NCBI GenBank assembly: GCA_905182275.1
Contig: CAJJAU010000057.1
Coordinates: 1-64,000 of the forward strand
DNA length: 64,000 bases
Source: a gamma proteobacterium HTCC2207
Lineage (GTDB): Bacteria; Pseudomonadota; Gammaproteobacteria; Pseudomonadales; Porticoccaceae
Direction of reading: 5' to 3'
Below are positions 1 to 64,000 of this stretch, one piece after another. A program made the translations under genes and the position numbers. Positions within the stretch are counted from its first letter, which is position 1; each line of letters opens with the position of its first letter. The notes below the pieces were generated by a model. The model saw nothing but the letters and a program-made list of their open reading frames with translations. It searched no databases and was not told the origin of the DNA.

Positions 1-1
1 A

Positions 2-229
2 AACGTGAGTAGTCTAAAAATCCCTAATGAGAACGCATTAACCAAACCTATTATTACCCTAAGTATCGGCCTCAAGACCCTCTACCCCAGTAAAAATAAT
101 AGCTATGAAGATTTTTTATTATCCGTAGATAATTTGCTCTATGCGGCTAAAAAAGCGGGTCGCGATACCCTGGCGGTTAGTCTTTCTAGCAAAAACGGTG
201 AGACGGCCGAATTTGAGATTGTGAATTAG
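2..229 (+). CDS. GGDEF-domain diguanylate cyclase, C-terminal end (partial)
   Basis: The reading frame is open from the first bases of the window, so the true start lies upstream. The visible 75 or so residues carry the end of a GGDEF domain: a SIGL strand, then a helix of the form A-D-N-x-L-Y-x-A-K-K-x-G-R-D, which is the usual last signature of this fold. GGDEF proteins make cyclic di-GMP from two GTP. The GG(D/E)EF active-site loop and any sensor domain are outside the window, so activity and input signal cannot be judged. The protein ends soon after the domain with a short polar tail. The next gene is 200 bases away on the same strand. Confidence 0.75.
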   Translation, partial: NVSSLKIPNENALTKPIITLSIGLKTLYPSKNNSYEDFLLSVDNLLYAAKKAGRDTLAVSLSSKNGETAEFEIVN

Positions 230-429
230 AGTGCATAATAAAGGCGTTGAGCATTTACTACCGCGGTTACGACGAAGACGGGATTGTCATCACTTACGTT
301 TAGTATTGAATCCTTAAAAGATCCAGATTATTCTCCGAAGACGATATTGTTGGCTGGTATCCTGTGAATTAGTAGTTATGCTTAATGATTGAATAATTTG
401 AAAGTTTTTTTGTTCTGGGGGGGTAGCCG

Positions 430-1287
430 TTGCCAACTATTACCACAACTGATGTTTATGCTGTAGGCATACCCATAATAGTAGTACTTATCTGTCTGGA
501 GGCAGTATTTTCGGCGTTCAAAAATCGTCAATTTTATAAGCGTGGAGATACTGGTGGGACGATTGGATTATTAGCGGGTAATGTCTTTGTATCACTGCTT
601 ACTCAAGGTTTAATACTCAGCCTTTATTTTTTCTTATACCAGTTAAGGGTTTTCACTGTTAATGACGTGATGCCTATTTGGACAGTTTGGTTGCTAACTC
701 TAGTGATGATTGATTTTGTTTTTTATTGGTATCATCGCAGCTCTCACAGAATAAGGCTTTTATGGGCAATCCATATGAATCATCATTCTAGTGTGGAGAT
801 GAACTTTTCTGTTGCCTTCAGACAAGCATGGTTCGGTCCTATTTCTAAGGTACCCTTTTTTATCATTATGCCTTTGTTGGGTTTCGACCCCAGTATTACC
901 GTAGTGGTGGCAGTTTTTTCAACACTTTGGGGTGTGCTGGGCCACACTCAGTGGATTGATAAATTGGGTTGGTTGGATGGAATTTTCAATACCCCCTCCA
1001 CTCATAGAGTGCATCATGGAACTAACCCCGAATACATTGATAGTAATTATGGTAATTTTTTCATTGTGTGGGATCGGCTCTTTGGTACCTATTCAAAAGA
1101 GCAGGCGCAAGTAATTTTTGGGCTGGTGAAAAATTTGCAGACAAATAATCCAGTAAAAATCACATTCTATACGTGGTCTGCCATAGTTTCTGATGTCAAA
1201 GGTGCTCGCTCATTTGATGAGGTTGTGGGGTATATCTTTGGGCCTCCGGATTGGTCACCCAAAGATACAAAAAATTCATCACAGTGA
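430..1287 (+). CDS. Sterol desaturase / fatty acid hydroxylase family membrane protein
   Basis: This 285-residue protein has several hydrophobic segments in its first 100 residues and three histidine clusters typical of the membrane di-iron hydroxylase superfamily: HRSSH near residues 102-106, HxxHH near 115-119 and HxxHH near 192-196. These residues bind two irons that activate oxygen to hydroxylate or desaturate a lipid-like substrate. The substrate cannot be told from sequence; bacterial members act on sterol, carotenoid, fatty acid or ether lipids. The start is a TTG at 430 behind a G-rich run (ribosome site); no better in-frame ATG lies nearby. The next gene follows after 34 bases and may be co-transcribed. 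Family assignment is firm, substrate unknown. Confidence 0.85.
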   Translation: MPTITTTDVYAVGIPIIVVLICLEAVFSAFKNRQFYKRGDTGGTIGLLAGNVFVSLLTQGLILSLYFFLYQLRVFTVNDVMPIWTVWLLTLVMIDFVFYWYHRSSHRIRLLWAIHMNHHSSVEMNFSVAFRQAWFGPISKVPFFIIMPLLGFDPSITVVVAVFSTLWGVLGHTQWIDKLGWLDGIFNTPSTHRVHHGTNPEYIDSNYGNFFIVWDRLFGTYSKEQAQVIFGLVKNLQTNNPVKITFYTWSAIVSDVKGARSFDEVVGYIFGPPDWSPKDTKNSSQ

Positions 1288-1321
1288 CATCATTAATGTC
1301 CATGAGAAAAAAGGAGGCAAC

Positions 1322-2245
1322 ATGACTAGTTTTCGAACGATGGCTTTTGTATTATTTTTAGTGATATCAACATTGGCTAACGCGCAGACTAAAACGCCTT
1401 ATCTCTATATTTTAGGGGTAGCCCAAGATGCCGGCTTTCCTCAAGCAGGCTGCTTTGAACCACACTGTATGCCAGGATGGGTTAACAAAGAAAAAAGACT
1501 AAGCGCGACATCACTCGCTGTGGTTGACCATCAAACTCAGAAAAATTACCTTTTTGAGGCAACGCCCAATTTGCCGGAGCAACTTTTTCTACTGGAGCAG
1601 GAGGCACCAAATAGCGAGCTTGCAGGAGTCTTTATTACTCATGCACATATGGGTCACTATACTGGACTGATGTATTTTGGAAGAGAGGCTATGGGGGCTG
1701 ATCAAATCCCCGTTTATGTGATGCCAAAGATGGGACAATATTTACGTAAGAATGGTCCTTGGAGTCAACTGATTAGTCTCAAGAATATTATTGTGGAGCC
1801 TCTGCGTGACGAGTTACCAGTGTCTTTTAAAAATCTTGAGATCACCCCTTTTTTAGTGCCGCATAGAGATGAGTTTTCCGAAACAGTCGGTTTCTCTATA
1901 AAAGGTCCCCAAAAAACGGCGCTTTTTATTCCCGATATTAACAAATGGTCTGAGTGGGAAAAGGATATTGTAGATCAGGTAGAGGAGTCAGATTACGCAT
2001 TAATTGACGCTACATTTTATGGCGATGGTGAGCTACCAGGAAGGGATATGTCTAAAATCCCCCATCCTTTTGTCATGGAAACTATGGCTGCTTTATCTCA
2101 GTTGTCTGAGCAGCAGCGAGCCAAAGTATGGTTCATTCATATGAACCATACCAACCCGTTACTTAATTTAAACAGCGAGCAGTCAAAAGTGGTTCGCGAC
2201 CGAGGCTTCAATATAGCCCGTTCTGGTTTAAGGTTGCCGCTATAG
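1322..2245 (+). CDS. Exported MBL-fold hydrolase, PqqB-like
   Basis: The 307-residue product starts with a signal peptide (hydrophobic residues about 6-18, then A-N-A-Q) and has a metallo-beta-lactamase fold. Near the start is a G-x-A-Q-D-A-G-x-P-Q motif followed by a C-x7-C pair shared with PqqB-like proteins, and at residues 107-112 the metal site H-x-H-x-x-H, with glycine where many MBL enzymes have aspartate. The ATG at 1322 is chosen because AGGAGG lies eight bases upstream and the signal peptide follows directly; longer forms overlap the preceding gene. No other PQQ synthesis genes lie nearby, so a role in cofactor synthesis is not supported. A periplasmic hydrolase of unknown substrate is the safest reading. 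Confidence 0.8.
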   Translation: MTSFRTMAFVLFLVISTLANAQTKTPYLYILGVAQDAGFPQAGCFEPHCMPGWVNKEKRLSATSLAVVDHQTQKNYLFEATPNLPEQLFLLEQEAPNSELAGVFITHAHMGHYTGLMYFGREAMGADQIPVYVMPKMGQYLRKNGPWSQLISLKNIIVEPLRDELPVSFKNLEITPFLVPHRDEFSETVGFSIKGPQKTALFIPDINKWSEWEKDIVDQVEESDYALIDATFYGDGELPGRDMSKIPHPFVMETMAALSQLSEQQRAKVWFIHMNHTNPLLNLNSEQSKVVRDRGFNIARSGLRLPL

Positions 2246-2283
2246 ATATTTTGTGTGTTCATGCTTGATAAAGAGTGTTTGAT

Positions 2284-2469
2284 ATGCCGTTAACCATCGC
2301 GTTAATCTTAATCGTCGTAGCGAGTGCTTACCTTTGTCGGACGATAGCTCAGGAGCGCCGCGCGAATGTGCGGTTTTGGGTTTGGATGGGAATTTTATTC
2401 GGACCCTTGGCAATTCCATTGGTGTTTTTTTCAATGCCCGTAATAGCGGATAAAAAAGAACACCAATAG
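2284..2469 (+). CDS. Small two-helix membrane protein, unknown function
   Basis: A 61-residue product with two hydrophobic segments (about residues 2-17 and 30-50) joined by a short basic loop rich in arginine, so it is probably a hairpin in the inner membrane. The ATG at 2284 is preferred over a GTG at 2275 because an AAAGAG stretch sits eight to nine bases upstream. It lies between the PqqB-like gene and the convergent phosphate transporter gene, whose stop is only 10 bases away. I do not recognise a family with confidence. The reality of the gene rests on its membrane-like composition and position. Confidence 0.5.
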   Translation: MPLTIALILIVVASAYLCRTIAQERRANVRFWVWMGILFGPLAIPLVFFSMPVIADKKEHQ

Positions 2470-2479
2470 ATAAATTTTT

Positions 2480-3763
2480 CTAACCAAATACGCCCTTGAA
2501 GAAAAAGAAAAACACAATGGCTAGACCGGCACCGGCGGGTAAGGTGACTACCCATGATAAGAAAATGGATCCTATCATACGCAAATTTAGTGCGCCGATA
2601 CCGCGAGCAAGACCCACGCCCAAGACTGCCCCCACCAAGGTGTGGGTGGTTGAAATTGGTAATCCAGTGCCGGAGGCAAAGACCACTGTGGCCGCGGCCC
2701 CTAACTCAGCAGCGAATCCTCGGCTTGGCGTTAATTCAGTAATTTTGCGCCCAATGGTCCCCATAACTTTATAGCCATAGGTTGCCAAGCCGAAAACGAT
2801 ACCTGCCCCACCTAGTAATAATATCCAGCTAGGCATGGCACTTTTTGCCGCAATATCACCGCCAGAGTTAACGACATTTACAATGGCGGCCAGAGGACCT
2901 ACAGCGTTAGCTACATCATTGGAGCCATGCGCAAACGCCATACTACAGGCAGTAAAAATCATTAGTACTGCAAAAACGCGCTCGACATTAGCGAAGCGAT
3001 TTGTTGCCTCTAAAGCCTCGTCTCGCTCCACTCTTGCAAGCAAAAAAGAGCCAATAATGGCAACAAAAACACCAAACATAATCGCCCAGACTATGGACTC
3101 ACCAAAGTTGAGTGACACACCAATGTCCTTAAAAACATGCTTGAGTCCTTTGAGAATGGTCACCATCGCCATTAGAAAGCCCACAGCAAACATGTACATA
3201 GGCGCATATTTCTTGGCGCGCTCAAAAGGATCATCTTGAATTAAAATAAGATTTTGCACACTACGAAAAATGGCAAATGAGATGGTGCCTGCAATTACTG
3301 GGGACACCACCCAACTGGCGACAATGGTACTGACCTTAGACCAATTCACTGCATCCGTAGAGACGCCCACCGCGGCAAATCCAACTATGGCTCCAACAAT
3401 AGAGTGTGTGGTGGATACAGGCCAACCCTTAAAGCTAGCGATCATCAACCAGGTGCCAGCAGCAAGTAGCGCAGAGAGCATGCCGTAGACAAGCAGGTCT
3501 GGAGAATCTACAAATACATCAGTATCAACAATACCTTTACGGATAGTTGAAGTGACCTCTCCTCCCGCTAAGTAGGCACCAGCAAACTCGAAAACCATGG
3601 CGATTAAAATAGCTTGCTTGATGGTTAGCGCTTTGGAGCCTACGGACGTACCCATGGCATTGGCCACATCATTCGCGCCAACACCCCAGGCCATAAAAAA
3701 GCCAAACAGCCCAGCAAGAATAATCAGCAGCGTCCCGTACTCGGTAAATAATTCCATAGCCAT
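2480..3763 (-). CDS. pitA: Low-affinity inorganic phosphate transporter, Pit family
   Basis: This 427-residue integral membrane protein has the two PHO4 family signature repeats, G-A-N-D-V-A-N-A-M-G-T at 29-39 and H-G-S-N-D-V-A-N-A-V-G-P at 279-290, which come from an internal duplication. Members import phosphate, often as a metal-phosphate complex, driven by proton or sodium gradients. Around ten membrane segments are visible, with a polar cytoplasmic loop near residues 165-185. It is translated just behind a PhoU-like gene on the same strand (19-base gap), the usual pairing for this transporter type. Either of two close ATG codons (3763 or 3757) could start it; both have an AAGAG stretch within reach. 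Confidence 0.93.
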   Translation of the reverse strand: MAMELFTEYGTLLIILAGLFGFFMAWGVGANDVANAMGTSVGSKALTIKQAILIAMVFEFAGAYLAGGEVTSTIRKGIVDTDVFVDSPDLLVYGMLSALLAAGTWLMIASFKGWPVSTTHSIVGAIVGFAAVGVSTDAVNWSKVSTIVASWVVSPVIAGTISFAIFRSVQNLILIQDDPFERAKKYAPMYMFAVGFLMAMVTILKGLKHVFKDIGVSLNFGESIVWAIMFGVFVAIIGSFLLARVERDEALEATNRFANVERVFAVLMIFTACSMAFAHGSNDVANAVGPLAAIVNVVNSGGDIAAKSAMPSWILLLGGAGIVFGLATYGYKVMGTIGRKITELTPSRGFAAELGAAATVVFASGTGLPISTTHTLVGAVLGVGLARGIGALNLRMIGSIFLSWVVTLPAGAGLAIVFFFFFKGVFG

Positions 3764-3782
3764 CAGTCTCTTAAAATTATTA

Positions 3783-4463
3783 TTATTTTGCTAACAGGAG
3801 TTCGAGTTGATTACCCACGCGCTCAGCTGTATCAGCTATTTCACCAATATTATCAATGACGTTATAGAGGAACATAACGTGAACCGGGGGGATGTCGGCT
3901 TCTATTTTAAATAAGCGATGGCGCAACTTACGCTCTCTCTTATCGACTTTTTGTTCTTGAGCGTCTAAATCACGAATCAACTTTTTTACGAACTTGACTT
4001 CTTGCCCAGTAAATCCAGTTTCAAGTAGTTCGTCTAGTTCGTCGATGGCTGTACGCGCTTTTTCGCAGGTTTCAATAGCGCTCTTAACGTAGGCAATGAA
4101 ATCAGACTGTAATGAGGCAGGGATATCCATTTCGCGGCCCAAGACAATGCCACATACGTCTTTAGCGGTGTTGGCGATATTATCTTGTTGGGCCAAAATG
4201 CCGAGTAAGTCACCGCGAGAAACCGGCATAAATAAGCTTTTGGGCATATTTAGACGGAACTGCTTTTTTAGCTCGTCGGCTTGGTTCTCATCATCGGAAA
4301 TTCTATCAAAGACTTCACTCGCTGTTGGCCAATCAACGGCAATCACTGCCTCGAAAAAAGGCTCTAGCTTTGAGGCACAGACAACGACCAATGACATATG
4401 CTCTTGAAGAGGCCTAATGGGGGATTTTCCAAACAGGTTTGAAATTGAATTACTAAATACCAT
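3783..4463 (-). CDS. TIGR00153 / PhoU-like (DUF47) partner of Pit transporter
   Basis: A 226-residue, mostly helical soluble protein of the TIGR00153 family, related to PhoU. It begins M-V-F-S-N-S-I-S-N-L-F-G-K-S-P, the usual start of this family, and the length matches. Charged helices carry acidic and basic patches expected of the PhoU fold, which binds metal clusters. The ATG at 4463 is chosen because GGAGAG lies close upstream; a further upstream in-frame ATG lacks this and adds residues foreign to the family. It precedes pitA by 19 bases and very likely modulates that transporter, a role inferred from conserved pairing rather than shown here. Confidence 0.9.
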   Translation of the reverse strand: MVFSNSISNLFGKSPIRPLQEHMSLVVVCASKLEPFFEAVIAVDWPTASEVFDRISDDENQADELKKQFRLNMPKSLFMPVSRGDLLGILAQQDNIANTAKDVCGIVLGREMDIPASLQSDFIAYVKSAIETCEKARTAIDELDELLETGFTGQEVKFVKKLIRDLDAQEQKVDKRERKLRHRLFKIEADIPPVHVMFLYNVIDNIGEIADTAERVGNQLELLLAK

Positions 4464-4541
4464 TGAGACTCTCCAAGTTAACTGCATTATAAAAGTTTGT
4501 CATAAAAATGAAATACTTTTATCTTCCGTTTTAATAGCTTT

Positions 4542-6656
4542 TTAAGCTTGGGCATATTGCTCTTTGCGCCCAAGCCAGCGACGAATTAGTGGATCTACAT
4601 TTTTAGGATAGTTTAGTAATAATTTCTCCGCGACAACTTTGATGTCTGGCAGCATGTGAGCATCTCGCTGCAGGTCTGCAATATGCAAGTGCATATTACC
4701 GGTTTGACGAGTGCCGAGAACTTCTCCAGGACCCCTCAGCTCAAGATCTTTCTCGGCGATCTTAAAACCATCGGTCGTTTCACGCATGATCTTAAGACGA
4801 GCATTACCATTCCCAGATAACGGTGGGCTATAAAGTAAAACACAGTGACTGGCCTCTGTCCCTCGACCTACTCTGCCACGCAATTGGTGTAATTGGGATA
4901 AGCCTAGGCGTTCAGAGTTTTCAATAATCATTAAGCTCGCATTTGGTACATCCACGCCAACCTCAATGACGGTGGTCGCTACCAGTAGATTAATATCACC
5001 TTGTTTAAAGGCTTCCATAATCTCAATCTTTTCTCTAGGTTTTAAACGCCCATGGATAAGACCAATCGACAAGTCTGGCAGCAGTAGCTGAAGTTCACTG
5101 GCAGTGACTTCTGCCGCCTGAGCTTCTAAAACATCTGACTCTTCAATCAGAGTACAAACCCAGTAGGCCTGGCGACCATTTACACAAGACGCACGCACCC
5201 TTTCAATAACATCATTGCGTCTCAAATTGCTTAACACTAGGGTATCTACAGGCTTACGTCCTGGCGGTAATTCATCAATAACAGAGCAATCAAGATCAGC
5301 ATAGGCACTCATAGCCAGTGTGCGTGGTATTGGGGTTGCAGTCATTATTAGCTGATGAGGTGCACTGCCATTAGTCTCTGCAGTGGAATTGGGGACAAAT
5401 CCTTTTTGCCGCAGAGCGAGTCGTTGATGGACGCCAAACCGGTGTTGTTCATCAATAATACTGAGGCCAAGGTCATTGAATTCTACGGTATCCTGGAACA
5501 AAGCATGAGTACCAATAACCATTTGAGCTGTTCCGTCAGCGATTGCTGACAGTTTAAGCGCACGCGCTTTACCTTTGATTTTCCCCGTTAACCAAGTGAC
5601 TCCGATATTTAGTGGTTTGAACCATTGTTCAAAGTTTTGACGGTGTTGGTCAGCAAGAATTTCGGTAGGAGCCATTAGTGCGACCTGCTTACCATTGGCA
5701 ATGGCCTGCAGTGCGGCTAAAGCAGCAACGACCGTTTTTCCTGACCCTACATCACCTTGAACTAAGCGAAGCATTGGTACGGTAGAGTCGATATCTACAT
5801 TTATTTCATCAGCGACTCTTATTTGAGCGTCAGTGAGTTGAAAATTTAATTGTTTTAAAAATGCAGACTTGGCAGTTTGGTCTTCCCTAAGAATCGGAGC
5901 GCCCTGTTGCTGAATTTTTTGCCGCAACCGCAATAGGCTGAGATTATGAGCAATTAATTCCTCAGCGGCGAGTCTCTGTTGTGCGGGGTGTTCGCCTGCT
6001 GCGAGTAAATTTAAAGCAGTTCCCGGGGGTGGATTATGTAAAAGCAGAAGAGCGTCGATCAACGAGTATGCTAGTTGATGATTAAGCCCGCCGTCAGGAA
6101 ATGATGGCAGTAGCTCAGCGATGGGGTGATTATCTAGCTTGGTTAAAGCTTGAGCACAAAGGTCTCGAATGCGACTTTGGGTAATACCCTCGGTAGCTGG
6201 GTAAATAGGCGTTAAGGTTTCCTCTAATTGACGGGGCTGGTTCGCATCGAGATACTGATATTCAGGATGATAGAATTCGACACCTGATACTCCTCGTCGA
6301 GCCTCGCCAAAACATCTCAAGCGGGCACCGACTGTGAGACGCTCTTGCTGTGCCCTATTAAAATGGAAAAAACGCAGTGTGGTAGTGCCGGTATTGTCTT
6401 GCAACCTACAAACTAAACTTCGCCTCCTGCCGAATACTATATCGCTGGCGCGCACCTCCCCTTCAATAACCACTTCTGTTTGTGGTTGAATACCGCCAAT
6501 AGGCGTTATTTTGGTCCGATCTATATAACGTAACGGTAGGTGAAATAACAGGTCCTGTACGCTGTGTAAGCCAAGTTTATTCAATTTCAAAGAGAGCTGT
6601 GGCCCGACGCCTCGTAAATTGTTAATGCTCACTCTGTCTAGGCTTTGGGCACTCAT
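4542..6656 (-). CDS. recG: ATP-dependent DNA helicase RecG
   Basis: RecG remodels stalled replication forks and branched recombination intermediates. The 704-residue product has the family order: an N-terminal wedge/OB-fold region (about 1-200), a helicase core with Walker A G-D-V-G-S-G-K-T near residue 305, a D-E-Q-H box near 400, and the RecG C-terminal lobe with R-G-R-V-G-R-G-T of motif VI. Length is close to the 693 residues of the E. coli protein. Its ATG overlaps the stop codon of the upstream oxyR gene as ATGA, so the two are translated coupled. The same oxyR-recG pair occurs in Pseudomonas. Confidence 0.97.
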   Translation of the reverse strand: MSAQSLDRVSINNLRGVGPQLSLKLNKLGLHSVQDLLFHLPLRYIDRTKITPIGGIQPQTEVVIEGEVRASDIVFGRRRSLVCRLQDNTGTTTLRFFHFNRAQQERLTVGARLRCFGEARRGVSGVEFYHPEYQYLDANQPRQLEETLTPIYPATEGITQSRIRDLCAQALTKLDNHPIAELLPSFPDGGLNHQLAYSLIDALLLLHNPPPGTALNLLAAGEHPAQQRLAAEELIAHNLSLLRLRQKIQQQGAPILREDQTAKSAFLKQLNFQLTDAQIRVADEINVDIDSTVPMLRLVQGDVGSGKTVVAALAALQAIANGKQVALMAPTEILADQHRQNFEQWFKPLNIGVTWLTGKIKGKARALKLSAIADGTAQMVIGTHALFQDTVEFNDLGLSIIDEQHRFGVHQRLALRQKGFVPNSTAETNGSAPHQLIMTATPIPRTLAMSAYADLDCSVIDELPPGRKPVDTLVLSNLRRNDVIERVRASCVNGRQAYWVCTLIEESDVLEAQAAEVTASELQLLLPDLSIGLIHGRLKPREKIEIMEAFKQGDINLLVATTVIEVGVDVPNASLMIIENSERLGLSQLHQLRGRVGRGTEASHCVLLYSPPLSGNGNARLKIMRETTDGFKIAEKDLELRGPGEVLGTRQTGNMHLHIADLQRDAHMLPDIKVVAEKLLLNYPKNVDPLIRRWLGRKEQYAQA

Positions 6657-7579
6657 CCAGTTTTAATGGTCCCAGGTAAGTTACTGACATGAATAGCATT
6701 GCGCAGGGCATCTATGGCTTTATGGCGCGGAAAGCTTGCGCGCCAGGCAACGGCTGTGGTTCTCGACGGGGAGATCTCTGCAAAGGGCTTAATGACTAAG
6801 TTATTGGTTCGGTCTGCGGCTCCAATTGCCGCAGAATTCGGTAAAATCGTTATTCCAAGCCCAGAGGATACCATGTGGCAAAGTGTCTCAAGAGAACTGC
6901 CTTCTGTCATTGTGCGAATTGAAGCATCGGAGGATTCATACTGGTTTATTTTCGGTAAGACTTTAAATACCTGGTCTCTAAAGCAATGTCCTTCGCCCAT
7001 CATTAATATATTTTCGTTCTTTAAATCTGATTTATTAATGCCCGCTTTTGTAGCGAGGGGATGATCTTTTGGTAAAAGCACCACAAAAGGTTCTTCATAA
7101 AGAGGTTGTACAACAACATCAGGCTCACTAAAGGGTAGTGATATTAATATCACATCTACTTCACCACTTTTAAGTCGCTTCCTTAGGCTACTGGTATAAC
7201 CCTCTTCAATCACAAGATGCATATCGGGTGCTGTACTTTGTAATGGTGAAATAAAGTGAGGGAAAAGATAGGGGCCAATAGTGAAAATAGCGCCTATATG
7301 CAATGGTGTGCTGAGCTGGTTACGGCCTGATTTTGCAATATCTTTAATTGTCGAGGCCTCGTCCAAAACACGCTGCGACTGTTGAATAATTTGCTGCCCT
7401 ACGGGCGTGGGGCGGACGTTACTTTTAGAACGCTCAAAAAGACTAACGCCAAGTTCACTTTCAAGTTTTTTAACCGCTATACTCAGCGTTGGCTGACTGA
7501 CGTTGCATAGTTGGGCAGCCTTACCAAAGTGTTGAGATTGTGCCAAAGTGACAATGTAGCGCAGTTCGGTTAGTGTCAT
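6653..7579 (-). CDS. oxyR: OxyR-type LysR regulator lacking the second redox cysteine
   Basis: A 308-residue LysR family protein with an N-terminal winged helix-turn-helix (residues 1-60) and a periplasmic-binding-like sensor domain. It aligns without gaps to OxyR numbering through the redox loop: G-H-C-F-R-D-Q places the peroxidatic cysteine at 199. Position 208, the resolving cysteine in E. coli and Pseudomonas OxyR, is leucine. Other cysteines are at 25 and 234. Conserved T100 in the sensor domain is present. The ATG at 7579 has GAGG upstream and starts M-T-L-T-E-L-R-Y, standard for OxyR. It is coupled to recG, as in Pseudomonas, which supports orthology. It likely controls peroxide defence, but by a mechanism other than the C199-C208 disulfide. 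Confidence 0.88.
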   Translation of the reverse strand: MTLTELRYIVTLAQSQHFGKAAQLCNVSQPTLSIAVKKLESELGVSLFERSKSNVRPTPVGQQIIQQSQRVLDEASTIKDIAKSGRNQLSTPLHIGAIFTIGPYLFPHFISPLQSTAPDMHLVIEEGYTSSLRKRLKSGEVDVILISLPFSEPDVVVQPLYEEPFVVLLPKDHPLATKAGINKSDLKNENILMMGEGHCFRDQVFKVLPKINQYESSDASIRTMTEGSSLETLCHMVSSGLGITILPNSAAIGAADRTNNLVIKPFAEISPSRTTAVAWRASFPRHKAIDALRNAIHVSNLPGTIKTG

Positions 7580-7641
7580 CAGGAGCCTCTTGATGTTCGA
7601 TAGGCAATCATAGCTAATTTTAATCGAAGTGGGGGATATAA

Positions 7642-8484
7642 TTGAAAGTATTGTTAGCCGGTTGTGGTGATATTGGCCAGCGTGTAGCGACAAAGCTTGA
7701 TCCTAGCTATCAATGTTTTGGTTTAAGGCGTAGTCCTTTTGTATTCTCTGATCGAATAACGCCGATCGTTGCTGATATGACTGACCAGCAGAAACTGACC
7801 AATATTTTTACAGGAAAGATTGATGTCGTCGTAGCAACGCTAACACCCAGCTCACGAAGCGAGGACGCCTACAATAAAGCCTATGTTGAAACCTCAAAAG
7901 CATTAACTACTGTCGTTAACCAAGCAACCTACCAGCCAAAATTGGTAATTTGGGTCTCTAGCACTAGCGTTTTTGGTGACTGTTCATCCGGGTGGGTGGA
8001 TGAGCGTTCCCTTGCACAGCCAACTAGCTTTTCTAGCCAAGCATTGCTCCAAGCGGAGCGCAATATTGGTCAATTATACTGCAAACATATCGTGGTTAGA
8101 TTCTCTGGGATTTATGGCCCTGGCCGGCATCGACTGATCAGTGAAGTTGAGAGTGGAATTGGCCGTCCAGCCGAGCCGGAATATTGGACTAATCGCATTC
8201 ACAGTGAGGATTGTGCAGGAGTTATCAACTACTTAATTGAAGAAAACTTATCACAAAAACCGTTAGATTCTTTGTATATAGCAACAGATTGCGAGCCAGT
8301 CACACAGCACAATTTAAGAGAATGGTTAGCCGCGCAGCTTGGTGTTAGTCTAACGGAACAGCCGTCTAGGCCAGGGTTGCTGCGTCGCCTTAGTAACAAA
8401 AGGCTAATACAGGCAGGGTACCAGTTTAAATTCCCGACCTATCGGGAGGGTTATCGGTCGTTAATTAATGGCTTAAGTGATTAA
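7642..8484 (+). CDS. NAD(P)-dependent SDR/epimerase-like protein, YeeZ type
   Basis: This 280-residue protein opens with a Rossmann nucleotide-binding strand, L-L-A-G-C-G-D-I-G at residues 4-12, typical of extended short-chain dehydrogenases. The middle contains S-S-T-S-V-F-G (near 110) and a V-R-F-S-G-I-Y-G-P-G-R segment, both hallmarks of nucleotide-sugar-epimerase-like proteins, although the usual YxxxK pair is not clear. It resembles the YeeZ group, whose substrate is unknown. Translation probably starts at TTG 7642, six bases after a GGGGGA ribosome site; there is no nearby ATG. It is divergent from oxyR across 62 bases, so the two promoters must share that gap. Confidence 0.8.
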   Translation: MKVLLAGCGDIGQRVATKLDPSYQCFGLRRSPFVFSDRITPIVADMTDQQKLTNIFTGKIDVVVATLTPSSRSEDAYNKAYVETSKALTTVVNQATYQPKLVIWVSSTSVFGDCSSGWVDERSLAQPTSFSSQALLQAERNIGQLYCKHIVVRFSGIYGPGRHRLISEVESGIGRPAEPEYWTNRIHSEDCAGVINYLIEENLSQKPLDSLYIATDCEPVTQHNLREWLAAQLGVSLTEQPSRPGLLRRLSNKRLIQAGYQFKFPTYREGYRSLINGLSD

Positions 8485-8500
8485 GCCATTATGACAGCCT

Positions 8501-8884
8501 CTAAACGACCAGAATTCCGTCCATTTCCACCTGGGAACCTTTTGGTAGTGCCCTTACGCCAATTGCCGCTCTTGCTGGATAAGGCTCGACGAAATACTGA
8601 CTCATAACTTCGTTGACAATAGGGAAGTTGCTCAGGTCGGTCAAAAATATATTGAGTTTCACCATGCTACTCAGATCTCCGCCAGCGGCCTCGCAAACAG
8701 CTGTTAAATTATCGAATACTTGGCGAATTTGATCGGCGATATCCTCACTGACAATTTCCATGGTTTGCGGATCAAGAGGAATCTGACCGGATAAATAGAC
8801 AGTATTGTTAACCTTTACCGCTTGGCTGTAAGTGCCGATCGCTGCAGGCGCTTGGTCGGTGTGAATGATCGCTTTATTAGACAT
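8501..8884 (-). CDS. ridA: RidA family reactive intermediate deaminase
   Basis: RidA hydrolyses reactive enamine/imine intermediates released by PLP enzymes such as threonine dehydratase. The 127-residue product is the standard length and has the family features: the G-T-Y-S-Q-A-V segment near residues 17-23, [10 protein letters not shown] near 29-38, and near the end [11 protein letters not shown] with the conserved arginine and glutamate that hold the substrate carboxylate and water. It follows spoT on the same strand after 20 bases, an arrangement common in gammaproteobacteria, so it is probably the last gene of the rpoZ-spoT-ridA transcript. Confidence 0.95.
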
Positions 8885-8904
8885 AAGCTTTTCCTAATAG
8901 GGAG

Positions 8905-11019
8905 TTATTTGTTTTTGACTCTATAAATGCGACGCACGGATTTTAAGCTACGAGCGCGACGCATTATGTCAGCAAGATGGATTCGGTCTCTCACTGTTAG
9001 TACCACATCTACAATACTCGTAAATGCATCTTTCTCATTCACGCTGATATGCTCAATAGTGGCATCTTCCTCGGTCATTCTCGAAGCCAGAGCAGCTATA
9101 AATCCACGTTCTGGGGTCACCTCTGCTTTAAGCTCAACAGCAAACTCACCCTTGACTACCGATGACCAAACCAAGGACATACATTTTTCGGGATTCAAAC
9201 GAATTTCTTTCAGATTACGGCAGGACTCAAGGTGGATTACTAGACCTTTCCCAGGTGTCATATGCCCGAGAATAGGATCCCCAGGAATCGGGTGGCAGCA
9301 TCGCCCATAATGCAATACAAGTCCTTGTGATGAGTCAATTACCACAGGCAGGTTGGCATTTTTATTGTCATCCGATACCTTACGTTTACTGGGCAAGACC
9401 ATTAAGTTGGCTACGGCAAACGGAACCCTGTTACCAAGACCAATTTGCTGCAGAACGAACTCAAAGGTTGATGCGCCAGTTTCTTTTAATAAACGCTTAA
9501 TTTGGGACTTTTTGAGCTCTTTGTAGCTAGTTCCTAAATTTCCCAAGGCTTGATCTAGCAGGCGCTTACCCAAATCAACTGACTCGTCATGCTGTTGATT
9601 TTTTAGGAAGTGACGAATAGCGCTACGAGCTTTTGCGGTGACCACGAAATTTAACCAATTTGGATTCGGTTGCGCCCCCGCGGCACTGACAATATCGATT
9701 TTTTGCCCACTCTGTAGGGGCTCTGACAGTGGCGTTAGCTGTCCATCGACATGACAAGCAATACAGCTGTCGCCTAAACCTGTGTGTACGGAGTAAGCAA
9801 AGTCGATTGGAGTTGCACCGGTGGGTAATTCTACGATCTTGCCTTGAGGTGTGAACACATAAACTTCATCTGGGAAAAGATCGGCCTTCACGTGCTCAAG
9901 AAATTCAAGTGAATCACCAGCTTTCTGCTGCATTTCAAGCAAGCCTTGCACCCATCTTGCAGCTCGGCGTTGGCTGACTTCAGTATTATTAGTGGTGGAC
10001 TTATACTCCCAGTGAGCAGCAATACCGAAGTTCGCCATCGCATCCATTTCTCGGGTACGAATTTGAACTTCGATGATAACGCCATGCATTCCAACTAATA
10101 GCGTATGCAACGATTGGTAACCATTGGCTTTGGGTATAGCAATATAGTCTTTGAACTCACCGGGAACCGGTTTATAAATATTGTGAACTATTCCCAAGGC
10201 TCTGTAGCAGTCGTCAACATTATCCACCACCAGACGAAAAGCAAATACATCCATAATGTCGCGAAAAGACTTTTTCTTTTCACGCATCTTGAGGTAAATA
10301 CTCCAAAGATGTTTTTCTCGCCCTTTAACGGTGACATTTACTGATTCGCGCTCTAGGCGCATCTCTATTGCTTGATGTATTTCTGTTACCACTTCCTTAC
10401 GATTTTTTCTCGATGCTTTGAGCGCTTCTCTCAATCGACGGTGGCGAAGCGGATACATGGCGGCAAAACCAAGGTCTTCAAATTCTAGACGAATATCATT
10501 AATGCCCAGACGCTGAGCAATAGGCGCATAAATATCGATGGTTTCTCGGGCGATACGGCGTCTTTTTTCGGGAGACAAAACCCCGAGGGTACGCATATTA
10601 TGAAGTCGGTCAGCAAGTTTGACGAGCATCACTCGAATATCTCGTGACATAGCTAAAGTCATTTTTTGAAAGCTTTCTGCCTGCTGTTCAGCTCTGGAGG
10701 CATTTTCAATTTCACCGAGTTTACTAACACCATCGACAAGTTCTGCGACAGTACGGCCAAATCGACGGCTGATTTGGCCCTTAGTAACGCCAGTATCTTC
10801 GATAACGTCATGCAACAGGCCAGCCATTAAACTTTCAGAGTCCATTCGCATATCGGCAAGGATATTGGCTACAGCTAACGGATGGGTAATATAGGGGTCG
10901 CCACTCTGGCGCATTTGGCCTAGATGACATTTCTCAGAGAAATGATAAGCACGCTTTATTCGATCAACTTCTTTCGGATCAAGGTACGAGGAGAGTTTGT
11001 CTGTAAGACCTTGAAGCAA
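8905..11019 (-). CDS. spoT: Bifunctional (p)ppGpp synthetase/hydrolase SpoT
   Basis: The 704-residue product has the full RelA/SpoT domain order: an HD hydrolase domain (about 25-180) containing L-L-H-D-V-I-E-D-T, a nucleotidyltransferase synthetase domain (about 230-350) with N-G-Y-Q-S-L-H and E-V-Q-I-R-T, a TGS domain (about 385-445) starting D-E-V-Y-V-F-T-P, and a C-terminal ACT domain (last 80 residues). The intact HD motif indicates hydrolase activity, which identifies it as SpoT rather than RelA. It makes and degrades the alarmone (p)ppGpp. It sits 33 bases after rpoZ, matching the gmk-rpoZ-spoT operon order of E. coli and Pseudomonas. Confidence 0.97.
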   Translation of the reverse strand: MLQGLTDKLSSYLDPKEVDRIKRAYHFSEKCHLGQMRQSGDPYITHPLAVANILADMRMDSESLMAGLLHDVIEDTGVTKGQISRRFGRTVAELVDGVSKLGEIENASRAEQQAESFQKMTLAMSRDIRVMLVKLADRLHNMRTLGVLSPEKRRRIARETIDIYAPIAQRLGINDIRLEFEDLGFAAMYPLRHRRLREALKASRKNRKEVVTEIHQAIEMRLERESVNVTVKGREKHLWSIYLKMREKKKSFRDIMDVFAFRLVVDNVDDCYRALGIVHNIYKPVPGEFKDYIAIPKANGYQSLHTLLVGMHGVIIEVQIRTREMDAMANFGIAAHWEYKSTTNNTEVSQRRAARWVQGLLEMQQKAGDSLEFLEHVKADLFPDEVYVFTPQGKIVELPTGATPIDFAYSVHTGLGDSCIACHVDGQLTPLSEPLQSGQKIDIVSAAGAQPNPNWLNFVVTAKARSAIRHFLKNQQHDESVDLGKRLLDQALGNLGTSYKELKKSQIKRLLKETGASTFEFVLQQIGLGNRVPFAVANLMVLPSKRKVSDDNKNANLPVVIDSSQGLVLHYGRCCHPIPGDPILGHMTPGKGLVIHLESCRNLKEIRLNPEKCMSLVWSSVVKGEFAVELKAEVTPERGFIAALASRMTEEDATIEHISVNEKDAFTSIVDVVLTVRDRIHLADIMRRARSLKSVRRIYRVKNK

Positions 11020-11052
11020 TGTGTTACACCCTCCTGGCTATTGAGCGGAGCC

Positions 11053-11337
11053 CTATGCTGAAGGCTCTTCGGGTGCCTCTGTTACCGCAGCGGCATCTGC
11101 TACGTCAGCAGCATCTAAAATTTCATAATCTTGAACCACCTCGGTAAGAATAGCCGCGGTGACTAATCCTTGCTCGATTTCTCTCAGCGCGATTACTGTG
11201 GGCTTATCATTTTCTTCATCAACTAAGGCTGGACGACCTTCTACTGCAATTTGACGAGCACGCTTTGAGCCTACCATGACTAATTCAAAACGGTTATCAA
11301 CGTGGTCCAAGCAATCTTCTACTGTAATTCTAGCCAT
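11053..11337 (-). CDS. rpoZ: RNA polymerase omega subunit
   Basis: A 94-residue protein starting [10 protein letters not shown], the near-invariant start of omega, with [15 protein letters not shown], the conserved core that wraps the beta-prime C-terminus, and an acidic, alanine-rich tail. Omega aids polymerase assembly and forms part of the ppGpp binding site, so its place next to spoT makes biological sense. The ATG at 11337 is chosen over a GTG nine bases earlier because AGGG lies about ten bases upstream and the product then matches the family start. About 285 bases separate it from gmk, leaving room for its own promoter. Confidence 0.96.
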
Positions 11338-11622
11338 TTTTAACACGACCCTGATAATTTAAACGTTAAATATTGGTTTGTGGCAAATTTCTTCCCACCG
11401 GTCGCGCAGTTTACCTAAGTCAAAGGTTAACAACAATCATTGTGTTGAAGTTAATCCTAACAGCGGCAAGGGATAGAGCTAATCTAAGTAGTCTAATGAA
11501 CGCAGACCAATGCTAATTGATTCGTAACTTACCTACTATACTTCTTTTTGCTCCGCTGAAGAGGATAGCTGATCCACCATCTTACTCGTCTACCAATATA
11601 CAATGAATGGCTCTAAATAAGG
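11338..11622 (-). promoter_or_regulatory. rpoZ upstream region with weak promoter candidate
   Basis: No gene is seen in this gap. On the minus strand a TTGACC hexamer (11621-11626, overlapping the gmk stop) is followed 17 bases later by TTGTAT (11598-11603), or 20 bases later by TATATT (11595-11600). Either would be a weak sigma70 promoter for rpoZ-spoT-ridA. The gap is longer than usual for this operon, so independent expression from gmk is plausible, but this is inference from spacing and hexamers only. Confidence 0.25.
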
Positions 11623-12490
<868 letters not shown>

Positions 12491-12523
12491 ATCTATGCTA
12501 TACTTTTATGCATAGATTATAAT
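12491..12523 (+). promoter_or_regulatory. Probable operator/promoter of the XRE regulator
   Basis: A perfect inverted repeat, ATCTATGC at 12491-12498 and GCATAGAT at 12510-12517, is separated by eleven bases. It directly abuts a consensus -10 hexamer TATAAT at 12518-12523; no good -35 hexamer is visible 17 bases upstream. The regulator's ATG is 43 bases downstream. This layout is what a small dimeric helix-turn-helix repressor uses for self-control. Binding is inferred, not shown. Confidence 0.5.
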
Positions 12524-12565
12524 ATCATCACGGCTTCGTTTTAAAAAAAATTGTTAGGAAAAACC

Positions 12566-12772
12566 ATGAGAACACCCGCACATGACACGCCACTGGGAAG
12601 GCTGATGACTGAGCGGCAGCTTAGTCAATCATTTTTAGCCAGAGAGGCTGGGGTAACGCAGTCCTTTGTCAATCGAGTCGCTAAAGGAACGATTGAAAGC
12701 CCTCGCCGATCGAGTATGTTAAAGGTAGCGGCCTATTTAGACGTGCATGTAGACACTATCTATCCTGATTAG
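12566..12772 (+). CDS. Small XRE-family DNA-binding protein
   Basis: The 68-residue product is almost entirely one Cro/CI-type helix-turn-helix: T-P-L-G-R-L-M at the first helix, Q-S-F-L-A-R-E-A-G-V-T-Q-S-F-V-N-R-V-A-K-G as the helix-turn-helix, and L-K-V-A-A-Y-L-D-V near the end. There is no effector domain. The ATG at 12566 has AGGA at eight bases; a TTG 15 bases earlier would be leader sequence. It follows an inverted repeat overlapping a -10 box, suggesting autoregulation. It might also control the P450 gene 378 bases downstream, but no copy of the repeat is seen there. Confidence 0.8.
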   Translation: MRTPAHDTPLGRLMTERQLSQSFLAREAGVTQSFVNRVAKGTIESPRRSSMLKVAAYLDVHVDTIYPD

Positions 12773-13150
12773 GCTATTCAAATCGTGGAAGCTTCGCTTG
12801 ACGAAACGTGGAGTGCTAAGGTTTTATTATCACCGCTTCTCTCCGGTAAAGTAGTCCATGAATACTTGAAGTAATAGGGTGACGCCGCATCGTTTTTTTT
12901 CGCTAGATTGTCTAAAGGAGCGCATACCCTTATGACCCTAACTTGATTCTGTCTTTTTTCTAACTGCCCGCTCTTCTGCAGATCCGCTAACTTATTTAGC
13001 TAGATTTATGTGCTTTAAAATTTATAGAATCTCTTTTCTAGTACTATACTAGCTCTCTACATCAATTTGGCAGAAGCAAAACGAAGATGCGAATATCGAT
13101 TATGACAACCGCTAATATTCCTGATCTTAGTAAACTCAAAAGGCATCAAT
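12773..13150. other. Intergenic region upstream of the P450 gene
   Basis: I see no gene. A short inverted repeat, CTAGT-N5-ACTAG at 13038-13052, encloses a -10-like TATACT (13045-13050) but lacks a good -35 partner; it is a weak candidate for the P450 promoter. The frame of the XRE gene stays open for 33 codons past its TAG stop, to 12873, which may be chance. A short AAGG ribosome site lies seven bases before the P450 start. Confidence 0.3.
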
Positions 13151-14506
13151 ATGTTGGATAGCCCAAGCACAGCACCGCTGGTTAAAAGCAAGCTGCTAAC
13201 CCCTATTAAAGTCGGTATTTTAGAGTCTTGGCGTTTGATCTCACTGAGCTATTCTGACCCGCTGAAACACACCCAGCATTTGAACCAAAAATATGGCAAC
13301 GTGGTGATGCACAAGGTGGGTAAAATGGAGGTTGTGCATCTGTTCGGAGCCGATGCCAATCGTTTGGCCTTGTTGAATCCTGACAACACTCTATCGAATA
13401 AAAAAGCATGGGATCAAATTATTGGCCGTCTTTTTCCAAATGGATTAATGTTAAGAGATGCGGAGGACCATCGATATCATCGTAGGCTCATGCAGGCCGG
13501 GTTTAAAAGCAAAGCAATGCAGGGATATTTTTCGCAGATGGCTCCGCAGATAGAGCGGGCGATGGCAAACTGGTTAGCAACTGTAGACAATCAGAAAGTG
13601 CTTGCTTACCCAATGTTCAAGAATATGACGCTGGACCTAGCTGCAACGGTATTTTTGGGTATGGATCTTGGAGCCGATGCTAGAAAAATAAACAAAGCCT
13701 TTGAAGCAACTGTTGCCGCCTCCATGTGGCGGTTTCCCTTTGCGCTTCCAGGAACCCTTCTTTGGCGAGGCATCCGTGCCCGTCAGACGATGTGTGATTT
13801 TTTTCAACCGCTGATTGAAGAGAGAAAAACGGGTGATGGCCAAGACCTTTTTTCGATTTTATGTCGAGCAGAGGATGAGGATGGTAACCGTTACACAGAT
13901 CAAGAGATTGTAGATCATATCAATTTTTTGATGATGGCAGCTCACGACACGACGACTAGTGCATTAACCAGCATGACCTATGCTTTGGCAAAAAACCCTG
14001 AGTGGCAGGAACGCTTGTGGAAAGAAATGTCAGTGCTAGATGGAAAGATTGTGCAGCTACAAGACCTCAGTAAAATGGTTGAAACAGACTATGTGATGAA
14101 GGAGGCATTGAGACTTTATCCGCCACTCCCAACATTACCTAAATTTAGTAATAAGGCGTTTGAGTTTGGGGGCTATACGATTCCAGCTAATGCGATGGTG
14201 GTGACTTCTCCTATTCATACTCACTATAACGCTGAGTACTGGGATGATCCTCAATCGTTTGATCCGCTTCGTTTTAGCGAAGAGCGCAAAGAACACAAGC
14301 GCAATGCATATAGCTGGATTCCCTTCAGTGGGGGTGCACATATGTGTATCGGACTTCATTTTGCCGAGATGCAAATAAAGCTGGTGATGTTTGAAATGCT
14401 AAAAAATTACCGCTGGAGCGTACCTGTAGACTATAAAATGCCGGTGCAGCAGTCACCTATTTCTAAGCCAACTGATGGGCTACCAGTTACACTTAGGCGG
14501 CGATAA
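13151..14506 (+). CDS. Cytochrome P450
   Basis: A 451-residue soluble P450 with the three diagnostic elements in order: I-helix oxygen-binding A-A-H-D-T-T-T near residues 262-268, K-helix E-A-L-R-L near 317, and the heme loop F-S-G-G-A-H-M-C-I-G whose cysteine (about 399) ligates the iron. Histidine replaces the common arginine two residues before the cysteine, as in several CYP families. It activates oxygen with electrons from a ferredoxin or flavodoxin system not encoded nearby. The sequence style suggests lipophilic substrates (sterols, fatty acids, alkanes), but none can be named. It is the largest gene of the islet between gmk and yicC, all on the plus strand. Confidence 0.93.
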   Translation: MLDSPSTAPLVKSKLLTPIKVGILESWRLISLSYSDPLKHTQHLNQKYGNVVMHKVGKMEVVHLFGADANRLALLNPDNTLSNKKAWDQIIGRLFPNGLMLRDAEDHRYHRRLMQAGFKSKAMQGYFSQMAPQIERAMANWLATVDNQKVLAYPMFKNMTLDLAATVFLGMDLGADARKINKAFEATVAASMWRFPFALPGTLLWRGIRARQTMCDFFQPLIEERKTGDGQDLFSILCRAEDEDGNRYTDQEIVDHINFLMMAAHDTTTSALTSMTYALAKNPEWQERLWKEMSVLDGKIVQLQDLSKMVETDYVMKEALRLYPPLPTLPKFSNKAFEFGGYTIPANAMVVTSPIHTHYNAEYWDDPQSFDPLRFSEERKEHKRNAYSWIPFSGGAHMCIGLHFAEMQIKLVMFEMLKNYRWSVPVDYKMPVQQSPISKPTDGLPVTLRRR

Positions 14507-14666
14507 TAAAAGTAATAATGGGCATTGAAGAGCGCCTTAGTTGCTCGTAACTATAGCCATACTTTGTTCTAGCGCTCCAAAATCTAGCCGTTGATATAGG
14601 TCTACCACGGCAGGATAACTGTGCGCTCCTTATACTTATGCTAAATGTCAATTCAGAGAAAATACG

Positions 14667-15194
14667 ATGAAATTACTATCAACAGCGATGTTCATTAGTT
14701 TACTTTTCATGCCGACCTCAGGGTGGGCTACACCAATGGAAGACTCTTCGTTAAGGCTAAAAACGCTGAACAACTACCAGATAAATACGCCGGTAATGGT
14801 TAGTTCGGGTCTACCCAATCGCGGACATTTTGAAGCACTGAAATCTAATGGTGTTGCTAACGTAATTGATTTACTGCCCGGGGATAGACGCGAGGAAATC
14901 AGTCTTGTGAAAGAGATGGGTTTGAACTATAAAAATATTGAGGTGCAATGGGGAAACCCAACCCTAGAAAACTTTGATGATTACGTAGCAGCCATGCAAC
15001 GCTTTGAATCCGAGGACGGTATGACGCTGACGCATTGCCAACTGAATTGGCGAGGCGCTGTTTTTACCTATTTATACCGTATTACCCAGTTGCGTGAAGC
15101 AGAACATATTGCGAGACAAGATATGGACGCAATCTGGAAAGCAAACGACGTGTGGCTCAAGTTTATCGAAGAGGTAAAAAACAAATACTTATAG
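14667..15194 (+). CDS. Exported tyrosine-phosphatase-like protein
   Basis: The 175-residue protein has a signal peptide (hydrophobic residues about 5-20, then G-W-A-T), then a compact fold like the dual-specificity phosphatase family, with S-S-G-L-P-N near residue 47 and V-I-D-L-L-P near 68. The would-be active loop is H-C-Q-L-N-W-R-G: cysteine and arginine are four residues apart, not the five of classic phosphatases. That spacing is seen in the periplasmic phosphatase-like group this resembles, so it may be family-typical. Phosphatase activity is therefore uncertain. It stands about 160 bases behind the P450 gene and could be transcribed with it. Confidence 0.7.
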   Translation: MKLLSTAMFISLLFMPTSGWATPMEDSSLRLKTLNNYQINTPVMVSSGLPNRGHFEALKSNGVANVIDLLPGDRREEISLVKEMGLNYKNIEVQWGNPTLENFDDYVAAMQRFESEDGMTLTHCQLNWRGAVFTYLYRITQLREAEHIARQDMDAIWKANDVWLKFIEEVKNKYL

Positions 15195-15302
15195 TATGTG
15201 CCTGCTGAGCAGTACATATTGAGTAAGCTATTTGACAACTGAGTTTAGAGTTCATAACTCTTTATTAGTATTTCAACCATTAAAAAGCAGCGAGAACAGG
15301 CT

Positions 15303-15758
15303 ATGGATTTAAAACAACACTACCAGCAGGCAGCTCGGGATAGCTGCCCTATTTATACTTTTTTAGATTTACAGGTCGAAAGTATCGAGGACGGGATATA
15401 CCGGTCTCGCACCCCTCTAAGCGACAATACAAAAAACCATGTAAATATATTTCATGCTGGCCCCATCTGGATGACCGCAGAATACTTAGGCGGCTTAATC
15501 GCTGCACATAACCTTGATAATCCAAAATACCAGCCAGTTATCGCCGGGTTGAATATAAAATTTATGCGCCCAGCGATGACCGACATTACTGCTGAGACTG
15601 AATTTACAGCTGAAGATGTCAAAACGATGAAAGCGTCACTCGAAGCAACCGGGCGCTATGATTTTACGATCCATATTGTGGTCAAAGATACCGCCGGTAA
15701 AATCGTCGCTGAAGCGGACGGTGATTACGTAGTAAAGGATTTTTCTAATTTGATGTAG
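15303..15758 (+). CDS. DUF4442 hotdog-fold thioesterase-like protein
   Basis: A 151-residue cytoplasmic protein with a hotdog-fold pattern: an N-x-F-H-A-G-P motif near residues 48-54 at the start of the central helix, followed by a long helix and four strands with N-I-K-F-M-R-P. This matches the DUF4442/PaaI-like thioesterases, which hydrolyse acyl-CoA or acyl-carrier esters. Catalytic residues in this subgroup are poorly defined, so the substrate is open. It is the fourth plus-strand gene of the islet; the gap of 108 bases from the phosphatase-like gene allows either co-transcription or a separate promoter. Confidence 0.72.
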   Translation: MDLKQHYQQAARDSCPIYTFLDLQVESIEDGIYRSRTPLSDNTKNHVNIFHAGPIWMTAEYLGGLIAAHNLDNPKYQPVIAGLNIKFMRPAMTDITAETEFTAEDVKTMKASLEATGRYDFTIHIVVKDTAGKIVAEADGDYVVKDFSNLM

Positions 15759-15826
15759 ACGCGAGTACTGTTTTTGGCAGTACCGATTAAGCCATCAGCG
15801 ATGCTCAGTGTTACTAGGAGTAAGTC

Positions 15827-16051
15827 ATGAAAAATAGCTCTAGCGTGATTGGGTTTGTAGCGCTTTTAGTGATACCTGGTTGTACTCACAAAGAACCCGA
15901 ACATATGGAATCCCAAGAATATGTTGATGCACTATGTCGGGCTGCGGCTGATAGAATTCCAAGTCCTGAAAATATGACTATGCTTCCCAACCCTACTTAT
16001 TCAGATTGCATGGTAGATCATGGATATATAGAAAAACTGGCCTCTCCATAG
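15827..16051 (+). CDS. Small lipoprotein, unknown function
   Basis: The 74-residue product has a short lipoprotein signal with lipobox V-I-P-G-C, the cysteine at residue 19, then a polar mature region of about 56 residues with two further cysteines that could form a disulfide. The ATG at 15827 follows AGGAG by six bases. I do not recognise the family. It ends 33 bases before the convergent yicC gene, forming the right edge of the islet. The signal peptide and ribosome site make it a likely real gene; function is unknown. Confidence 0.6.
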   Translation: MKNSSSVIGFVALLVIPGCTHKEPEHMESQEYVDALCRAAADRIPSPENMTMLPNPTYSDCMVDHGYIEKLASP

Positions 16052-16084
16052 TGAACAATGTCACTAGTAAGAAGGTAAACAGTT

Positions 16085-16948
16085 TTACTCAAGGTTTTGA
16101 ATCTGCTCGCGCATTTGCTCAATGAGAACTTTTAGTTCCACTGACGCCTGAGTTGTCACACCGGCGATAGATTTGGAGCCAAGAGTGTTGGCTTCGCGAT
16201 TCAATTCTTGCATTAAAAAATCGAGCCTGCGACCAATTGAGTCTGAGCTCTGCAGGACACGACGAATTTCTGTAATGTGCACCTCTAAGCGGTCTAACTC
16301 TTCATCTACGTCAGAGCGATTGGCAATAATAACCATCTCTTGCTCTAAGCGACCTTCGTCTAGTTGAATTTTCATATCAACCATCTTTTCTTCGAGTCGC
16401 GCGCGCTGATGGGCAAGAATATCCGGCAGGTTTTCTCTGACTATTGCGGTTTGTTCTTGAATGCCTACAAGTCGCTGTTCAATCATGTCCGCAAGCTTGT
16501 CGCCTTCGCGTTGTCGGCCTTCAAGTAACTGAGCAACCGTTGCCTTGAAGGTCTCAATTGCCGCCGCTTGAAGATGCTCAGATTCAACATCCTGATCTTT
16601 CAAGACACCCGGCCAGCGCATGATATCTAGAGGGGAGATCTCTGCTGGGTTATCTATCTGGGTGGCTAGCTGCTGAGCAATTTCAATGTATTGCTTGGCC
16701 AGCGTAAGATCGGCGTTAACGGCAGCATCAGTGCTGTTAAAGGCTAGCTGTATAGAACAGTCCACCTTGCCCCGGGAAAGCTTTTTACGGGCTATTTCAC
16801 GCAACGACATTTCAATCTGGCGTAATGTCTCTGGCAGTCTAAAGCCAGTCTCTAAAAACCGATGATTGACAGAACGGAGTTCACAGGTGACTGAGCCCCA
16901 GGGAAAATCTGCGGTGTTTCTGGCAAATGCCGTCATGCTGCGAGGCAT
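16085..16948 (-). CDS. yicC: YicC family endoribonuclease
   Basis: The 287-residue protein begins M-P-R-S-M-T-A-F-A-R and contains E-L-R-S-V-N-H-R-F-L-E near residues 24-34, the signature start of YicC (YicC-N domain), and ends in the DUF1732 domain with N-R-E-A-N-T-L-G-S-K-S. Members are RNases that act on RNA such as the small RNA RyhB. Length matches E. coli (287). In relatives it is directly followed by gmk; here the gene downstream on its strand is the distant gmk, with five opposite-strand genes between. It diverges from rph across about 120 bases. Confidence 0.95.
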   Translation of the reverse strand: MPRSMTAFARNTADFPWGSVTCELRSVNHRFLETGFRLPETLRQIEMSLREIARKKLSRGKVDCSIQLAFNSTDAAVNADLTLAKQYIEIAQQLATQIDNPAEISPLDIMRWPGVLKDQDVESEHLQAAAIETFKATVAQLLEGRQREGDKLADMIEQRLVGIQEQTAIVRENLPDILAHQRARLEEKMVDMKIQLDEGRLEQEMVIIANRSDVDEELDRLEVHITEIRRVLQSSDSIGRRLDFLMQELNREANTLGSKSIAGVTTQASVELKVLIEQMREQIQNLE

Positions 16949-17067
16949 ATTATCTCCAAATGAATTAAATTAATGGTTGCATGGTAACAAAGGCGGTCAC
17001 AGTAGTGTTAGATTTGCTACAATTCCGCCGACAAATCTCGACAAAACCCATTCTAGGAAGCAAATTT

Positions 17068-17787
17068 ATGACCAGACCCAGCGGCCGTCGGCCGGAACAG
17101 TTACGCCAAGTTAAGATCACTCGCGATTACACCTGTCATGCCGAGGGATCGGTCTTGGTTGAGTTTGGAAATACGAAGGTTATCTGCACTGCGAGTGTCG
17201 ACAAAGGGGTACCTCGTTTCTTGCGGGGCAAAGGCGAGGGTTGGGTTACTGCAGAATACGGGATGTTGCCGCGCTCAACAAATAGCCGCATGAACCGCGA
17301 GGCTGCGCGAGGAAAACAGAGTGGACGCACACAAGAAATTCAACGTCTGATCGGCAGATCTCTTCGTGCTGCGGTTGATTTAAAGCAGTTAGGTGAGAAC
17401 ACAATTAATATTGACTGCGATGTAATTCAAGCAGACGGTGGAACTAGAACAGCCTCCATTACTGGTGCCTGTGTTGCGTTGGTTGACGCGATTAGGCACT
17501 TGCAGCGTACTAAGGCAATAGTCGGTGATCCACTGGTTTCTATGATAGCTTCAGTATCAGTGGGCGTTTACAAAGGCACACCAGTACTAGACTTAGATTA
17601 TGCTGAGGATTCAAACGCTGAAACCGACATGAATGTGGTAATGAACAGTGAAGGTGGCTTCATCGAAGTTCAAGGAACTGCCGAGGCAGCACCTTTTAGC
17701 ACCGAAGAGTTAACTGAAATGTTAGACTTAGCCAAAAGAGGCATTGCTGATTTGGTGAGAGTTCAGCAGATGGCTCTCGCGCAATAA
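17068..17787 (+). CDS. rph: Ribonuclease PH
   Basis: RNase PH trims tRNA 3' ends by phosphorolysis. The 239-residue product starts [13 protein letters not shown], the family start, and has the phosphate-binding G-G-T-R-T motif near residue 124 and the R-x-x-x-R-x-x-x-R pattern near 70-100. Length matches the intact E. coli protein (238). The ATG at 17068 has TAGGAAG upstream; longer in-frame starts add an unmatched leader. pyrE follows after 13 bases, the same rph-pyrE pair as in E. coli. Confidence 0.97.
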
Positions 17788-17800
17788 TCGGACAAGACTC

Positions 17801-18454
17801 ATGACTATGAATCAAAATTATAAAAAGCAGTTTATCGAAAATTCTCTGAGCAGTGGCGCCCTTAAATTTGGTGAGTTCACCTTAAAGTCAGGACGTGTCT
17901 CGCCACACTTTTTTAATGCGGGGGAGTTTTATACCGGTAAAGCTTTGGCAGAACTGGGACGTTGCTACGCGGCGGCTATCGTTGATTCTGGAATACAATT
18001 TGATGTTTTGTTTGGTCCAGCCTACAAAGGTATTACGTTAGCTTCTGCCACTGCAGTTGCCTTATCGGATCAGTATGGCATCGATGTGCCCTACTGCTTT
18101 AATCGTAAAGAGGCCAAATCTCATGGTGAGGGTGGCACTCTAGTTGGCGCACCACTAAAGGGTAAAGTCCTCATTATTGATGATGTGATTACGGCCGGCA
18201 CTGCGATAAGAGAAGTGATGGCGATTGTCGAGGATGCGGGTGCGCAGGCGGCGGGTGTTGTCATTGGTCTTGACCGGAAAGAGCGCGGTAAGGGTTCAGA
18301 ATCTGCCATTCAAGAGGTGGAAAGACAATTTGATATGTCGGTTGTCAGTATTATCGATATTGATGATATCTTGGCCTATCTATCAAGCACTCCAGATACC
18401 GCCGATCTAATTGCCGCCATAGGCAACTACCGCGAGGCCTATGGCGTCAGCTAG
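17801..18454 (+). CDS. pyrE: Orotate phosphoribosyltransferase
   Basis: PyrE joins orotate to PRPP to give OMP in pyrimidine synthesis. The 217-residue protein shows the PRPP-binding motif [13 protein letters not shown] near residues 123-135, the flexible loop [10 protein letters not shown] before it, and G-P-A-Y-K-G-I in the N-terminal half. E. coli PyrE is 213 residues. Two ATG codons (17801, 17807) are possible. It lies 13 bases behind rph and converges on slmA, whose stop is only four bases away, so no terminator fits between the two genes. Confidence 0.97.
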
Positions 18455-18458
18455 ACAG

Positions 18459-19051
18459 TTAACGCTGTTGCTCAAAAATCGCTGAAGTTATCAAAGCCCA
18501 CTGCTCAGCCCAATGCTGATTAGGTAGGGTTTTAAAGTCACTGCGTACAAATTGACTAATTTTACCTTCAACGGTAACCAGCATTAAGTTAGCGGCTACT
18601 GAGACTGGAACATTAAGCTTCAGGCCGTCACGTACCTCTGCTTCACGCAACGCTTGTTTTAGCTGTGATTCCAGGCGGTCAAAAAATTGTGCCACGCGGC
18701 TATGCAAGCGCTCGTTCTCAATGGCAAGAGCATCACCATTTAAGATGCGAGTGATACCAGGATTTTTTTGGCAGAACGCAACCACTAAACTCAGAATTCG
18801 ATAGCACTGGTTGACTGCGTCTGGCTCGTCATTGACGATAGCGCGAACGCGACCAAAGATGGTCTCTTCAATAAAGTCGATTAAACTTTCGTACATCCTG
18901 GTCTTGCTAGGAAAATGACGATATAGCGCAGCTTCTGAAAGACCCAATTCACCAGCCAGAGCGGCGGTCGTAATTCGACCCCTAGATGTTTCAAGCATAC
19001 GCGCCAGCGTCTGCAATATTTCTTGGGCTCGAGAGCCTTTTTTAGCAGCCA

Positions 19052-19052
<1 letters not shown>
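18459..19052 (-). CDS. slmA: Nucleoid occlusion factor SlmA (TetR family)
   Basis: The 197-residue protein has a TetR-type helix-turn-helix near residues 25-55 (I-T-T-A-A-L-A-G-E-L-G-L-S then L-Y-R-H-F-P-S-K-T-R) and a helical C-terminal domain. Position between argB and pyrE, as ttk/slmA in E. coli and Pseudomonas, and the length (198 in E. coli) support SlmA. SlmA binds DNA and blocks FtsZ ring assembly over the nucleoid. Its ATG overlaps the argB stop by one base (TAATG), so translation is coupled. Confidence 0.93.
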
Positions 19053-21423
<2,371 letters not shown>

Positions 21424-21445
21424 TAGTGGCTAAACGACTGTCGAG

Positions 21446-22648
21446 TTAATTGTGATCATTATATTTACAGGCTATCTGCGCTATAAGATCTCGGCCTAGC
21501 TGCGCTTTATTTCTTTTACTGAAGGATATGGTTGAATCAGCGTCGATCCAACTGACCTCATTTTCATCACTATCAAAACCAATATCTGGGCGCGAGATGT
21601 CATTAGCAATGATCGCATTCAGCCCCTTTGTTTTGAGTTTGCCTTTTGCGTAGTTCTCAACATTAGTACTCTCCGCTGCGAACCCGACCACAAATAAAGA
21701 TTCATTAGTGTTGGCTACGGTGCTTACAATGTCAGGATTTTTCTCAAGATTAATGGTTAAGACCCCATCGCCTGATTTTATTTTTTCTGCAGCAACACTC
21801 ACTGCTCGATAGTCTGCTACGGCGGCGGTGGCGATAAACACGTCGGCTTTTTGTGCGGACTCTAAGGCGGCTAATAACATCTCATTAGCAGATATTACTG
21901 ATATATGCTCACAACGATCTGGAATTGACAGGTTCACCGGGCCTGAAATAAGTACCACATCTGCGCCAGCATCTGCTGCTGCAGTAGCCAGAGCATAGCC
22001 CATTTTTCCTGAACTGTGGTTACTGATATAGCGAACTGGGTCAAGAGCTTCTCGAGTTGGGCCTGCGGTAATGACTACTTTCTTGCCCTGGAGTACTCCA
22101 TTAGTGAACATAGCGGAAGCTTGATCAATAATCGTCTCAGGTTGCTCCATTCTTCCTGGACCTGTATCCCCGCAGGCTTGAATGCCACTAGCAGGGCCAA
22201 TAATGGTGACCCCGCGCTGAGCTAGCTTTTCAACATTGTCCATATTTGCAGGGTGACGCCACATCCTTTGGTTCATGGCCGGAGCAATAGCAACTAACGC
22301 CGGTGTTGCAAGATAGACCGCGGCCAACAAGCTATCTGCTTTGCCATGCATCATGGTGGCCATAAAGTCGGCACTAGCGGGAGCGATTAATAGTAAATCT
22401 GCCCAGCGAGCTAACTCAATATGGCCCATCCCCGCCTCTGCTTTTTCATCGAGTAAACCAACATGCACCGGATGACCTGATAGTGCTTGCATTGTTAGTG
22501 GCCGTAAAAACTCTTCGGCGCCCGGTGTCATGACCACGCGCACTTCGGCCCCTCTATCTTGGAGACGCCTGACAATTTCAGCACTTTTATAAGCAGCGAT
22601 GCCACCGGTAACGCCAACAATTATTCGTTTGTTTGACAAGCTACACAT
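21446..22648 (-). CDS. coaBC: Bifunctional phosphopantothenoylcysteine decarboxylase/synthetase
   Basis: CoaBC carries out two steps of coenzyme A synthesis. The 400-residue protein has the flavin-dependent CoaC half (1-185) with V-T-G-G-I-A-A-Y-K, G-H-I-E-L-A (catalytic histidine), P-A-M-N-x-x-M-W and A-C-G-D-T-G-P-G-R-M (catalytic cysteine), then the CoaB half with S-N-H-S-S-G-K-M-G and K-K-N-P-D-I-like E-K-N-P-D-I. It is the first gene of a minus-strand set leading into algC, and diverges from radC across 80 bases, as in many gammaproteobacteria. Confidence 0.97.
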   Translation of the reverse strand: MCSLSNKRIIVGVTGGIAAYKSAEIVRRLQDRGAEVRVVMTPGAEEFLRPLTMQALSGHPVHVGLLDEKAEAGMGHIELARWADLLLIAPASADFMATMMHGKADSLLAAVYLATPALVAIAPAMNQRMWRHPANMDNVEKLAQRGVTIIGPASGIQACGDTGPGRMEQPETIIDQASAMFTNGVLQGKKVVITAGPTREALDPVRYISNHSSGKMGYALATAAADAGADVVLISGPVNLSIPDRCEHISVISANEMLLAALESAQKADVFIATAAVADYRAVSVAAEKIKSGDGVLTINLEKNPDIVSTVANTNESLFVVGFAAESTNVENYAKGKLKTKGLNAIIANDISRPDIGFDSDENEVSWIDADSTISFSKRNKAQLGRDLIAQIACKYNDHN

Positions 22649-22728
22649 TTAAAATCCATACACTCCACTTTTAGCAGTCTAAGATAACATTATAGAAAGG
22701 AATTCTATAGTGATAAAAAGGACTTACT

Positions 22729-23403
22729 ATGGCTATACATCAATGGCCTAAGCATCAAAGGCCCCGCGAGAAGCTTTTAGAAAAGGGTTCCAAGGCGCTC
22801 TCTGATCAGGAGTTATTAGCGATATTTTTGCGTACAGGGGTCTCAGGTATGAGCGCTATCGATTTAGCCTCTAAGCTCTTAACCCACTTTGGAGGCCTGG
22901 GTTCTTTGCTCAGTGCGAATCAAACCAGTTTTTGTTCAGTTAAGGGATTGGGTGTTGCAAAGTACTGTCAGCTTAAAGCGACCTTAGAGTTAACCGAGCG
23001 CTACTTAGCTGAGCAATTACGTGATAATGATATCTTTACCAGCCCCAAACAGGTTGAAGATTATCTGTCTGTTCAGATGCGTGATTATCAGCGTGAGGTT
23101 TTCAGTGTGCTACTCCTAGATTCACGGAATCAGCTATTGGGTTACCATGAGTTATTTCACGGCACGATTGATGTCACCTCAGTACATCCCCGAGAGGTCG
23201 TGAAATTGGCCCTGCAAAAGAATGCCGCCGCAGTCATTATTGCCCACAATCATCCATCGGGAGTGTCCGAACCGAGTAATGCTGACGTCGCTATAACCCA
23301 TCGACTTAAGGCGGCACTTGCCTTGGTGGACATTCGTTTACTGGATCATTTTATTGTTGGCAGGGGCGATATAACTTCTTTGGCAAACCAAGGTAAAATG
23401 TAA
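22729..23403 (+). CDS. radC: RadC family protein (JAMM domain)
   Basis: The 224-residue protein has a helix-hairpin-helix region (about 25-85) and a C-terminal JAMM/MPN metalloprotease-like domain with the metal site H-N-H-P-S-G-x-x-x-P-S-x-x-D near residues 172-185. Length matches E. coli RadC (222). The historical link to DNA repair is disputed and its activity is unknown. It is divergent from coaBC and upstream of rpmB-rpmG, the conserved order seen in E. coli and Pseudomonas. Confidence 0.94.
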   Translation: MAIHQWPKHQRPREKLLEKGSKALSDQELLAIFLRTGVSGMSAIDLASKLLTHFGGLGSLLSANQTSFCSVKGLGVAKYCQLKATLELTERYLAEQLRDNDIFTSPKQVEDYLSVQMRDYQREVFSVLLLDSRNQLLGYHELFHGTIDVTSVHPREVVKLALQKNAAAVIIAHNHPSGVSEPSNADVAITHRLKAALALVDIRLLDHFIVGRGDITSLANQGKM

Positions 23404-23458
23404 TCTGGCTAAGATTCGACGATAAGTAGTAAAATTATGCCGATTAAAGCGTTTTCGT

Positions 23459-23487
23459 TTGATTCAGGATTGGCTTTCTGGTATAAA
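23459..23487 (+). promoter_or_regulatory. Candidate sigma70 promoter of rpmB-rpmG
   Basis: TTGATT at 23459-23464 and TATAAA at 23482-23487 are separated by 17 bases, the ideal spacing, with TGG just before the -10 box. It lies about 110 bases before rpmB and after radC, so transcripts would carry a leader of roughly 100 bases. Confidence 0.55.
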
Positions 23488-23534
23488 ACGCGCCTCCTTG
23501 CGGGGACACCCTTTGAACAAGGATGTAATTTTTT

Positions 23535-23562
23535 GGAAACCTTTTGTCAAAAGGAGTTTTCC
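23535..23562 (+). promoter_or_regulatory. Stem-loop in the rpmB leader
   Basis: A near-perfect inverted repeat pairs GGAAA with TTTCC and CCTTTTG with CAAAAGG around a single central T, with two unpaired bases on the right arm. It has no U-tract after it, so it is not a typical terminator. It lies between the likely promoter and the rpmB start, 33 bases before the ATG, and could serve in translational feedback or RNA stability. Confidence 0.4.
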
Positions 23563-23594
23563 TTAGACAATAATCGAATTTAGAGGCAGGATAA

Positions 23595-23831
23595 ATGTCC
23601 AGAGTATGTCAGGTCACAGGCAAGCGCCCAATGGCTGGAAATAATGTATCTCATGCAAAAAACAGAACACGTCGTCGTTTTGAGCCAAACCTTCACACCC
23701 ATCGATTTTGGGTTGAGGCAGAGAAGCGCTTTGTTAAGCTGCGTGTCTCTACCAAGGGAATGCGCATCATCGATAAAAAAGGTATTGAAAATGTCCTGTC
23801 TGAGCTCCGTGCTCATGGCGAGAAAGTTTAA
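23595..23831 (+). CDS. rpmB: 50S ribosomal protein L28
   Basis: The 78-residue protein is the exact length of E. coli L28 and begins [12 protein letters not shown], continuing with the conserved N-N-V-S-H-A-x-N-x-T-R-R-R-F and the basic, RNA-binding body. It is part of the large ribosomal subunit. An AGAGGCAGGA stretch upstream supplies the ribosome site. rpmG follows after 11 bases, the standard rpmBG pair. Confidence 0.98.
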
Positions 23832-23842
23832 GGAGTTTACTA

Positions 23843-24010
23843 ATGGCTAAATCAGCGAGAGAGAAAATTCGGTTAGTATCCAGTGCAGGTACTGGGCATT
23901 TTTACACGACTGATAAGAACAAGCGAAACATGCCGGAGAAGATGGAGATTAAGAAATATGATCCCACAATCCGCAAGCATGTGATTTATAAAGAAGCTAA
24001 GATCAAGTAG
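23843..24010 (+). CDS. rpmG: 50S ribosomal protein L33
   Basis: A 55-residue protein read directly from the sequence: it starts [21 protein letters not shown]-style residues and ends K-E-A-K-I-K, the L33 pattern (E. coli 55 residues). It has no cysteines, so it is the zinc-free form, which does not signal zinc status. AAGGAG lies seven bases before the ATG. A strong terminator follows 40 bases after the stop. Confidence 0.97.
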
Positions 24011-24045
24011 TCATTGGTTAGGCTGTGGGAGGTTTCTCACAAAAT

Positions 24046-24079
24046 TAAAAAATCCTGCCTTTATGGTGGGATTTTTTTT
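24046..24079 (+). terminator. Rho-independent terminator after rpmG
   Basis: Arms AATCCTGCC (24051-24059) and GGTGGGATT (24065-24073) pair with two wobbles around a five-base loop, followed by a run of eight T. It ends the rpmB-rpmG transcript. Confidence 0.88.
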
Positions 24080-24110
24080 GGACGCTCGGTTGGACTAATA
24101 TCATAGTCCA

Positions 24111-24142
24111 AAAAAAAGCCCCAAATAAATTTGGGGCTTTCG
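24111..24142 (-). terminator. Rho-independent terminator of the cold-shock gene
   Basis: Arms AAAGCCCCAAA (24115-24125) and TTTGGGGCTTT (24130-24140) pair perfectly around a four-base loop. Read on the minus strand, it is followed by a run of T (A run at 24111-24117) and lies about 40 bases after the csp stop. The structure could also stop plus-strand read-through. Confidence 0.88.
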
Positions 24143-24180
24143 AAAATTTTCTTACAGCTATCTAACGACAGCGGCAGAAA

Positions 24181-24393
24181 TTAATCGGCAACTACGTTCT
24201 CAGCTTGAGCGCCTTTCTGGCCTTGAGTAACTTCCATCGTTACTGCCTGACCTTCTTTCAATGATTTGAAACCTTCAGCCTGAATTGCGCTGTGGTGAAC
24301 AAATACATCACCGCCGCCTTCTTGCTCAATGAATCCAAAACCCTTACTGTCGTTGAACCACTTGACAGTGCCAGAAACTCTTTCCCCTGACAT
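24181..24393 (-). CDS. CspA-family cold shock protein
   Basis: The 70-residue protein is a single cold-shock domain with both RNA-binding motifs: K-G-F-G-F-I (RNP1, near residues 18-23) and V-F-V-H-H-S-A-I (RNP2, near 31-38), and the usual G-T-V-K-W-F-N start. These proteins bind single-stranded RNA and act as RNA chaperones. GAGG sits six bases before the ATG. A long upstream gap (485 bases) allows the extended 5' leader common in cold-regulated csp genes, but whether this copy is cold-induced cannot be told. Confidence 0.95.
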
Positions 24394-24878
24394 AATAACC
24401 TCACTTTAAAATTTTATACCGTTTAAGGCGTTAAAAATATCCAGCCTCATAACGGGGCTAGCCAATATCTTCCAATCGCAAAAATTTACAACTGAAACAT
24501 TTCGTAGCCTACCGCTTCAATTAGCATAAATAGAGACTTACGAGCGCGGTAGTGTATGGTGTTTTTATGGATTTTGCCAATTTTGTTTCAGTTAAACCCT
24601 AAAAAAGGGCCATTTAGCTGAAATTCTCACGAAAAAAAGGCTCTTTGCTCAATATTGCAGCGGTTTTTGCGGGTAAATCACGCGCGTGCTGTCTTTCACT
24701 GAAATACGAATAAACACAGCAAAGCTATTCATGGCGATATCGCCCCTTGCTTTCTGGCACCTCTAGGCGGCGTTAATCTCTGCGCTGGTCCTGCCTAGAT
24801 GCTGTAAAAAATGAGCAATATGGTATGATAAAAGTTTGTATGTTGTAGTCAGTAAATATCGAACTCACTAAGGTTTTT
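24394..24878. other. Intergenic region between csp and the FAD dehydrogenase
   Basis: No gene is visible across 485 bases. The left part probably holds the csp promoter and leader on the minus strand. A small hairpin (CCCT-A5-AGGG at 24597-24609) is the only clear repeat. The right end must hold the promoter of the dehydrogenase gene; I see no strong hexamer pair. Confidence 0.45.
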
Positions 24879-26282
24879 ATGCTCTCACCGTCAATATTAA
24901 AACAGTTGGTAACTATCGTCGGTGAAGATCGATTACTTTTGGCAGCAGAAGATTTTCAGCATTACGGCCTTGATCGGACCACGGTTTGGCAGGCAAACCC
25001 CTGTGCGGTTGTTTTGCCGGGCTCTATTAAGGAGGTTCAGCAGATTGTTTTATTGGCCAAGGAGCTTAATTTAGCTATTGTTCCTTCGGGTGGTCGCACT
25101 GGATTAAGTGGTGGCGCGGTTGCCAAGGACGGTGAGATTGTGGTGGCTTTAGACCGTTTAAATAATATCCAAGAATTTAATCCCTTAGATCGCACCGTGA
25201 CGGTTGGTGCAGGGATGATTACCGAAAATTTACAAAACTTTGCGGTTGATCAAGGCCTGTTTTATCCGGTTGATTTTGCTTCCACGGGCTCTAGTCAAAT
25301 CGGCGGAAACATTGCAACTAATGCCGGTGGCATTAATGTCATTCGTTATGGAATGACACGCCAGTGGGTGGCAGGCTTAACGGTGGTCACCGGTGCTGGT
25401 GATGTTTTAGAATTAAATCAGGGATTAATGAAAAACAATACCGGTTATGACTTCCGTCATTTGTTTATTGGCTCTGAGGGTACTCTTGGGCTGATATGTG
25501 AAGCTACCATTCAGCTCACTAGAGCGCCTGAAGAGACAGTGGTAATGGTGCTCGGAATTGACGATTTTCCGGCTATTTTAGATGTACTTCAAGCCTTTAC
25601 GTCTAAGATTGATCTGACCGCTTTTGAGTTTTTCTCGCAGCTTGCGCTGGATAAGGTTGTTGCCCATCAAGGGCATGCGATCCCTTTTGATACTAAAGCG
25701 CCATTTTATGCGCTGTTAGAATTCGAGATCAAAGACAGGGAAGTGCTTGAACTCGCCATGAGTCTTTTTGAACACTGCGCAGAGCAGGGTTGGGTATTAG
25801 ACGGCGTTGTCAGTCAAAGTCTGTCCCAAGCATCCGCATTATGGAAACTTAGAGAAGATATTTCTGAAACTTTATGGGAATTTCAGCCTTACAAAAATGA
25901 TATTTCAGTACGTGTTTCCAGAATGCCGGGCTTTCTCGGCGAGGTGAATGAATTGGTAGAACAGCGTTATCCCGATTTTGAAATTGTCTGGTATGGCCAT
26001 ATTGGTGACGGTAATTTGCATCTTAACATTCTCAAGCCAGAGGATCTTTCGAGTGATGATTTTGTAACTCAATGTACCGCGGTGAGTAATGAAATTGGTC
26101 AGCTACTGGCCAAGTATGAGGGCAGTGTGAGTGCTGAGCACGGTGTTGGGTTGCTGAAAAGAGACTATTTGCACTACTCTAGGTCCGCTAGTGAAATTAG
26201 CCTGATGCGAGCTGTGAAATCAGTATTTGATCCGAATGGCATACTAAACCCCGGTAAACTATTTGCGGTGGAAGAGCATTAA
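24879..26282 (+). CDS. FAD-binding 2-hydroxyacid dehydrogenase (GlcD/D2HGDH type)
   Basis: The 467-residue protein has the PCMH-type FAD-binding domain: P-S-G-G-R-T-G-L-S-G-G near residues 61-71 and G-G-N-I-A-T-N-A-G-G near 142-151, then the C-terminal cap domain with the metal site H-I-G-D-G-N-L-H near 375 and E-H-G-V-G near 425. Enzymes of this type oxidise D-lactate, glycolate or D-2-hydroxyglutarate to the keto acid and pass electrons to quinone or a flavoprotein. The closest style is bacterial D-2-hydroxyglutarate dehydrogenase, often next to serA, but serA is not here, so the substrate is left open. Confidence 0.88.
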   Translation: MLSPSILKQLVTIVGEDRLLLAAEDFQHYGLDRTTVWQANPCAVVLPGSIKEVQQIVLLAKELNLAIVPSGGRTGLSGGAVAKDGEIVVALDRLNNIQEFNPLDRTVTVGAGMITENLQNFAVDQGLFYPVDFASTGSSQIGGNIATNAGGINVIRYGMTRQWVAGLTVVTGAGDVLELNQGLMKNNTGYDFRHLFIGSEGTLGLICEATIQLTRAPEETVVMVLGIDDFPAILDVLQAFTSKIDLTAFEFFSQLALDKVVAHQGHAIPFDTKAPFYALLEFEIKDREVLELAMSLFEHCAEQGWVLDGVVSQSLSQASALWKLREDISETLWEFQPYKNDISVRVSRMPGFLGEVNELVEQRYPDFEIVWYGHIGDGNLHLNILKPEDLSSDDFVTQCTAVSNEIGQLLAKYEGSVSAEHGVGLLKRDYLHYSRSASEISLMRAVKSVFDPNGILNPGKLFAVEEH

Positions 26283-26306
26283 TGCCTATGCACAAACAGA
26301 GAGTTA

Positions 26307-26666
26307 ATGATGAGTGAACCGTTATTTACTGAAGATGATTTACAGACGGAATCCAGTAATAAAAATGTCACTATGTTGATATATATATTACTTGCCCTGG
26401 GCTTTTTAACTGGCGGGCTGACCGCGATTGCGGCGGTAATTATTAACTACATCAAACGAGATGATGTTCGTGGGAGCTGGCTAGAGGGCCACTTTCGCTG
26501 GCAAATCAATACCTTTTGGTTTGGCTTGTTATGGACCATAATTGCGCTTCTGACATGGCTGGTTCTTCTTGGTTGGTTTACTGGGGCGCTGGTGACTATT
26601 TGGTTGGTATATCGGATAGCCAAAGGCGCCATATATCTGAATGACAACAAAACGATGGTTGCTTAA
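26307..26666 (+). CDS. DUF4870-type small membrane protein
   Basis: A 119-residue protein with three hydrophobic segments (about 22-48, 68-92 and 90-108) and the motif H-F-R-W-Q-I-N-T-F-W between the first and second, characteristic of the DUF4870 group. The start can be either of two adjacent ATG codons. Function is unknown. It lies 24 bases behind the FAD dehydrogenase gene on the same strand and may share its transcript. Confidence 0.7.
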   Translation: MMSEPLFTEDDLQTESSNKNVTMLIYILLALGFLTGGLTAIAAVIINYIKRDDVRGSWLEGHFRWQINTFWFGLLWTIIALLTWLVLLGWFTGALVTIWLVYRIAKGAIYLNDNKTMVA

Positions 26667-26725
26667 CACCAACGTTATAGGCTGTGCTTAAAATTGCGGT
26701 CAGCTATTAAAAACGGAATCTTTAT

Positions 26726-27394
26726 ATGCACAGGTACAGTCATTTTGTTGATGGGAAAGAATGGGATCTTCCTTTAGGAAAGATCGTTTGTGTGGGAAGA
26801 AACTATGCCGCCCATGCGCGAGAGCTAAATAATCCGCTACCTACTTCGCCAGTTCTTTTTATTAAACCGAGCACTGCTCTAGCTGCTATTGATAACGAGA
26901 TAATCATTCCTACTGATCTAGGGGAATGTCATTTTGAGACTGAAATGAGTCTTTTGATGGGTAAAAAGCTAACCAACTGTAGTGAAGACGAAGCGGCGGC
27001 AGCAATAACAGGCGTTGGGCTAAGTTTAGATTTAACCTTGCGAGATATTCAGCAAGACTTAAAAGATAACGGGTTGCCATGGGAAAAATCAAAGGCCTTT
27101 AATGGCGCCTGCCCATCTTCTGGATTTGTTTCTAGAATCCATGTGGGTGACTTACAAAACCAACAAATACGGCTGTATAAAAACGGTCAGCTTCAGCAGG
27201 ATGGCAATACCTCGGATATGCTCAACCCGGTTCTTCCACTACTAGCTTATATAAGCCAGTTCTTTACCCTGTTGCCCGGTGATATAGTTTTAACCGGCAC
27301 CCCAGCCGGTGTTGGACCGTTACAGGTGGGGGATAAGTTAGCCCTGGAATTATCGGATCTCATTCACTGCAAGGGCGAGGTTGTTTCAGCGTGA
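26726..27394 (+). CDS. Fumarylacetoacetate hydrolase family protein
   Basis: The 222-residue protein has the FAH fold: V-G-R-N-Y-A-A-H near residues 22-29, the metal triad H-F-E-T-E-M-S (two glutamates near 71-73) with a later aspartate in [11 protein letters not shown]-x-F-N-G-A-C-P near 120, and T-G-T-P-A-G-V-G near the end. Members cleave C-C bonds or decarboxylate oxaloacetate-like acids using magnesium. The YcgM-like short form fits best. The next gene starts inside its stop as GTGA, so the two are coupled. Confidence 0.88.
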
Positions 27395-27609
27395 CGATTG
27401 CCAAAGGTATTTACAAACACTACAAAGGCAATCTGTATCAAGTGATAGAGGTTGCGACACACAGTGAGACGAGTGAGGAATTGGTGGTCTATCGTACTCT
27501 ATATGGCGATTACAGCATGTGGGTGAGACCCTTAGATATGTTCCAGGAACTGGTGGATATTGACGGACAACAGGTTCCGCGGTTCAGTTTTGTCGAGCCC
27601 AGTGAATAA
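27391..27609 (+). CDS. DUF1653 small protein
   Basis: The 72-residue protein has the DUF1653 pattern: [10 protein letters not shown]-x-Y-x-V near residues 4-17, then [10 protein letters not shown] and W-V-R-P near 31-47, ending with R-F. It probably forms a small beta-rich domain; function is unknown. It starts with GTG overlapping the preceding stop by four bases and its own stop overlaps the next ATG as TAATG, so three genes are translationally linked. Confidence 0.88.
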
Positions 27610-28025
27610 TGTTAGTAATTTCTGGTAGTGTGTCGATTCCAGATGCAGAGCTCGTCTTTTCGGCAATACGTGCTCAGGGTCCTGGAGGTCAAAATGTCAA
27701 CAAGGTATCTTCGGCGATTCATCTGCGTTTCGATATTGGACAATCGTCATTGCCTGATTTTTATAAACAGCGATTATTGCAGCTTAGCGATCAACGGATT
27801 TCAAAAGATGCGGTGGTTATTATCAAGGCTCAACGTTATCGCAGTCAGGATAAAAACCGCTTAGAAGCGTTGTCTAGGCTAAAAGTACTTATTCAGTCAG
27901 CCGGGTTTGTTGCTAAATCTAGACGGCCGACTAAGCCAACGCGTGGTTCTCAGTTGAGACGCATGGACAAAAAAGCCCAGCACGGCAAGAAGAAAAATAT
28001 GCGTGCAAAACCCAGTTTGGATTAG
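27609..28025 (+). CDS. arfB: Peptidyl-tRNA hydrolase ArfB (ribosome rescue)
   Basis: ArfB frees ribosomes stalled on mRNAs without stop codons by hydrolysing peptidyl-tRNA. The 138-residue protein has the release-factor G-P-G-G-Q-N-V-N-K motif with GGQ at residues 26-28, the catalytic loop, and a very basic C-terminal tail (K-K-A-Q-H-G-K-K-K-N-M-R-A-K) that enters the mRNA channel. Length matches E. coli YaeJ (140). It is coupled to the DUF1653 gene and followed by srkA after five bases. Confidence 0.93.
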   Translation: MLVISGSVSIPDAELVFSAIRAQGPGGQNVNKVSSAIHLRFDIGQSSLPDFYKQRLLQLSDQRISKDAVVIIKAQRYRSQDKNRLEALSRLKVLIQSAGFVAKSRRPTKPTRGSQLRRMDKKAQHGKKKNMRAKPSLD

Positions 28026-28030
28026 AGTTT

Positions 28031-29023
28031 ATGAGTGAAAGCGGTAATCATCCCTTTGATAGGTTAACCCCCGATTTATTAATCGATGCGGTCGAGAGCC
28101 AAGGATTTCTGTCGGACGGCGGATTTTTAGCGCTTAATAGCTATGAAAATCGCGTGTATCAAATAGGTATTGAAAATCAAACACCCATGATTGCCAAGTT
28201 CTATCGTCCGGAACGATGGTCCGACGAGCAGATCTTTGAAGAACATCAATTCTGCTTTCAGTTACAGGAGCAAGAACTTCCGGTAGTTTGCCCTTGGCTC
28301 AACAGCCAAGGAAATAGCATTAGCCACCACGAAGGTTTTCGGTTTGCACTGTATGAGCGCAAGGGAGGGCGAGCACCAGAATTAGATAATTTAGACAATC
28401 TATTTATCTTAGGTCGCTTGTTAGGACGTTTCCATGGGATTGGTGCAGCGCAATCGTTTAAATATCGACCTACTTTAAGCGCCAAAAATTTTGGCTGGGA
28501 CTCCTATGAGCTTATTAGTAAAGATTTTATGCCCAAAGAGTTAAGTCCTGCTTATGATTCATTAGCGCTTGATGTGCTAAAAGCTATTGACCGGATCCTT
28601 GCTGATTATGGCGAGGTCAATAATATCCGTGTACATGGAGACTGCCATTCAGGCAATATTCTGTGGCGCGATGACTACCCGCATTTTGTCGATTTTGACG
28701 ATGCGCGCATGGCCCCAGCAATCCAAGATCTTTGGATGCTGCTATCTGGAGATCGACAGGAGCAGACGGCGCAAATGGCTGAAATCATTAAAGGATACAG
28801 AGAGTTTTATGACTTTGATTATAGGCAATTACGATTAATTGAAGTATTTCGCACATTAAGAATCATGCACCATAGCGCTTGGATTGCAAGACGATGGACC
28901 GATCCTGCATTTCCTCGTGCATTTTCTTGGTTTGACTCCCCTCGCTATTGGAGCGACCACATACTCGCTCTGCGCGAGCAACTAGGGGCGCTAAATGAGC
29001 CGCCGCTAGAAGTACGTTTGTAG
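28031..29023 (+). CDS. srkA: Stress response kinase A (YihE family)
   Basis: The 330-residue protein is a choline-kinase-like Ser/Thr kinase. The catalytic loop V-H-G-D-C-H-S-G-N-I-L-W starts near residue 199 and the metal-binding V-D-F-D-D-A-R near 218. The N-terminal lobe has S-Y-E-N-R-V-Y-Q near 36-43, and length matches E. coli YihE/SrkA (328). The kinase counters toxin-like death pathways under stress in E. coli; the same role here is assumed. It ends four bases before the convergent DUF481 gene. Confidence 0.93.
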   Translation: MSESGNHPFDRLTPDLLIDAVESQGFLSDGGFLALNSYENRVYQIGIENQTPMIAKFYRPERWSDEQIFEEHQFCFQLQEQELPVVCPWLNSQGNSISHHEGFRFALYERKGGRAPELDNLDNLFILGRLLGRFHGIGAAQSFKYRPTLSAKNFGWDSYELISKDFMPKELSPAYDSLALDVLKAIDRILADYGEVNNIRVHGDCHSGNILWRDDYPHFVDFDDARMAPAIQDLWMLLSGDRQEQTAQMAEIIKGYREFYDFDYRQLRLIEVFRTLRIMHHSAWIARRWTDPAFPRAFSWFDSPRYWSDHILALREQLGALNEPPLEVRL

Positions 29024-29027
29024 TTAG

Positions 29028-29960
29028 TTACCAACTGTAATTCACACCAAGATTTAGTTTACGGTCGATTTTTTCCACGCCGACAACGGGCTGGTTATCG
29101 TAGGCCCATTCTAGAGAGATCTTAGTAAATAGGTTGTCAATTAACGGGAAATCAAAACCGATATCAGCCAAAAACTGTGAATTGTCAGTATCTTCAATGG
29201 CTACTAATAATTGATGGGAGTGGGACAGTCGGACCTGTTCAAAAAGCAGTTTGCTGTAGTCACTGGACCAGCTTACGGTCATTCTGTCGTCTTTTGACCC
29301 ATCAAGAAATGTCTCACTAATCCAGACCAAACCTGTTTCTGCTAAAAGCGAGCCCTGGTCCGTGTCCCAAAATTGATTGCCAACATTACTACCTATTGTG
29401 TAAGCGCTATCAATACTGCGATTATCATTTGCGCCGATAGAGCCCTTATTACTCCAGAACCAGGTGTCTTTAAAGAACCAGTCCACCGAGTGACTTAGCA
29501 GATATTTAACCGCAGCTTCGCTGTCATCCGCGCTCTTACTTTCATAGCTAAGAATTGAGCGATGACGAAGATCGTCATTTAGCCAGCTTATTTCTGTGTC
29601 TATACCCCACTCATTGCGTTCATCATTACCACTGGATATGTTGCCAAATACAGCTGTACTTCCAACAAAGGATTCACCAAAAAATCCCTTTATGTCAGCT
29701 AAAGCCATCTCTTCTGGAAGCGCTTGGTCAACTTCGGCAGGGGTGTTGGATAGAGGTACTCCACTAACGGTAAGTACCTGATCTATTGCAATACTCAAAG
29801 CACCAAAGTTGTCAGTGTTCCAAATAATATGCGTGTCTGTTATTTCTGTTTGTGTTCCCTGAAGAATATCGCCATTCACCAGAATAATTTCGTCTGCCGA
29901 GGAGGTTGCTGAAAGAGGGATGATAAGGGAAAAGGCTAAGTGTAATTTGATATGAGACAT
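29028..29960 (-). CDS. DUF481 outer-membrane beta-barrel protein
   Basis: The 310-residue protein has a signal peptide (hydrophobic residues about 6-20, then S-S-A-D-E), a short N-terminal domain with L-V-N-G-D-I-L-Q-G, then a region of alternating polar and aromatic strands ending in L-N-L-G-V-N-Y-S-W, with a terminal tryptophan typical of outer-membrane barrels. This matches DUF481 (YdiY-like) proteins, often salt-induced. Function is unknown. It diverges from gcvH across about 210 bases. Confidence 0.82.
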   Translation of the reverse strand: MSHIKLHLAFSLIIPLSATSSADEIILVNGDILQGTQTEITDTHIIWNTDNFGALSIAIDQVLTVSGVPLSNTPAEVDQALPEEMALADIKGFFGESFVGSTAVFGNISSGNDERNEWGIDTEISWLNDDLRHRSILSYESKSADDSEAAVKYLLSHSVDWFFKDTWFWSNKGSIGANDNRSIDSAYTIGSNVGNQFWDTDQGSLLAETGLVWISETFLDGSKDDRMTVSWSSDYSKLLFEQVRLSHSHQLLVAIEDTDNSQFLADIGFDFPLIDNLFTKISLEWAYDNQPVVGVEKIDRKLNLGVNYSW

Positions 29961-30169
29961 GATTTTTTAACTCCTTAAAAAGCTCAAGCAAAACTCCTGT
30001 CTTGCCGTGGTTGTATCGGCCGGAGTGTAACAAAATTAATTAACTTTAGGCTAGTAGCACAGTATTATTTTGTCTCTTGAGGCCTTGAGTAATAACCTTT
30101 AAGCTAGCCGACAGGAAACATGCTGCTAAAATAATCAGTGTCATATGCAAGACAAATTAGAGGGTAACA

Positions 30170-30559
30170 ATGAGTGATTTACCGGTAGAATTAAAATATG
30201 CCTCCAGCCATGAGTGGGCGCGCTTGGAGAGTGACGGGACTGTAGTAATAGGTATTACTGACCATGCGCAGGCGGCTCTTGGCGATGTTGTCTATGTTGA
30301 GCTTCCCGAGGAGGGAGCCGGTATAGATGCCGGCTCTGAGATTGCGGTGGTTGAGTCAGTTAAGGCGGCTTCGGATATTTATTCTCCAGTAACCGGTGAA
30401 GTTGTTGAGATCAACCCAGCGTTAGAGGATCAGCCAGAGACAATAAATCAATCACCGTATGTCGACGGTTGGTTGTTCCGAGTGAGGTTATCTAACCCCG
30501 ACGAGTTAGATGACATGATGAATGCAGATGAGTACCTACTGGCTAAAGAGGACGACTAA
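30170..30559 (+). CDS. gcvH: Glycine cleavage system H protein
   Basis: GcvH carries the aminomethyl group on a lipoyl arm in glycine breakdown. The 129-residue protein begins with Y-A-S-S-H-E-W-A near residues 10-17, and has the lipoyl site E-S-V-K-A-A-S-D with lysine 65, both fully conserved. Length equals E. coli GcvH (129). The usual partners gcvT and gcvP are not adjacent; the neighbours are a DUF481 gene and a HAD phosphatase. Its tail overlaps the convergent HAD gene by four bases. Some bacteria also use GcvH in lipoate transfer, which could explain a separate gene. Confidence 0.97.
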
Positions 30560-31212
30560 TCACGTAGTGATATTATGTCCCAACCCTGTTCTCCTGCCAT
30601 TTGACGTAGACTATCATCTGGATCAACGGCCACAGGCTTGTCTACTGCGGACAAAAGCGGCAAGTCATTGATCGAGTCGCTATAGAAGTAACTCCCGCTG
30701 AGTGTTTCATGGTTCTCTTCTAGCCAAGCATTTAATCGCTCTACTTTGCCTTCACGGAAAGTGGGGGTGCCTACTATTTTTCCAGTGATGCGGCCATTAA
30801 CGAACTCTGGTTCGGTAGACAGGAATTCATCAATACCTAAGGAAAGCACGATGGGCTCAATAATACAGCGATTTGTGGCGGTAATGACTAGCAGCCGATC
30901 ACCGGCCTGCCGATGCTTTTCAATTAACTCTAATGCCTTCGGTAATTTCATTGGCTGAACCACCTCATCCATAAATTTGCTATGCAGTTGCTCTAGGTTA
31001 GATGCGGACATACCAATTAATGGGGCTAATGAAAACGCAAGATACGCCAAGATATCCAATGTCCCTGCTTCATAGTCAGCAAAAAATTGCTCATTCATGC
31101 TTTTGTAAAGTGCTTGATCAACCTTTTTTTGGGCAACTAAAAATGCACCCCAGCTATAATCGCTGTCACCAGCAATGAGGGTATTGTCTAAATCAAAAAT
31201 TGCTAGGGGCAT
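30556..31212 (-). CDS. HAD-IB family phosphatase (SerB-like)
   Basis: The 218-residue protein has all HAD phosphatase motifs: F-D-L-D-N-T-L near residues 5-11 (nucleophile and acid), V-I-T-A-T-N near 107-112, and [10 protein letters not shown] near 177-186. This is subclass IB, shared by phosphoserine phosphatases and related enzymes. Its place next to rppH and ptsP matches Pseudomonas, where the equivalent gene is annotated only as HAD hydrolase; it may act on histidinol phosphate or phosphoserine. Divergent from rppH. Confidence 0.9.
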
Positions 31213-31346
31213 TGGACAGCCTGAGTGATTTTTCTGTTATGCAGGATAGCGATCATAGTCACGCTGCTCAAGAGAAAATTGCTGAAAACCCTAGATTATG
31301 GAACAATGCAAGGCCAAACTCAGGCAATCTTAGAGGCAGACGTACA

Positions 31347-31844
31347 GTGGTTGATAAAGACGGTTTTCGCTCAAATATTGCTATTGTTATCAGCGATGGA
31401 CTCGGCAGAGTGCTGTTCGCCAAGCGACTTGGCCAGCAGGCCTGGCAGTTTCCCCAAGGCGGTATCGATGAGGGAGAGTCGGTAGAGCAAGCACTTTATC
31501 GAGAGCTCTACGAAGAGGTCGGTTTAGAACGCTCAGATGTACGAATCATTCAGCGCACTAAGAAATGGCTGCGTTATCGAATTCCAGTGTCAATGCAACG
31601 CAAAAACTCGAAGCCTCTATGCATTGGGCAGAAGCAGAAATGGTTCTTTCTTGAGCTCACAGGAGATGCTTCCAAAGTGAGTTTTGATACTTCCGGAACA
31701 CCAGAATTTGATGGCTGGGAATGGGTTAATTACTGGTATCCAATTAATGCGGTGGTTTCCTTTAAACGCAATGTCTACCGTCATGCACTGCAAGAGTTTT
31801 CTGAAAAAAACATGCGCTTTGAGCAGCAATCTGGAGGTGCTTAA
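31347..31844 (+). CDS. rppH: RNA pyrophosphohydrolase
   Basis: RppH removes pyrophosphate from the 5' end of triphosphorylated mRNA and starts its decay. The product has a Nudix box (G-G-I-D-E-G-E near residues 37-43, then R-E-L-Y-E-E-V-G-L) and the R-F-G-Q-x-x-W-Q-F-P-like R-L-G-Q-Q-A-W-Q-F-P segment. I choose GTG 31347: TAGAGGCAG ends eight bases upstream, and the product begins M-V-D-K-D-G-F-R-S-N, matching E. coli RppH. An in-frame start at 31200 would add 49 residues unlike the family and overlap the divergent HAD gene. ptsP follows after two bases. Confidence 0.95.
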   Translation: MVDKDGFRSNIAIVISDGLGRVLFAKRLGQQAWQFPQGGIDEGESVEQALYRELYEEVGLERSDVRIIQRTKKWLRYRIPVSMQRKNSKPLCIGQKQKWFFLELTGDASKVSFDTSGTPEFDGWEWVNYWYPINAVVSFKRNVYRHALQEFSEKNMRFEQQSGGA

Positions 31845-31846
31845 GT

Positions 31847-34156
31847 ATGTTAGCCTCGCTTAGGACTATCGTTCAAGAGGTTAACAGTGCTCGCAGCCTT
31901 CCTGAAGTCCTAGCTATTATTGTCAAAGAAGTTCGTGGAGCAATGAATGCAGGAGTCTGTTCGGTATACCTGTTTGATGACGCGGACCAGCGCTATGTCC
32001 TCATGGCTACAGAGGGGCTGCGCCAAGAATCGATTGGCAAAGTAAGGCTGGCGATGCGGGAGGGCTTGGTAGGGTTGGTTGCGGTAAAGGAAGAGCCTCT
32101 TAACCTTCAAGATGCCGATCAGCATCCTAACTTTAGTTATTTTGAGGAAACCGGTGAAGCCCCCTTTCATTCTTTCTTAGGAGTGCCGATCATTCACCAC
32201 CGAAAGGTTCTCGGGGTACTCGTTCTTCAGCAGGAAACACGGCGTAGGTTCGCCTCCGAAGAGGAAGCTTTTGTGGTCACCGTATGCGCACAGCTCTCCG
32301 GTGCTATTGCTCATGCAGAGGCGACTGGCGCCCTACGGCAACTGGCATCAGCCGGACGAGGTAAAAGCAAAGAGGCTATATTTACCGGCATTCCTAGTTC
32401 GCCAGGGGTGGGAATTGGTCGAGCAGTGCTAGTCACTACTCATGCTGATTTAAAAGCGGTGCCTCAAAGACTCACTGATAATCCTAAAGCAGAGATACAA
32501 CGATTTCGCGATGCGGTGAAGGCCGCCAAGCGGGATATGCGCAATTTAGGTGCCGGATTGGCGGATAAACTCAGTGCTGAAGAGTTCGCTCTCTTTGACG
32601 TATATATCCGCTTGCTCGATGATCGAGTGCTGCTGAATGAAGTTATAGGCGCAATTAAGATGGGCCAAGTTGCCGCAAGTGCTTGGAGCACAGTGATTCT
32701 CAAGCATGTACGAACGTTTCAAAAAATGGAAGATGCATACCTCAGGGAGAGAGCAGCGGATGTCAACGATTTAGGTAAGAGAGTGCTGGGTTACTTGCAG
32801 GCAAAAGATCGAGAACAAGCGCCGCTTCCTCGGCGCATTATATTGGTTGGAGAAGATTTGTCAGCAACCGCACTGGCAGATATTCCCGTTAATCGCTTGG
32901 TCGGCATTATTTCATTGAAGGGGTCGAGTAATTCGCACATGGCTATTGTTGGGCGCGCTCTGGGTATTCCTACTGTGATGGGAGCCGTAGCATTGCCGTG
33001 GGTAGAGCTTGATGGGCAAGAGCTCATCGTCGACGGCTCTACAGGGGATATTGTCAGTCGAGCAACGCGAACTGTTCGCCGTCATTATCTGCAGCGTCAA
33101 CGGGAAGAAAAGTTATTTGCTAAGGATCTTGAGAAGCTTCGAGATCTTCCTTGTCATACGCCTGATGGTAAGAGGTTTTCTCTGTGGGTGAATACAGGTT
33201 TGCGTCAAGATACTGCTAGGTCACTGCGCAGTGGTGCCGAAGCGGTGGGACTTTTCCGAACTGAAATGCCTTTTTTAATGCGCTCAAGTTTTCCTACTGA
33301 AGATGAGCAAGTCGCTATATACCGGCAGCAGTTGACGGATTTTGCACCACGGCCGGTGACTATGAGAACCCTCGACATAGGCGGAGATAAAGACCTACCT
33401 TATTTCCCTATTGAAGAGGAAAATCCTTTTTTAGGTTGGCGAGGAATCCGTATTTCACTGGACCATCCTGAGATATTTTTAGTACAAATTAGGGCAATGC
33501 TGCGCGCCAGCGAAGGCATCGGAAACTTGCGCATCATGTTACCAATGATCAGCAATATCCCTGAACTTGACAGGGCATTACAGCTTATTGATCGTGTTTA
33601 CCAAGAGCTAACGGTTGAAGAAGGCTTTATACTTAAGCGCCCTCTCGTCGGTGCCATGATTGAGGTCCCGGCAGCCGTATATCAGGTAAAAGAAATTGGC
33701 CGTCGAGTTGACTTCTTGTCGGTGGGGACTAACGATTTAACCCAATATCTATTGGCCGTGGATCGCAATAATCCAAGGGTGGCAGAGCTTTACAATAGTT
33801 TGCATCCCAGTGTTTTGAGAGCGCTTAAGCAGATTCATGAGCAAGCGGCTGGAGTAGACTGTCAACTAAGTATCTGTGGCGAAATGGCGGGAGATCCACT
33901 CAGCGCCGTAGTTCTTTTAGGTCTGGGTTATGAGACTTTGTCTATGAATGCCAGCAGCCTACTTAGGGTCAAGTCAATGCTTCTTAACGTCACCAAAAAA
34001 GATGCCCAGGTACTTGCAAAAAAAGCACTGAAAATGTCAAGTTCAAAGCAGATTGTAGACTTTTTGTCTGATGCTCTTAAGAGCCCTGAAGTATCGAAAT
34101 TACTCAGGGTAGCAAGCCCTAAGCGCATTGCTAAAAGTGCAAAGTTAATCGTCTGA
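31847..34156 (+). CDS. ptsP: Phosphoenolpyruvate-protein phosphotransferase, nitrogen type (EI-Ntr)
   Basis: PtsP takes phosphate from PEP and passes it to NPr in the nitrogen PTS. The 769-residue protein has an N-terminal GAF domain (about 1-155), an EI N-terminal region, the phosphohistidine domain with S-S-N-S-H-M-A-I and the active His at residue 364, and the PEP-binding TIM barrel with G-G-D-K-D-L-P-Y near 510 and the catalytic C-G-E-M-A-G-D-P near 670. The GAF domain marks the Ntr form, which senses glutamine. It is translated behind rppH (two-base gap), the same pair as in E. coli and Pseudomonas, and overlaps the convergent NRDE gene by twelve bases. Confidence 0.97.
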   Translation: MLASLRTIVQEVNSARSLPEVLAIIVKEVRGAMNAGVCSVYLFDDADQRYVLMATEGLRQESIGKVRLAMREGLVGLVAVKEEPLNLQDADQHPNFSYFEETGEAPFHSFLGVPIIHHRKVLGVLVLQQETRRRFASEEEAFVVTVCAQLSGAIAHAEATGALRQLASAGRGKSKEAIFTGIPSSPGVGIGRAVLVTTHADLKAVPQRLTDNPKAEIQRFRDAVKAAKRDMRNLGAGLADKLSAEEFALFDVYIRLLDDRVLLNEVIGAIKMGQVAASAWSTVILKHVRTFQKMEDAYLRERAADVNDLGKRVLGYLQAKDREQAPLPRRIILVGEDLSATALADIPVNRLVGIISLKGSSNSHMAIVGRALGIPTVMGAVALPWVELDGQELIVDGSTGDIVSRATRTVRRHYLQRQREEKLFAKDLEKLRDLPCHTPDGKRFSLWVNTGLRQDTARSLRSGAEAVGLFRTEMPFLMRSSFPTEDEQVAIYRQQLTDFAPRPVTMRTLDIGGDKDLPYFPIEEENPFLGWRGIRISLDHPEIFLVQIRAMLRASEGIGNLRIMLPMISNIPELDRALQLIDRVYQELTVEEGFILKRPLVGAMIEVPAAVYQVKEIGRRVDFLSVGTNDLTQYLLAVDRNNPRVAELYNSLHPSVLRALKQIHEQAAGVDCQLSICGEMAGDPLSAVVLLGLGYETLSMNASSLLRVKSMLLNVTKKDAQVLAKKALKMSSSKQIVDFLSDALKSPEVSKLLRVASPKRIAKSAKLIV

Positions 34157-34927
34157 AATAGTATAGCTAAATTGGTTAAAGCTGATCTTCTGACCATCTT
34201 CATAGCCTTGCTCAGCCACGCTAACCTTTCCTTTTGTAGATACTATAAGAGCGGTAGCTGCTCGGGTGCCATACCCGTCGGAGACAATAAAAGGGGAGGA
34301 AAGTTTTTCCTCCCAGTCTGCAGGTATGCCGGTGTTAGGCAGGAGATTAAACGCATAGGTTTTTTCTAAGGAAAGTGCGGTTAATAACGTTGGAAGAGAA
34401 TGGTCGCCTACAATGTTGTTGGTAATAGCCTTGTCCAGTTGATCTCGGGCATGATCTACCTTGGGCCACTGGCTATCTAGCTGGTGGTTACTCAGAGCAT
34501 ACACACCAGAGGTTAAAGTTCGCTTTGGGTCGCCTTGATTATTAACATAAACCATGTCCTGACCATCATAAACAACCAAGTTAAATGGGCCATATTCCGA
34601 GCAGGTCTCGGCCAATGAGTCAGTCCAGTCATGAACATTCTCAGATGCGCAGAGAAATGCGGTAACCAAATCACCTCGAGAACGCAGGCTGTTTGATGGG
34701 GCACCATTACGATGCAGGTCACGAAAATTGGTTACTGCGGCAAATCGGCCATTTTTTGATAGGCCAAGCCAGGTACCCCCAGCTTGCTGGTCGCGACCAG
34801 CAAGTATTCCAGACTCCGACCACCAGTGCATTGGCAGCGTGGCGCGTTGATAAAACTCATCTCGATTAGAGATTACTATCAATGGCGCATCTGAATTATG
34901 GTTGTAAGCAAAGGCGAGTAAACACAT
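34145..34927 (-). CDS. NRDE (TANGO2-like) family protein
   Basis: The 260-residue protein begins M-C-L-L-A-F-A-Y-N-H and contains the signature N-R-D-E near residues 20-23, followed by G-R-D-x-x-x-G-G-T-W-L-G. The conserved cysteine at position 2 suggests an N-terminal nucleophile fold. Eukaryotic TANGO2 affects heme and lipid handling; bacterial roles are unclear. It sits between ptsP and lgt, as in several Pseudomonadales, in opposite orientation, with its last codons overlapping ptsP. Confidence 0.9.
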   Translation of the reverse strand: MCLLAFAYNHNSDAPLIVISNRDEFYQRATLPMHWWSESGILAGRDQQAGGTWLGLSKNGRFAAVTNFRDLHRNGAPSNSLRSRGDLVTAFLCASENVHDWTDSLAETCSEYGPFNLVVYDGQDMVYVNNQGDPKRTLTSGVYALSNHQLDSQWPKVDHARDQLDKAITNNIVGDHSLPTLLTALSLEKTYAFNLLPNTGIPADWEEKLSSPFIVSDGYGTRAATALIVSTKGKVSVAEQGYEDGQKISFNQFSYTISDD

Positions 34928-35031
34928 ACGATTCAGTATAACTTTTTATTCTTCAGGGCGTCATCATTCTTGGCAGTAACATCGATAAACCGTTATCATC
35001 AAGGTCTTAAATTTGCGGAGCGTTCCTCTCA

Positions 35032-35856
35032 ATGCTGTCTTATCCAATTATTGATCCAGTGGCATTATCAATCGGCCCGATGAAAATTCACTGGTACGGA
35101 ATCATGTACCTTTTGGCTTTTGTTGTTGCCTGGTTTTTAGCCATGCGTAATAGCCAGAGACCTTGGTCTCCAGTGAAAAAAACGCAGGTAGAGGACTTAA
35201 TCGTTTACGGCGCGTTCGGTGTGATTTTGGGTGGTCGTTTGGGTTACCTGCTATTTTACAGTGCGGACAAATGGCTGGCTGACCCGGCGATGTTAGTGCG
35301 TATATGGGAAGGCGGCATGTCTTTTCATGGCGGTTTAATTGGCGTTGCTGTGGCCCTCCTTATCTATAGCCGCAAGTATCAGATTACTTTTCTGAGTTTG
35401 ACTGATTTTGCTACCCCCCTAGTACCAACCGGGTTATTTTTCGGGCGAATAGGAAACTTTATAGGTCAAGAGCTTTATGGGCGTCCTACCGATGTGCCCT
35501 GGGCCATGATCTTTCCGGCTGACCCACAACAACTGGCCAGACATCCTTCGCAGCTTTATGAGGCGGCTTTGGAGGGCCTAGTGCTGTTCTTTATTATTAA
35601 TTGGTATGCGCGTAAGCCTCGACTTTATGGGGAAGTCACCGGATTGTTCCTAATGCTCTATGGCGCGTTTCGCTTTACCATTGAATTTGTTCGTCAGCCG
35701 GACGCTCAGTTTGCTGGGCAGTCGGCGTTAATGGAAACATTTAACTGGATGACCCGCGGACAGACGCTGTGTATTCCAATGATTTTGTTGGGTATGTGGT
35801 TTATGCGTGCATCAATTCGCGGCACGCTGGGGCAATCGTCAGTGGGGAAAACCTAA
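35032..35856 (+). CDS. lgt: Prolipoprotein diacylglyceryl transferase
   Basis: Lgt transfers diacylglycerol from phosphatidylglycerol to the lipobox cysteine, the first step in lipoprotein maturation, in the inner membrane. The 274-residue protein has about seven membrane segments and the signature [14 protein letters not shown] near residues 141-154, with essential arginine and glutamate, and W-Y-G-I-M-Y in the first segment. Its stop overlaps the thyA ATG as TAATG; lgt-thyA-folA is the conserved order in E. coli relatives and Pseudomonas. Confidence 0.97.
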
Positions 35857-36761
35857 TGCAGCAATATTTGGATTTAGTGAGACATATCCGTGACCATGGT
35901 GTTAGGAAAGAAGATCGCACTGGTACTGGAACGGTAAGTATATTTGGGCATCAGATGCGCTTTAATTTGGCCGACGGATTTCCTCTTGTCACCAGTAAAA
36001 AGGTGCACTTAAAGTCTATTCTTCACGAGCTACTGTGGTTTATTCGAGGGGATACCAACATTCGATATTTGATCGAGAATGGTGTTGGTATTTGGAATGA
36101 TTGGCCCTATCAGAACTGGTTGCGTGAAACAGGTCAGGATAAACATCTAGTTATGTACTCAGCGGAGTGGCGTGCTGTGATGCGTGAGTTTACGCAACAG
36201 ATTATGGCTGACCAGGACTTTGCTAATAAGTATGGTGACCTTGGTCCAGTTTACGGTAAGCAGTGGCGAAATTTTGGCGGGGTTGACCAGTTAGCACAAC
36301 TTATGAGTGACCTTAAGTCTAACCCAGACTCGCGGCGCCTTATTGTATCTGCTTGGAACCCGCAAGATATCCCAGTGATGGTTAAGTCTGGTTTGCCACC
36401 CTGCCACAGCCTCTTTCAGCTCTACGTTGTCGAGGGTCGTTTAAGTTGCCAGCTCTATCAGCGGAGTGCTGATGTGTTCCTCGGGGTGCCCTTTAATATT
36501 GCGTCCTATGCTGCGCTCACTATGATGATCGCTCAGGTAGCTGGTTTGAAGTTGGGAGATTTCGTACATACTTTCGGTGATGCGCATCTTTATTCCAATC
36601 ACATGGAACAGGTCGATGAGCAGCTATCGCGCACCACTTTTGATCTACCTACGTTGCAAATTAATCCGCAAGTAAACAGTTTATTTGATTTTGTTTATGA
36701 GGATTTTGAGCTGCAAAACTATCAGTCGCACGGGCCTATTTCGGCCCCAGTTGCCGTCTAA
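35856..36761 (+). CDS. thyA: Thymidylate synthase
   Basis: ThyA methylates dUMP to dTMP using methylene-tetrahydrofolate. The 301-residue protein has R-x-D-R-T-G-T near 17-24, the catalytic cysteine 183 in [16 protein letters not shown] after it, and H-L-Y-S-N-H near 245. It is longer than the 264-residue E. coli enzyme because of an insertion near residues 85-125, found in a recognised long form of ThyA. ATG 35856 overlaps the lgt stop. folA follows and regenerates tetrahydrofolate, so the pair forms a functional unit. Confidence 0.97.
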
Positions 36762-36774
36762 CAAGGTTTAAATT

Positions 36775-37287
36775 ATGAAGATGTCGCTTATCGTTGCGGT
36801 TAGCCGGAATGGCGTTATTGGGGTAGATAATAAGTTGCCCTGGCATTTGCCGGATGACCTTCAATATTTCAAATCAGTAACCATGGGTAAGCCGCTGATA
36901 ATGGGCCGTAAAACCTATGACTCGATTGGCCGACCGCTGCCTGGCAGAACCAATATTGTACTCACCAGGGATGCTAGCTGGTCCGCCCCTGGGATCGAGG
37001 TTGCAACAACGCTAGATGATGCCTTATCACTTGCCCGTAAAGCCTGCACAAATAGTGGGGCAGATGAAGTGATGGTGATTGGCGGTGAGCAGATATATCG
37101 CATGACAATGACCGTGGCTGATCGCCTGTATGTGACCGAAGTGGACGCAGATATCGCGGGAGATGCTTTTTTCCCGGCTATCGACAGTCAACAGTGGCAG
37201 CGCACTCATGTGAAACTTCCAGAGGTTACCGGTAGTTATGGCTACCAATTTGTCATATTAGATCGTCGCGAAATAGAGTGCTCTTAA
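36775..37287 (+). CDS. folA: Dihydrofolate reductase
   Basis: FolA reduces dihydrofolate to tetrahydrofolate with NADPH and is the target of trimethoprim. The 170-residue protein has N-G-V-I-G-V-D-N-K-L-P-W-H-L near residues 11-24, the active-site aspartate in L-P-D-D-L near 27, M-G-R-K-T-Y near 42, and V-I-G-G-E-Q-I-Y near 101-108. Length is near the 159 residues of E. coli. It lies 13 bases behind thyA. No clear terminator follows directly. Confidence 0.97.
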   Translation: MKMSLIVAVSRNGVIGVDNKLPWHLPDDLQYFKSVTMGKPLIMGRKTYDSIGRPLPGRTNIVLTRDASWSAPGIEVATTLDDALSLARKACTNSGADEVMVIGGEQIYRMTMTVADRLYVTEVDADIAGDAFFPAIDSQQWQRTHVKLPEVTGSYGYQFVILDRREIECS

Positions 37288-37358
37288 TACCATAAATACT
37301 ATTTCAATCGATCTATAAGCGTACCTTAGGCTTTCAAAGAGACATGTTGGCTTAAAAC

Positions 37359-37373
37359 GTTACCTAAGGTAAC
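37359..37373. promoter_or_regulatory. Perfect palindrome upstream of the Ton operon
   Basis: GTTACC and GGTAAC flank a three-base TAA centre. A degenerate copy (TACCTTAGG at 37322-37330) lies about 40 bases upstream. It sits 174 bases before the DUF3450 gene and could be an operator. It does not look like a Fur box. No regulator is assigned. Confidence 0.4.
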
Positions 37374-37444
37374 AAATGTCAAACTTAAGTGCTGAAAGTC
37401 ACATTTTACATGCAACCAAATTGCTTCTTATTCTAGACGCTGTT

Positions 37445-37498
37445 AAAAAGACACCTCGAATAAAAAATTCGAGTTACTTTCGAAATAAGGTGCTTTTT
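37445..37498 (+). promoter_or_regulatory. Nested stem-loop before the Ton operon
   Basis: An outer stem pairs AAAAAG and CACCT (37445-37456, one bulged A) with AGGTG and CTTTTT (37488-37498). Inside, CTCGAAT pairs with ATTCGAG (37455-37473) around five A, competing for two bases with the outer stem; a TTTCGAAA palindrome follows at 37478-37485. The short T run at the end makes it either a weak folA terminator or an attenuator in the Ton leader. Confidence 0.45.
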
Positions 37499-37546
37499 AA
37501 AAGTGCCAATGAACCACTAAACCGGTAGACCCAAATTGAGGGAACT

Positions 37547-38329
37547 ATGAACAAGCAACCACTAAAAGCATTGGCACTTATCGGCGCTCTTATCAGTGGT
37601 CTGACTGCAACTGCAGTTCAGGCAACTGAAGTGAACGATGTGCTTAAAGCTGGAGCCACCAAGGTTCAATCAGCTAAAACGTCGCAGACTAAAGTTGATC
37701 GAATCGCAGATCAAACTGATGGGCTTCTGCAAGAATTTAAACAGGTCAACAAGCAAATCGAATCATTGCGTGTATACAACTCTCAGTTGGATCGCCAGAT
37801 TGCCAGCCAGGATCAAATGATGGTCGAGTTAAAAGAGTCGATTGCCAACGCCACGGTTATTGAGAGAGGTGTTTCTCCTCTCATGATTTCCATGCTTGCT
37901 GGTTTGGAAGACTTTGTTGCTCTGGATATGCCATTTAAGAAGGAAATGCGTCTTGACGCGGTTGCTGATTTAAATGTGAATCTTGATAGCGCCAAGTTTT
38001 CAGCGGCAGAAAAATTTCGTCAAATCCTAGAGCTCTATGATATTGAGTCAGAGTACAGCCTGTCGTTAGAGTCATATCGAGACATGGTCGATATCAACGC
38101 AGACGGATCTGAGGTCGAGGTCGAGATGCTTCGCATTGGTCGGGTTGCTTTGATGTATCAAACAAAGGATAAATCTCAGACAGGCGCATGGAATAAGGCG
38201 ACTGGATCTTGGGAAACATTAGGTTCGGAGTATCGTCGACCCGTAGATCAAGGTATCAGAATGGCGAAGAAAATAATTCCGCAGGACGTCATAGAAATGC
38301 CCATTACAGCGCCGGAGGCAGCACAATGA
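37547..38329 (+). CDS. DUF3450 periplasmic protein of the Ton cluster
   Basis: The 260-residue protein has a signal peptide (hydrophobic residues about 8-24, A-V-Q-A then T) and a long coiled-coil region near residues 45-105, then a C-terminal domain with a conserved W near the end. It matches DUF3450, always found beside ExbB/ExbD/TonB genes in marine gammaproteobacteria. It is likely an accessory periplasmic part that links the motor to the wall or to TonB, but this is inference. GAGGG lies before the ATG. Its stop overlaps the next ATG as ATGA. Confidence 0.88.
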   Translation: MNKQPLKALALIGALISGLTATAVQATEVNDVLKAGATKVQSAKTSQTKVDRIADQTDGLLQEFKQVNKQIESLRVYNSQLDRQIASQDQMMVELKESIANATVIERGVSPLMISMLAGLEDFVALDMPFKKEMRLDAVADLNVNLDSAKFSAAEKFRQILELYDIESEYSLSLESYRDMVDINADGSEVEVEMLRIGRVALMYQTKDKSQTGAWNKATGSWETLGSEYRRPVDQGIRMAKKIIPQDVIEMPITAPEAAQ

Positions 38330-39693
38330 AAACTAAAATGGTTAACATTTTCGCAGCCTTTGTTGCTGCAGCTGCAATCAGCGTCCCAGCCTTGGCTCAA
38401 GACGCTAAGAGCTTAGATGAATTGTTACAGATGATTGAAAGCTCATCTATCTCTGAATCCGCAGATTCTAGAGGCCGTGAAGCGGACTTTAAAAGCGATC
38501 AGCGCAAGCAGGGTCAGTTACTCAAAAACGCTCAGAATTCGAAGGTTAAAGAAGAGCGTCGATCAGACCGTCTGGAACAGAAAATCCGCGACAACGATAT
38601 TGAGATCGCCAAGCTACGTGAGCAGCGTGATAAGCGTCTCGGTTCTCTTAAAGAGCTGTTTGGCCACCTAACGGGTGCTGCTGGTGATATTCGAGCCAAC
38701 CTCAATCAGTCTATCGTTAGTTCTCAAATTCAGGGTAGAACTGAGTTTCTAGACGAGTTAATTGCAAAAATGAGCAGTGACACGCGTCTACCGTCTATCC
38801 AAGACATTGAAAAGCTATGGTACGAGCAACAGCGTGAAATGGTCGAAAGCTCACGTGTTGTTAAGTTCAATCGCTCGGTATTATTGGCTAATGGCGAACA
38901 AGCTGAGATGGAAGTTGTTCGAGTTGGTACCTACAATCTGGTTGCTGACGGAATGTACTTAGAGTACAGCCCTAAATCTGGTTTGGTTTCTGAGCTAGCT
39001 CGTCAGCCATCTGGCCATCAATCGAACGCTGCAGATCTGCAAGTAGCAGTCTCAGGATTTACCAAAATGGGACTAGATCCGTCTGGCCCACTTGGTGGCG
39101 GTCTGCTACGAGCACTTATTAACACGCCTACATTGATTGAGCGTTGGCACTTTGGCGGCATCGTTGGATATGTTATTACTGCCGTATTTGTCTTCGCAAT
39201 TATCCTTGCTGCTTGGCGTTTTGTTGTGCTGATGGGTATGTCTAGCAAGGTTAGTGCGCAGCTGCAGTCGGGTACTTCAGACACGACAAACCCCTTGGGC
39301 AGAGTCCTTCAAGTCGCTGCTGACAATCCGGGTCTTGACCCAGAGTCGCTTGAGCTCAAGCTTCATGAAGCAGTGCTAAAAGAACGACCAGAAATTGAAT
39401 CAGGCCTCAACCTATTGAAGGTAATCTCAATGGTTGCGCCGCTGATGGGTCTTTTGGGAACTGTTACCGGTATGATTATTACTTTCCAAATGATTACTCT
39501 GTTTGGTGCAGGCGATCCTAAGGCGATGGCAGGTGGTATTTCCCAGGCTTTGATCACCACAGTACTTGGACTGGTTGTAGCTATTCCTACTGTATTGATG
39601 CACACCTTAGTTAACGGGAAGGCACAACGTATTCTCCACGTTCTGGAAGAGCAGAGTGCTGGCATTGTGGCTGGTTCAGTAGAGGGCCGCTAA
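38326..39693 (+). CDS. ExbB-like protein with periplasmic extension (TtpC type)
   Basis: The 455-residue protein has a signal peptide ending A-L-A-Q, a long periplasmic coiled-coil domain (about 25-250), then a C-terminal MotA/TolQ/ExbB domain with three membrane segments and the conserved G-L-L-G-T-V-T-G-M-I and A-M-A-G-G-I-S-Q-A-L motifs. This arrangement is that of TtpC, required for the TonB2 system in Vibrio. The ATG at 38326 is chosen because it overlaps the previous stop and begins a good signal peptide. It works with the shorter ExbB that follows. Confidence 0.92.
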   Translation: MKTKMVNIFAAFVAAAAISVPALAQDAKSLDELLQMIESSSISESADSRGREADFKSDQRKQGQLLKNAQNSKVKEERRSDRLEQKIRDNDIEIAKLREQRDKRLGSLKELFGHLTGAAGDIRANLNQSIVSSQIQGRTEFLDELIAKMSSDTRLPSIQDIEKLWYEQQREMVESSRVVKFNRSVLLANGEQAEMEVVRVGTYNLVADGMYLEYSPKSGLVSELARQPSGHQSNAADLQVAVSGFTKMGLDPSGPLGGGLLRALINTPTLIERWHFGGIVGYVITAVFVFAIILAAWRFVVLMGMSSKVSAQLQSGTSDTTNPLGRVLQVAADNPGLDPESLELKLHEAVLKERPEIESGLNLLKVISMVAPLMGLLGTVTGMIITFQMITLFGAGDPKAMAGGISQALITTVLGLVVAIPTVLMHTLVNGKAQRILHVLEEQSAGIVAGSVEGR

Positions 39694-39694
39694 G

Positions 39695-40219
39695 ATGTTT
39701 TTCGTTGATACGCTCGCGGAGATGGGTAAATTTATGGATTCAGGTGGCATGGTCCTTTGGGCCATTGTCGTCCTCCTATTCTTTATGTGGACCCTGATTT
39801 TTGAGCGAATGTGGTATCTGCGGTCCAGTGTCAGTTTAGAAGTTCAGAGTGCTCTTGACGCATGGGAAGCACGCAAAGAACGCAAGTCAAAGCATGCTCA
39901 CCAGATCAGAGAGAAGCTAATCTCTGAGGTGAGCATCGAAATTGATGCCAATATGATGATGATCAAGACACTCGTCGCAATCGCTCCCCTATTTGGGCTG
40001 TTAGGTACTGTAACCGGCATGATCACGGTATTTGACGTTATGGCGTTCACCGGAGGCGGAGACGCCAAAGCTATGGCCGGCGGTGTTTCACAGGCGACAA
40101 TCCCGACTATGTCAGGAATGGTTGCGGCGCTTTCTGGGGTTTTTGGCATGACATATATCGAACGTGTTGCCGAGCAGGAAAAACACCTCCTTGAAGATCA
40201 CTTGACGATGGACCACTGA
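39695..40219 (+). CDS. exbB: ExbB/TolQ-family proton channel protein
   Basis: The 174-residue protein has three membrane segments and the same G-L-L-G-T-V-T-G-M-I and A-M-A-G-G-V-S-Q-A-T motifs as its larger neighbour, with a short cytoplasmic loop. It is the pentameric ring component that, with ExbD, harvests the proton gradient for TonB. The gap to the previous stop is one base, so the two ExbB-type genes are made together. Confidence 0.94.
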   Translation: MFFVDTLAEMGKFMDSGGMVLWAIVVLLFFMWTLIFERMWYLRSSVSLEVQSALDAWEARKERKSKHAHQIREKLISEVSIEIDANMMMIKTLVAIAPLFGLLGTVTGMITVFDVMAFTGGGDAKAMAGGVSQATIPTMSGMVAALSGVFGMTYIERVAEQEKHLLEDHLTMDH

Positions 40220-40258
40220 TACTTAGTTGTCCAGCTTCAATACCAATGAGAAATAACT

Positions 40259-40663
40259 ATGCGCAATAGAAGAGGTAAATCGCAAGAGCAAGGGCAGACT
40301 ATTGATCTGACACCGATGCTCGATGTGGTTTTCATTATGTTGATCTTTTTCATTGTTACTGCAACTTTTATTAAACTTCCGGGACCGGATGTTAATAAAA
40401 TTGATACTGAGACAGAAGTGTCTTATAAGAAAGTCGGTATCTTAGTAGCGGTAACAGACACCAATGAATACTGGATTGATAAAAAGCGGGTTGAACCCAC
40501 TGCATTGAAGATCAGCTTGACTCGATTATTTAATGAAAACCCAAAGGGCGGCATGGTTATCCAAGCCGATAATGAGTCCAATATTGAATCGGTTGCCAAG
40601 GTAGCGGATATCGCTCGCGATATCGGAATTGCTCCGGTGGCCATTTCTGTAGAAACAGACTGA
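40259..40663 (+). CDS. exbD: ExbD/TolR-family protein
   Basis: The 134-residue protein has one N-terminal membrane helix containing the proton-carrying aspartate in L-T-P-M-L-D-V-V-F-I near residues 17-26, followed by a periplasmic domain of the ExbD/TolR fold. It sits inside the ExbB ring and drives TonB. It lies 39 bases after exbB and nine bases before tonB. Confidence 0.94.
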   Translation: MRNRRGKSQEQGQTIDLTPMLDVVFIMLIFFIVTATFIKLPGPDVNKIDTETEVSYKKVGILVAVTDTNEYWIDKKRVEPTALKISLTRLFNENPKGGMVIQADNESNIESVAKVADIARDIGIAPVAISVETD

Positions 40664-40672
40664 GTTAATAGT

Positions 40673-41278
40673 ATGCCTGTAATTAGATTAGGAATATCTG
40701 CTGTGCTTGGAATGCTCGTCACTTTTGCATTAATTATTTTAATGTATAAGTTGATCGACTCTGGCAGTAAAGAACTAGACGAAGGCGATATCATCAAGAT
40801 ACCCGATTTTCTTCATGTTGATAGGGACTTAACTGAAAACGCCAAAGAAACTAATGTCAAGAAACCCGACGAGCCAGAAACACCACCGCCAGAAATACCA
40901 GAGGAAACTCAAGATTTTGATATTCCTGATAACGCTGTGAATATGTCTGCGCCAAAAGTGGGTGGAAATTTACAGGTAGGGCTTGGGAGCTTCTCTAGGG
41001 ATTCGGATTACATTCCAGTTTATATCCCTCAGCCGCAATATCCGAGACGTGCTCAGACACGCGGTAAAGAGGGTTATGCTGTGGTAGAAGTTATTATTAC
41101 TACTACTGGCGGTGTACGCGATCCGGTGATGGTAGAAGAATTTCCAGAGGGTTGGGGTTTTGGACGCGCCGCAGTGAAGGCTGCATTGAAACTCAAGTAC
41201 AACCCAAGAGTCGTAGATGGTGTTGGGCAAGAAGTGCCTAATGTGCTTTATAAGTTCTCATTCCAGATGGAAAAATAG
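40673..41278 (+). CDS. tonB: TonB energy transducer
   Basis: The 201-residue protein has one N-terminal membrane helix (about 6-24), a proline- and acid-rich linker (E-T-P-P-P-E-I-P near 65), and a C-terminal TonB domain with Y-P-R-R-A near 120, G-Y-A-V-V-E-V, G-V-R-D-P-V and K-Y-N-P-R-V. It contacts TonB boxes of outer-membrane receptors to drive uptake of iron complexes, vitamin B12 or sugars. The linker is short, as usual for TonB2-type proteins. No receptor gene is in this window. Confidence 0.94.
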   Translation: MPVIRLGISAVLGMLVTFALIILMYKLIDSGSKELDEGDIIKIPDFLHVDRDLTENAKETNVKKPDEPETPPPEIPEETQDFDIPDNAVNMSAPKVGGNLQVGLGSFSRDSDYIPVYIPQPQYPRRAQTRGKEGYAVVEVIITTTGGVRDPVMVEEFPEGWGFGRAAVKAALKLKYNPRVVDGVGQEVPNVLYKFSFQMEK

Positions 41279-41285
41279 GGAGTTC

Positions 41286-42695
41286 ATGATGGTCAGTAAG
41301 TTAAAGCTCTTATCCTTAGTGCTGAGCGTGGCGTTCATAATGCCAATGCTAGTTTCTGTGGGTTCCCCCGATTCTATTCTGGCTAACAGCGCTGTTGCAG
41401 CTGAGAAAAAAGAGCCTAAATATAAAGATGTTAAAACACGCAAGCGCCAGTCTGTAGGCAAAAGTTGTGCTAAGGCGCTTGACAGAGTTCAGGGTGAGAA
41501 GGGGCCGATTTCGATGGCCACTGAGGCAGAAGAAGGTGTCAACGTAACGCCTTTTTGGTTAGAATCGAAGAAAATGCTGCTAGATATTGATGCGCGTCCA
41601 AAGACCTGTAGCACTGATTATGAAAAGACTCAGGTTTGGAACATGCTGGGATATGTTGTTTATTCTTTGGATGACTTCAAAGGAGCTATACGCTACTACC
41701 GATTGGTGGTTGATGGTATTGGTACCCCGCCAGAGCTTAAACTAGATACTCGTTACACACTTGCTCAGTTCTATGCCATGCAAGAGGAATATGCCTTAGC
41801 GGTTATAGAGATGGAGATTTGGATCGATGCTGCGATTATCGTTGGTGCTGATGCTCGTATGTTACTCGCTCAGCTTTACTATCAGCTAGAGCGAAAGGCG
41901 GACGCGCTCGTCATGGTCGAAATCGCCATTGCAGAGGCAGAGGCCAAAGAGATACTTCCGAAAGAGTCCATGTGGTCTTTGCAAAGGGTTCTTTATTATG
42001 AGAAGGATGATCTTAAGAAGGTCACATCTATTCTTCAGAAGCTTGTAACACATTATCCTAAGTGGACTTACTGGAAGCAGTTGGGTGGTATGTACGGCTC
42101 TCAAGAGCGTGAGACTGACCAGCTGGTTGCCACTGAAATGGTTTACATGAACGATCAACTGACTACCGAGAGTCAAGTGATGAGTATGGCTTACATGTAC
42201 TTGGGTGCCGAGGTTCCTTATCGTGCTGCGCGAATCATTGAAAAAGGCATGAAAGACGACATTATCGAAAAGACTGCTAAGAACCTTGAAGTGTTAGGTT
42301 CGGCTTGGTGGCAGGCGAAAAATCTTGAAAGTGCGTTAAAGGCCTTTGAAAACGCGTCCAAATATTCTGACACTGGTGAAATACAGTCGCGCATTGCTTC
42401 TATTTACCTGGATTTGGGTAAGGACAAGCAGGCGTATAAAGCATCGCAGAAAGCAGCTAAGAAAGGCGAGGTTAAAAATGCGTCAACTAACTATGCCACC
42501 ATGGGTAGTGCGCTGATCAACATGCATTGCTATAAGGATGCCGTCAAGGCCTTCAATAAATCAGTTAAAACAGCCAAAACCAAAAAAGCAAAACGTTATC
42601 CCGCTCAGTGGATCAAGTTTGCCAATGCCGAAGGCAGCAGACTTCAAAAGCTTCGTGATGTTGGTGCTACTGTACCGGGTTGCAGTAAAGCTTAA
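41286..42695 (+). CDS. TPR-repeat periplasmic protein of the Ton cluster
   Basis: The 469-residue protein has a signal peptide or N-terminal anchor (hydrophobic residues about 8-25) followed by several tetratricopeptide-like helical repeats from about 110 to 450, with A-L-x-x-F-E-x-A and A-Y-K-A-S-Q-K-A patterns. Such TPR genes close the DUF3450-TtpC-ExbB-ExbD-TonB cluster in many marine gammaproteobacteria and are called TtpA/TPR in Vibrio work. GGGAG lies just before two adjacent ATG codons (41286, 41289). A strong terminator follows. Confidence 0.86.
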   Translation: MMVSKLKLLSLVLSVAFIMPMLVSVGSPDSILANSAVAAEKKEPKYKDVKTRKRQSVGKSCAKALDRVQGEKGPISMATEAEEGVNVTPFWLESKKMLLDIDARPKTCSTDYEKTQVWNMLGYVVYSLDDFKGAIRYYRLVVDGIGTPPELKLDTRYTLAQFYAMQEEYALAVIEMEIWIDAAIIVGADARMLLAQLYYQLERKADALVMVEIAIAEAEAKEILPKESMWSLQRVLYYEKDDLKKVTSILQKLVTHYPKWTYWKQLGGMYGSQERETDQLVATEMVYMNDQLTTESQVMSMAYMYLGAEVPYRAARIIEKGMKDDIIEKTAKNLEVLGSAWWQAKNLESALKAFENASKYSDTGEIQSRIASIYLDLGKDKQAYKASQKAAKKGEVKNASTNYATMGSALINMHCYKDAVKAFNKSVKTAKTKKAKRYPAQWIKFANAEGSRLQKLRDVGATVPGCSKA

Positions 42696-42717
42696 GTTGG
42701 CGATTAGTTAGAAATAG

Positions 42718-42746
42718 AAAAAGCCCAGTGAATGCTGGGCTTTTTT
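42718..42746 (+). terminator. Rho-independent terminator of the Ton operon
   Basis: AAGCCCAG and CTGGGCTT pair around a six-base loop and are followed by a run of T, 25 bases after the TPR stop. It ends the six-gene operon. Confidence 0.9.
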
Positions 42747-42779
42747 GTGGACCACGTTATCACGCTATCGCTTAGATCC

Positions 42780-43022
42780 TCATAGTTGTGATAAATCGCG
42801 AACGGCGCCTTTATCGGCACTCGTTGACAGTCTAGCGTAAGCTTTGAGTGCTACGGTAACGTTTCTTGCTGGCGCCTCTATCGGCTCCCACCCGAGGTTA
42901 TCTTGGACCTAAGGACGCTCCTCTAGTTGCTCATCCGCTATTAATAGGTCGATAGTATTGCTGGGAACAGCAATTTTGATTGTATCGCCATTCTTCACTA
43001 AATCAATGGGCGGCGCAGAATC
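42780..43022 (-). pseudogene. ilvD: Remnant of ilvD (dihydroxy-acid dehydratase), C-terminal fragment
   Basis: Translating the minus strand gives about 80 codons that match the end of IlvD: I-D-L-V-K-N-G-D-T-I-K-I, then T-I-D-L-L-I-A-D-E-Q-L-E-E-R, and at the end [20 protein letters not shown] before the stop at 42780. An in-frame TAG at 42909-42911 and a TGA at 43023-43025 break it, and the rest of the gene (some 500 codons) is missing. So this is a dead 3' fragment. In Pseudomonas ilvD lies close to folA, so this is probably the ancestral ilvD site. An intact ilvD would be expected elsewhere. Confidence 0.88.
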
Positions 43023-43041
43023 TCAGAACCCTGCGTTATGT

Positions 43042-44346
43042 CTAAATGGCCTTACAAAATATGCGTGAATTTCGCTGATAATTATACATAGATTGTTTAT
43101 TTTCAGGGAGATCACGAATATTGGCCTCACTAAAGCCTTTTTCAAGAAACCAGTGCGCTGTGGTGGTGGTCATTACTAATAATTGGCTAATACCAGCTAC
43201 TTTGCCATCACTCTCAATCTCAGTGAGCAGTCGAGCACCAATTCCTTGGTCATGGAACTCTGGGTGTATTGCGACACAGGCCAATTCACCAACCGTTTTG
43301 TCGGTGGTCGGATAGAGCGCTGCACAACCAATAATCAGCCCCTCAGGGTGAACTACTACTTTAAACCGGGCTATCTCTGTCTCCAGTAATTCTCGCGAAC
43401 GTTTTACCAGAATAGATTGGTCTTCAAGAGGTGTAATGAGGCTAAGAATACCACCAACATCTTCGATTGATGCAGGACGAATAACTTCCACACATTCCTT
43501 CATAATGAGTGTGCCACTGCCCTCTCGAGTAAAGAGTTCTGTCAATAGTGCGCCATCCTCTTGATAGCCTACGAGATGTACTCGCTCAACACCACCATAG
43601 CAAGCAAGGGATGCAGCACCTAAAAGTTCACAATGCTCAACATCTTTTAAAGTCTCTTGCAGTTCTGCCAGTTGTGGCAGCGATAGGCTACGTAGCAACC
43701 GATCTTTATCATTAATGGCCCCAGCTTCGCTAATCAAGATAAGTTTCTCGGCACCAAGTGCAATAGCGACATGGCTGGCCACGTCCTGATAACTTAAATT
43801 AAACGCCTCACCAGTTGGCGAGAAGCCAATCGGCGAAATGAGTACCATCGAGCTACTTTCCAGCTGCTCGTTAATAGCCGCACTGTCAATGCGCCTAACT
43901 TGACCTGCGCGCTGAAAATCAATGCCTTCTTGAATACCTAGAGGTTTAGCGGTTATAAAATTTCCACCAACCACACGGATATGAGCGCCATGCATGGGAG
44001 AATTTGGCAGGCCCATAGAAAGTTCAGACTCGATGGTTAGGCGGGTACTACCAACAGCCTCTTTGACACATTGCATTGACTCCAGATCAGTCACCCGAGT
44101 ATGTTGTTTGAATTCAGCACTCTTATTGGAGAGTTGGAGTCGACGATCAATCTGTGGACGTGCTCCATGAACTAGGACTATACGCATACCGAGGCTCTGC
44201 AGCAGAGCTACGTCATGAACCATACTATGGAAATTTGGCGCTAAAACAGCCTCGCCGGAAATAGCAATAACGAAGGTCTTACCTCGGTGAGCATGGATAT
44301 AAGGCGAGGTTTGTCTAAAGAAATCAACGTAGTTTTTATCATTCAT
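43042..44346 (-). CDS. argA: N-acetylglutamate synthase
   Basis: ArgA acetylates glutamate with acetyl-CoA, the first step of arginine synthesis. The 434-residue protein has the inactive amino acid kinase domain (about 1-285, with V-L-V-H-G-A-R-P-Q near 54) and a C-terminal GNAT domain (about 290-434) with H-P-E-F-H-D-Q-G-I-G-A-R-L. This two-part layout is the E. coli/Pseudomonas form and is inhibited by arginine through the kinase-like domain. The stop lies about 20 bases from the ilvD remnant, so decay did not reach argA. Confidence 0.96.
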   Translation of the reverse strand: MNDKNYVDFFRQTSPYIHAHRGKTFVIAISGEAVLAPNFHSMVHDVALLQSLGMRIVLVHGARPQIDRRLQLSNKSAEFKQHTRVTDLESMQCVKEAVGSTRLTIESELSMGLPNSPMHGAHIRVVGGNFITAKPLGIQEGIDFQRAGQVRRIDSAAINEQLESSSMVLISPIGFSPTGEAFNLSYQDVASHVAIALGAEKLILISEAGAINDKDRLLRSLSLPQLAELQETLKDVEHCELLGAASLACYGGVERVHLVGYQEDGALLTELFTREGSGTLIMKECVEVIRPASIEDVGGILSLITPLEDQSILVKRSRELLETEIARFKVVVHPEGLIIGCAALYPTTDKTVGELACVAIHPEFHDQGIGARLLTEIESDGKVAGISQLLVMTTTTAHWFLEKGFSEANIRDLPENKQSMYNYQRNSRIFCKAI

Positions 44347-44573
44347 GGAACGATTATAAGCAACCGGAGCTATTAAGTTTACTTAAAAGAGTCATTAACG
44401 AGAAATAACTAGCTATATGAGCCATTTATTTAAACTTTTTGTCGGGTTGCGGAAATATCCTCAGTATTTGAGCTGAAATTAAGCCATCAGCAATAAAACA
44501 ATTGTTGGCCGCCAAAAGTAACAATAATTATCGATTTAGTCCTCCACATCAAGGTATCGCGAGTATTTAATTT
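44347..44573. other. Region between argA and the broken frame before ilvE
   Basis: No gene is seen here. It should hold the promoter for argA on the minus strand. I see no clear hexamers or repeats. Confidence 0.35.
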
Positions 44574-44799
44574 GTGGTTCAATTTACCTCGCTGTTAGGA
44601 CCGCCAGAACAGGTCTACGCTGAATGTTTAGGGTGGTATACTGCCATGCTTAAAAAAGCGGATAGATCGATACTGGAACGTATAAAAAATATTTTTCTGT
44701 TTGGCCATTCAATTTATCGACACACAAATTCATGTGTTTGTAGAGAATGTTCAAACCGAATACACAGCGGTAGCTGAAAGATTAATTAAAGAGAGGTAA
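44574..44799 (+). pseudogene. Possible frameshifted small coding region before ilvE
   Basis: A frame starting at GTG 44574 reads as plausible protein to about 44687, then loses that character. A second frame, shifted by +1 at a run of six A (44684-44689), reads on with similar character to TAA 44797 (I-Q-F-I-D-T-Q, then V-F-V-E-N-V-Q, ending L-I-K-E-R). Joined, they give about 75 residues of helical, charged sequence ending six bases before ilvE. I do not recognise a family. It may be a decayed gene, a sequencing error in a homopolymer, or chance. Confidence 0.3.
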
Positions 44800-44805
44800 T
44801 GGTAG

Positions 44806-45735
44806 ATGTCATTTGCAGAACGCGATGGTTTTATTTGGATGGATGGAAAGATAGTTGATTGGCGCGATGCGCAGACGCACTTTCTTACGCACTCGCTGCA
44901 TTATGGGTTAGCTGTTTTTGAGGGCGTGCGCGCCTACCATAATAGTGCTTCGGGAACCTGCATATACCGTCTTAAGGATCATACAAAGCGCCTCTTTAAC
45001 TCAGCGAAAATTCTTCATTTAGAAGTCCCTTTTAGTCAGGATGAAATTAATGCGGCACATCGTGAAGTCGTCAGCCTTAATAATCTTAAAGAAGCGTATA
45101 TCCGCCCTCTGGTGTTTTTAGGCTCAGAGGGTATGGGTTTGCGGGCAAAAGACTTAAAGGTGCATGTTGGTATAGCGGCTTGGGAATGGCCGTCCTATAT
45201 GTCTCCTGAAGCTCTGGAAGCGGGTATTAAAGTACGGACATCTTCTTATACTCGGCATCATGTGAATATCACCATGTGCAAGGCCAAAGCCAGCGGTAAT
45301 TATATAAATTCGATGTTAGCGCTTCGCGAGGCTTTAGACTCTGGATGCGATGAAGCGATGTTGCTCGACAATGAGGGCTATGTGGCTGAAGGTAGTGGAG
45401 AGAACTTCTTTATGGTACGCGACGGCGTTATTTATACGCCAGATCTAACCTCCTGCCTTGATGGGATTACTCGAGATACTATCTTTAAGTTGGCTGCTGA
45501 CCATGGCATTGAAGTGAGAGAAAAGCGTATTACGCGGGATGAGGTGTACATTTGCGACGAGGCCTTCTTTACGGGTACCGCAGCGGAAGTAGTTCCTATT
45601 CGCGAGTATGACGGACGTATCGTTGGTAGTGGAAAGCGAGGCCCGGTCGCGGAAAAGCTTCAGGCAGCCTATTTTGAGGTCGTTCGAGGCGGAAATGCTA
45701 AGTACACAAACTGGCTGACACCGGTTTCTAGTTAA
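44806..45735 (+). CDS. ilvE: Branched-chain amino acid aminotransferase
   Basis: IlvE transfers the amino group to or from valine, leucine and isoleucine. The 309-residue PLP enzyme (fold type IV) has the H-Y-G-L-A-V-F-E-G-V-R-A-Y motif near residues 32-44, lysine 161 in K-A-S-G-N-Y as the PLP site, and E-G-S-G-E-N-F-F near 199. Length equals the E. coli enzyme. GAGAGG sits about ten bases before the ATG. The ilvD remnant lies only 2 kb away. Confidence 0.96.
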   Translation: MSFAERDGFIWMDGKIVDWRDAQTHFLTHSLHYGLAVFEGVRAYHNSASGTCIYRLKDHTKRLFNSAKILHLEVPFSQDEINAAHREVVSLNNLKEAYIRPLVFLGSEGMGLRAKDLKVHVGIAAWEWPSYMSPEALEAGIKVRTSSYTRHHVNITMCKAKASGNYINSMLALREALDSGCDEAMLLDNEGYVAEGSGENFFMVRDGVIYTPDLTSCLDGITRDTIFKLAADHGIEVREKRITRDEVYICDEAFFTGTAAEVVPIREYDGRIVGSGKRGPVAEKLQAAYFEVVRGGNAKYTNWLTPVSS

Positions 45736-45776
45736 GCCAAGTTCAATAACCTTAGTTTTACTCGAGTGATGTCAAA

Positions 45777-46532
45777 ATGACTGATGAGCAGGCGTTAAAA
45801 GTGAATGCTGAAGAGATAGTGAACGTGCTTTGTATGAAGTGGGGCACCAAGTATCCTGCCGATTATGTCAACCGTCTCTACTCCATGGTCGCCCGCAACA
45901 TGCAGCGTAAATTCCGTTTTGTCTGTCTTACCGAAGACAGCCAAGGACTTGCTGAACAGATTGAATCATTTCCGTTGCCCGAGTTGTCAGTCGACCTTGG
46001 TGGTCCTGAGCGAGGTTGGAATAAACTGGCCGTTTTCGCCGAAGAGCTTTATGACCTGAAAGGCAAAGTACTCTGCTTGGATCTAGACCTTATTATTACT
46101 GGCGGCCTTGATGATCTTTTTGATTATCCTGGTGAGGTGATGATTATCAAAGATTGGATCAAAAAAGATGGCACGGGTAACTCCTCGGTTTATAGGTTCG
46201 AGGTGGGCGCTCACCCGGAGGTGCTGTCTCAGTTTGAAGCATCGTTTGACGAGATTAAACAGCGCCATCGAAATGAACAGGAGTATCTCTCCGCGGCATT
46301 AATGGCAAAGGATGCCTTGGTTTATTGGCCTGATCATTGGTGCCGTAGCTTCAAGCGACATTGCATTAAGCCATTTTCATTTTTCGTCGCCCGTGAAACT
46401 GAGATGCCCGAGGATACTCGTGTTTTAGTCTTCCACGGAAAACCTGATCCCCATGAGGCCATCGCTGGTGTTAGTGGTAAGTGGTATAGGCGCTTCAAGC
46501 CCGCTACTTGGGTAGCTGCTCACTGGCATTAA
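45777..46532 (+). CDS. Glycosyltransferase-like protein with DxD motif
   Basis: The 251-residue protein has a GT-A-like region with L-C-L-D-L-D-L-I-I near residues 99-107, a D-x-D motif that would bind a metal-nucleotide sugar, and later K-P-D-P-H-E and W-Y-R-R. Related proteins are annotated as glycosyltransferases of unknown specificity, often in envelope loci; here an LTA-synthase-like gene and waaA lie downstream, which fits an LPS or glycan role. No signal peptide is seen. The start is an ATG 41 bases after ilvE, so the two may be co-transcribed. Confidence 0.7.
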   Translation: MTDEQALKVNAEEIVNVLCMKWGTKYPADYVNRLYSMVARNMQRKFRFVCLTEDSQGLAEQIESFPLPELSVDLGGPERGWNKLAVFAEELYDLKGKVLCLDLDLIITGGLDDLFDYPGEVMIIKDWIKKDGTGNSSVYRFEVGAHPEVLSQFEASFDEIKQRHRNEQEYLSAALMAKDALVYWPDHWCRSFKRHCIKPFSFFVARETEMPEDTRVLVFHGKPDPHEAIAGVSGKWYRRFKPATWVAAHWH

Positions 46533-46606
46533 TATCTTTTCTTCATTAATAGAAGAGCTCTCTTTTTTAATTTAACAAGTTAATCCTTTTTACTCAGATT
46601 GAATGA

Positions 46607-48667
46607 TTACTCAGGACTCCTCTCAGCTTGGCTTTGTTGCATCTGAAAACGGGTAAGCCAGTCTAATACTTGACTATAAACGACCCCATTTCCTGGTTCA
46701 TCGGTCTCTATCATAGGCATTTTTGTCAGTTTGAAGTCTGCAGTCACTAATTGTCCCGGTAAAAATGTTGTCCAATTCTTTCTATAAGCCTTGTTATCCG
46801 CCAGCACATAGTCGGCATGGTAGGCAAAGTTATGAATCGATTGCTTAGTAATTGGGTCCAATAGGTCGCGTCCCATATTCAAATAGCTAGCCTCAGACAG
46901 GGCATTATTATAGAGCGTCGGCATAATATCCTTGTGCGAGGCTATCTGTTGGGTGTCGACGACTCCGCTGGGTTGATAGTTTCGCGGTAAGTACAGATAG
47001 AGCGGTACGCTAATTTCGTGAAGACGTTCATCGGTATTAAAGTACATGCCGCGAACGGCGTGATCGCCAGTAGCCGCAATAATAGTGGTTTCCTTTAAAT
47101 GACTGGCCTTAATTTTACTAATAAAGCGCCCTAACTGATCGTTAGTGTAAAGATAGGTATCTAATGATTTCTCAGGTAAATCTTGCAGTCTAGACATGAG
47201 GCGTTGAGGTATATCAGTTAAATCTAAGCTGTGCTCTAGGGGAAGTTTGTAGGGGGGATGGTTAGTAACCGTTAAGGTAACAATAAACAGTGGTTTATCG
47301 CCCTTCTGGGTATTAGATAGCTGCTTGTATACCTCATCAAATAAAAATTTATCTTCCCCTCCCCAGATTGTGTTGTGCATTCCGGGATAGAGCTCAGTTA
47401 ATCGTTGTGCGCCAATAAATTCGTCGAAGCCTTGGGTTTTAAAGTACTCGCTGCGATTGGACAACTCCTCAAAACCGGAATACACGAATAGTGTCTTATA
47501 ACCTGCCTTTTTGAACACCCTAGCGACAGATGTTTGCAGTGGAATATGCTGATAAGCAGCGTGACTGATGCTGCTGTGCTCAGTATTGACCAACAAACTC
47601 ATCAAGGATTTTTGGGTATCATCATGAGCGGGTAAAAATCGAGGAAAGTAGTAATCTGTCTCTAAATGCTGACGCAACTCCCCGGCAAGGTTGATCTCGC
47701 CGCTAAATGTTGGCTTCAGCAGTGCTTCTGCCATGCTCTCAACTAAGTTGAGCACCACATGAGGTGGGTTTTTTTCAAGTAATGCCGAGTGTTCAGTGTG
47801 GGTAAAAAATTGCGGAAATAAGTCGCTATCTGCGGCTGGGGACCCAAAAAATGCTTCAAATAGCTCTCGGCCGCTTTGATCAGAGGCATGTTCAATATTC
47901 GTTGAACGCCTAAAGTCTTGGTAGCCGTAATAAATAGCCACAATTCCATTGGGCACTAGATTATTGATGGCAGTTTCTGACGACACCACAAGATGTGTTG
48001 GAGAGAGTTGCGAAGTTGACAAGCTGCCGCGGGAGAGGACTGCCATCAAAAGCAAAGGCAGTATGACGGCCAAACTCATAAAGTAGACCCTACCCATTGT
48101 CACGGTTCTGATTGATAAGGTTATCTTCTTACCAATTTTGATATACAGCCAAAACATCACTAGCGTAGCAACAACACAAATTAACAATCTTAATTCAAAA
48201 GCATTCAGGCTGCTGACTGTTGGCCAGATAGTTTGTGCGCCGTAATTCATACCACTAAAGGCAAAGCTGTCAATTGGACGATTAAAAAACCCAATATAAG
48301 TGAAGTTAATCATGGCTAGCCAGATAACCATGAGCAATATTAATCCGCCAAGATAGCGGTTTAACGTCCAACTAAAATTCGCGATAGCGACCGGTAGAGG
48401 AATGCAGAGAATACTGGCTAATATACCAACGGCGCCAAGTCTGATGATAATAGCTACATCAAATTGGAATCCTGTCCACATAGCTTGCCAAAACTCATGG
48501 CTGTCAGCAAGTTGATTTGGCTGAGCATAAGTAAACCAAGTTCCCAATCGGGTAAAAAAGAAAACGGTACAACACAGAAGTATTAAGACACCTAGCGAGC
48601 ATAAGGCCCTTAAATAGGCTACCGAGTTGACGGCATTACTGATCTGATTTCGATTATCTTTTGCCAT
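46607..48667 (-). CDS. LTA synthase-like membrane sulfatase-fold enzyme
   Basis: The 686-residue protein has five N-terminal membrane segments (to about residue 215) and an extracytoplasmic alkaline-phosphatase/sulfatase-type domain. Motifs include L-N-L-V-E-S-M near 305 (metal aspartate/glutamate region), a D-D-T-Q-K-S stretch near 350 where the nucleophilic threonine is expected, and A-T-G-D-H near 535. This matches the lipoteichoic-acid-synthase-like family, whose gram-negative members transfer phosphoglycerol or phosphoethanolamine to glycans or LPS. Which one cannot be told. It diverges from waaA across 251 bases. Confidence 0.85.
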   Translation of the reverse strand: MAKDNRNQISNAVNSVAYLRALCSLGVLILLCCTVFFFTRLGTWFTYAQPNQLADSHEFWQAMWTGFQFDVAIIIRLGAVGILASILCIPLPVAIANFSWTLNRYLGGLILLMVIWLAMINFTYIGFFNRPIDSFAFSGMNYGAQTIWPTVSSLNAFELRLLICVVATLVMFWLYIKIGKKITLSIRTVTMGRVYFMSLAVILPLLLMAVLSRGSLSTSQLSPTHLVVSSETAINNLVPNGIVAIYYGYQDFRRSTNIEHASDQSGRELFEAFFGSPAADSDLFPQFFTHTEHSALLEKNPPHVVLNLVESMAEALLKPTFSGEINLAGELRQHLETDYYFPRFLPAHDDTQKSLMSLLVNTEHSSISHAAYQHIPLQTSVARVFKKAGYKTLFVYSGFEELSNRSEYFKTQGFDEFIGAQRLTELYPGMHNTIWGGEDKFLFDEVYKQLSNTQKGDKPLFIVTLTVTNHPPYKLPLEHSLDLTDIPQRLMSRLQDLPEKSLDTYLYTNDQLGRFISKIKASHLKETTIIAATGDHAVRGMYFNTDERLHEISVPLYLYLPRNYQPSGVVDTQQIASHKDIMPTLYNNALSEASYLNMGRDLLDPITKQSIHNFAYHADYVLADNKAYRKNWTTFLPGQLVTADFKLTKMPMIETDEPGNGVVYSQVLDWLTRFQMQQSQAERSPE

Positions 48668-48918
48668 TCAATAGCCAAATCCTTTAGGTGCAAAAATCAT
48701 CCGTTAACAAGGACTTTAAGTTGCTCTGATACTCATTACTCCATAGATTAAGCGATTGACGGCATCCTTCACCGGCAGCGAAATTGATAAATACCGACAA
48801 CTTATCATTCGTGGTTAATCGCTATTTCTGCTATGTTGTTGCCCTTGGCGGTGGACATGTGACGAGACTATCGCGCCGATATTTTTGTTTGGTTAGTTGA
48901 AGGATATCCTAATTCCGT

Positions 48919-50187
48919 ATGGCTAGATTGTTGTATTCAGTGCTGTTTTATTGCCTATTGCCAGCGATAGGTTTGCGATTGCTGTGGCGCGGGCTAAAGT
49001 CCCCGAACTATTTTCGGCGATGGGCCGAACGGTTTGGTTTCTGTCGCATACATAATTCAGAGGCTCCGACTATTTGGCTACACGCAGTCTCTGTGGGCGA
49101 AACCCTCGCCGCGGTACCACTGGTTAGGGCATTGCAAGAAAAATACACCAACCATAAACTCTTTATTACCTGTATGACGCCAACAGGTTCAGACCGCGTG
49201 TTATCGATATTTGGTGATTCGGTTGAGCACAGCTATGCGCCTTACGATTTGCCGGATGCCGTAGCGAGATTTTTAAATCGGGTTGATCCGAAGCTATTGA
49301 TCATCATGGAAACAGAACTTTGGCCCAATACTATTGCTGCCTGTAAGCGACGAGGTATTCCGGTGATCGTGGCAAATGCTCGCTTATCTGAAAAATCTGC
49401 TCGAGGGTATCAGCGCATTAGCCCTATTGTGGCGCCCATGCTAAATAACCTGCACACCGTTGCCGCCCAGCATATCGATGACGCCCGACGTTTCCAGAGT
49501 CTAGGATTGCCGCAAAGTGGCTCAGTGGTGACGGGCAACATCAAGTTTGATCTACATCTTGATCAGGATTTACGTGCTAAGGCGAGCCAATTATTAGAGG
49601 ATTGGAGAGGTATAGGTAACAGACCAATACTACTAGCCGCGAGTACTCATAAGGGTGAAGATGAGTTGATTTTAGCAGCGTTCACAAAAATAAAAATGCA
49701 GGTGGACTCATTGCTTCTGGTATTAGTACCACGTCACCCTGAGCGCTTCAACCAGGTGGCGGAGCTCTGTCAAAAAACAGGATTTACCACGGTTAGACGC
49801 AGCAGTAATGTATCAACAGCGGGAGCGGACATATTGCTCGGGGATAGCATGGGCGAGCTAATGACTTTCTTTGGCGCCTGTGACTTAGCCTTTGTTGGCG
49901 GTAGTTTAGTGCCAACCGGCGGCCACAATGTGATTGAGCCAGCTGCCTGGGGTGTGCCGGTACTAACCGGCCCACACTTGTTCAATTTCTCTGAAGCATC
50001 AGAGTTGCTAATGGGTGGTGGCGGAATGTTGATTTGCCAAAATAGCGACGAGTTAGCCAGTCACTGCAGCCGCTTACTTCAAGATGAGAGTATCCGCCAG
50101 ACAATGAGCCTTGCCGCACGCCAGGTTGCAGAAGCTAACCGTGGCGCGTTGGATCGATTACTCGCAGTGATTGAGCCGATTATTTAG
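48919..50187 (+). CDS. waaA: 3-deoxy-D-manno-octulosonic acid (Kdo) transferase
   Basis: WaaA adds Kdo residues from CMP-Kdo to lipid IVA in LPS inner core synthesis, at the inner membrane. The 422-residue protein has one N-terminal hydrophobic segment, then H-A-V-S-V-G-E-T near residues 50-57 with the catalytic glutamate, M-E-T-E-L-W-P-N near 133-140, and G-G-S-L-V-P-T-G-G-H-N-V-I-E-P-A near 331-346. Length matches E. coli WaaA (425). It ends overlapping tolC by eight bases on the opposite strand. Confidence 0.97.
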   Translation: MARLLYSVLFYCLLPAIGLRLLWRGLKSPNYFRRWAERFGFCRIHNSEAPTIWLHAVSVGETLAAVPLVRALQEKYTNHKLFITCMTPTGSDRVLSIFGDSVEHSYAPYDLPDAVARFLNRVDPKLLIIMETELWPNTIAACKRRGIPVIVANARLSEKSARGYQRISPIVAPMLNNLHTVAAQHIDDARRFQSLGLPQSGSVVTGNIKFDLHLDQDLRAKASQLLEDWRGIGNRPILLAASTHKGEDELILAAFTKIKMQVDSLLLVLVPRHPERFNQVAELCQKTGFTTVRRSSNVSTAGADILLGDSMGELMTFFGACDLAFVGGSLVPTGGHNVIEPAAWGVPVLTGPHLFNFSEASELLMGGGGMLICQNSDELASHCSRLLQDESIRQTMSLAARQVAEANRGALDRLLAVIEPII

Positions 50188-51577
50188 CCACTGTTAGACT
50201 TGGATCTAACCAGGCATTCAGTTGGTAAATATCATCGGGCGACAACTGCCCGGCAACTTCCTTTAACTGCATCATCGCAAAAATATAGTCATAGCGAGCA
50301 TTCGCATAGTTTCGCTTTGCTTGGAATACTGAGCGTTGCGCGGCAAGCACATCAACGATGTTTCGTGTACCTACTTCGTACCCTGCTTGGGTAGCATTTC
50401 TAGCACTTTCAGCTGAAGTTATCGCCTGTTTGCGAGCCTTGACTCGTGCTGTGTTTGTGATGACTAATTGGTGCCTGGAGCGGGCTGTTTGAGCGGTATT
50501 TCGCTTGGCTACCTCGAAATTTTCACTCGCCGCAATAGAACGTTGTTTAGCTTGTCGTCGCCCTGAATTAATACCACTTGCCCAAATAGGCATACTTAAA
50601 GAAACACCAAAGCTATGCCCATCACTCAAGGATGATACGCCAGAGCTACTTTCAGTCGGCAGATAACTAGTCTGGGTTCCATCTGAATCGGTATCCGAAT
50701 AACGGGCGCTTGCTGTAATTTTGGGGTACAGCTGAGCAGTAGCAGCCTTCGCTTGGTTATAGGATGAATCTTTACCTAGTTCTGCGACTTTTAATTGGTA
50801 ATTATTGTTGAGGGAAAAACTTACCCAGTCTTGACTATCCAAAGGCTCAGGATTCACCGCCATGAATCCGTCTGTCAACCCTGACAGAGAGTCATGGTTT
50901 TGCCCCGTTAGTACTTGCAGAGCATCGAATGCAATATTGAGCGCACCCTGTGCTTCTAAGCTATTGACCAAGGCATCATCATAGATCGCTTGAGCTTCGT
51001 GCACGTCGGTAATTGGTAGTAAACCGACTTCAAAGCGCTCTTGGGTTTGCTCTAATTGCCGCTGAATAGCACGCTGTTCGGCCTTACGTGTTTCATTATT
51101 ATCAAAGGCACGCAACGCGTTGAGATAGGCACTGCTAACACGCAAAATCAAAGACTGCTGGTCAGAGGCAAACTGCGCGCTGGCACTTTCACTCAGTGCT
51201 TTACCACTTTGAAATTGGTACCAGGCGGGCATGTCAAAAATCGCTTGGGTAAGCGAAACACCATAGGATGTGGTATCAGTATCAGAGAAACTTTTACTTA
51301 AAAACGGGTCATCTTGTATAAATGAGTAGACCTGCGAGGATTCACTATTTCTTTCAGTCCGAGTAAAGTCCGCCGATGCTGATATAACCGGTAGCAGATA
51401 GGCGCGACTAATATTTTTAGTTTCGCGCCCTACTTGGAAATTAGCCCGTGCGGCACGCAACGTGGGGTCGCTCTGCAGCGCCAGTTCGTAAATATCTGTT
51501 AAGGAATCTGCCGCACTACCCTGCGATATAAAAGCAACACTACAGAGGGTTAAAAATCCTTGTTTTACCTTCAACAT
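50180..51577 (-). CDS. tolC: TolC-family outer membrane efflux channel
   Basis: The 465-residue protein has a signal peptide (to about residue 22, G-S-A-A-D), then the internally repeated OEP helical pattern. The first repeat has D-P-T-L-R-A-A-R-A-N near residue 36 and the second Q-A-G-Y-E-V-G-T-R-N-I-V-D-V-L near 405, both usual for TolC. It forms the trimeric outer-membrane duct for efflux pumps and type I secretion. An adaptor/RND block lies just beyond it and lacks its own channel gene, so TolC is the likely partner. Confidence 0.95.
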   Translation of the reverse strand: MLKVKQGFLTLCSVAFISQGSAADSLTDIYELALQSDPTLRAARANFQVGRETKNISRAYLLPVISASADFTRTERNSESSQVYSFIQDDPFLSKSFSDTDTTSYGVSLTQAIFDMPAWYQFQSGKALSESASAQFASDQQSLILRVSSAYLNALRAFDNNETRKAEQRAIQRQLEQTQERFEVGLLPITDVHEAQAIYDDALVNSLEAQGALNIAFDALQVLTGQNHDSLSGLTDGFMAVNPEPLDSQDWVSFSLNNNYQLKVAELGKDSSYNQAKAATAQLYPKITASARYSDTDSDGTQTSYLPTESSSGVSSLSDGHSFGVSLSMPIWASGINSGRRQAKQRSIAASENFEVAKRNTAQTARSRHQLVITNTARVKARKQAITSAESARNATQAGYEVGTRNIVDVLAAQRSVFQAKRNYANARYDYIFAMMQLKEVAGQLSPDDIYQLNAWLDPSLTVAK

Positions 51578-51837
51578 ACAAACTCCGTTATTAATTTTAT
51601 TGTGGCCCCGCTATACGAGCATTTTAGCAGACTTGCCTTGGGTGTTGTGAGTAGCAATTTTCTTTAACTTAGACGCTGTCACCAGTAGTTATAGATTCAC
51701 CAGAATATCAAAAAAGACATCCAGCACAAGCCAACGTTTTTAAACCGAATTGGTTGACTGCACAGTTAACCAGTTGGGCTTGTGGTTATTATTTTAACGC
51801 CCTACTAAACTCTGTTTGTACGCACAAACCGCTCAAA
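51578..51837. other. Region upstream of tolC
   Basis: No gene is seen. The tolC promoter must lie here on the minus strand. A loose inverted repeat (GTTGACTGCACAGTTAAC near 51751-51768) is visible, but no clear hexamer pair. Confidence 0.4.
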
Positions 51838-51903
51838 ATAGCCAAAAAGCATCAATTTAATCAGTCGGACGTTCGCCTTGAGTCGCAGAACACCGTATTT
51901 CAA
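51838..51903 (+). repeat. Left copy of nudF-derived direct repeat flanking the efflux block
   Basis: This 66-base stretch pairs with 56821-56886, in the same orientation, at about 82% identity by hand count. The two copies bracket the TetR/adaptor/RND genes. It is not a perfect target-site duplication; it is better read as homologous gene ends at a recombination junction. Confidence 0.8.
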
Positions 51904-51942
51904 ATTTTTTAGATTGAATCGCCTCACTTTCATTCCACTTAA
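51838..51942 (+). pseudogene. Divergent partial copy of nudF, 5' end
   Basis: The 66 bases at 51838-51903 match the first 66 bases of nudF (56821-56886) at 54 positions by hand count, and the match continues less clearly to about 51942 after a two-base deletion. The read-out is (I)-A-K-K-H-Q-F-N-Q-S-D-V-R-L-E-S then a frameshift and stop. The start codon has become ATA. Eight of the twelve differences lie at third codon positions, so the two copies diverged while coding. It is a dead nudF fragment next to tolC, where nudF lies in relatives. Confidence 0.85.
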
Positions 51943-51955
51943 GGGTCACCAACGG

Positions 51956-52558
51956 CTATGAAAAATCTAGGCTTTTAACAAAACTTCCAAGCATTTTCTC
52001 GAGATTCTCTTTTACTGTAGAGGATGCCTTAACAAAAGCAGTCTGTGCTGATGTGTCTCCTCGTTGATTTATCCGAATAATAGCCAGTAGTCCATGTACG
52101 TATGCAAGCATTGAGATGCCATTAAGTTGCAATGAATCTGCATTGCCTTGGTGCAAATGCTGCAATCTTTTTAAAAGCATTCCAAAGGCCTTGTCAGCGG
52201 CTGCTAATAGCTCAGGGAAATCAGTTTTTTTCATTGGATAGTTAAACATCAGATCTATTATATGTTCGTTGGCTAATCCAAATTCAATATAGGTCACACC
52301 GCATTTTACGAGATCATCCGTTCTGTTGTCGGTGGTTTTATTCTTGTTCATTTCTGAGGAAAACTTTTCAAAGCCGAGTGTGGCAACCTCTGCCAGCATA
52401 TGTTCTTTTGAATCAAAGTGCCGGTAGGGCGCGGTTTGAGAAACCTTTGCGATTTTCGCTATCTTCCTAAGACTAATGCTCTCGATTCCATTGGATGAGA
52501 TCCAATCATAGGCGCAAAAAATTAGTTGCTCTCTTAAATTGCCATGATGATATTGCAT
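51956..52558 (-). CDS. TetR-family repressor of the RND block
   Basis: The 200-residue protein has an N-terminal TetR helix-turn-helix (I-S-L-R-K-I-A-K-I-A-K-V-S near residues 23-35, then A-P-Y-R-H-F-D-S-K near 43-51), followed by a helical ligand-binding domain. It diverges from the adaptor gene across 89 bases which hold two related inverted sites and a promoter, so it very likely represses the pump operon and itself. The inducer is unknown. Confidence 0.9.
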   Translation of the reverse strand: MQYHHGNLREQLIFCAYDWISSNGIESISLRKIAKIAKVSQTAPYRHFDSKEHMLAEVATLGFEKFSSEMNKNKTTDNRTDDLVKCGVTYIEFGLANEHIIDLMFNYPMKKTDFPELLAAADKAFGMLLKRLQHLHQGNADSLQLNGISMLAYVHGLLAIIRINQRGDTSAQTAFVKASSTVKENLEKMLGSFVKSLDFS

Positions 52559-52581
52559 TGTGCCACCAATTCATTTTCAAG

Positions 52582-52608
52582 TTGACAGTGTAAACTTTAG
52601 ACTATAAT
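52582..52608 (+). promoter_or_regulatory. Promoter of the RND pump operon
   Basis: Perfect consensus hexamers TTGACA (52582-52587) and TATAAT (52603-52608) lie 15 bases apart, shorter than the ideal 17. Short spacing is seen in promoters that need help or distortion, but a repressed promoter is equally likely. It lies 40 bases before the adaptor ATG. Confidence 0.6.
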
Positions 52609-52632
52609 GTGCTCAGTGTAAACATTATACAC
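52587..52632. promoter_or_regulatory. Two TetR operator-like sites
   Basis: AGTGTAAAC occurs twice (52587-52595 and 52615-52623), 28 bases apart. Each starts an imperfect palindrome: AGTGTA-N5-TAGACT at 52587-52603 and GTGTA-N7-TACAC at 52616-52632. The first covers the spacer between the -35 and -10 boxes, the second lies just after the -10 box; binding there would block transcription. Confidence 0.55.
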
Positions 52633-52647
52633 AGATGTGTGGCCCCT

Positions 52648-53628
52648 ATGAAAAAAGTATTAACAATATCGCTTCTATTCCTCACAGCCTCTGTTATAGC
52701 AGAGAAATATGTTGATTTACACGAAGTGACTATAGTCGAAGAATATGGCGTCGATAAAATGCTGCCGGCTAAAGTCGTCCCGAAAAGACAATCTATCTTA
52801 GGATTTGAGGTGCCGGGTAAAGTTAAAATCATCAAAGTAGATATTGGCGATAAGGTTGTCAAAGGTGACTTATTGGCGGAATTAGAAGATTCGGAGGCCT
52901 TGGCACGTTTAAACGAAGCTAAAGCTAATTTATCTATGGCCAAAAACATTTTTGAGCGCTCTCAAGTATTAGATCAAGCCGATTATGTGTCAGAGCAGAG
53001 ACTGGAGAATGAAGAGTTTAGATTTTTAATTGCCAAGGCTCAGTATGAAGGCGCGGTCACTAAATTCCAGCAAACAAAAATCCTTGCGCCCTATGACGGC
53101 ATTATTCAACGTCGCCTGTTAGATGAAGGATCAATTGTTAATCCCAGCGTTCCAGTCTTGGAAATTTTAGACTCTATCTATGTTGAAGCAAGGGTTTCCT
53201 TGCCAAAATCAATTATTAAAAGCGTTAACCTGGGCCAAAAATATCCCTTTATCATTGGTGATGAAAGCTTTGATGCAACCTTAATGAGATTGGCGCCTAT
53301 GTCATCTAGAGGATCCAACAATCGTTTAGGGATATTTGCATTTGATGCCTTTTTTAATCCAGGTGAAACAGCCAGGCTCGTTTTAAACATAAAAGAGGCC
53401 AAGCGCGGAACTTGGGTTCCGCTGAATGCTTTATCTCAAGCAGAGCAGGGCCTTTGGACTGTATTCACAGTCTCCAGTGATAACAGCGCGCAAAAAGATT
53501 ATGTCGAGCTAATCCATATTGAAAAGACCATGGCCTATGTGTCTGGGACTTTAAAAACCGGTGATAAGGTTATTGTTGGCGGTGCATCGAAAGTTGCAGA
53601 AGGCCAAGCTGTGAGAGACAGTCAATGA
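52648..53628 (+). CDS. RND efflux periplasmic adaptor (membrane fusion protein)
   Basis: The 326-residue protein has a signal peptide (K-K-V-L-T-I-S-L-L-F-L then V-I-A), a lipoyl-type domain split around a short helical hairpin (residues about 45-170, with D-I-G-D-K-V-V-K-G near 68), and beta-barrel and membrane-proximal domains. It bridges the RND pump to TolC. The ATG at 52648 starts the signal peptide directly; an in-frame ATG 39 bases earlier falls on the -10 box. The hairpin is short, as in smaller adaptors. It overlaps the pump gene by four bases. Confidence 0.9.
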   Translation: MKKVLTISLLFLTASVIAEKYVDLHEVTIVEEYGVDKMLPAKVVPKRQSILGFEVPGKVKIIKVDIGDKVVKGDLLAELEDSEALARLNEAKANLSMAKNIFERSQVLDQADYVSEQRLENEEFRFLIAKAQYEGAVTKFQQTKILAPYDGIIQRRLLDEGSIVNPSVPVLEILDSIYVEARVSLPKSIIKSVNLGQKYPFIIGDESFDATLMRLAPMSSRGSNNRLGIFAFDAFFNPGETARLVLNIKEAKRGTWVPLNALSQAEQGLWTVFTVSSDNSAQKDYVELIHIEKTMAYVSGTLKTGDKVIVGGASKVAEGQAVRDSQ

Positions 53629-56600
53629 GAAAAATTGTTGACCTCTATTTAGATAGGCCTAGAATTTTTCTTCTTGCAATGCTGTTCATTATTGCGGGTG
53701 GCTTATTGTCCTATGATTCACTGCCTCGGCAGGAGAATCCTCAACTAGCAGAGCGTTGGGCCAATATTACAGCGGTTTTACCGGGCGCCACACCACAAAG
53801 AGTGGAGACTCAAATAGCGGATGTTCTAGAAACGCAACTTCGAGAAATTGACGAAATTAAAATCATAGACTCTACCTCTTTGTCTGGCGTTGTGAGAGTC
53901 GGATTAGAACTCAAAGAAATTATTGGTAAAGGTGAAACCGATGAAGTTTGGGCGAAAGTTCAGGAGACGTTAAGCCAGAGTGCTGCGTTAGTTCCACCGG
54001 GAACTAACATCAGTTTTAACCATAGCGGGCCACCAACAACAGTCCTATTTGCTCTGCAGTGGCGAGGGGATGGTGAACCCCAGATGGTCATTTTATCTAG
54101 GTTAGCTAACCAGTTTAAAAGAAAATTAGCTAATATTACGAATTCAAAGCAAGCCTTAGTTTACGGTGATACCAAAGAAGAAATTTTTGTAGGAGCTGAT
54201 TTAGACTTACTGACCGATGCTGGAATGAATATCCAGTCTATCGCCATTGCAATAGACCGATATGACAGTAAGAGAGCGATTGGTAATATTGTTGGGCAAG
54301 ACGCTGAGTTTCGAATAAAAGCGCACGACAATATTTCATTAATCAACGATTTAAAGAAATTACCGTTAAAAATATCGGATGATTATCAAGCTATTAGACT
54401 TGAGGATGTGGCAACGGTAGAAAAATTGCCGGTCGATCCTCCTATTGAGATCGTAAGCTACAATGGAATACCGTCAGTATTTGTTGAAGTACGAGGAAAA
54501 TTCGCTCAAAGAACAGATCTGTATTCCAAAGCAGTGCTGCGCGTTGCTGATATATTTAAAGAGGGTCTGCCTGACGAAATCGGCTTAGAGGTCATCTTTA
54601 ATGAATCTGATTTTGTTGAAGAAAAGTTCTCTTTTTTGATGCAAAGCATCCTGCTGGCCACTTTTATTGTCTTATTCTTAAGTTATTTACTTCTCGGTCC
54701 TCGTTCTGCTGTCATTGTCAGTGCCGTCGTTCCCTTGACTATTTTATTGGTCCTTATTGGATGTACTATTTTACAGGTTCCGCTGCATCAAACATCCGTG
54801 ACTGGCATTATTTTGTCCTTGGGTCTGTTAATCGATAATTCAATCATCGTTGTTGAAGACTATAGGTACCGTAAATCTCAGAAGTTAGTCAATAGAGAGG
54901 CTATTTACGCCTCGATTAAGCATCTCTCGTTACCACTGCTAGCGGCTACGGTAACAACCGGATTAGCCTTTATGCCAATGGCCGCGGGTAAGGGCGCGAG
55001 CCCTGAATTTGTTGGTGATATGGCGATCACCATTATATTAGCGGTATCTTCCTCGTTATTTTTAGCACTGACAGTGGTTCCTGTACTGTTAAAAACGATG
55101 GAAGACTCAAATTTTTTGAATTTAAATAAATCTAAAAATATTGGGTTTAGCCACCAAGGGTTACGGACACGCTACAGAGCCTTTTTAGCGTGGGCTTTAT
55201 TTAAGCCGGGCCGCGCGCTGGTGTTATCTTTAATTCTTCCAATACTAGGTTTTGTTTCTTTTGGCTTTTTAGATACAGATTTTTTCCCAAATCAAGGGAA
55301 GACTATGTTCAAGGTAGAGGTAGAGCTTGACGCTAATGCCTCTATCTATGCCACTAATAAGAGAGTGATTAGTATTCGAGATCAAGTCTTGCTAGAGGAT
55401 TATGTTACTCGTGATATGTGGTGGGTTGGACGACGTCTACCCAGGCTATTATATAACATCATCGGCGGGCCGTCGGGCGAGGGTTCAGATAACCTTGCAA
55501 CAGGTGTATTCTTTACCTCTTCTTACAGCCAAATGGATTCAAGTCTGGCTAATTTGGCCAAGCGTTTGGAAAAAGATCATGCTGATGTGAGGGTAAGAGT
55601 CAGCAAGTTTACCAATGGACCTCCGGTTGAATTTCCAGTGAACATTGCTATTTTTGGTGACGACAATCAGGTTTTAAAATCATTGGGAGAAGAGCTTAAA
55701 TCGATTTTGGCTAAATCTCCGCAAGTCAGTGATGTACTGGCAGATCAGTCTGCTAGTGTCACTGGATTAGAAATTAATCTAGATGAAGTCAATCTGGCCT
55801 TTTCATCTAAATCATCACAGGAGATTATCGATCAGATTTCAGCATCGACAAGAGGCATTTATGTCGGCTCTATGCTCGATGGAAATAAAGAAGTTCCTAT
55901 CCGTATCAAAAATAAAAATCGTGAAGCATCGGAAGTTAACCAGACAGCATTTTTAGCTATAAATAGTGCAGAGGGATTTGATTATGTGGAGAGTTTTTCT
56001 GATATTTCATATACCAGTGAAATTAACCAAATCAATCGATATCAAGGAACTAGAAATAACGCGGTGAAAGCAGCCGTTTATCCCGGCACGTTAGCATCCA
56101 CAGTGTTAAATGATGTCGCAGATGAGTTAAAAGCATTCGAAGATTCTTTACCCGTGGGCTATAGCATTGCCCAATTCGGCGACGCCGAGGAAAGAGCAGA
56201 ATCGTTCGGACAACTATTTAGTACCTTTTTCTTGTTTTTAGGCTTAATTGTGATGACCTTGGTCATGATATTAAATAGTTTTCGCCAAGCGAGTATTATT
56301 TTACTCGTTGGTACCCTTTGTATTGGTCTTGGCTTTTTAGGAATGTTTGTCGGGTTCCAAAACTTTGGTTTTATTGGCTTAGTCGGTATTGTTGGTCTAG
56401 CTGGGTTAGCGATTAATGATTCCATCGTGGTTCTGTCCCATCTCAATGAAGATGCTGGAACAGGCCAGGTTTCAAAAGATACATTGATTGAAACGACTGT
56501 TAGATCGACTCGCCATATTCTGACGACATCGCTGACAACAATGGGTGGCCTATTGCCGCTGTTATTTGATAAGTTTTTTGAAACCTTAGCTTGGGCTATG

Positions 56601-56684
56601 TGTTTTGGCGTCATGGGATCTGCGTTGCTGGCCTTGTTGTTAATTCCTTCTATGTTCTGTTTTTTGGGCAAGGTTAGTGATTAA
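53625..56684 (+). CDS. RND efflux transporter permease
   Basis: The 1019-residue protein has the RND layout: one membrane segment at residues 12-29, a large periplasmic loop, a six-helix bundle (about 335-490), a second segment near 530-548, a second loop and final helices (about 862-1015). The proton relay departs from AcrB: in TM4 the D-D pair is D404-N405 (L-I-D-N-S-I), and in TM10 the AcrB lysine position reads I930 with D932 near (A-I-N-D-S-I). That combination occurs in other RND branches. Substrates are unknown. It pairs with the adaptor and likely TolC. Confidence 0.92.
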   Translation: MRKIVDLYLDRPRIFLLAMLFIIAGGLLSYDSLPRQENPQLAERWANITAVLPGATPQRVETQIADVLETQLREIDEIKIIDSTSLSGVVRVGLELKEIIGKGETDEVWAKVQETLSQSAALVPPGTNISFNHSGPPTTVLFALQWRGDGEPQMVILSRLANQFKRKLANITNSKQALVYGDTKEEIFVGADLDLLTDAGMNIQSIAIAIDRYDSKRAIGNIVGQDAEFRIKAHDNISLINDLKKLPLKISDDYQAIRLEDVATVEKLPVDPPIEIVSYNGIPSVFVEVRGKFAQRTDLYSKAVLRVADIFKEGLPDEIGLEVIFNESDFVEEKFSFLMQSILLATFIVLFLSYLLLGPRSAVIVSAVVPLTILLVLIGCTILQVPLHQTSVTGIILSLGLLIDNSIIVVEDYRYRKSQKLVNREAIYASIKHLSLPLLAATVTTGLAFMPMAAGKGASPEFVGDMAITIILAVSSSLFLALTVVPVLLKTMEDSNFLNLNKSKNIGFSHQGLRTRYRAFLAWALFKPGRALVLSLILPILGFVSFGFLDTDFFPNQGKTMFKVEVELDANASIYATNKRVISIRDQVLLEDYVTRDMWWVGRRLPRLLYNIIGGPSGEGSDNLATGVFFTSSYSQMDSSLANLAKRLEKDHADVRVRVSKFTNGPPVEFPVNIAIFGDDNQVLKSLGEELKSILAKSPQVSDVLADQSASVTGLEINLDEVNLAFSSKSSQEIIDQISASTRGIYVGSMLDGNKEVPIRIKNKNREASEVNQTAFLAINSAEGFDYVESFSDISYTSEINQINRYQGTRNNAVKAAVYPGTLASTVLNDVADELKAFEDSLPVGYSIAQFGDAEERAESFGQLFSTFFLFLGLIVMTLVMILNSFRQASIILLVGTLCIGLGFLGMFVGFQNFGFIGLVGIVGLAGLAINDSIVVLSHLNEDAGTGQVSKDTLIETTVRSTRHILTTSLTTMGGLLPLLFDKFFETLAWAMCFGVMGSALLALLLIPSMFCFLGKVSD

Positions 56685-56820
56685 ATTGTCCTTATAACGC
56701 GGTAAAATTTAATCAGTCACCGATATTACTATCCATCACGTTAACAACTGTTTAACGCTAGGTTTAATCAATCTAGAACAATCAGCCGTACACATTATTA
56801 CTTTTAATGAGAGTGTTTCA

Positions 56821-56886
56821 ATGGCCAAAAAACATCAATTTAACCAGTCTGACGTTCGTATTGAATCCAAGGACACTATATTTCAA
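56821..56886 (+). repeat. Right copy of the nudF-derived direct repeat
   Basis: These are the first 66 bases of intact nudF; the damaged copy is at 51838-51903 in the same orientation. Confidence 0.8.
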
Positions 56887-57423
56887 GGCTTCTTTAAAGT
56901 GAGCCGCTTTACTCTCAGCCACCGCCTTTTTGGCGGCGGTTGGAGTAGGCCAATAAAACGTGAAATATTTCAGCGCGGCTCAGCCGTAGGGGTTTTACTT
57001 TATGATCCCATCAACCAATTGGTCGGTTTAGTTGAGCAGTTTCGGGTTGGTGCTCTCGATGATAATCAGGGCCCTTGGCAATATGAGGTGGTGGCCGGGA
57101 TGATAGAGCCAGGTGAAACACCTATTGATGTCGCTCACCGAGAATTACAGGAAGAAGCTGGATTGGCAGTAGAAAAGCTAATTCCCATATGTAATTATCT
57201 GGTCAGTGCCGGGGGTACTGACGAAAAAATGCATATGTTTTGTGGCTTAGTAAATTTGCAAGATAAGCAGGGTGTGTTTGGTTTAGAGGCTGAGAATGAA
57301 GATATTTTGCTGCATGTCTGGCCCTATCATGAGGCTCAGCAGGCCTTAGCTGACGGAACATTAAACAGTGCTGCGGTCACTATTTCTTTGCAATGGTTAG
57401 AACTCCATCACAATAATTTGTGA
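56821..57423 (+). CDS. nudF: ADP-ribose pyrophosphatase
   Basis: NudF hydrolyses ADP-ribose and related sugars. The 200-residue Nudix protein has G-M-I-E-P-G-E near residues 97-103 and R-E-L-Q-E-E-A-G-L near 111-119 as the Nudix box. It heads the nudF-yqiB-cpdA-yqiA-parE run, which in E. coli and Pseudomonas lies beside tolC; here the RND block separates them, with a second damaged copy of its 5' end next to tolC. It is intact. Confidence 0.95.
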   Translation: MAKKHQFNQSDVRIESKDTIFQGFFKVSRFTLSHRLFGGGWSRPIKREIFQRGSAVGVLLYDPINQLVGLVEQFRVGALDDNQGPWQYEVVAGMIEPGETPIDVAHRELQEEAGLAVEKLIPICNYLVSAGGTDEKMHMFCGLVNLQDKQGVFGLEAENEDILLHVWPYHEAQQALADGTLNSAAVTISLQWLELHHNNL

Positions 57424-57501
57424 GACAGAAGCCTATGATAGAGCTAAAATATAAGTTATGAGAGTCATTATGAAAGTGATTTTGGAGCGAAGGTAAAAAT
57501 T

Positions 57502-57942
57502 TTGGCATTATTTGAAATGGGTAAGCAGCAACTAGATTTGGCACGGTTACATGACGAATGTGAGCACAATTACCGTCGTCTGCTAAAAGTACCATTAAAT
57601 GCCATGCTGTTGGGTGCTTCTGCGCAGTTGAGGTCAAGCCAGATGCCTAATGTTGGTTTGCGCATAGAGGTCACAGAAGTCACTAAATATACCAGTACGC
57701 TCACCATTACTGCTGACCGAGCAGGCCCCGATTGGGTGCCGCAAATAGAGATAAAAGCACGCGCCTACCGTGACGCAAAGATGCTCGAAGTCATCGAGTG
57801 GTGTACCGATAGAACAATTCCATGGGCGCTTGCCGAGCAAAAGCCTAATCAAGCCAGAGATGAAAAGTGGCAGTGGAATATCTTTCTCAGTGAGTTGTTG
57901 ATTTATGGCTTGCGGCATGGCGTCGCCATCACTGAGGCCTGA
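57502..57942 (+). CDS. yqiB: DUF1249 protein YqiB
   Basis: The 146-residue protein has the DUF1249 pattern: L-x-x-L-H-x-x-C-E-x-N-Y-x-R-L near residues 15-27, then A-R-A-Y-R-D-A-K near 85 and a C-terminal W-x-W-N-I-F-L. Function is unknown. The likely start is TTG 57502, about eight bases after AAGG; an ATG five codons later is the alternative. cpdA follows after five bases. Confidence 0.9.
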   Translation: MALFEMGKQQLDLARLHDECEHNYRRLLKVPLNAMLLGASAQLRSSQMPNVGLRIEVTEVTKYTSTLTITADRAGPDWVPQIEIKARAYRDAKMLEVIEWCTDRTIPWALAEQKPNQARDEKWQWNIFLSELLIYGLRHGVAITEA

Positions 57943-57947
57943 TCTGC

Positions 57948-58733
57948 ATGCCCAAGACGCAGCTGACCCAGATTACCGATCTACATTTTGGCGAAACCCC
58001 AGAATTTACTCTCGCCGGCATAAGACCTCTGGACAGTTTTAAAGCGGTTCTGGATGCCGTAAATGATGCTGGTCGAGGAGACGACTTACTCCTTCTGTCA
58101 GGGGATCTGTCGGGTACGAGTAGTGCCGAATCTTACATTATGCTCAATCAACTGCTACAGGATTACGGTAAACAAGCGTTGTGGCTGCCGGGTAACCATG
58201 ACAATGTTGAGCTGATGAAAAAACACTTGGTTAATTATCCGCCATACCCGGTCTGGGAAATGGGTGACTGGGGTATTCTTACCTTGGACAGTTCCCAATC
58301 GGAAACACCTATTGGTCATATCAGGGATGAGGAACTACGGCTGGTGGAAGATCGGTTGGACCAGTTAAAGAGTAAGTCTATCCTAGTCTCTATGCATCAC
58401 TGCCCTATCGCATTGGGGTGCCAGTGGCTAGACAAGCAAAAGGTTAATAATCCCGACGGTCTGTATGAATTATTGGCCTCTCACTCAAACGTCAAGCTAG
58501 TGGTTACCGGGCATGTGCATCAGCAGTACGATGGCCTATGGAATAATTTGCCCTTATACACAACACCCTCTTCGAGCATTCAGTTCAAACAGCACAGCGT
58601 TGATTTCGCTATATCAGATCAGCCCCCTGGCTACCGGTGGTTTGATTTAGGCGCTGACGGAACTATAAAGACGGGCGTTGAATTTGCAACTCATTTTGGC
58701 CAACATCCCGACACTAACAATGCGGGTTATTAA
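57948..58733 (+). CDS. cpdA: 3',5'-cyclic AMP phosphodiesterase
   Basis: CpdA hydrolyses cAMP and so lowers CRP activity. The 261-residue metallophosphoesterase has the metal motifs in order: I-T-D-L-H-F near residues 7-12, G-D-L-S near 53-56, G-N-H-D near 83-86, H-H-C-P near 148-151 and G-H-V-H near 188-191. Length and place between yqiB and yqiA match E. coli CpdA. Confidence 0.95.
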   Translation: MPKTQLTQITDLHFGETPEFTLAGIRPLDSFKAVLDAVNDAGRGDDLLLLSGDLSGTSSAESYIMLNQLLQDYGKQALWLPGNHDNVELMKKHLVNYPPYPVWEMGDWGILTLDSSQSETPIGHIRDEELRLVEDRLDQLKSKSILVSMHHCPIALGCQWLDKQKVNNPDGLYELLASHSNVKLVVTGHVHQQYDGLWNNLPLYTTPSSSIQFKQHSVDFAISDQPPGYRWFDLGADGTIKTGVEFATHFGQHPDTNNAGY

Positions 58734-58802
58734 GCATAAATCATTAACCGATACAGACTAATCTCAGGCTATAATACGGGTCAATTTCGAGGTTAGTGCC
58801 CA

Positions 58803-59378
58803 ATGCCGACACTGCTTTATCTACATGGCTACAACAGCTCCTCTCAATCAAAAAAAGCATTGCAAACTAAGCAGTGGATGGCTTTGAACGCCCCGCAAAT
58901 AAAATTTATTTGCCCCGATCTACTGCCCTATGCCAAAAGTACCGTTGATACGCTGAGTTCAATAATAGAGGCCCATCAACCGGAACCCGTTTTTGTGGTA
59001 GGCAGCTCCATGGGTGGATTTTTTGCCTCCTATTTAATGGAGCAATATGACCTTCGCGGCGTGTTAATTAATCCTGCGGTCAATCCGACCCGAGGCTTAG
59101 CTAAATGGATCGGTGAAAACACCAATTATATGACCGGAGAAAAATGGATTTTTGAGCCCCACCACATTGATGAGTTTCGGCAGCTTGAGTCTAAAAAGAC
59201 ACCCCTTAAAAGCAATTGTTTGGTGTTATTGCAAACGGGAGACGATGTACTGGATTACCGAGATGCACAGATCCACTATGCGGGTGCTAAAATAATTATT
59301 GAACAGGGTGGTGATCACAGCTTTATAGATTATGATCAGCATCTGGCAAAGATCCATCAGTTTTTAACTGCCGATTAA
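58803..59378 (+). CDS. yqiA: YqiA-family esterase
   Basis: The 191-residue alpha/beta hydrolase starts L-Y-L-H-G-Y-N-S-S near residue 5, has the nucleophile elbow V-G-S-S-M-G-G-F near 65-72 with the catalytic serine, and a C-terminal G-D-H-S-F with the histidine near 175. Length equals E. coli YqiA (193), an esterase of unknown natural substrate. parE follows after 24 bases. Confidence 0.94.
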   Translation: MPTLLYLHGYNSSSQSKKALQTKQWMALNAPQIKFICPDLLPYAKSTVDTLSSIIEAHQPEPVFVVGSSMGGFFASYLMEQYDLRGVLINPAVNPTRGLAKWIGENTNYMTGEKWIFEPHHIDEFRQLESKKTPLKSNCLVLLQTGDDVLDYRDAQIHYAGAKIIIEQGGDHSFIDYDQHLAKIHQFLTAD

Positions 59379-59402
59379 ATCACCAACCAATATAAGAGTG
59401 CC

Positions 59403-61295
59403 ATGAGCAACTACGACGCAAAAGATATTGAAGTCCTCACCGGTTTAGACCCGGTTCGTAAACGTCCGGGTATGTACACTGATACGACTCGACCAAACCA
59501 CCTTGCCCAAGAGGTCATCGACAACAGTGTCGATGAGGCGCTAGCCGGTCATGCCAGTCGTGTTGAGGTCATCTTACATAAAGATGGATCATTATCGGTG
59601 TTTGATGATGGTCGAGGAATGCCCGTGGACATGCATCCAGAGCAAGGACTTCCTGGTGTTGAGGTGATACTTTCAACCTTGCATGCGGGAGGTAAATTTT
59701 CTAATGACAACTATCAGTTTTCAGGCGGGTTACATGGCGTAGGCGTATCCGTTGTCAACGCTTTGTCCAACACCTTAGAGGTAACGGTAAAGCGGGGTGG
59801 AAAGGTCCATCAAATGATGTTTGCCAACGGTGAAAAAACCTCAGATTTGAAGGTTATTGATACCTGTGGTCAACGCAATACTGGCACCATATTACGCTTT
59901 TGGCCAAACGCTGTGTACTTTGATTCGGTGAAGTTCTCTGTGTCACGGTTACGCCATGTGCTGCGTGCAAAAGCTGTGCTGTGTGGTGGTTTAACGGTTA
60001 GTTTTCATGATGAGAATACTGGCGATAGTGAAGAGTGGTATTACGAAGATGGATTAAAAGATTATCTGGCGGGAGCCCTGCATGGTTGGGAAGTCCTGCC
60101 TGCAGAACCTTTTATTGGTACCTTTGCCGCAGAAAACGAAGCTGTCGACTGGGCGGTTCAGTGGCTGCCCGAAGGTGGCGAATTAGTACAAGAAAGTTAC
60201 GTCAATCTTATTCCTACGCCGCAGGGAGGTACCCACGTCAATGGAATGCGTACCGGCCTTTTAGAGGCGATGCGTGAATTCTGCGAGTTTAGAAACTTAC
60301 TGCCTAGGGGCATTAAATTAGCCCCTGATGATATTTGGGACCGGTGTAGTTTTGTCCTCTCATCTAAACTGGCTGATCCTCAGTTTTCTGGACAGACCAA
60401 AGATCGACTGTCCTCCCGTGAAGTAGCGGCTTTTGTCTCTGGTATCGTCAAAGACTCTTTCAGTTTATGGTTGAACCAACACACTGAAGACGCCGAAAAA
60501 CTCGCTGAGCTATGTATTTACGCCGCGCAACGCCGCATGCGAGCAAGCAAAAAGGTGGTGCGTAAAAAAATCACTCAAGGGCCTGCACTTCCAGGAAAGT
60601 TGGCTGACTGTTCCAGTGGCGAACCAGAGCGTTGTGAGATTTTTCTGGTAGAAGGAGACTCTGCTGGGGGCTCAGCCAAACAGGCTCGCAATCGCGAACA
60701 CCAGGCCATCATGCCGCTGCGCGGTAAAATTCTGAATACCTGGGAAGTTGATTCCCAAGAGATTTTAGGCTCTCAAGAAGTACATGATATTTCTGTCGCA
60801 CTGGGGGTGGATCCGGCGGTCGATGATTTAGACTCCTTGCGCTATCACAAGGTTTGTATTTTGGCCGATGCCGATTCTGATGGTTTGCACATTGCCACCC
60901 TACTATGCGCCCTTTTCGTTCGGCATTTTAGACCCTTAGTGAGCCAGGGGCACGTTTATGTGGCGATGCCACCGCTGTTTAGAATCGATGTTGGTAAAGA
61001 TGTTTACTATGCATTGGATGAGGCTGAAAAGCAGGGCATTCTTGATCGCATTCAAGCTGAAAAGAAGCGCGGTAAAGTCAATGTGCAGCGTTTTAAAGGT
61101 CTAGGTGAGATGAATCCACTGCAATTACGTGAAACAACCATGGACCCAGATACTCGACGTTTAGTGCAACTCACGTTAGAGCCAGGCGATAATACGGATA
61201 GTATGATGGATATGTTGCTGTCCAAGAAGCGTGCCCCAGATCGACGTAACTGGTTGGAAAGTAAAGGTGATTTGACCGATGCCAACAAACTTTAG
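59403..61295 (+). CDS. parE: DNA topoisomerase IV subunit B
   Basis: ParE supplies the ATPase of topoisomerase IV, which unlinks daughter chromosomes. The 630-residue protein (same length as E. coli) has the GHKL ATPase motifs E-V-I-D-N-S-V-D-E near residues 37-45, D-D-G-R-G-M-P near 63-69 and G-G-L-H-G-V-G near 103-109, then the TOPRIM domain with E-G-D-S-A-G-G near 417 and D-A-D-S-D-G near 490. It is followed by parC after 24 bases, a closer pair than in E. coli, where genes lie between. Confidence 0.97.
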   Translation: MSNYDAKDIEVLTGLDPVRKRPGMYTDTTRPNHLAQEVIDNSVDEALAGHASRVEVILHKDGSLSVFDDGRGMPVDMHPEQGLPGVEVILSTLHAGGKFSNDNYQFSGGLHGVGVSVVNALSNTLEVTVKRGGKVHQMMFANGEKTSDLKVIDTCGQRNTGTILRFWPNAVYFDSVKFSVSRLRHVLRAKAVLCGGLTVSFHDENTGDSEEWYYEDGLKDYLAGALHGWEVLPAEPFIGTFAAENEAVDWAVQWLPEGGELVQESYVNLIPTPQGGTHVNGMRTGLLEAMREFCEFRNLLPRGIKLAPDDIWDRCSFVLSSKLADPQFSGQTKDRLSSREVAAFVSGIVKDSFSLWLNQHTEDAEKLAELCIYAAQRRMRASKKVVRKKITQGPALPGKLADCSSGEPERCEIFLVEGDSAGGSAKQARNREHQAIMPLRGKILNTWEVDSQEILGSQEVHDISVALGVDPAVDDLDSLRYHKVCILADADSDGLHIATLLCALFVRHFRPLVSQGHVYVAMPPLFRIDVGKDVYYALDEAEKQGILDRIQAEKKRGKVNVQRFKGLGEMNPLQLRETTMDPDTRRLVQLTLEPGDNTDSMMDMLLSKKRAPDRRNWLESKGDLTDANKL

Positions 61296-61319
61296 AGTAT
61301 TTACAACACAGGAAAACCG

Positions 61320-63575
61320 ATGAGCGATATCGTAACCTTTAATGATCAGGGCCTTGAAAGTAGGCCGGTGAGCGTTTATGCGGAGCAGGCATATTTAGAT
61401 TATTCAATGTACGTGATTCTGGATCGCGCACTGCCACATATTGGCGATGGCTTAAAGCCTGTGCAGCGCAGAATTGTCTATGCCATGAGTGAGCTTGGTC
61501 TGAAAGCCAGCGCTAAGTACAAAAAATCAGCGCGTACCGTGGGCGATGTTATCGGTAAGTTCCACCCGCACGGTGACAGTGCAGCCTATGAAGCGATGGT
61601 GTTAATGGCGCAGCCTTTTTCATACCGCTATCCGTTAGTTGACGGACAGGGTAATTGGGGTTCGTCGGATGACCCAAAATCCTTTGCGGCAATGCGTTAC
61701 ACCGAATCCAAGCTGTCTGCTTATGCCGATGTTCTATTGTCCGAACTAGGCCAGGGCACGGCGACTTGGCGGCCCAACTTTGACGCCACCATGGATGAGC
61801 CTGAAATTCTCCCGGCCAGGGTTCCCAATGTGCTACTCAACGGTACTACCGGCATTGCGGTGGGCATGGCCACCGATATACCGCCGCATAATCTCAATGA
61901 GGTGGTTAATGCCTGCCTGCATTTGTTAGACAATCCTAAGGCGACGATTCCAGAGTTAATGGAGTACGTCAAAGCGCCAGACTTTCCTACTGATGGCGAA
62001 ATTATTACCTCGCCGGCAGATATTTTAAACACCTATGAGACGGGCCGTGGCTCGGTCAAGATGCGTGGTATCTGGCATAAAGAAGATGGTGATGTGATTG
62101 TCACCGCCCTGCCGTTTCAAGCGTCAGGCTCCAAAATTCTTGAGCAAATTGCTGCGCAAATGCGTAACAAAAAGCTGCCGATGGTGGAAGACTTACGCGA
62201 TGAGTCAGACCATGAGAATCCAACACGCCTGGTGATTACCCCACGCTCTAACCGGATTGATATAGAGTCTTTGATGGACCATCTCTTTGCCACCACTGAC
62301 TTAGAGAAAAGCTACCGGATCAATCTTAATATTATTGGCATTGATGGCAAACCGTCGGTAATGAACTTACGACAAATCCTCAAAGAATGGTTACGTTTTC
62401 GTATTGACGTAACACGCCGCCGGCTCGAGCATCGATTACAAAAAGTAGACAAACGACTGCACCTTTTGGACGGGTTGTTGATTGCCTTTTTGAATATTGA
62501 TGAAGTGATTAACATCATCCGCACTGAAGATGAACCCAAACCGGCATTGATCGCTCGATTTGGTCTTTCAGACATTCAAACTGAATATATATTAGATACT
62601 AAGTTACGCCAACTGGCGCGGCTTGAAGAATTTAGAATTCGTGGCGAGCAAGACGAACTAGCGGCTGAAAAAGCGGAGCTAGAACTGCTGCTAGGTTCAG
62701 ATATTCGTTTGAAAACCCTGGTTAAAAACGAGCTAAAAAGTACCGCCGATGAATACGGTGATGCACGTCGATCGCCACTGAAAGAACGCGGTGAAGCTCA
62801 GGCATTTAACGAAAAAGATTTGTTGGTGGCTGAACCCATTACTGTGGTTTTATCCGACAAAGGCTGGGTTCGCGCGGCCAAAGGGCATGAGATTGACCCA
62901 ACCACCCTCAGCTATAAATCAGGAGACAAGTTCCTGTCATCCGCGTTTGGGCGCAGCAACCAAAATGTGTTCTTACAGGACTCTACCGGACGCTACTACT
63001 CATTGGCAGGTCATACGCTGCCGTCAGCTCGCGGTCAGGGAGAGCCGGCGACAGGGCGCTTAAACTTGCCTTCAGGCGCATTATTTACTCATGTTATTAT
63101 GGGTGCTGATGATCAAAAAGTGTTGATGGGTACAGATGCTGGTTACGGGTTTGTGACTAAAATTGGCGATCTATTTACCAAAAACAAAGCCGGTAAAGCA
63201 GTCGTTAGCATTCCCAAAGGCGGTCGAATTTTACAGCCCAAGATGGTCAAGCCGCAGGACTCCCATATTGCTGCAGTTAGCAATGAAGGCCGCATGTTAG
63301 TATTTCCAATAGCCGATATTCCTGAGTTAAGCCGTGGAAAAGGGAATAAAATTATTAATATTCCGGGCTCAAGGTTACAAAGCCGAGAAGAGTTTGTGGT
63401 TGATTATGCGGTGGTCAGTGAAAATGACTCATTGGTTGTTCACTCGGGTAAGCGCTATCTCGTAATGAAACCCAAAGATCTAGAGCACTACCGTGGTGAG
63501 CGTGGCAGACGCGGCCATAAGTTGCCGCGTGGCTTCCAAAAGGTTGATCGCCTAGACGTGGATACCGGAAAATAG
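61320..63575 (+). CDS. parC: DNA topoisomerase IV subunit A
   Basis: ParC cuts and rejoins DNA in topoisomerase IV. The 751-residue protein has the active tyrosine 127 in A-A-M-R-Y-T-E, and the quinolone region [10 protein letters not shown] with S87 and E91, equal to S80 and E84 of E. coli; both are the sensitive-type residues. The C-terminal half has the beta-pinwheel DNA-wrapping blades. The length matches E. coli (752). Confidence 0.97.
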
Positions 63576-63601
63576 ACAGCTATCAAGCAAACAATTTATC
63601 C

Positions 63602-64000
63602 CTACTTAGGGCTATTGCCTAAAAGGTAAAAGCCCTTGAGTAAATTGAGTGCCTCATAGAGTTGATTGTCATCAATTAATGACTCTGGTTTTTCAGTCAC
63701 TGCTCCTTCCGAAGCGGATGCTTCGCTGACTTTACTTTTAGCGTCTAAATGACCATCAAGGTCGGCTTCTTTAACTCTTTCTGGAGTTTTATAGGGGCGA
63801 ATTTCGGCGCGCTCAATGGTTATATCAGGAACTATTCCCTCGGCTTGTATAGAGCGTCCGCTGGGGGTGAAATAACGGGCAGTAGTGAGCTTTACTGCTC
63901 GCCCATCGCCCAGAGGCATTACTGTTTGTACAGACCCTTTACCAAAACTTTGGGTACCCACAATAGCGGCGCGATGATTGTCTTGCAGTGCGCCGGCAAC
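63602..64000 (-). CDS. Carboxy-terminal processing protease (S41), C-terminal part
   Basis: The frame is open to the right window edge, so only the last 132 residues are seen. They include [21 protein letters not shown], where the lysine in S-F-G-K-G is the catalytic base of S41 CtpA/Prc-like proteases; the partner serine and PDZ domain lie outside. The tail is acidic and low-complexity (about 60 residues). Such proteases act in the periplasm on protein C-termini. It converges with parC. Confidence 0.88.

Follow-up and report, generated by a model that had tools for sequence, protein, structure and literature searches.

A MexJK-like pump cassette lies between tolC and nudF in a marine SAR92-clade bacterium, and a dead 5′ piece of nudF stands in its native place on the tolC side of the cassette. 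The same scar is carried by three species. The scar was probably formed by one-sided recombination through nudF, which would have brought pump, spacer and nudF 5′ DNA from a near relative, the other end being joined without visible homology. The scar is a well-documented fossil of a kind of event already known, and it would record in three species how a resistance-type pump got into a chromosome by way of the housekeeping gene next to it; neither an integrase nor a transposon was seen. Combined with a comparison of flanks across the genus, the scar makes a natural setting in which to test for transformation-like gene flow among marine bacteria.

Layout of the locus

The window is the whole stretch of DNA analysed (64,000 nucleotides). 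The source genome, coded G000 in the comparisons, is assembled in 88 contigs and is about 91% complete. The features of the locus are as follows:

50180–51577, minus strand: tolC, outer-membrane channel gene, left flank (Pfam OEP; NCBIfam TIGR01844, 308 bits against a cut-off of 225)
51578–51837: native tolC–nudF intergenic region, 260 bp, whole (alignment with pump-less G003, G007 and G015)
51838–51935, plus strand: nudF 5′ fragment, codons 1–32 and a few bases, a 94-base remnant (self-match to intact nudF; same piece in G066 and G043)
51936–51955: junction of the nudF fragment and the TetR 3′ end (identical join in G066; additional bases in G043)
51956–52558, minus strand: TetR-family regulator gene, divergent from the pump genes (Pfam TetR_N)
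52648–53628, plus strand: periplasmic adaptor, RND_mfp (NCBIfam TIGR01730, 166 bits against a cut-off of 95)
53625–56684, plus strand: RND permease, MexK-like (Pfam ACR_tran; nearest solved structures by sequence are MexK, E 6e-80)
56685–56820: spacer upstream of intact nudF, non-native (no significant match to native tolC–nudF intergenic regions)
56821–57423, plus strand: intact nudF, ADP-ribose diphosphatase, Nudix (NCBIfam TIGR00052, 137.8 bits against a cut-off of 79.6)

The adaptor start was set at the ATG at 52648, where the relatives start aligning. The intact nudF scored below the PRK10729 cut-off (209 against 248), and the gene at 57948–58733 is presumably cpdA. Self-match, open reading frames and domains confirmed the predicted arrangement of a partial nudF beside tolC and an intact nudF in the same orientation beyond the TetR, adaptor and RND block. 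Promoter and terminator scans of both nudF upstream regions returned nothing exceeding shuffled sequences.

Structure and occurrence of the nudF fragment

When the DNA of 51838–52100 was searched against its own genome, the sole match apart from the query itself was to the beginning of the intact nudF gene (E 5e-13, 76%, query bases 1–95). Read from the scar-bearing genomes themselves, the nudF homology ends at about 51935, ahead of TetR. The original prediction had counted by hand 54 of 66 matching positions and 8 third-position changes among 12, and recounting gave exactly these values (4/0/8 by codon position). The fragment begins with ATA, and its frame is broken by a 2-base deletion after codon 22. 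The mutated start and frameshift thus hold for G000; the ATA is confined to this genome, and the fragments of G066 and G043 begin with ATG. The 2-base deletion is common to G000 and G066, and different indels are present in G043.

A 103-base fragment query matched six of the 50 genus genomes at E ≤ 0.001, a limit at which more decayed pieces elsewhere could escape. A separate nudF piece was found in three of the six, namely, G000, G066 (L098) and G043 (L136, more decayed); in the pump-less G003, G048 and G050, the query matched their own nudF only. The occurrence of this junction in three separately assembled genomes leaves an assembly or binning artefact with virtually no probability, fragmented as the source genome is.

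Native intergenic region and spacer

Alignment with pump-less relatives, as the original prediction had proposed, placed the fragment directly behind the native intergenic region. The 260 bp to its left matched the tolC–nudF intergenic region of G003 at 164 of 222 positions, a value reached by none of 200 shuffles, and the native spacing (259 bp in G003, 260 bp in G007 and 261 bp in G015) is kept in G000. The intergenic region of G048 was shortened in the alignments because its nudF match begins at codon 55. These alignments support reading the fragment as the beginning of the native nudF gene, still at its original position.

On the other side of the pump, the 139 bp before intact nudF (as cut for alignment) matched none of the native intergenic regions tested, so this join would have arrived with the pump. 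The 136-bp spacer at 56685–56820 had no significant match to the spacers of G045, G019 and G021. It is common to G000, G066 and G063, whose contig stops within the RND gene in the case of G063, and that of G043 is alike over 25 bp only. A donor type, having this spacer but no scar, was not found among the genomes compared.

A tandem duplication of the nudF 5′ end, followed by later insertion of the cassette between the two pieces, would agree with copies that were probably near-identical at formation. We regard it as very unlikely, since no pump-less relative with both pieces was found among the 50 genomes; such a relative had also been named as refuting the original prediction. In addition, a tandem duplication that took in the native intergenic region would have placed a second one upstream of the right copy, and the DNA there is no such copy.

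History of the two nudF copies

The original prediction had read the third-position excess as a sign that the two copies diverged as working genes, and this reading did not survive the comparison of G000 with G066. Fragment-to-fragment changes by codon position were 4/4/5, as for neutral DNA, and intact-to-intact changes were 5/0/9, as under selection. Neutral decay of the fragment after the event is therefore well supported by these patterns. A third-position excess between fragment and intact gene can arise after the event through neutral drift in the one and selection on the other, and such an excess need not imply old divergence of two working genes. In the 5′ end tree, from which G047 was left out, about 0.07 changes per site separate the fragment node from the intact node, approximately the length of one fragment tip branch. 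At the time of scar formation, the fragment and the intact copy thus probably differed very little.

The fragments of G000 and G066 grouped with the intact nudF of G000, G066 and G063 (support 87/90), and the decayed G043 fragment was placed without support. Identity of the G000 and G066 fragments to the intact nudF of G000, G066 and G063 was 0.78–0.84, and to any other nudF at most 0.745. In a topology test using 12 of 16 aligned rows, keeping the four intact copies together was not rejected (p-AU 0.084, for a 94-base fragment). Intact nudF was placed beside G003, G048 and G050, the same as in the ParE tree, which supports the view that the intact copies of G000, G066 and G063 follow the native lineage and do not look foreign. 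G018, G001b and rows under the coverage limits were left out of the nudF, ParE and tolC trees, and the ParE row of G017, only distantly matching at 61% identity and on a long branch, is probably not ParE.

The original prediction took the fragment as native and the intact copy as having arrived with the pump genes. The first part stands in terms of position; the second fails in that the nudF tree with both copies, which had been proposed as a check, placed the intact copy in the native lineage too. Of the outcome named as refuting it, an intact native copy beside a foreign fragment, only the first half was found. Import of the pump and the intact nudF together from a lineage that had clearly diverged, the fragment being the survivor of a replaced native gene, would fit the native position of the fragment and the non-native DNA before the intact copy, and the odd intact nudF of G043 could be the donor type. 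The nudF tree and the 5′ end comparison, in which the G000 and G066 fragments are closer to the intact copies than to other nudF, rule out a foreign intact nudF as the main reading. With a third-position excess that can arise after the event, this import is left quite unlikely.

Mode of entry and its precedent

In the explanation preferred here, a MexJK-like cassette of TetR, adaptor and RND genes would have entered beside tolC in the ancestor of a SAR92 subclade. The donor would have been a near relative already having the pump upstream of nudF, and the incoming DNA would have begun at the TetR end and comprised the pump, the spacer and the 5′ part of nudF. Homologous recombination through nudF would have kept that gene intact under a new upstream region, and the opposite end would have joined the native nudF at about codon 32, with no visible homology. 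Such a join would leave the native intergenic region and the first 94 nudF bases as a dead remnant facing TetR. We infer the donor and the order of the steps, and the incoming molecule may have been linear or circular, since either would leave the same final structure.

The 5′ end of nudF on both sides of the cassette represents a homologous gene common to insert and target. In an Escherichia coli experiment (PMC3240628), the end of the homologous gene was partly duplicated in 56 of 60 clones, over 109–950 bp in the 14 that were sequenced. These 56 were explained by a single crossover with a circular molecule that had been shortened, and the other 4 were taken as homology-facilitated illegitimate recombination. 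As described there, these events resemble the nudF case in having one homologous end, what appears to be another join without visible homology, and a partial duplicate of the homologous gene beside the insert; the nudF case differs as an old natural event known from sequence alone.

The reverse polarity yields exactly the same structure. The pump would already have lain upstream of nudF, and a tolC–intergenic–nudF 5′ stretch from a pump-less sibling would have entered from the left and joined without homology before TetR, making the intact copy the resident and the fragment the newcomer. The tangled tolC histories in this group are in its favour: the tolC of G043 groups with G015 and G061/G047, not with G000, and its identity to G000 drops to 0.53–0.69 in parts of the gene. 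The short similarity of the G000 and G043 spacers points the same way. However, an earlier pump entry leaving no trace is required, and the tolC of G000 and G066 lies within the larger group of G003/G048/G050, G007 and G006, as expected of a native gene. We consider this polarity unlikely.

G043 fits the preferred recombination through nudF incompletely. Its pump, divided between two contigs, falls outside the G000/G066 group, and joint grouping was rejected (p-AU 0.0125 for RND and 0.0074 for the adaptor; two of 18 rows, SAR86 L112 and L115, dropped). The identity of G043 to G000 was 84% for nudF, 88% for DUF1249 and 85% for kdtA, against 82%, 60% and 70% for G003, and by this measure the intact nudF of G043 is too distant from G000 given its neighbour genes. 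As G043 has the scar and yet mismatches G000 in pump and nudF, a later replacement must be added to the explanation.

Distribution and movement of the cassette

The cassette was present in 11 of the 50 genus genomes and in SAR86. In other SAR92 species and SAR86, the genes and their order are the same and the RND proteins are 75–93% identical (full-length matches); TetR was not found by tblastn at SAR86 loci L112 and L115. One comparison left out L101, which is the G056 locus under another identifier. These cassettes differ from the present one in lying either at several other, unrelated sites (between QueC and a sigma factor, at the side of FolD, or between a GMC oxidoreductase and Wzi) or as a clean insertion in the middle of the tolC–nudF intergenic region without a nudF fragment.

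No mobility gene was found among 28 flanking proteins scanned, which cover part of the flanks (L102, L106, SAR86 L112, L104, G056 L155 and G011 L065). Carriage by phages, plasmids or viruses was rejected: a peptide-pattern search of viral contigs gave no relative, and plasmids and phages gave no DNA match. The cassette seems to spread among marine bacteria although it encodes no mobility genes itself.

G021 aligns with G019 on either side of the pump, and its flanks matched the G013 intergenic region at 31 of 37 positions on the left and 39 of 46 on the right. Its own relatives were matched on the left only (G056, 16/17; G009, 14/14; G064, 29/33, p 0.045), and G054 gave no match. The flanks of G044 are nearly the same as those of G021. 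This pattern is seen as the cassette having moved together with flanking DNA elsewhere in the genus. A common tolC–nudF insertion for the whole genus was rejected because a native-type intergenic region is split around the pump in G019 and G021, whereas it is whole on the left in this subclade. The cassette has apparently entered tolC–nudF at least twice. Neither flank of G045 (L114) matches G047 or G061. Tentatively, tolC–nudF may be a recurrent landing or exchange site for the channel-less cassette, with the scar subclade as an early host, spread by flank-homologous exchange without a mobile element, and selection favouring a pump beside its TolC partner.

Identity of the pump

The MexL–MexJK layout of P. 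aeruginosa consists of a TetR-family gene, an adaptor and an RND permease, with no channel gene of its own. MexJK functions with OprM or OpmH, and its repressor is MexL (PMC9323910). The present cassette shares the channel-less TetR, adaptor and RND set, including a TetR gene divergent from the adaptor and RND genes by gene order and Pfam domains, and among solved structures MexK comes closest in sequence. It differs in being far in sequence (phmmer E 6e-80) and in adjoining tolC. No channel gene lies inside the cassette; the other open reading frames of at least 80 aa from TetR to nudF only overlap the adaptor or RND genes, and the block in common with the QueC-site loci does not include tolC. 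The TetR protein would control the pump, which may use the neighbouring TolC.

The RND protein fell below the cut-offs of all 18 NCBIfam models listed (best RND model, 284 bits against 1250), and only the adaptor passed a subfamily model (TIGR01730), so the RND protein is not a MexJK-type member by curated models. Judging by titles in a limited literature search, no paper on this cassette in SAR92 or SAR86 was found. The base composition, whose comparison had also been proposed, set the pump genes among the most AT-rich of the window: their GC contents rank 1, 3 and 4 from the bottom among 50 open reading frames of at least 150 aa, and nudF ranks 15.

Structure of the tolC–nudF locus

In the source genome (G000; 2.0 Mb in 88 contigs), the tolC–nudF interval holds a cassette composed of a TetR-family gene, an adaptor gene and an RND permease gene. 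The features of the locus are as follows:

50180-51577, minus strand, tolC
from 51838, 5′ fragment of nudF beside tolC (the scar)
about 51935, join without visible homology, before the TetR gene
51956-52558, minus strand, TetR-family gene
52648-53628, plus strand, adaptor gene
53625-56684, plus strand, RND permease gene
56821-57423, plus strand, intact nudF

The fragment adjoins tolC and matches codons 1-32 of the intact nudF over 94 bases; its first codon is ATA instead of ATG, and it lacks 2 bases after codon 22. The first 66 bases match at 54 positions, and the 12 differences are distributed as 4/0/8 over the three codon positions, which agrees with the hand count of the original prediction.

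In pump-less genomes of the same genus (G numbers), tolC and nudF are divergent and separated by 259–261 bp (G003, G007 and G015) or 268 bp (G006). The tolC-to-fragment gap in the window is 260 bp and aligns with this intergenic; 164 of 222 positions match that of G003, a value reached by none of 200 shuffles. For the 139 bp between the RND gene and the intact nudF, neither the native intergenics nor the G045, G019 and G021 spacers gave a significant match. Judged by its spacing and intergenic alignment, the fragment is native in place, as originally predicted.

Distribution of the scar and cassette in the genus

The fragment query matched 6 of 50 genomes, and a separate nudF piece beside tolC was found in three, namely, G000, G066 (locus L098) and G043 (contigs L136 and L107); in G003, G048 and G050 the query matched only at their own nudF. 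The G066 fragment shares the 2-base deletion and the join with G000 but keeps the ATG. The G043 fragment is more decayed with different indels, and its locus lies on two contigs (tolC, fragment, TetR and adaptor on one; RND and nudF on the other). G063 was left out of this judgement because its contig starts inside the RND gene. On sequence comparison, the scar is common to several genomes and old. Separately, G048 nudF (L137) matches only from codon 54-55 on, though its 5′ end is normal DNA, which is a frameshift or an assembly error.

The RND gene was detected in 10 of 50 genomes (E <= 1e-200), and G063 with its cut contig brings the count to 11/50, many of the genomes being incomplete. It adjoins nudF in 8 of the 11, with tolC seen on the other side in seven (G063 is cut), lies beside QueC in two (G011 and G022, the latter so labelled because its ORFs resemble those in G011) and is near FolD, at a contig end, in G056.

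Relationship between the two nudF copies

In the ParE and NudF trees, G000, G066, G063 and G043 were placed beside G003, G048 and G050, with some forks open. The KdtA tree, which holds only G000 and G043 of these four scar-subclade genomes, joined them (100/100), and the TolC tree placed G000 and G066 near the G003/G048/G050 group and G043 apart. These placements do not suggest a foreign origin for the intact nudF; it groups with the native lineage, whereas the original prediction treated it as a stranger.

Over 94 aligned bases, the G000 and G066 fragments share an identity of 0.78–0.84 with the intact copies of G000, G066 and G063, 0.71–0.74 with that of G043, and 0.63–0.70 with those of G003, G048 and G050. 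The G043 fragment is 0.65–0.69 identical to the first three and 0.62 to its own intact copy, and its tree position lacked support. The group of two fragments and three intact copies received support of 87/90; in a separate tree, the fragment and intact nodes are separated by 0.04 + 0.03 changes per site, each fragment having since gained about 0.08. A tree holding the four intact copies together was not rejected (p-AU 0.084) on this short stretch with small counts. Since the G000–G066 split, changes by codon position were 4/4/5 in the fragment and 5/0/9 in the intact nudF; fragment identity between the two genomes (0.86) equals that of the preceding 300 bp (0.85 for 51500-51799). Considering these node distances, codon-position counts and identities, the two copies probably differed little at the time of scar formation, and the fragment has drifted freely since. 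The excess at third positions is consistent with selection acting later on the intact nudF, and the earlier claim that the copies diverged as working genes was not upheld.

Such a structure would arise by single-sided recombination, with one homologous end in nudF, one join without visible homology and a partial gene duplicate left behind. In an Escherichia coli experiment (PMC3240628), 56 of 60 such clones carried partial duplications (109–950 bp in the 14 that were sequenced), which were ascribed to one crossover with a circular molecule that had been shortened, and the other 4 were assigned to homology-facilitated illegitimate recombination; either route yields the structure of the window's scar. 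The main rival reverses the polarity: the pump was the resident, and a pump-less tolC–nudF 5′ stretch entered to its left, which yields the same structure. The locus is a real, well-preserved recombination scar of ordinary mechanism.

Further possible signs of recombination were observed. The last 165 RND residues are identical in G063 and G000 (L113 3-497 against window 56187-56684; DNA 0.97–0.98), and in 100-base windows identity falls gradually beyond, through nudF (0.84–0.94) and DUF1249 (0.78–0.88), which may mark a recent between-species exchange of the pump end. G043 tolC (L136) drops to 0.53–0.69 DNA identity with G000 in places (window 50419-51468), whereas the adjacent kdtA retains 0.72–0.90, and this tolC groups with G015 and G061/G047; thus, tolC itself seems to recombine.

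Identity and movement of the pump cassette

The nearest solved structures to the RND protein by sequence are those of MexK (E 6e-80), and the cassette, with TetR, adaptor and RND genes but no channel gene, resembles MexL-MexJK in gene set. The RND protein stayed below the cut-off of all 18 NCBIfam models listed for it, and the pump is therefore called MexJK-like in layout only. MexJK uses OprM or OpmH (PMC9323910); we infer that the window pump uses the neighbouring TolC. When 50 window ORFs are ordered by rising GC, the three genes of the cassette take places 1, 3 and 4 (intact nudF, 15), which agrees with pump arrival from elsewhere.

A peptide-pattern search, not exhaustive, found RND relatives of 75–93% identity in SAR92-type and SAR86 genomes; that of G063 is 100% identical over its cut end. 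At L102 and L106, the two SAR86 loci with neighbours scanned on both sides, the RND relatives have GMC-oxidoreductase-side genes on one side and a Wzi-like gene on the other. No mobility genes occurred among 28 flanking proteins scanned, and searches of viral contigs, plasmids and phages found no relatives.

The G019 pump divides the native intergenic into a left part, which matches G060 and G013, and a right part, which matches G013. Both flanks of the G021 pump can be aligned with those of G019; they match G013 (31/37 left, 39/46 right), do not match the G021 relative G054, and have just one stretch, on the left, in common with each of G056 (16/17), G009 (14/14) and G064 (29/33 at p 0.045). 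The G044 flanks read nearly as those of G021. The G021 pattern points to exchange of the cassette together with flanking DNA. From this and the G019-type split, we read at least two separate entries into tolC–nudF, one of the window's type and one of the G019 type. In G045 (L114, SAR92 MED-G29), the pump is at tolC–nudF with flanks matching neither G047 nor G061, perhaps a third independent entry.

A single clade for the pumps of scar-bearing species was rejected (p-AU 0.0125 for RND, 0.0074 for the adaptor); the G043 pump falls outside, and those of G000 and G066 are closer to those of other SAR92 species. This leaves two readings: a swap of the cassette at some time after scar formation, or its outward spread from the G000/G066 branch. 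The cassette of L108, a record titled Flavobacteriaceae TMED48, is nearly the same as that of L104 (UBA2618, titled Cellvibrionales) with similar neighbour sizes, and L108 is probably a mis-binned contig.
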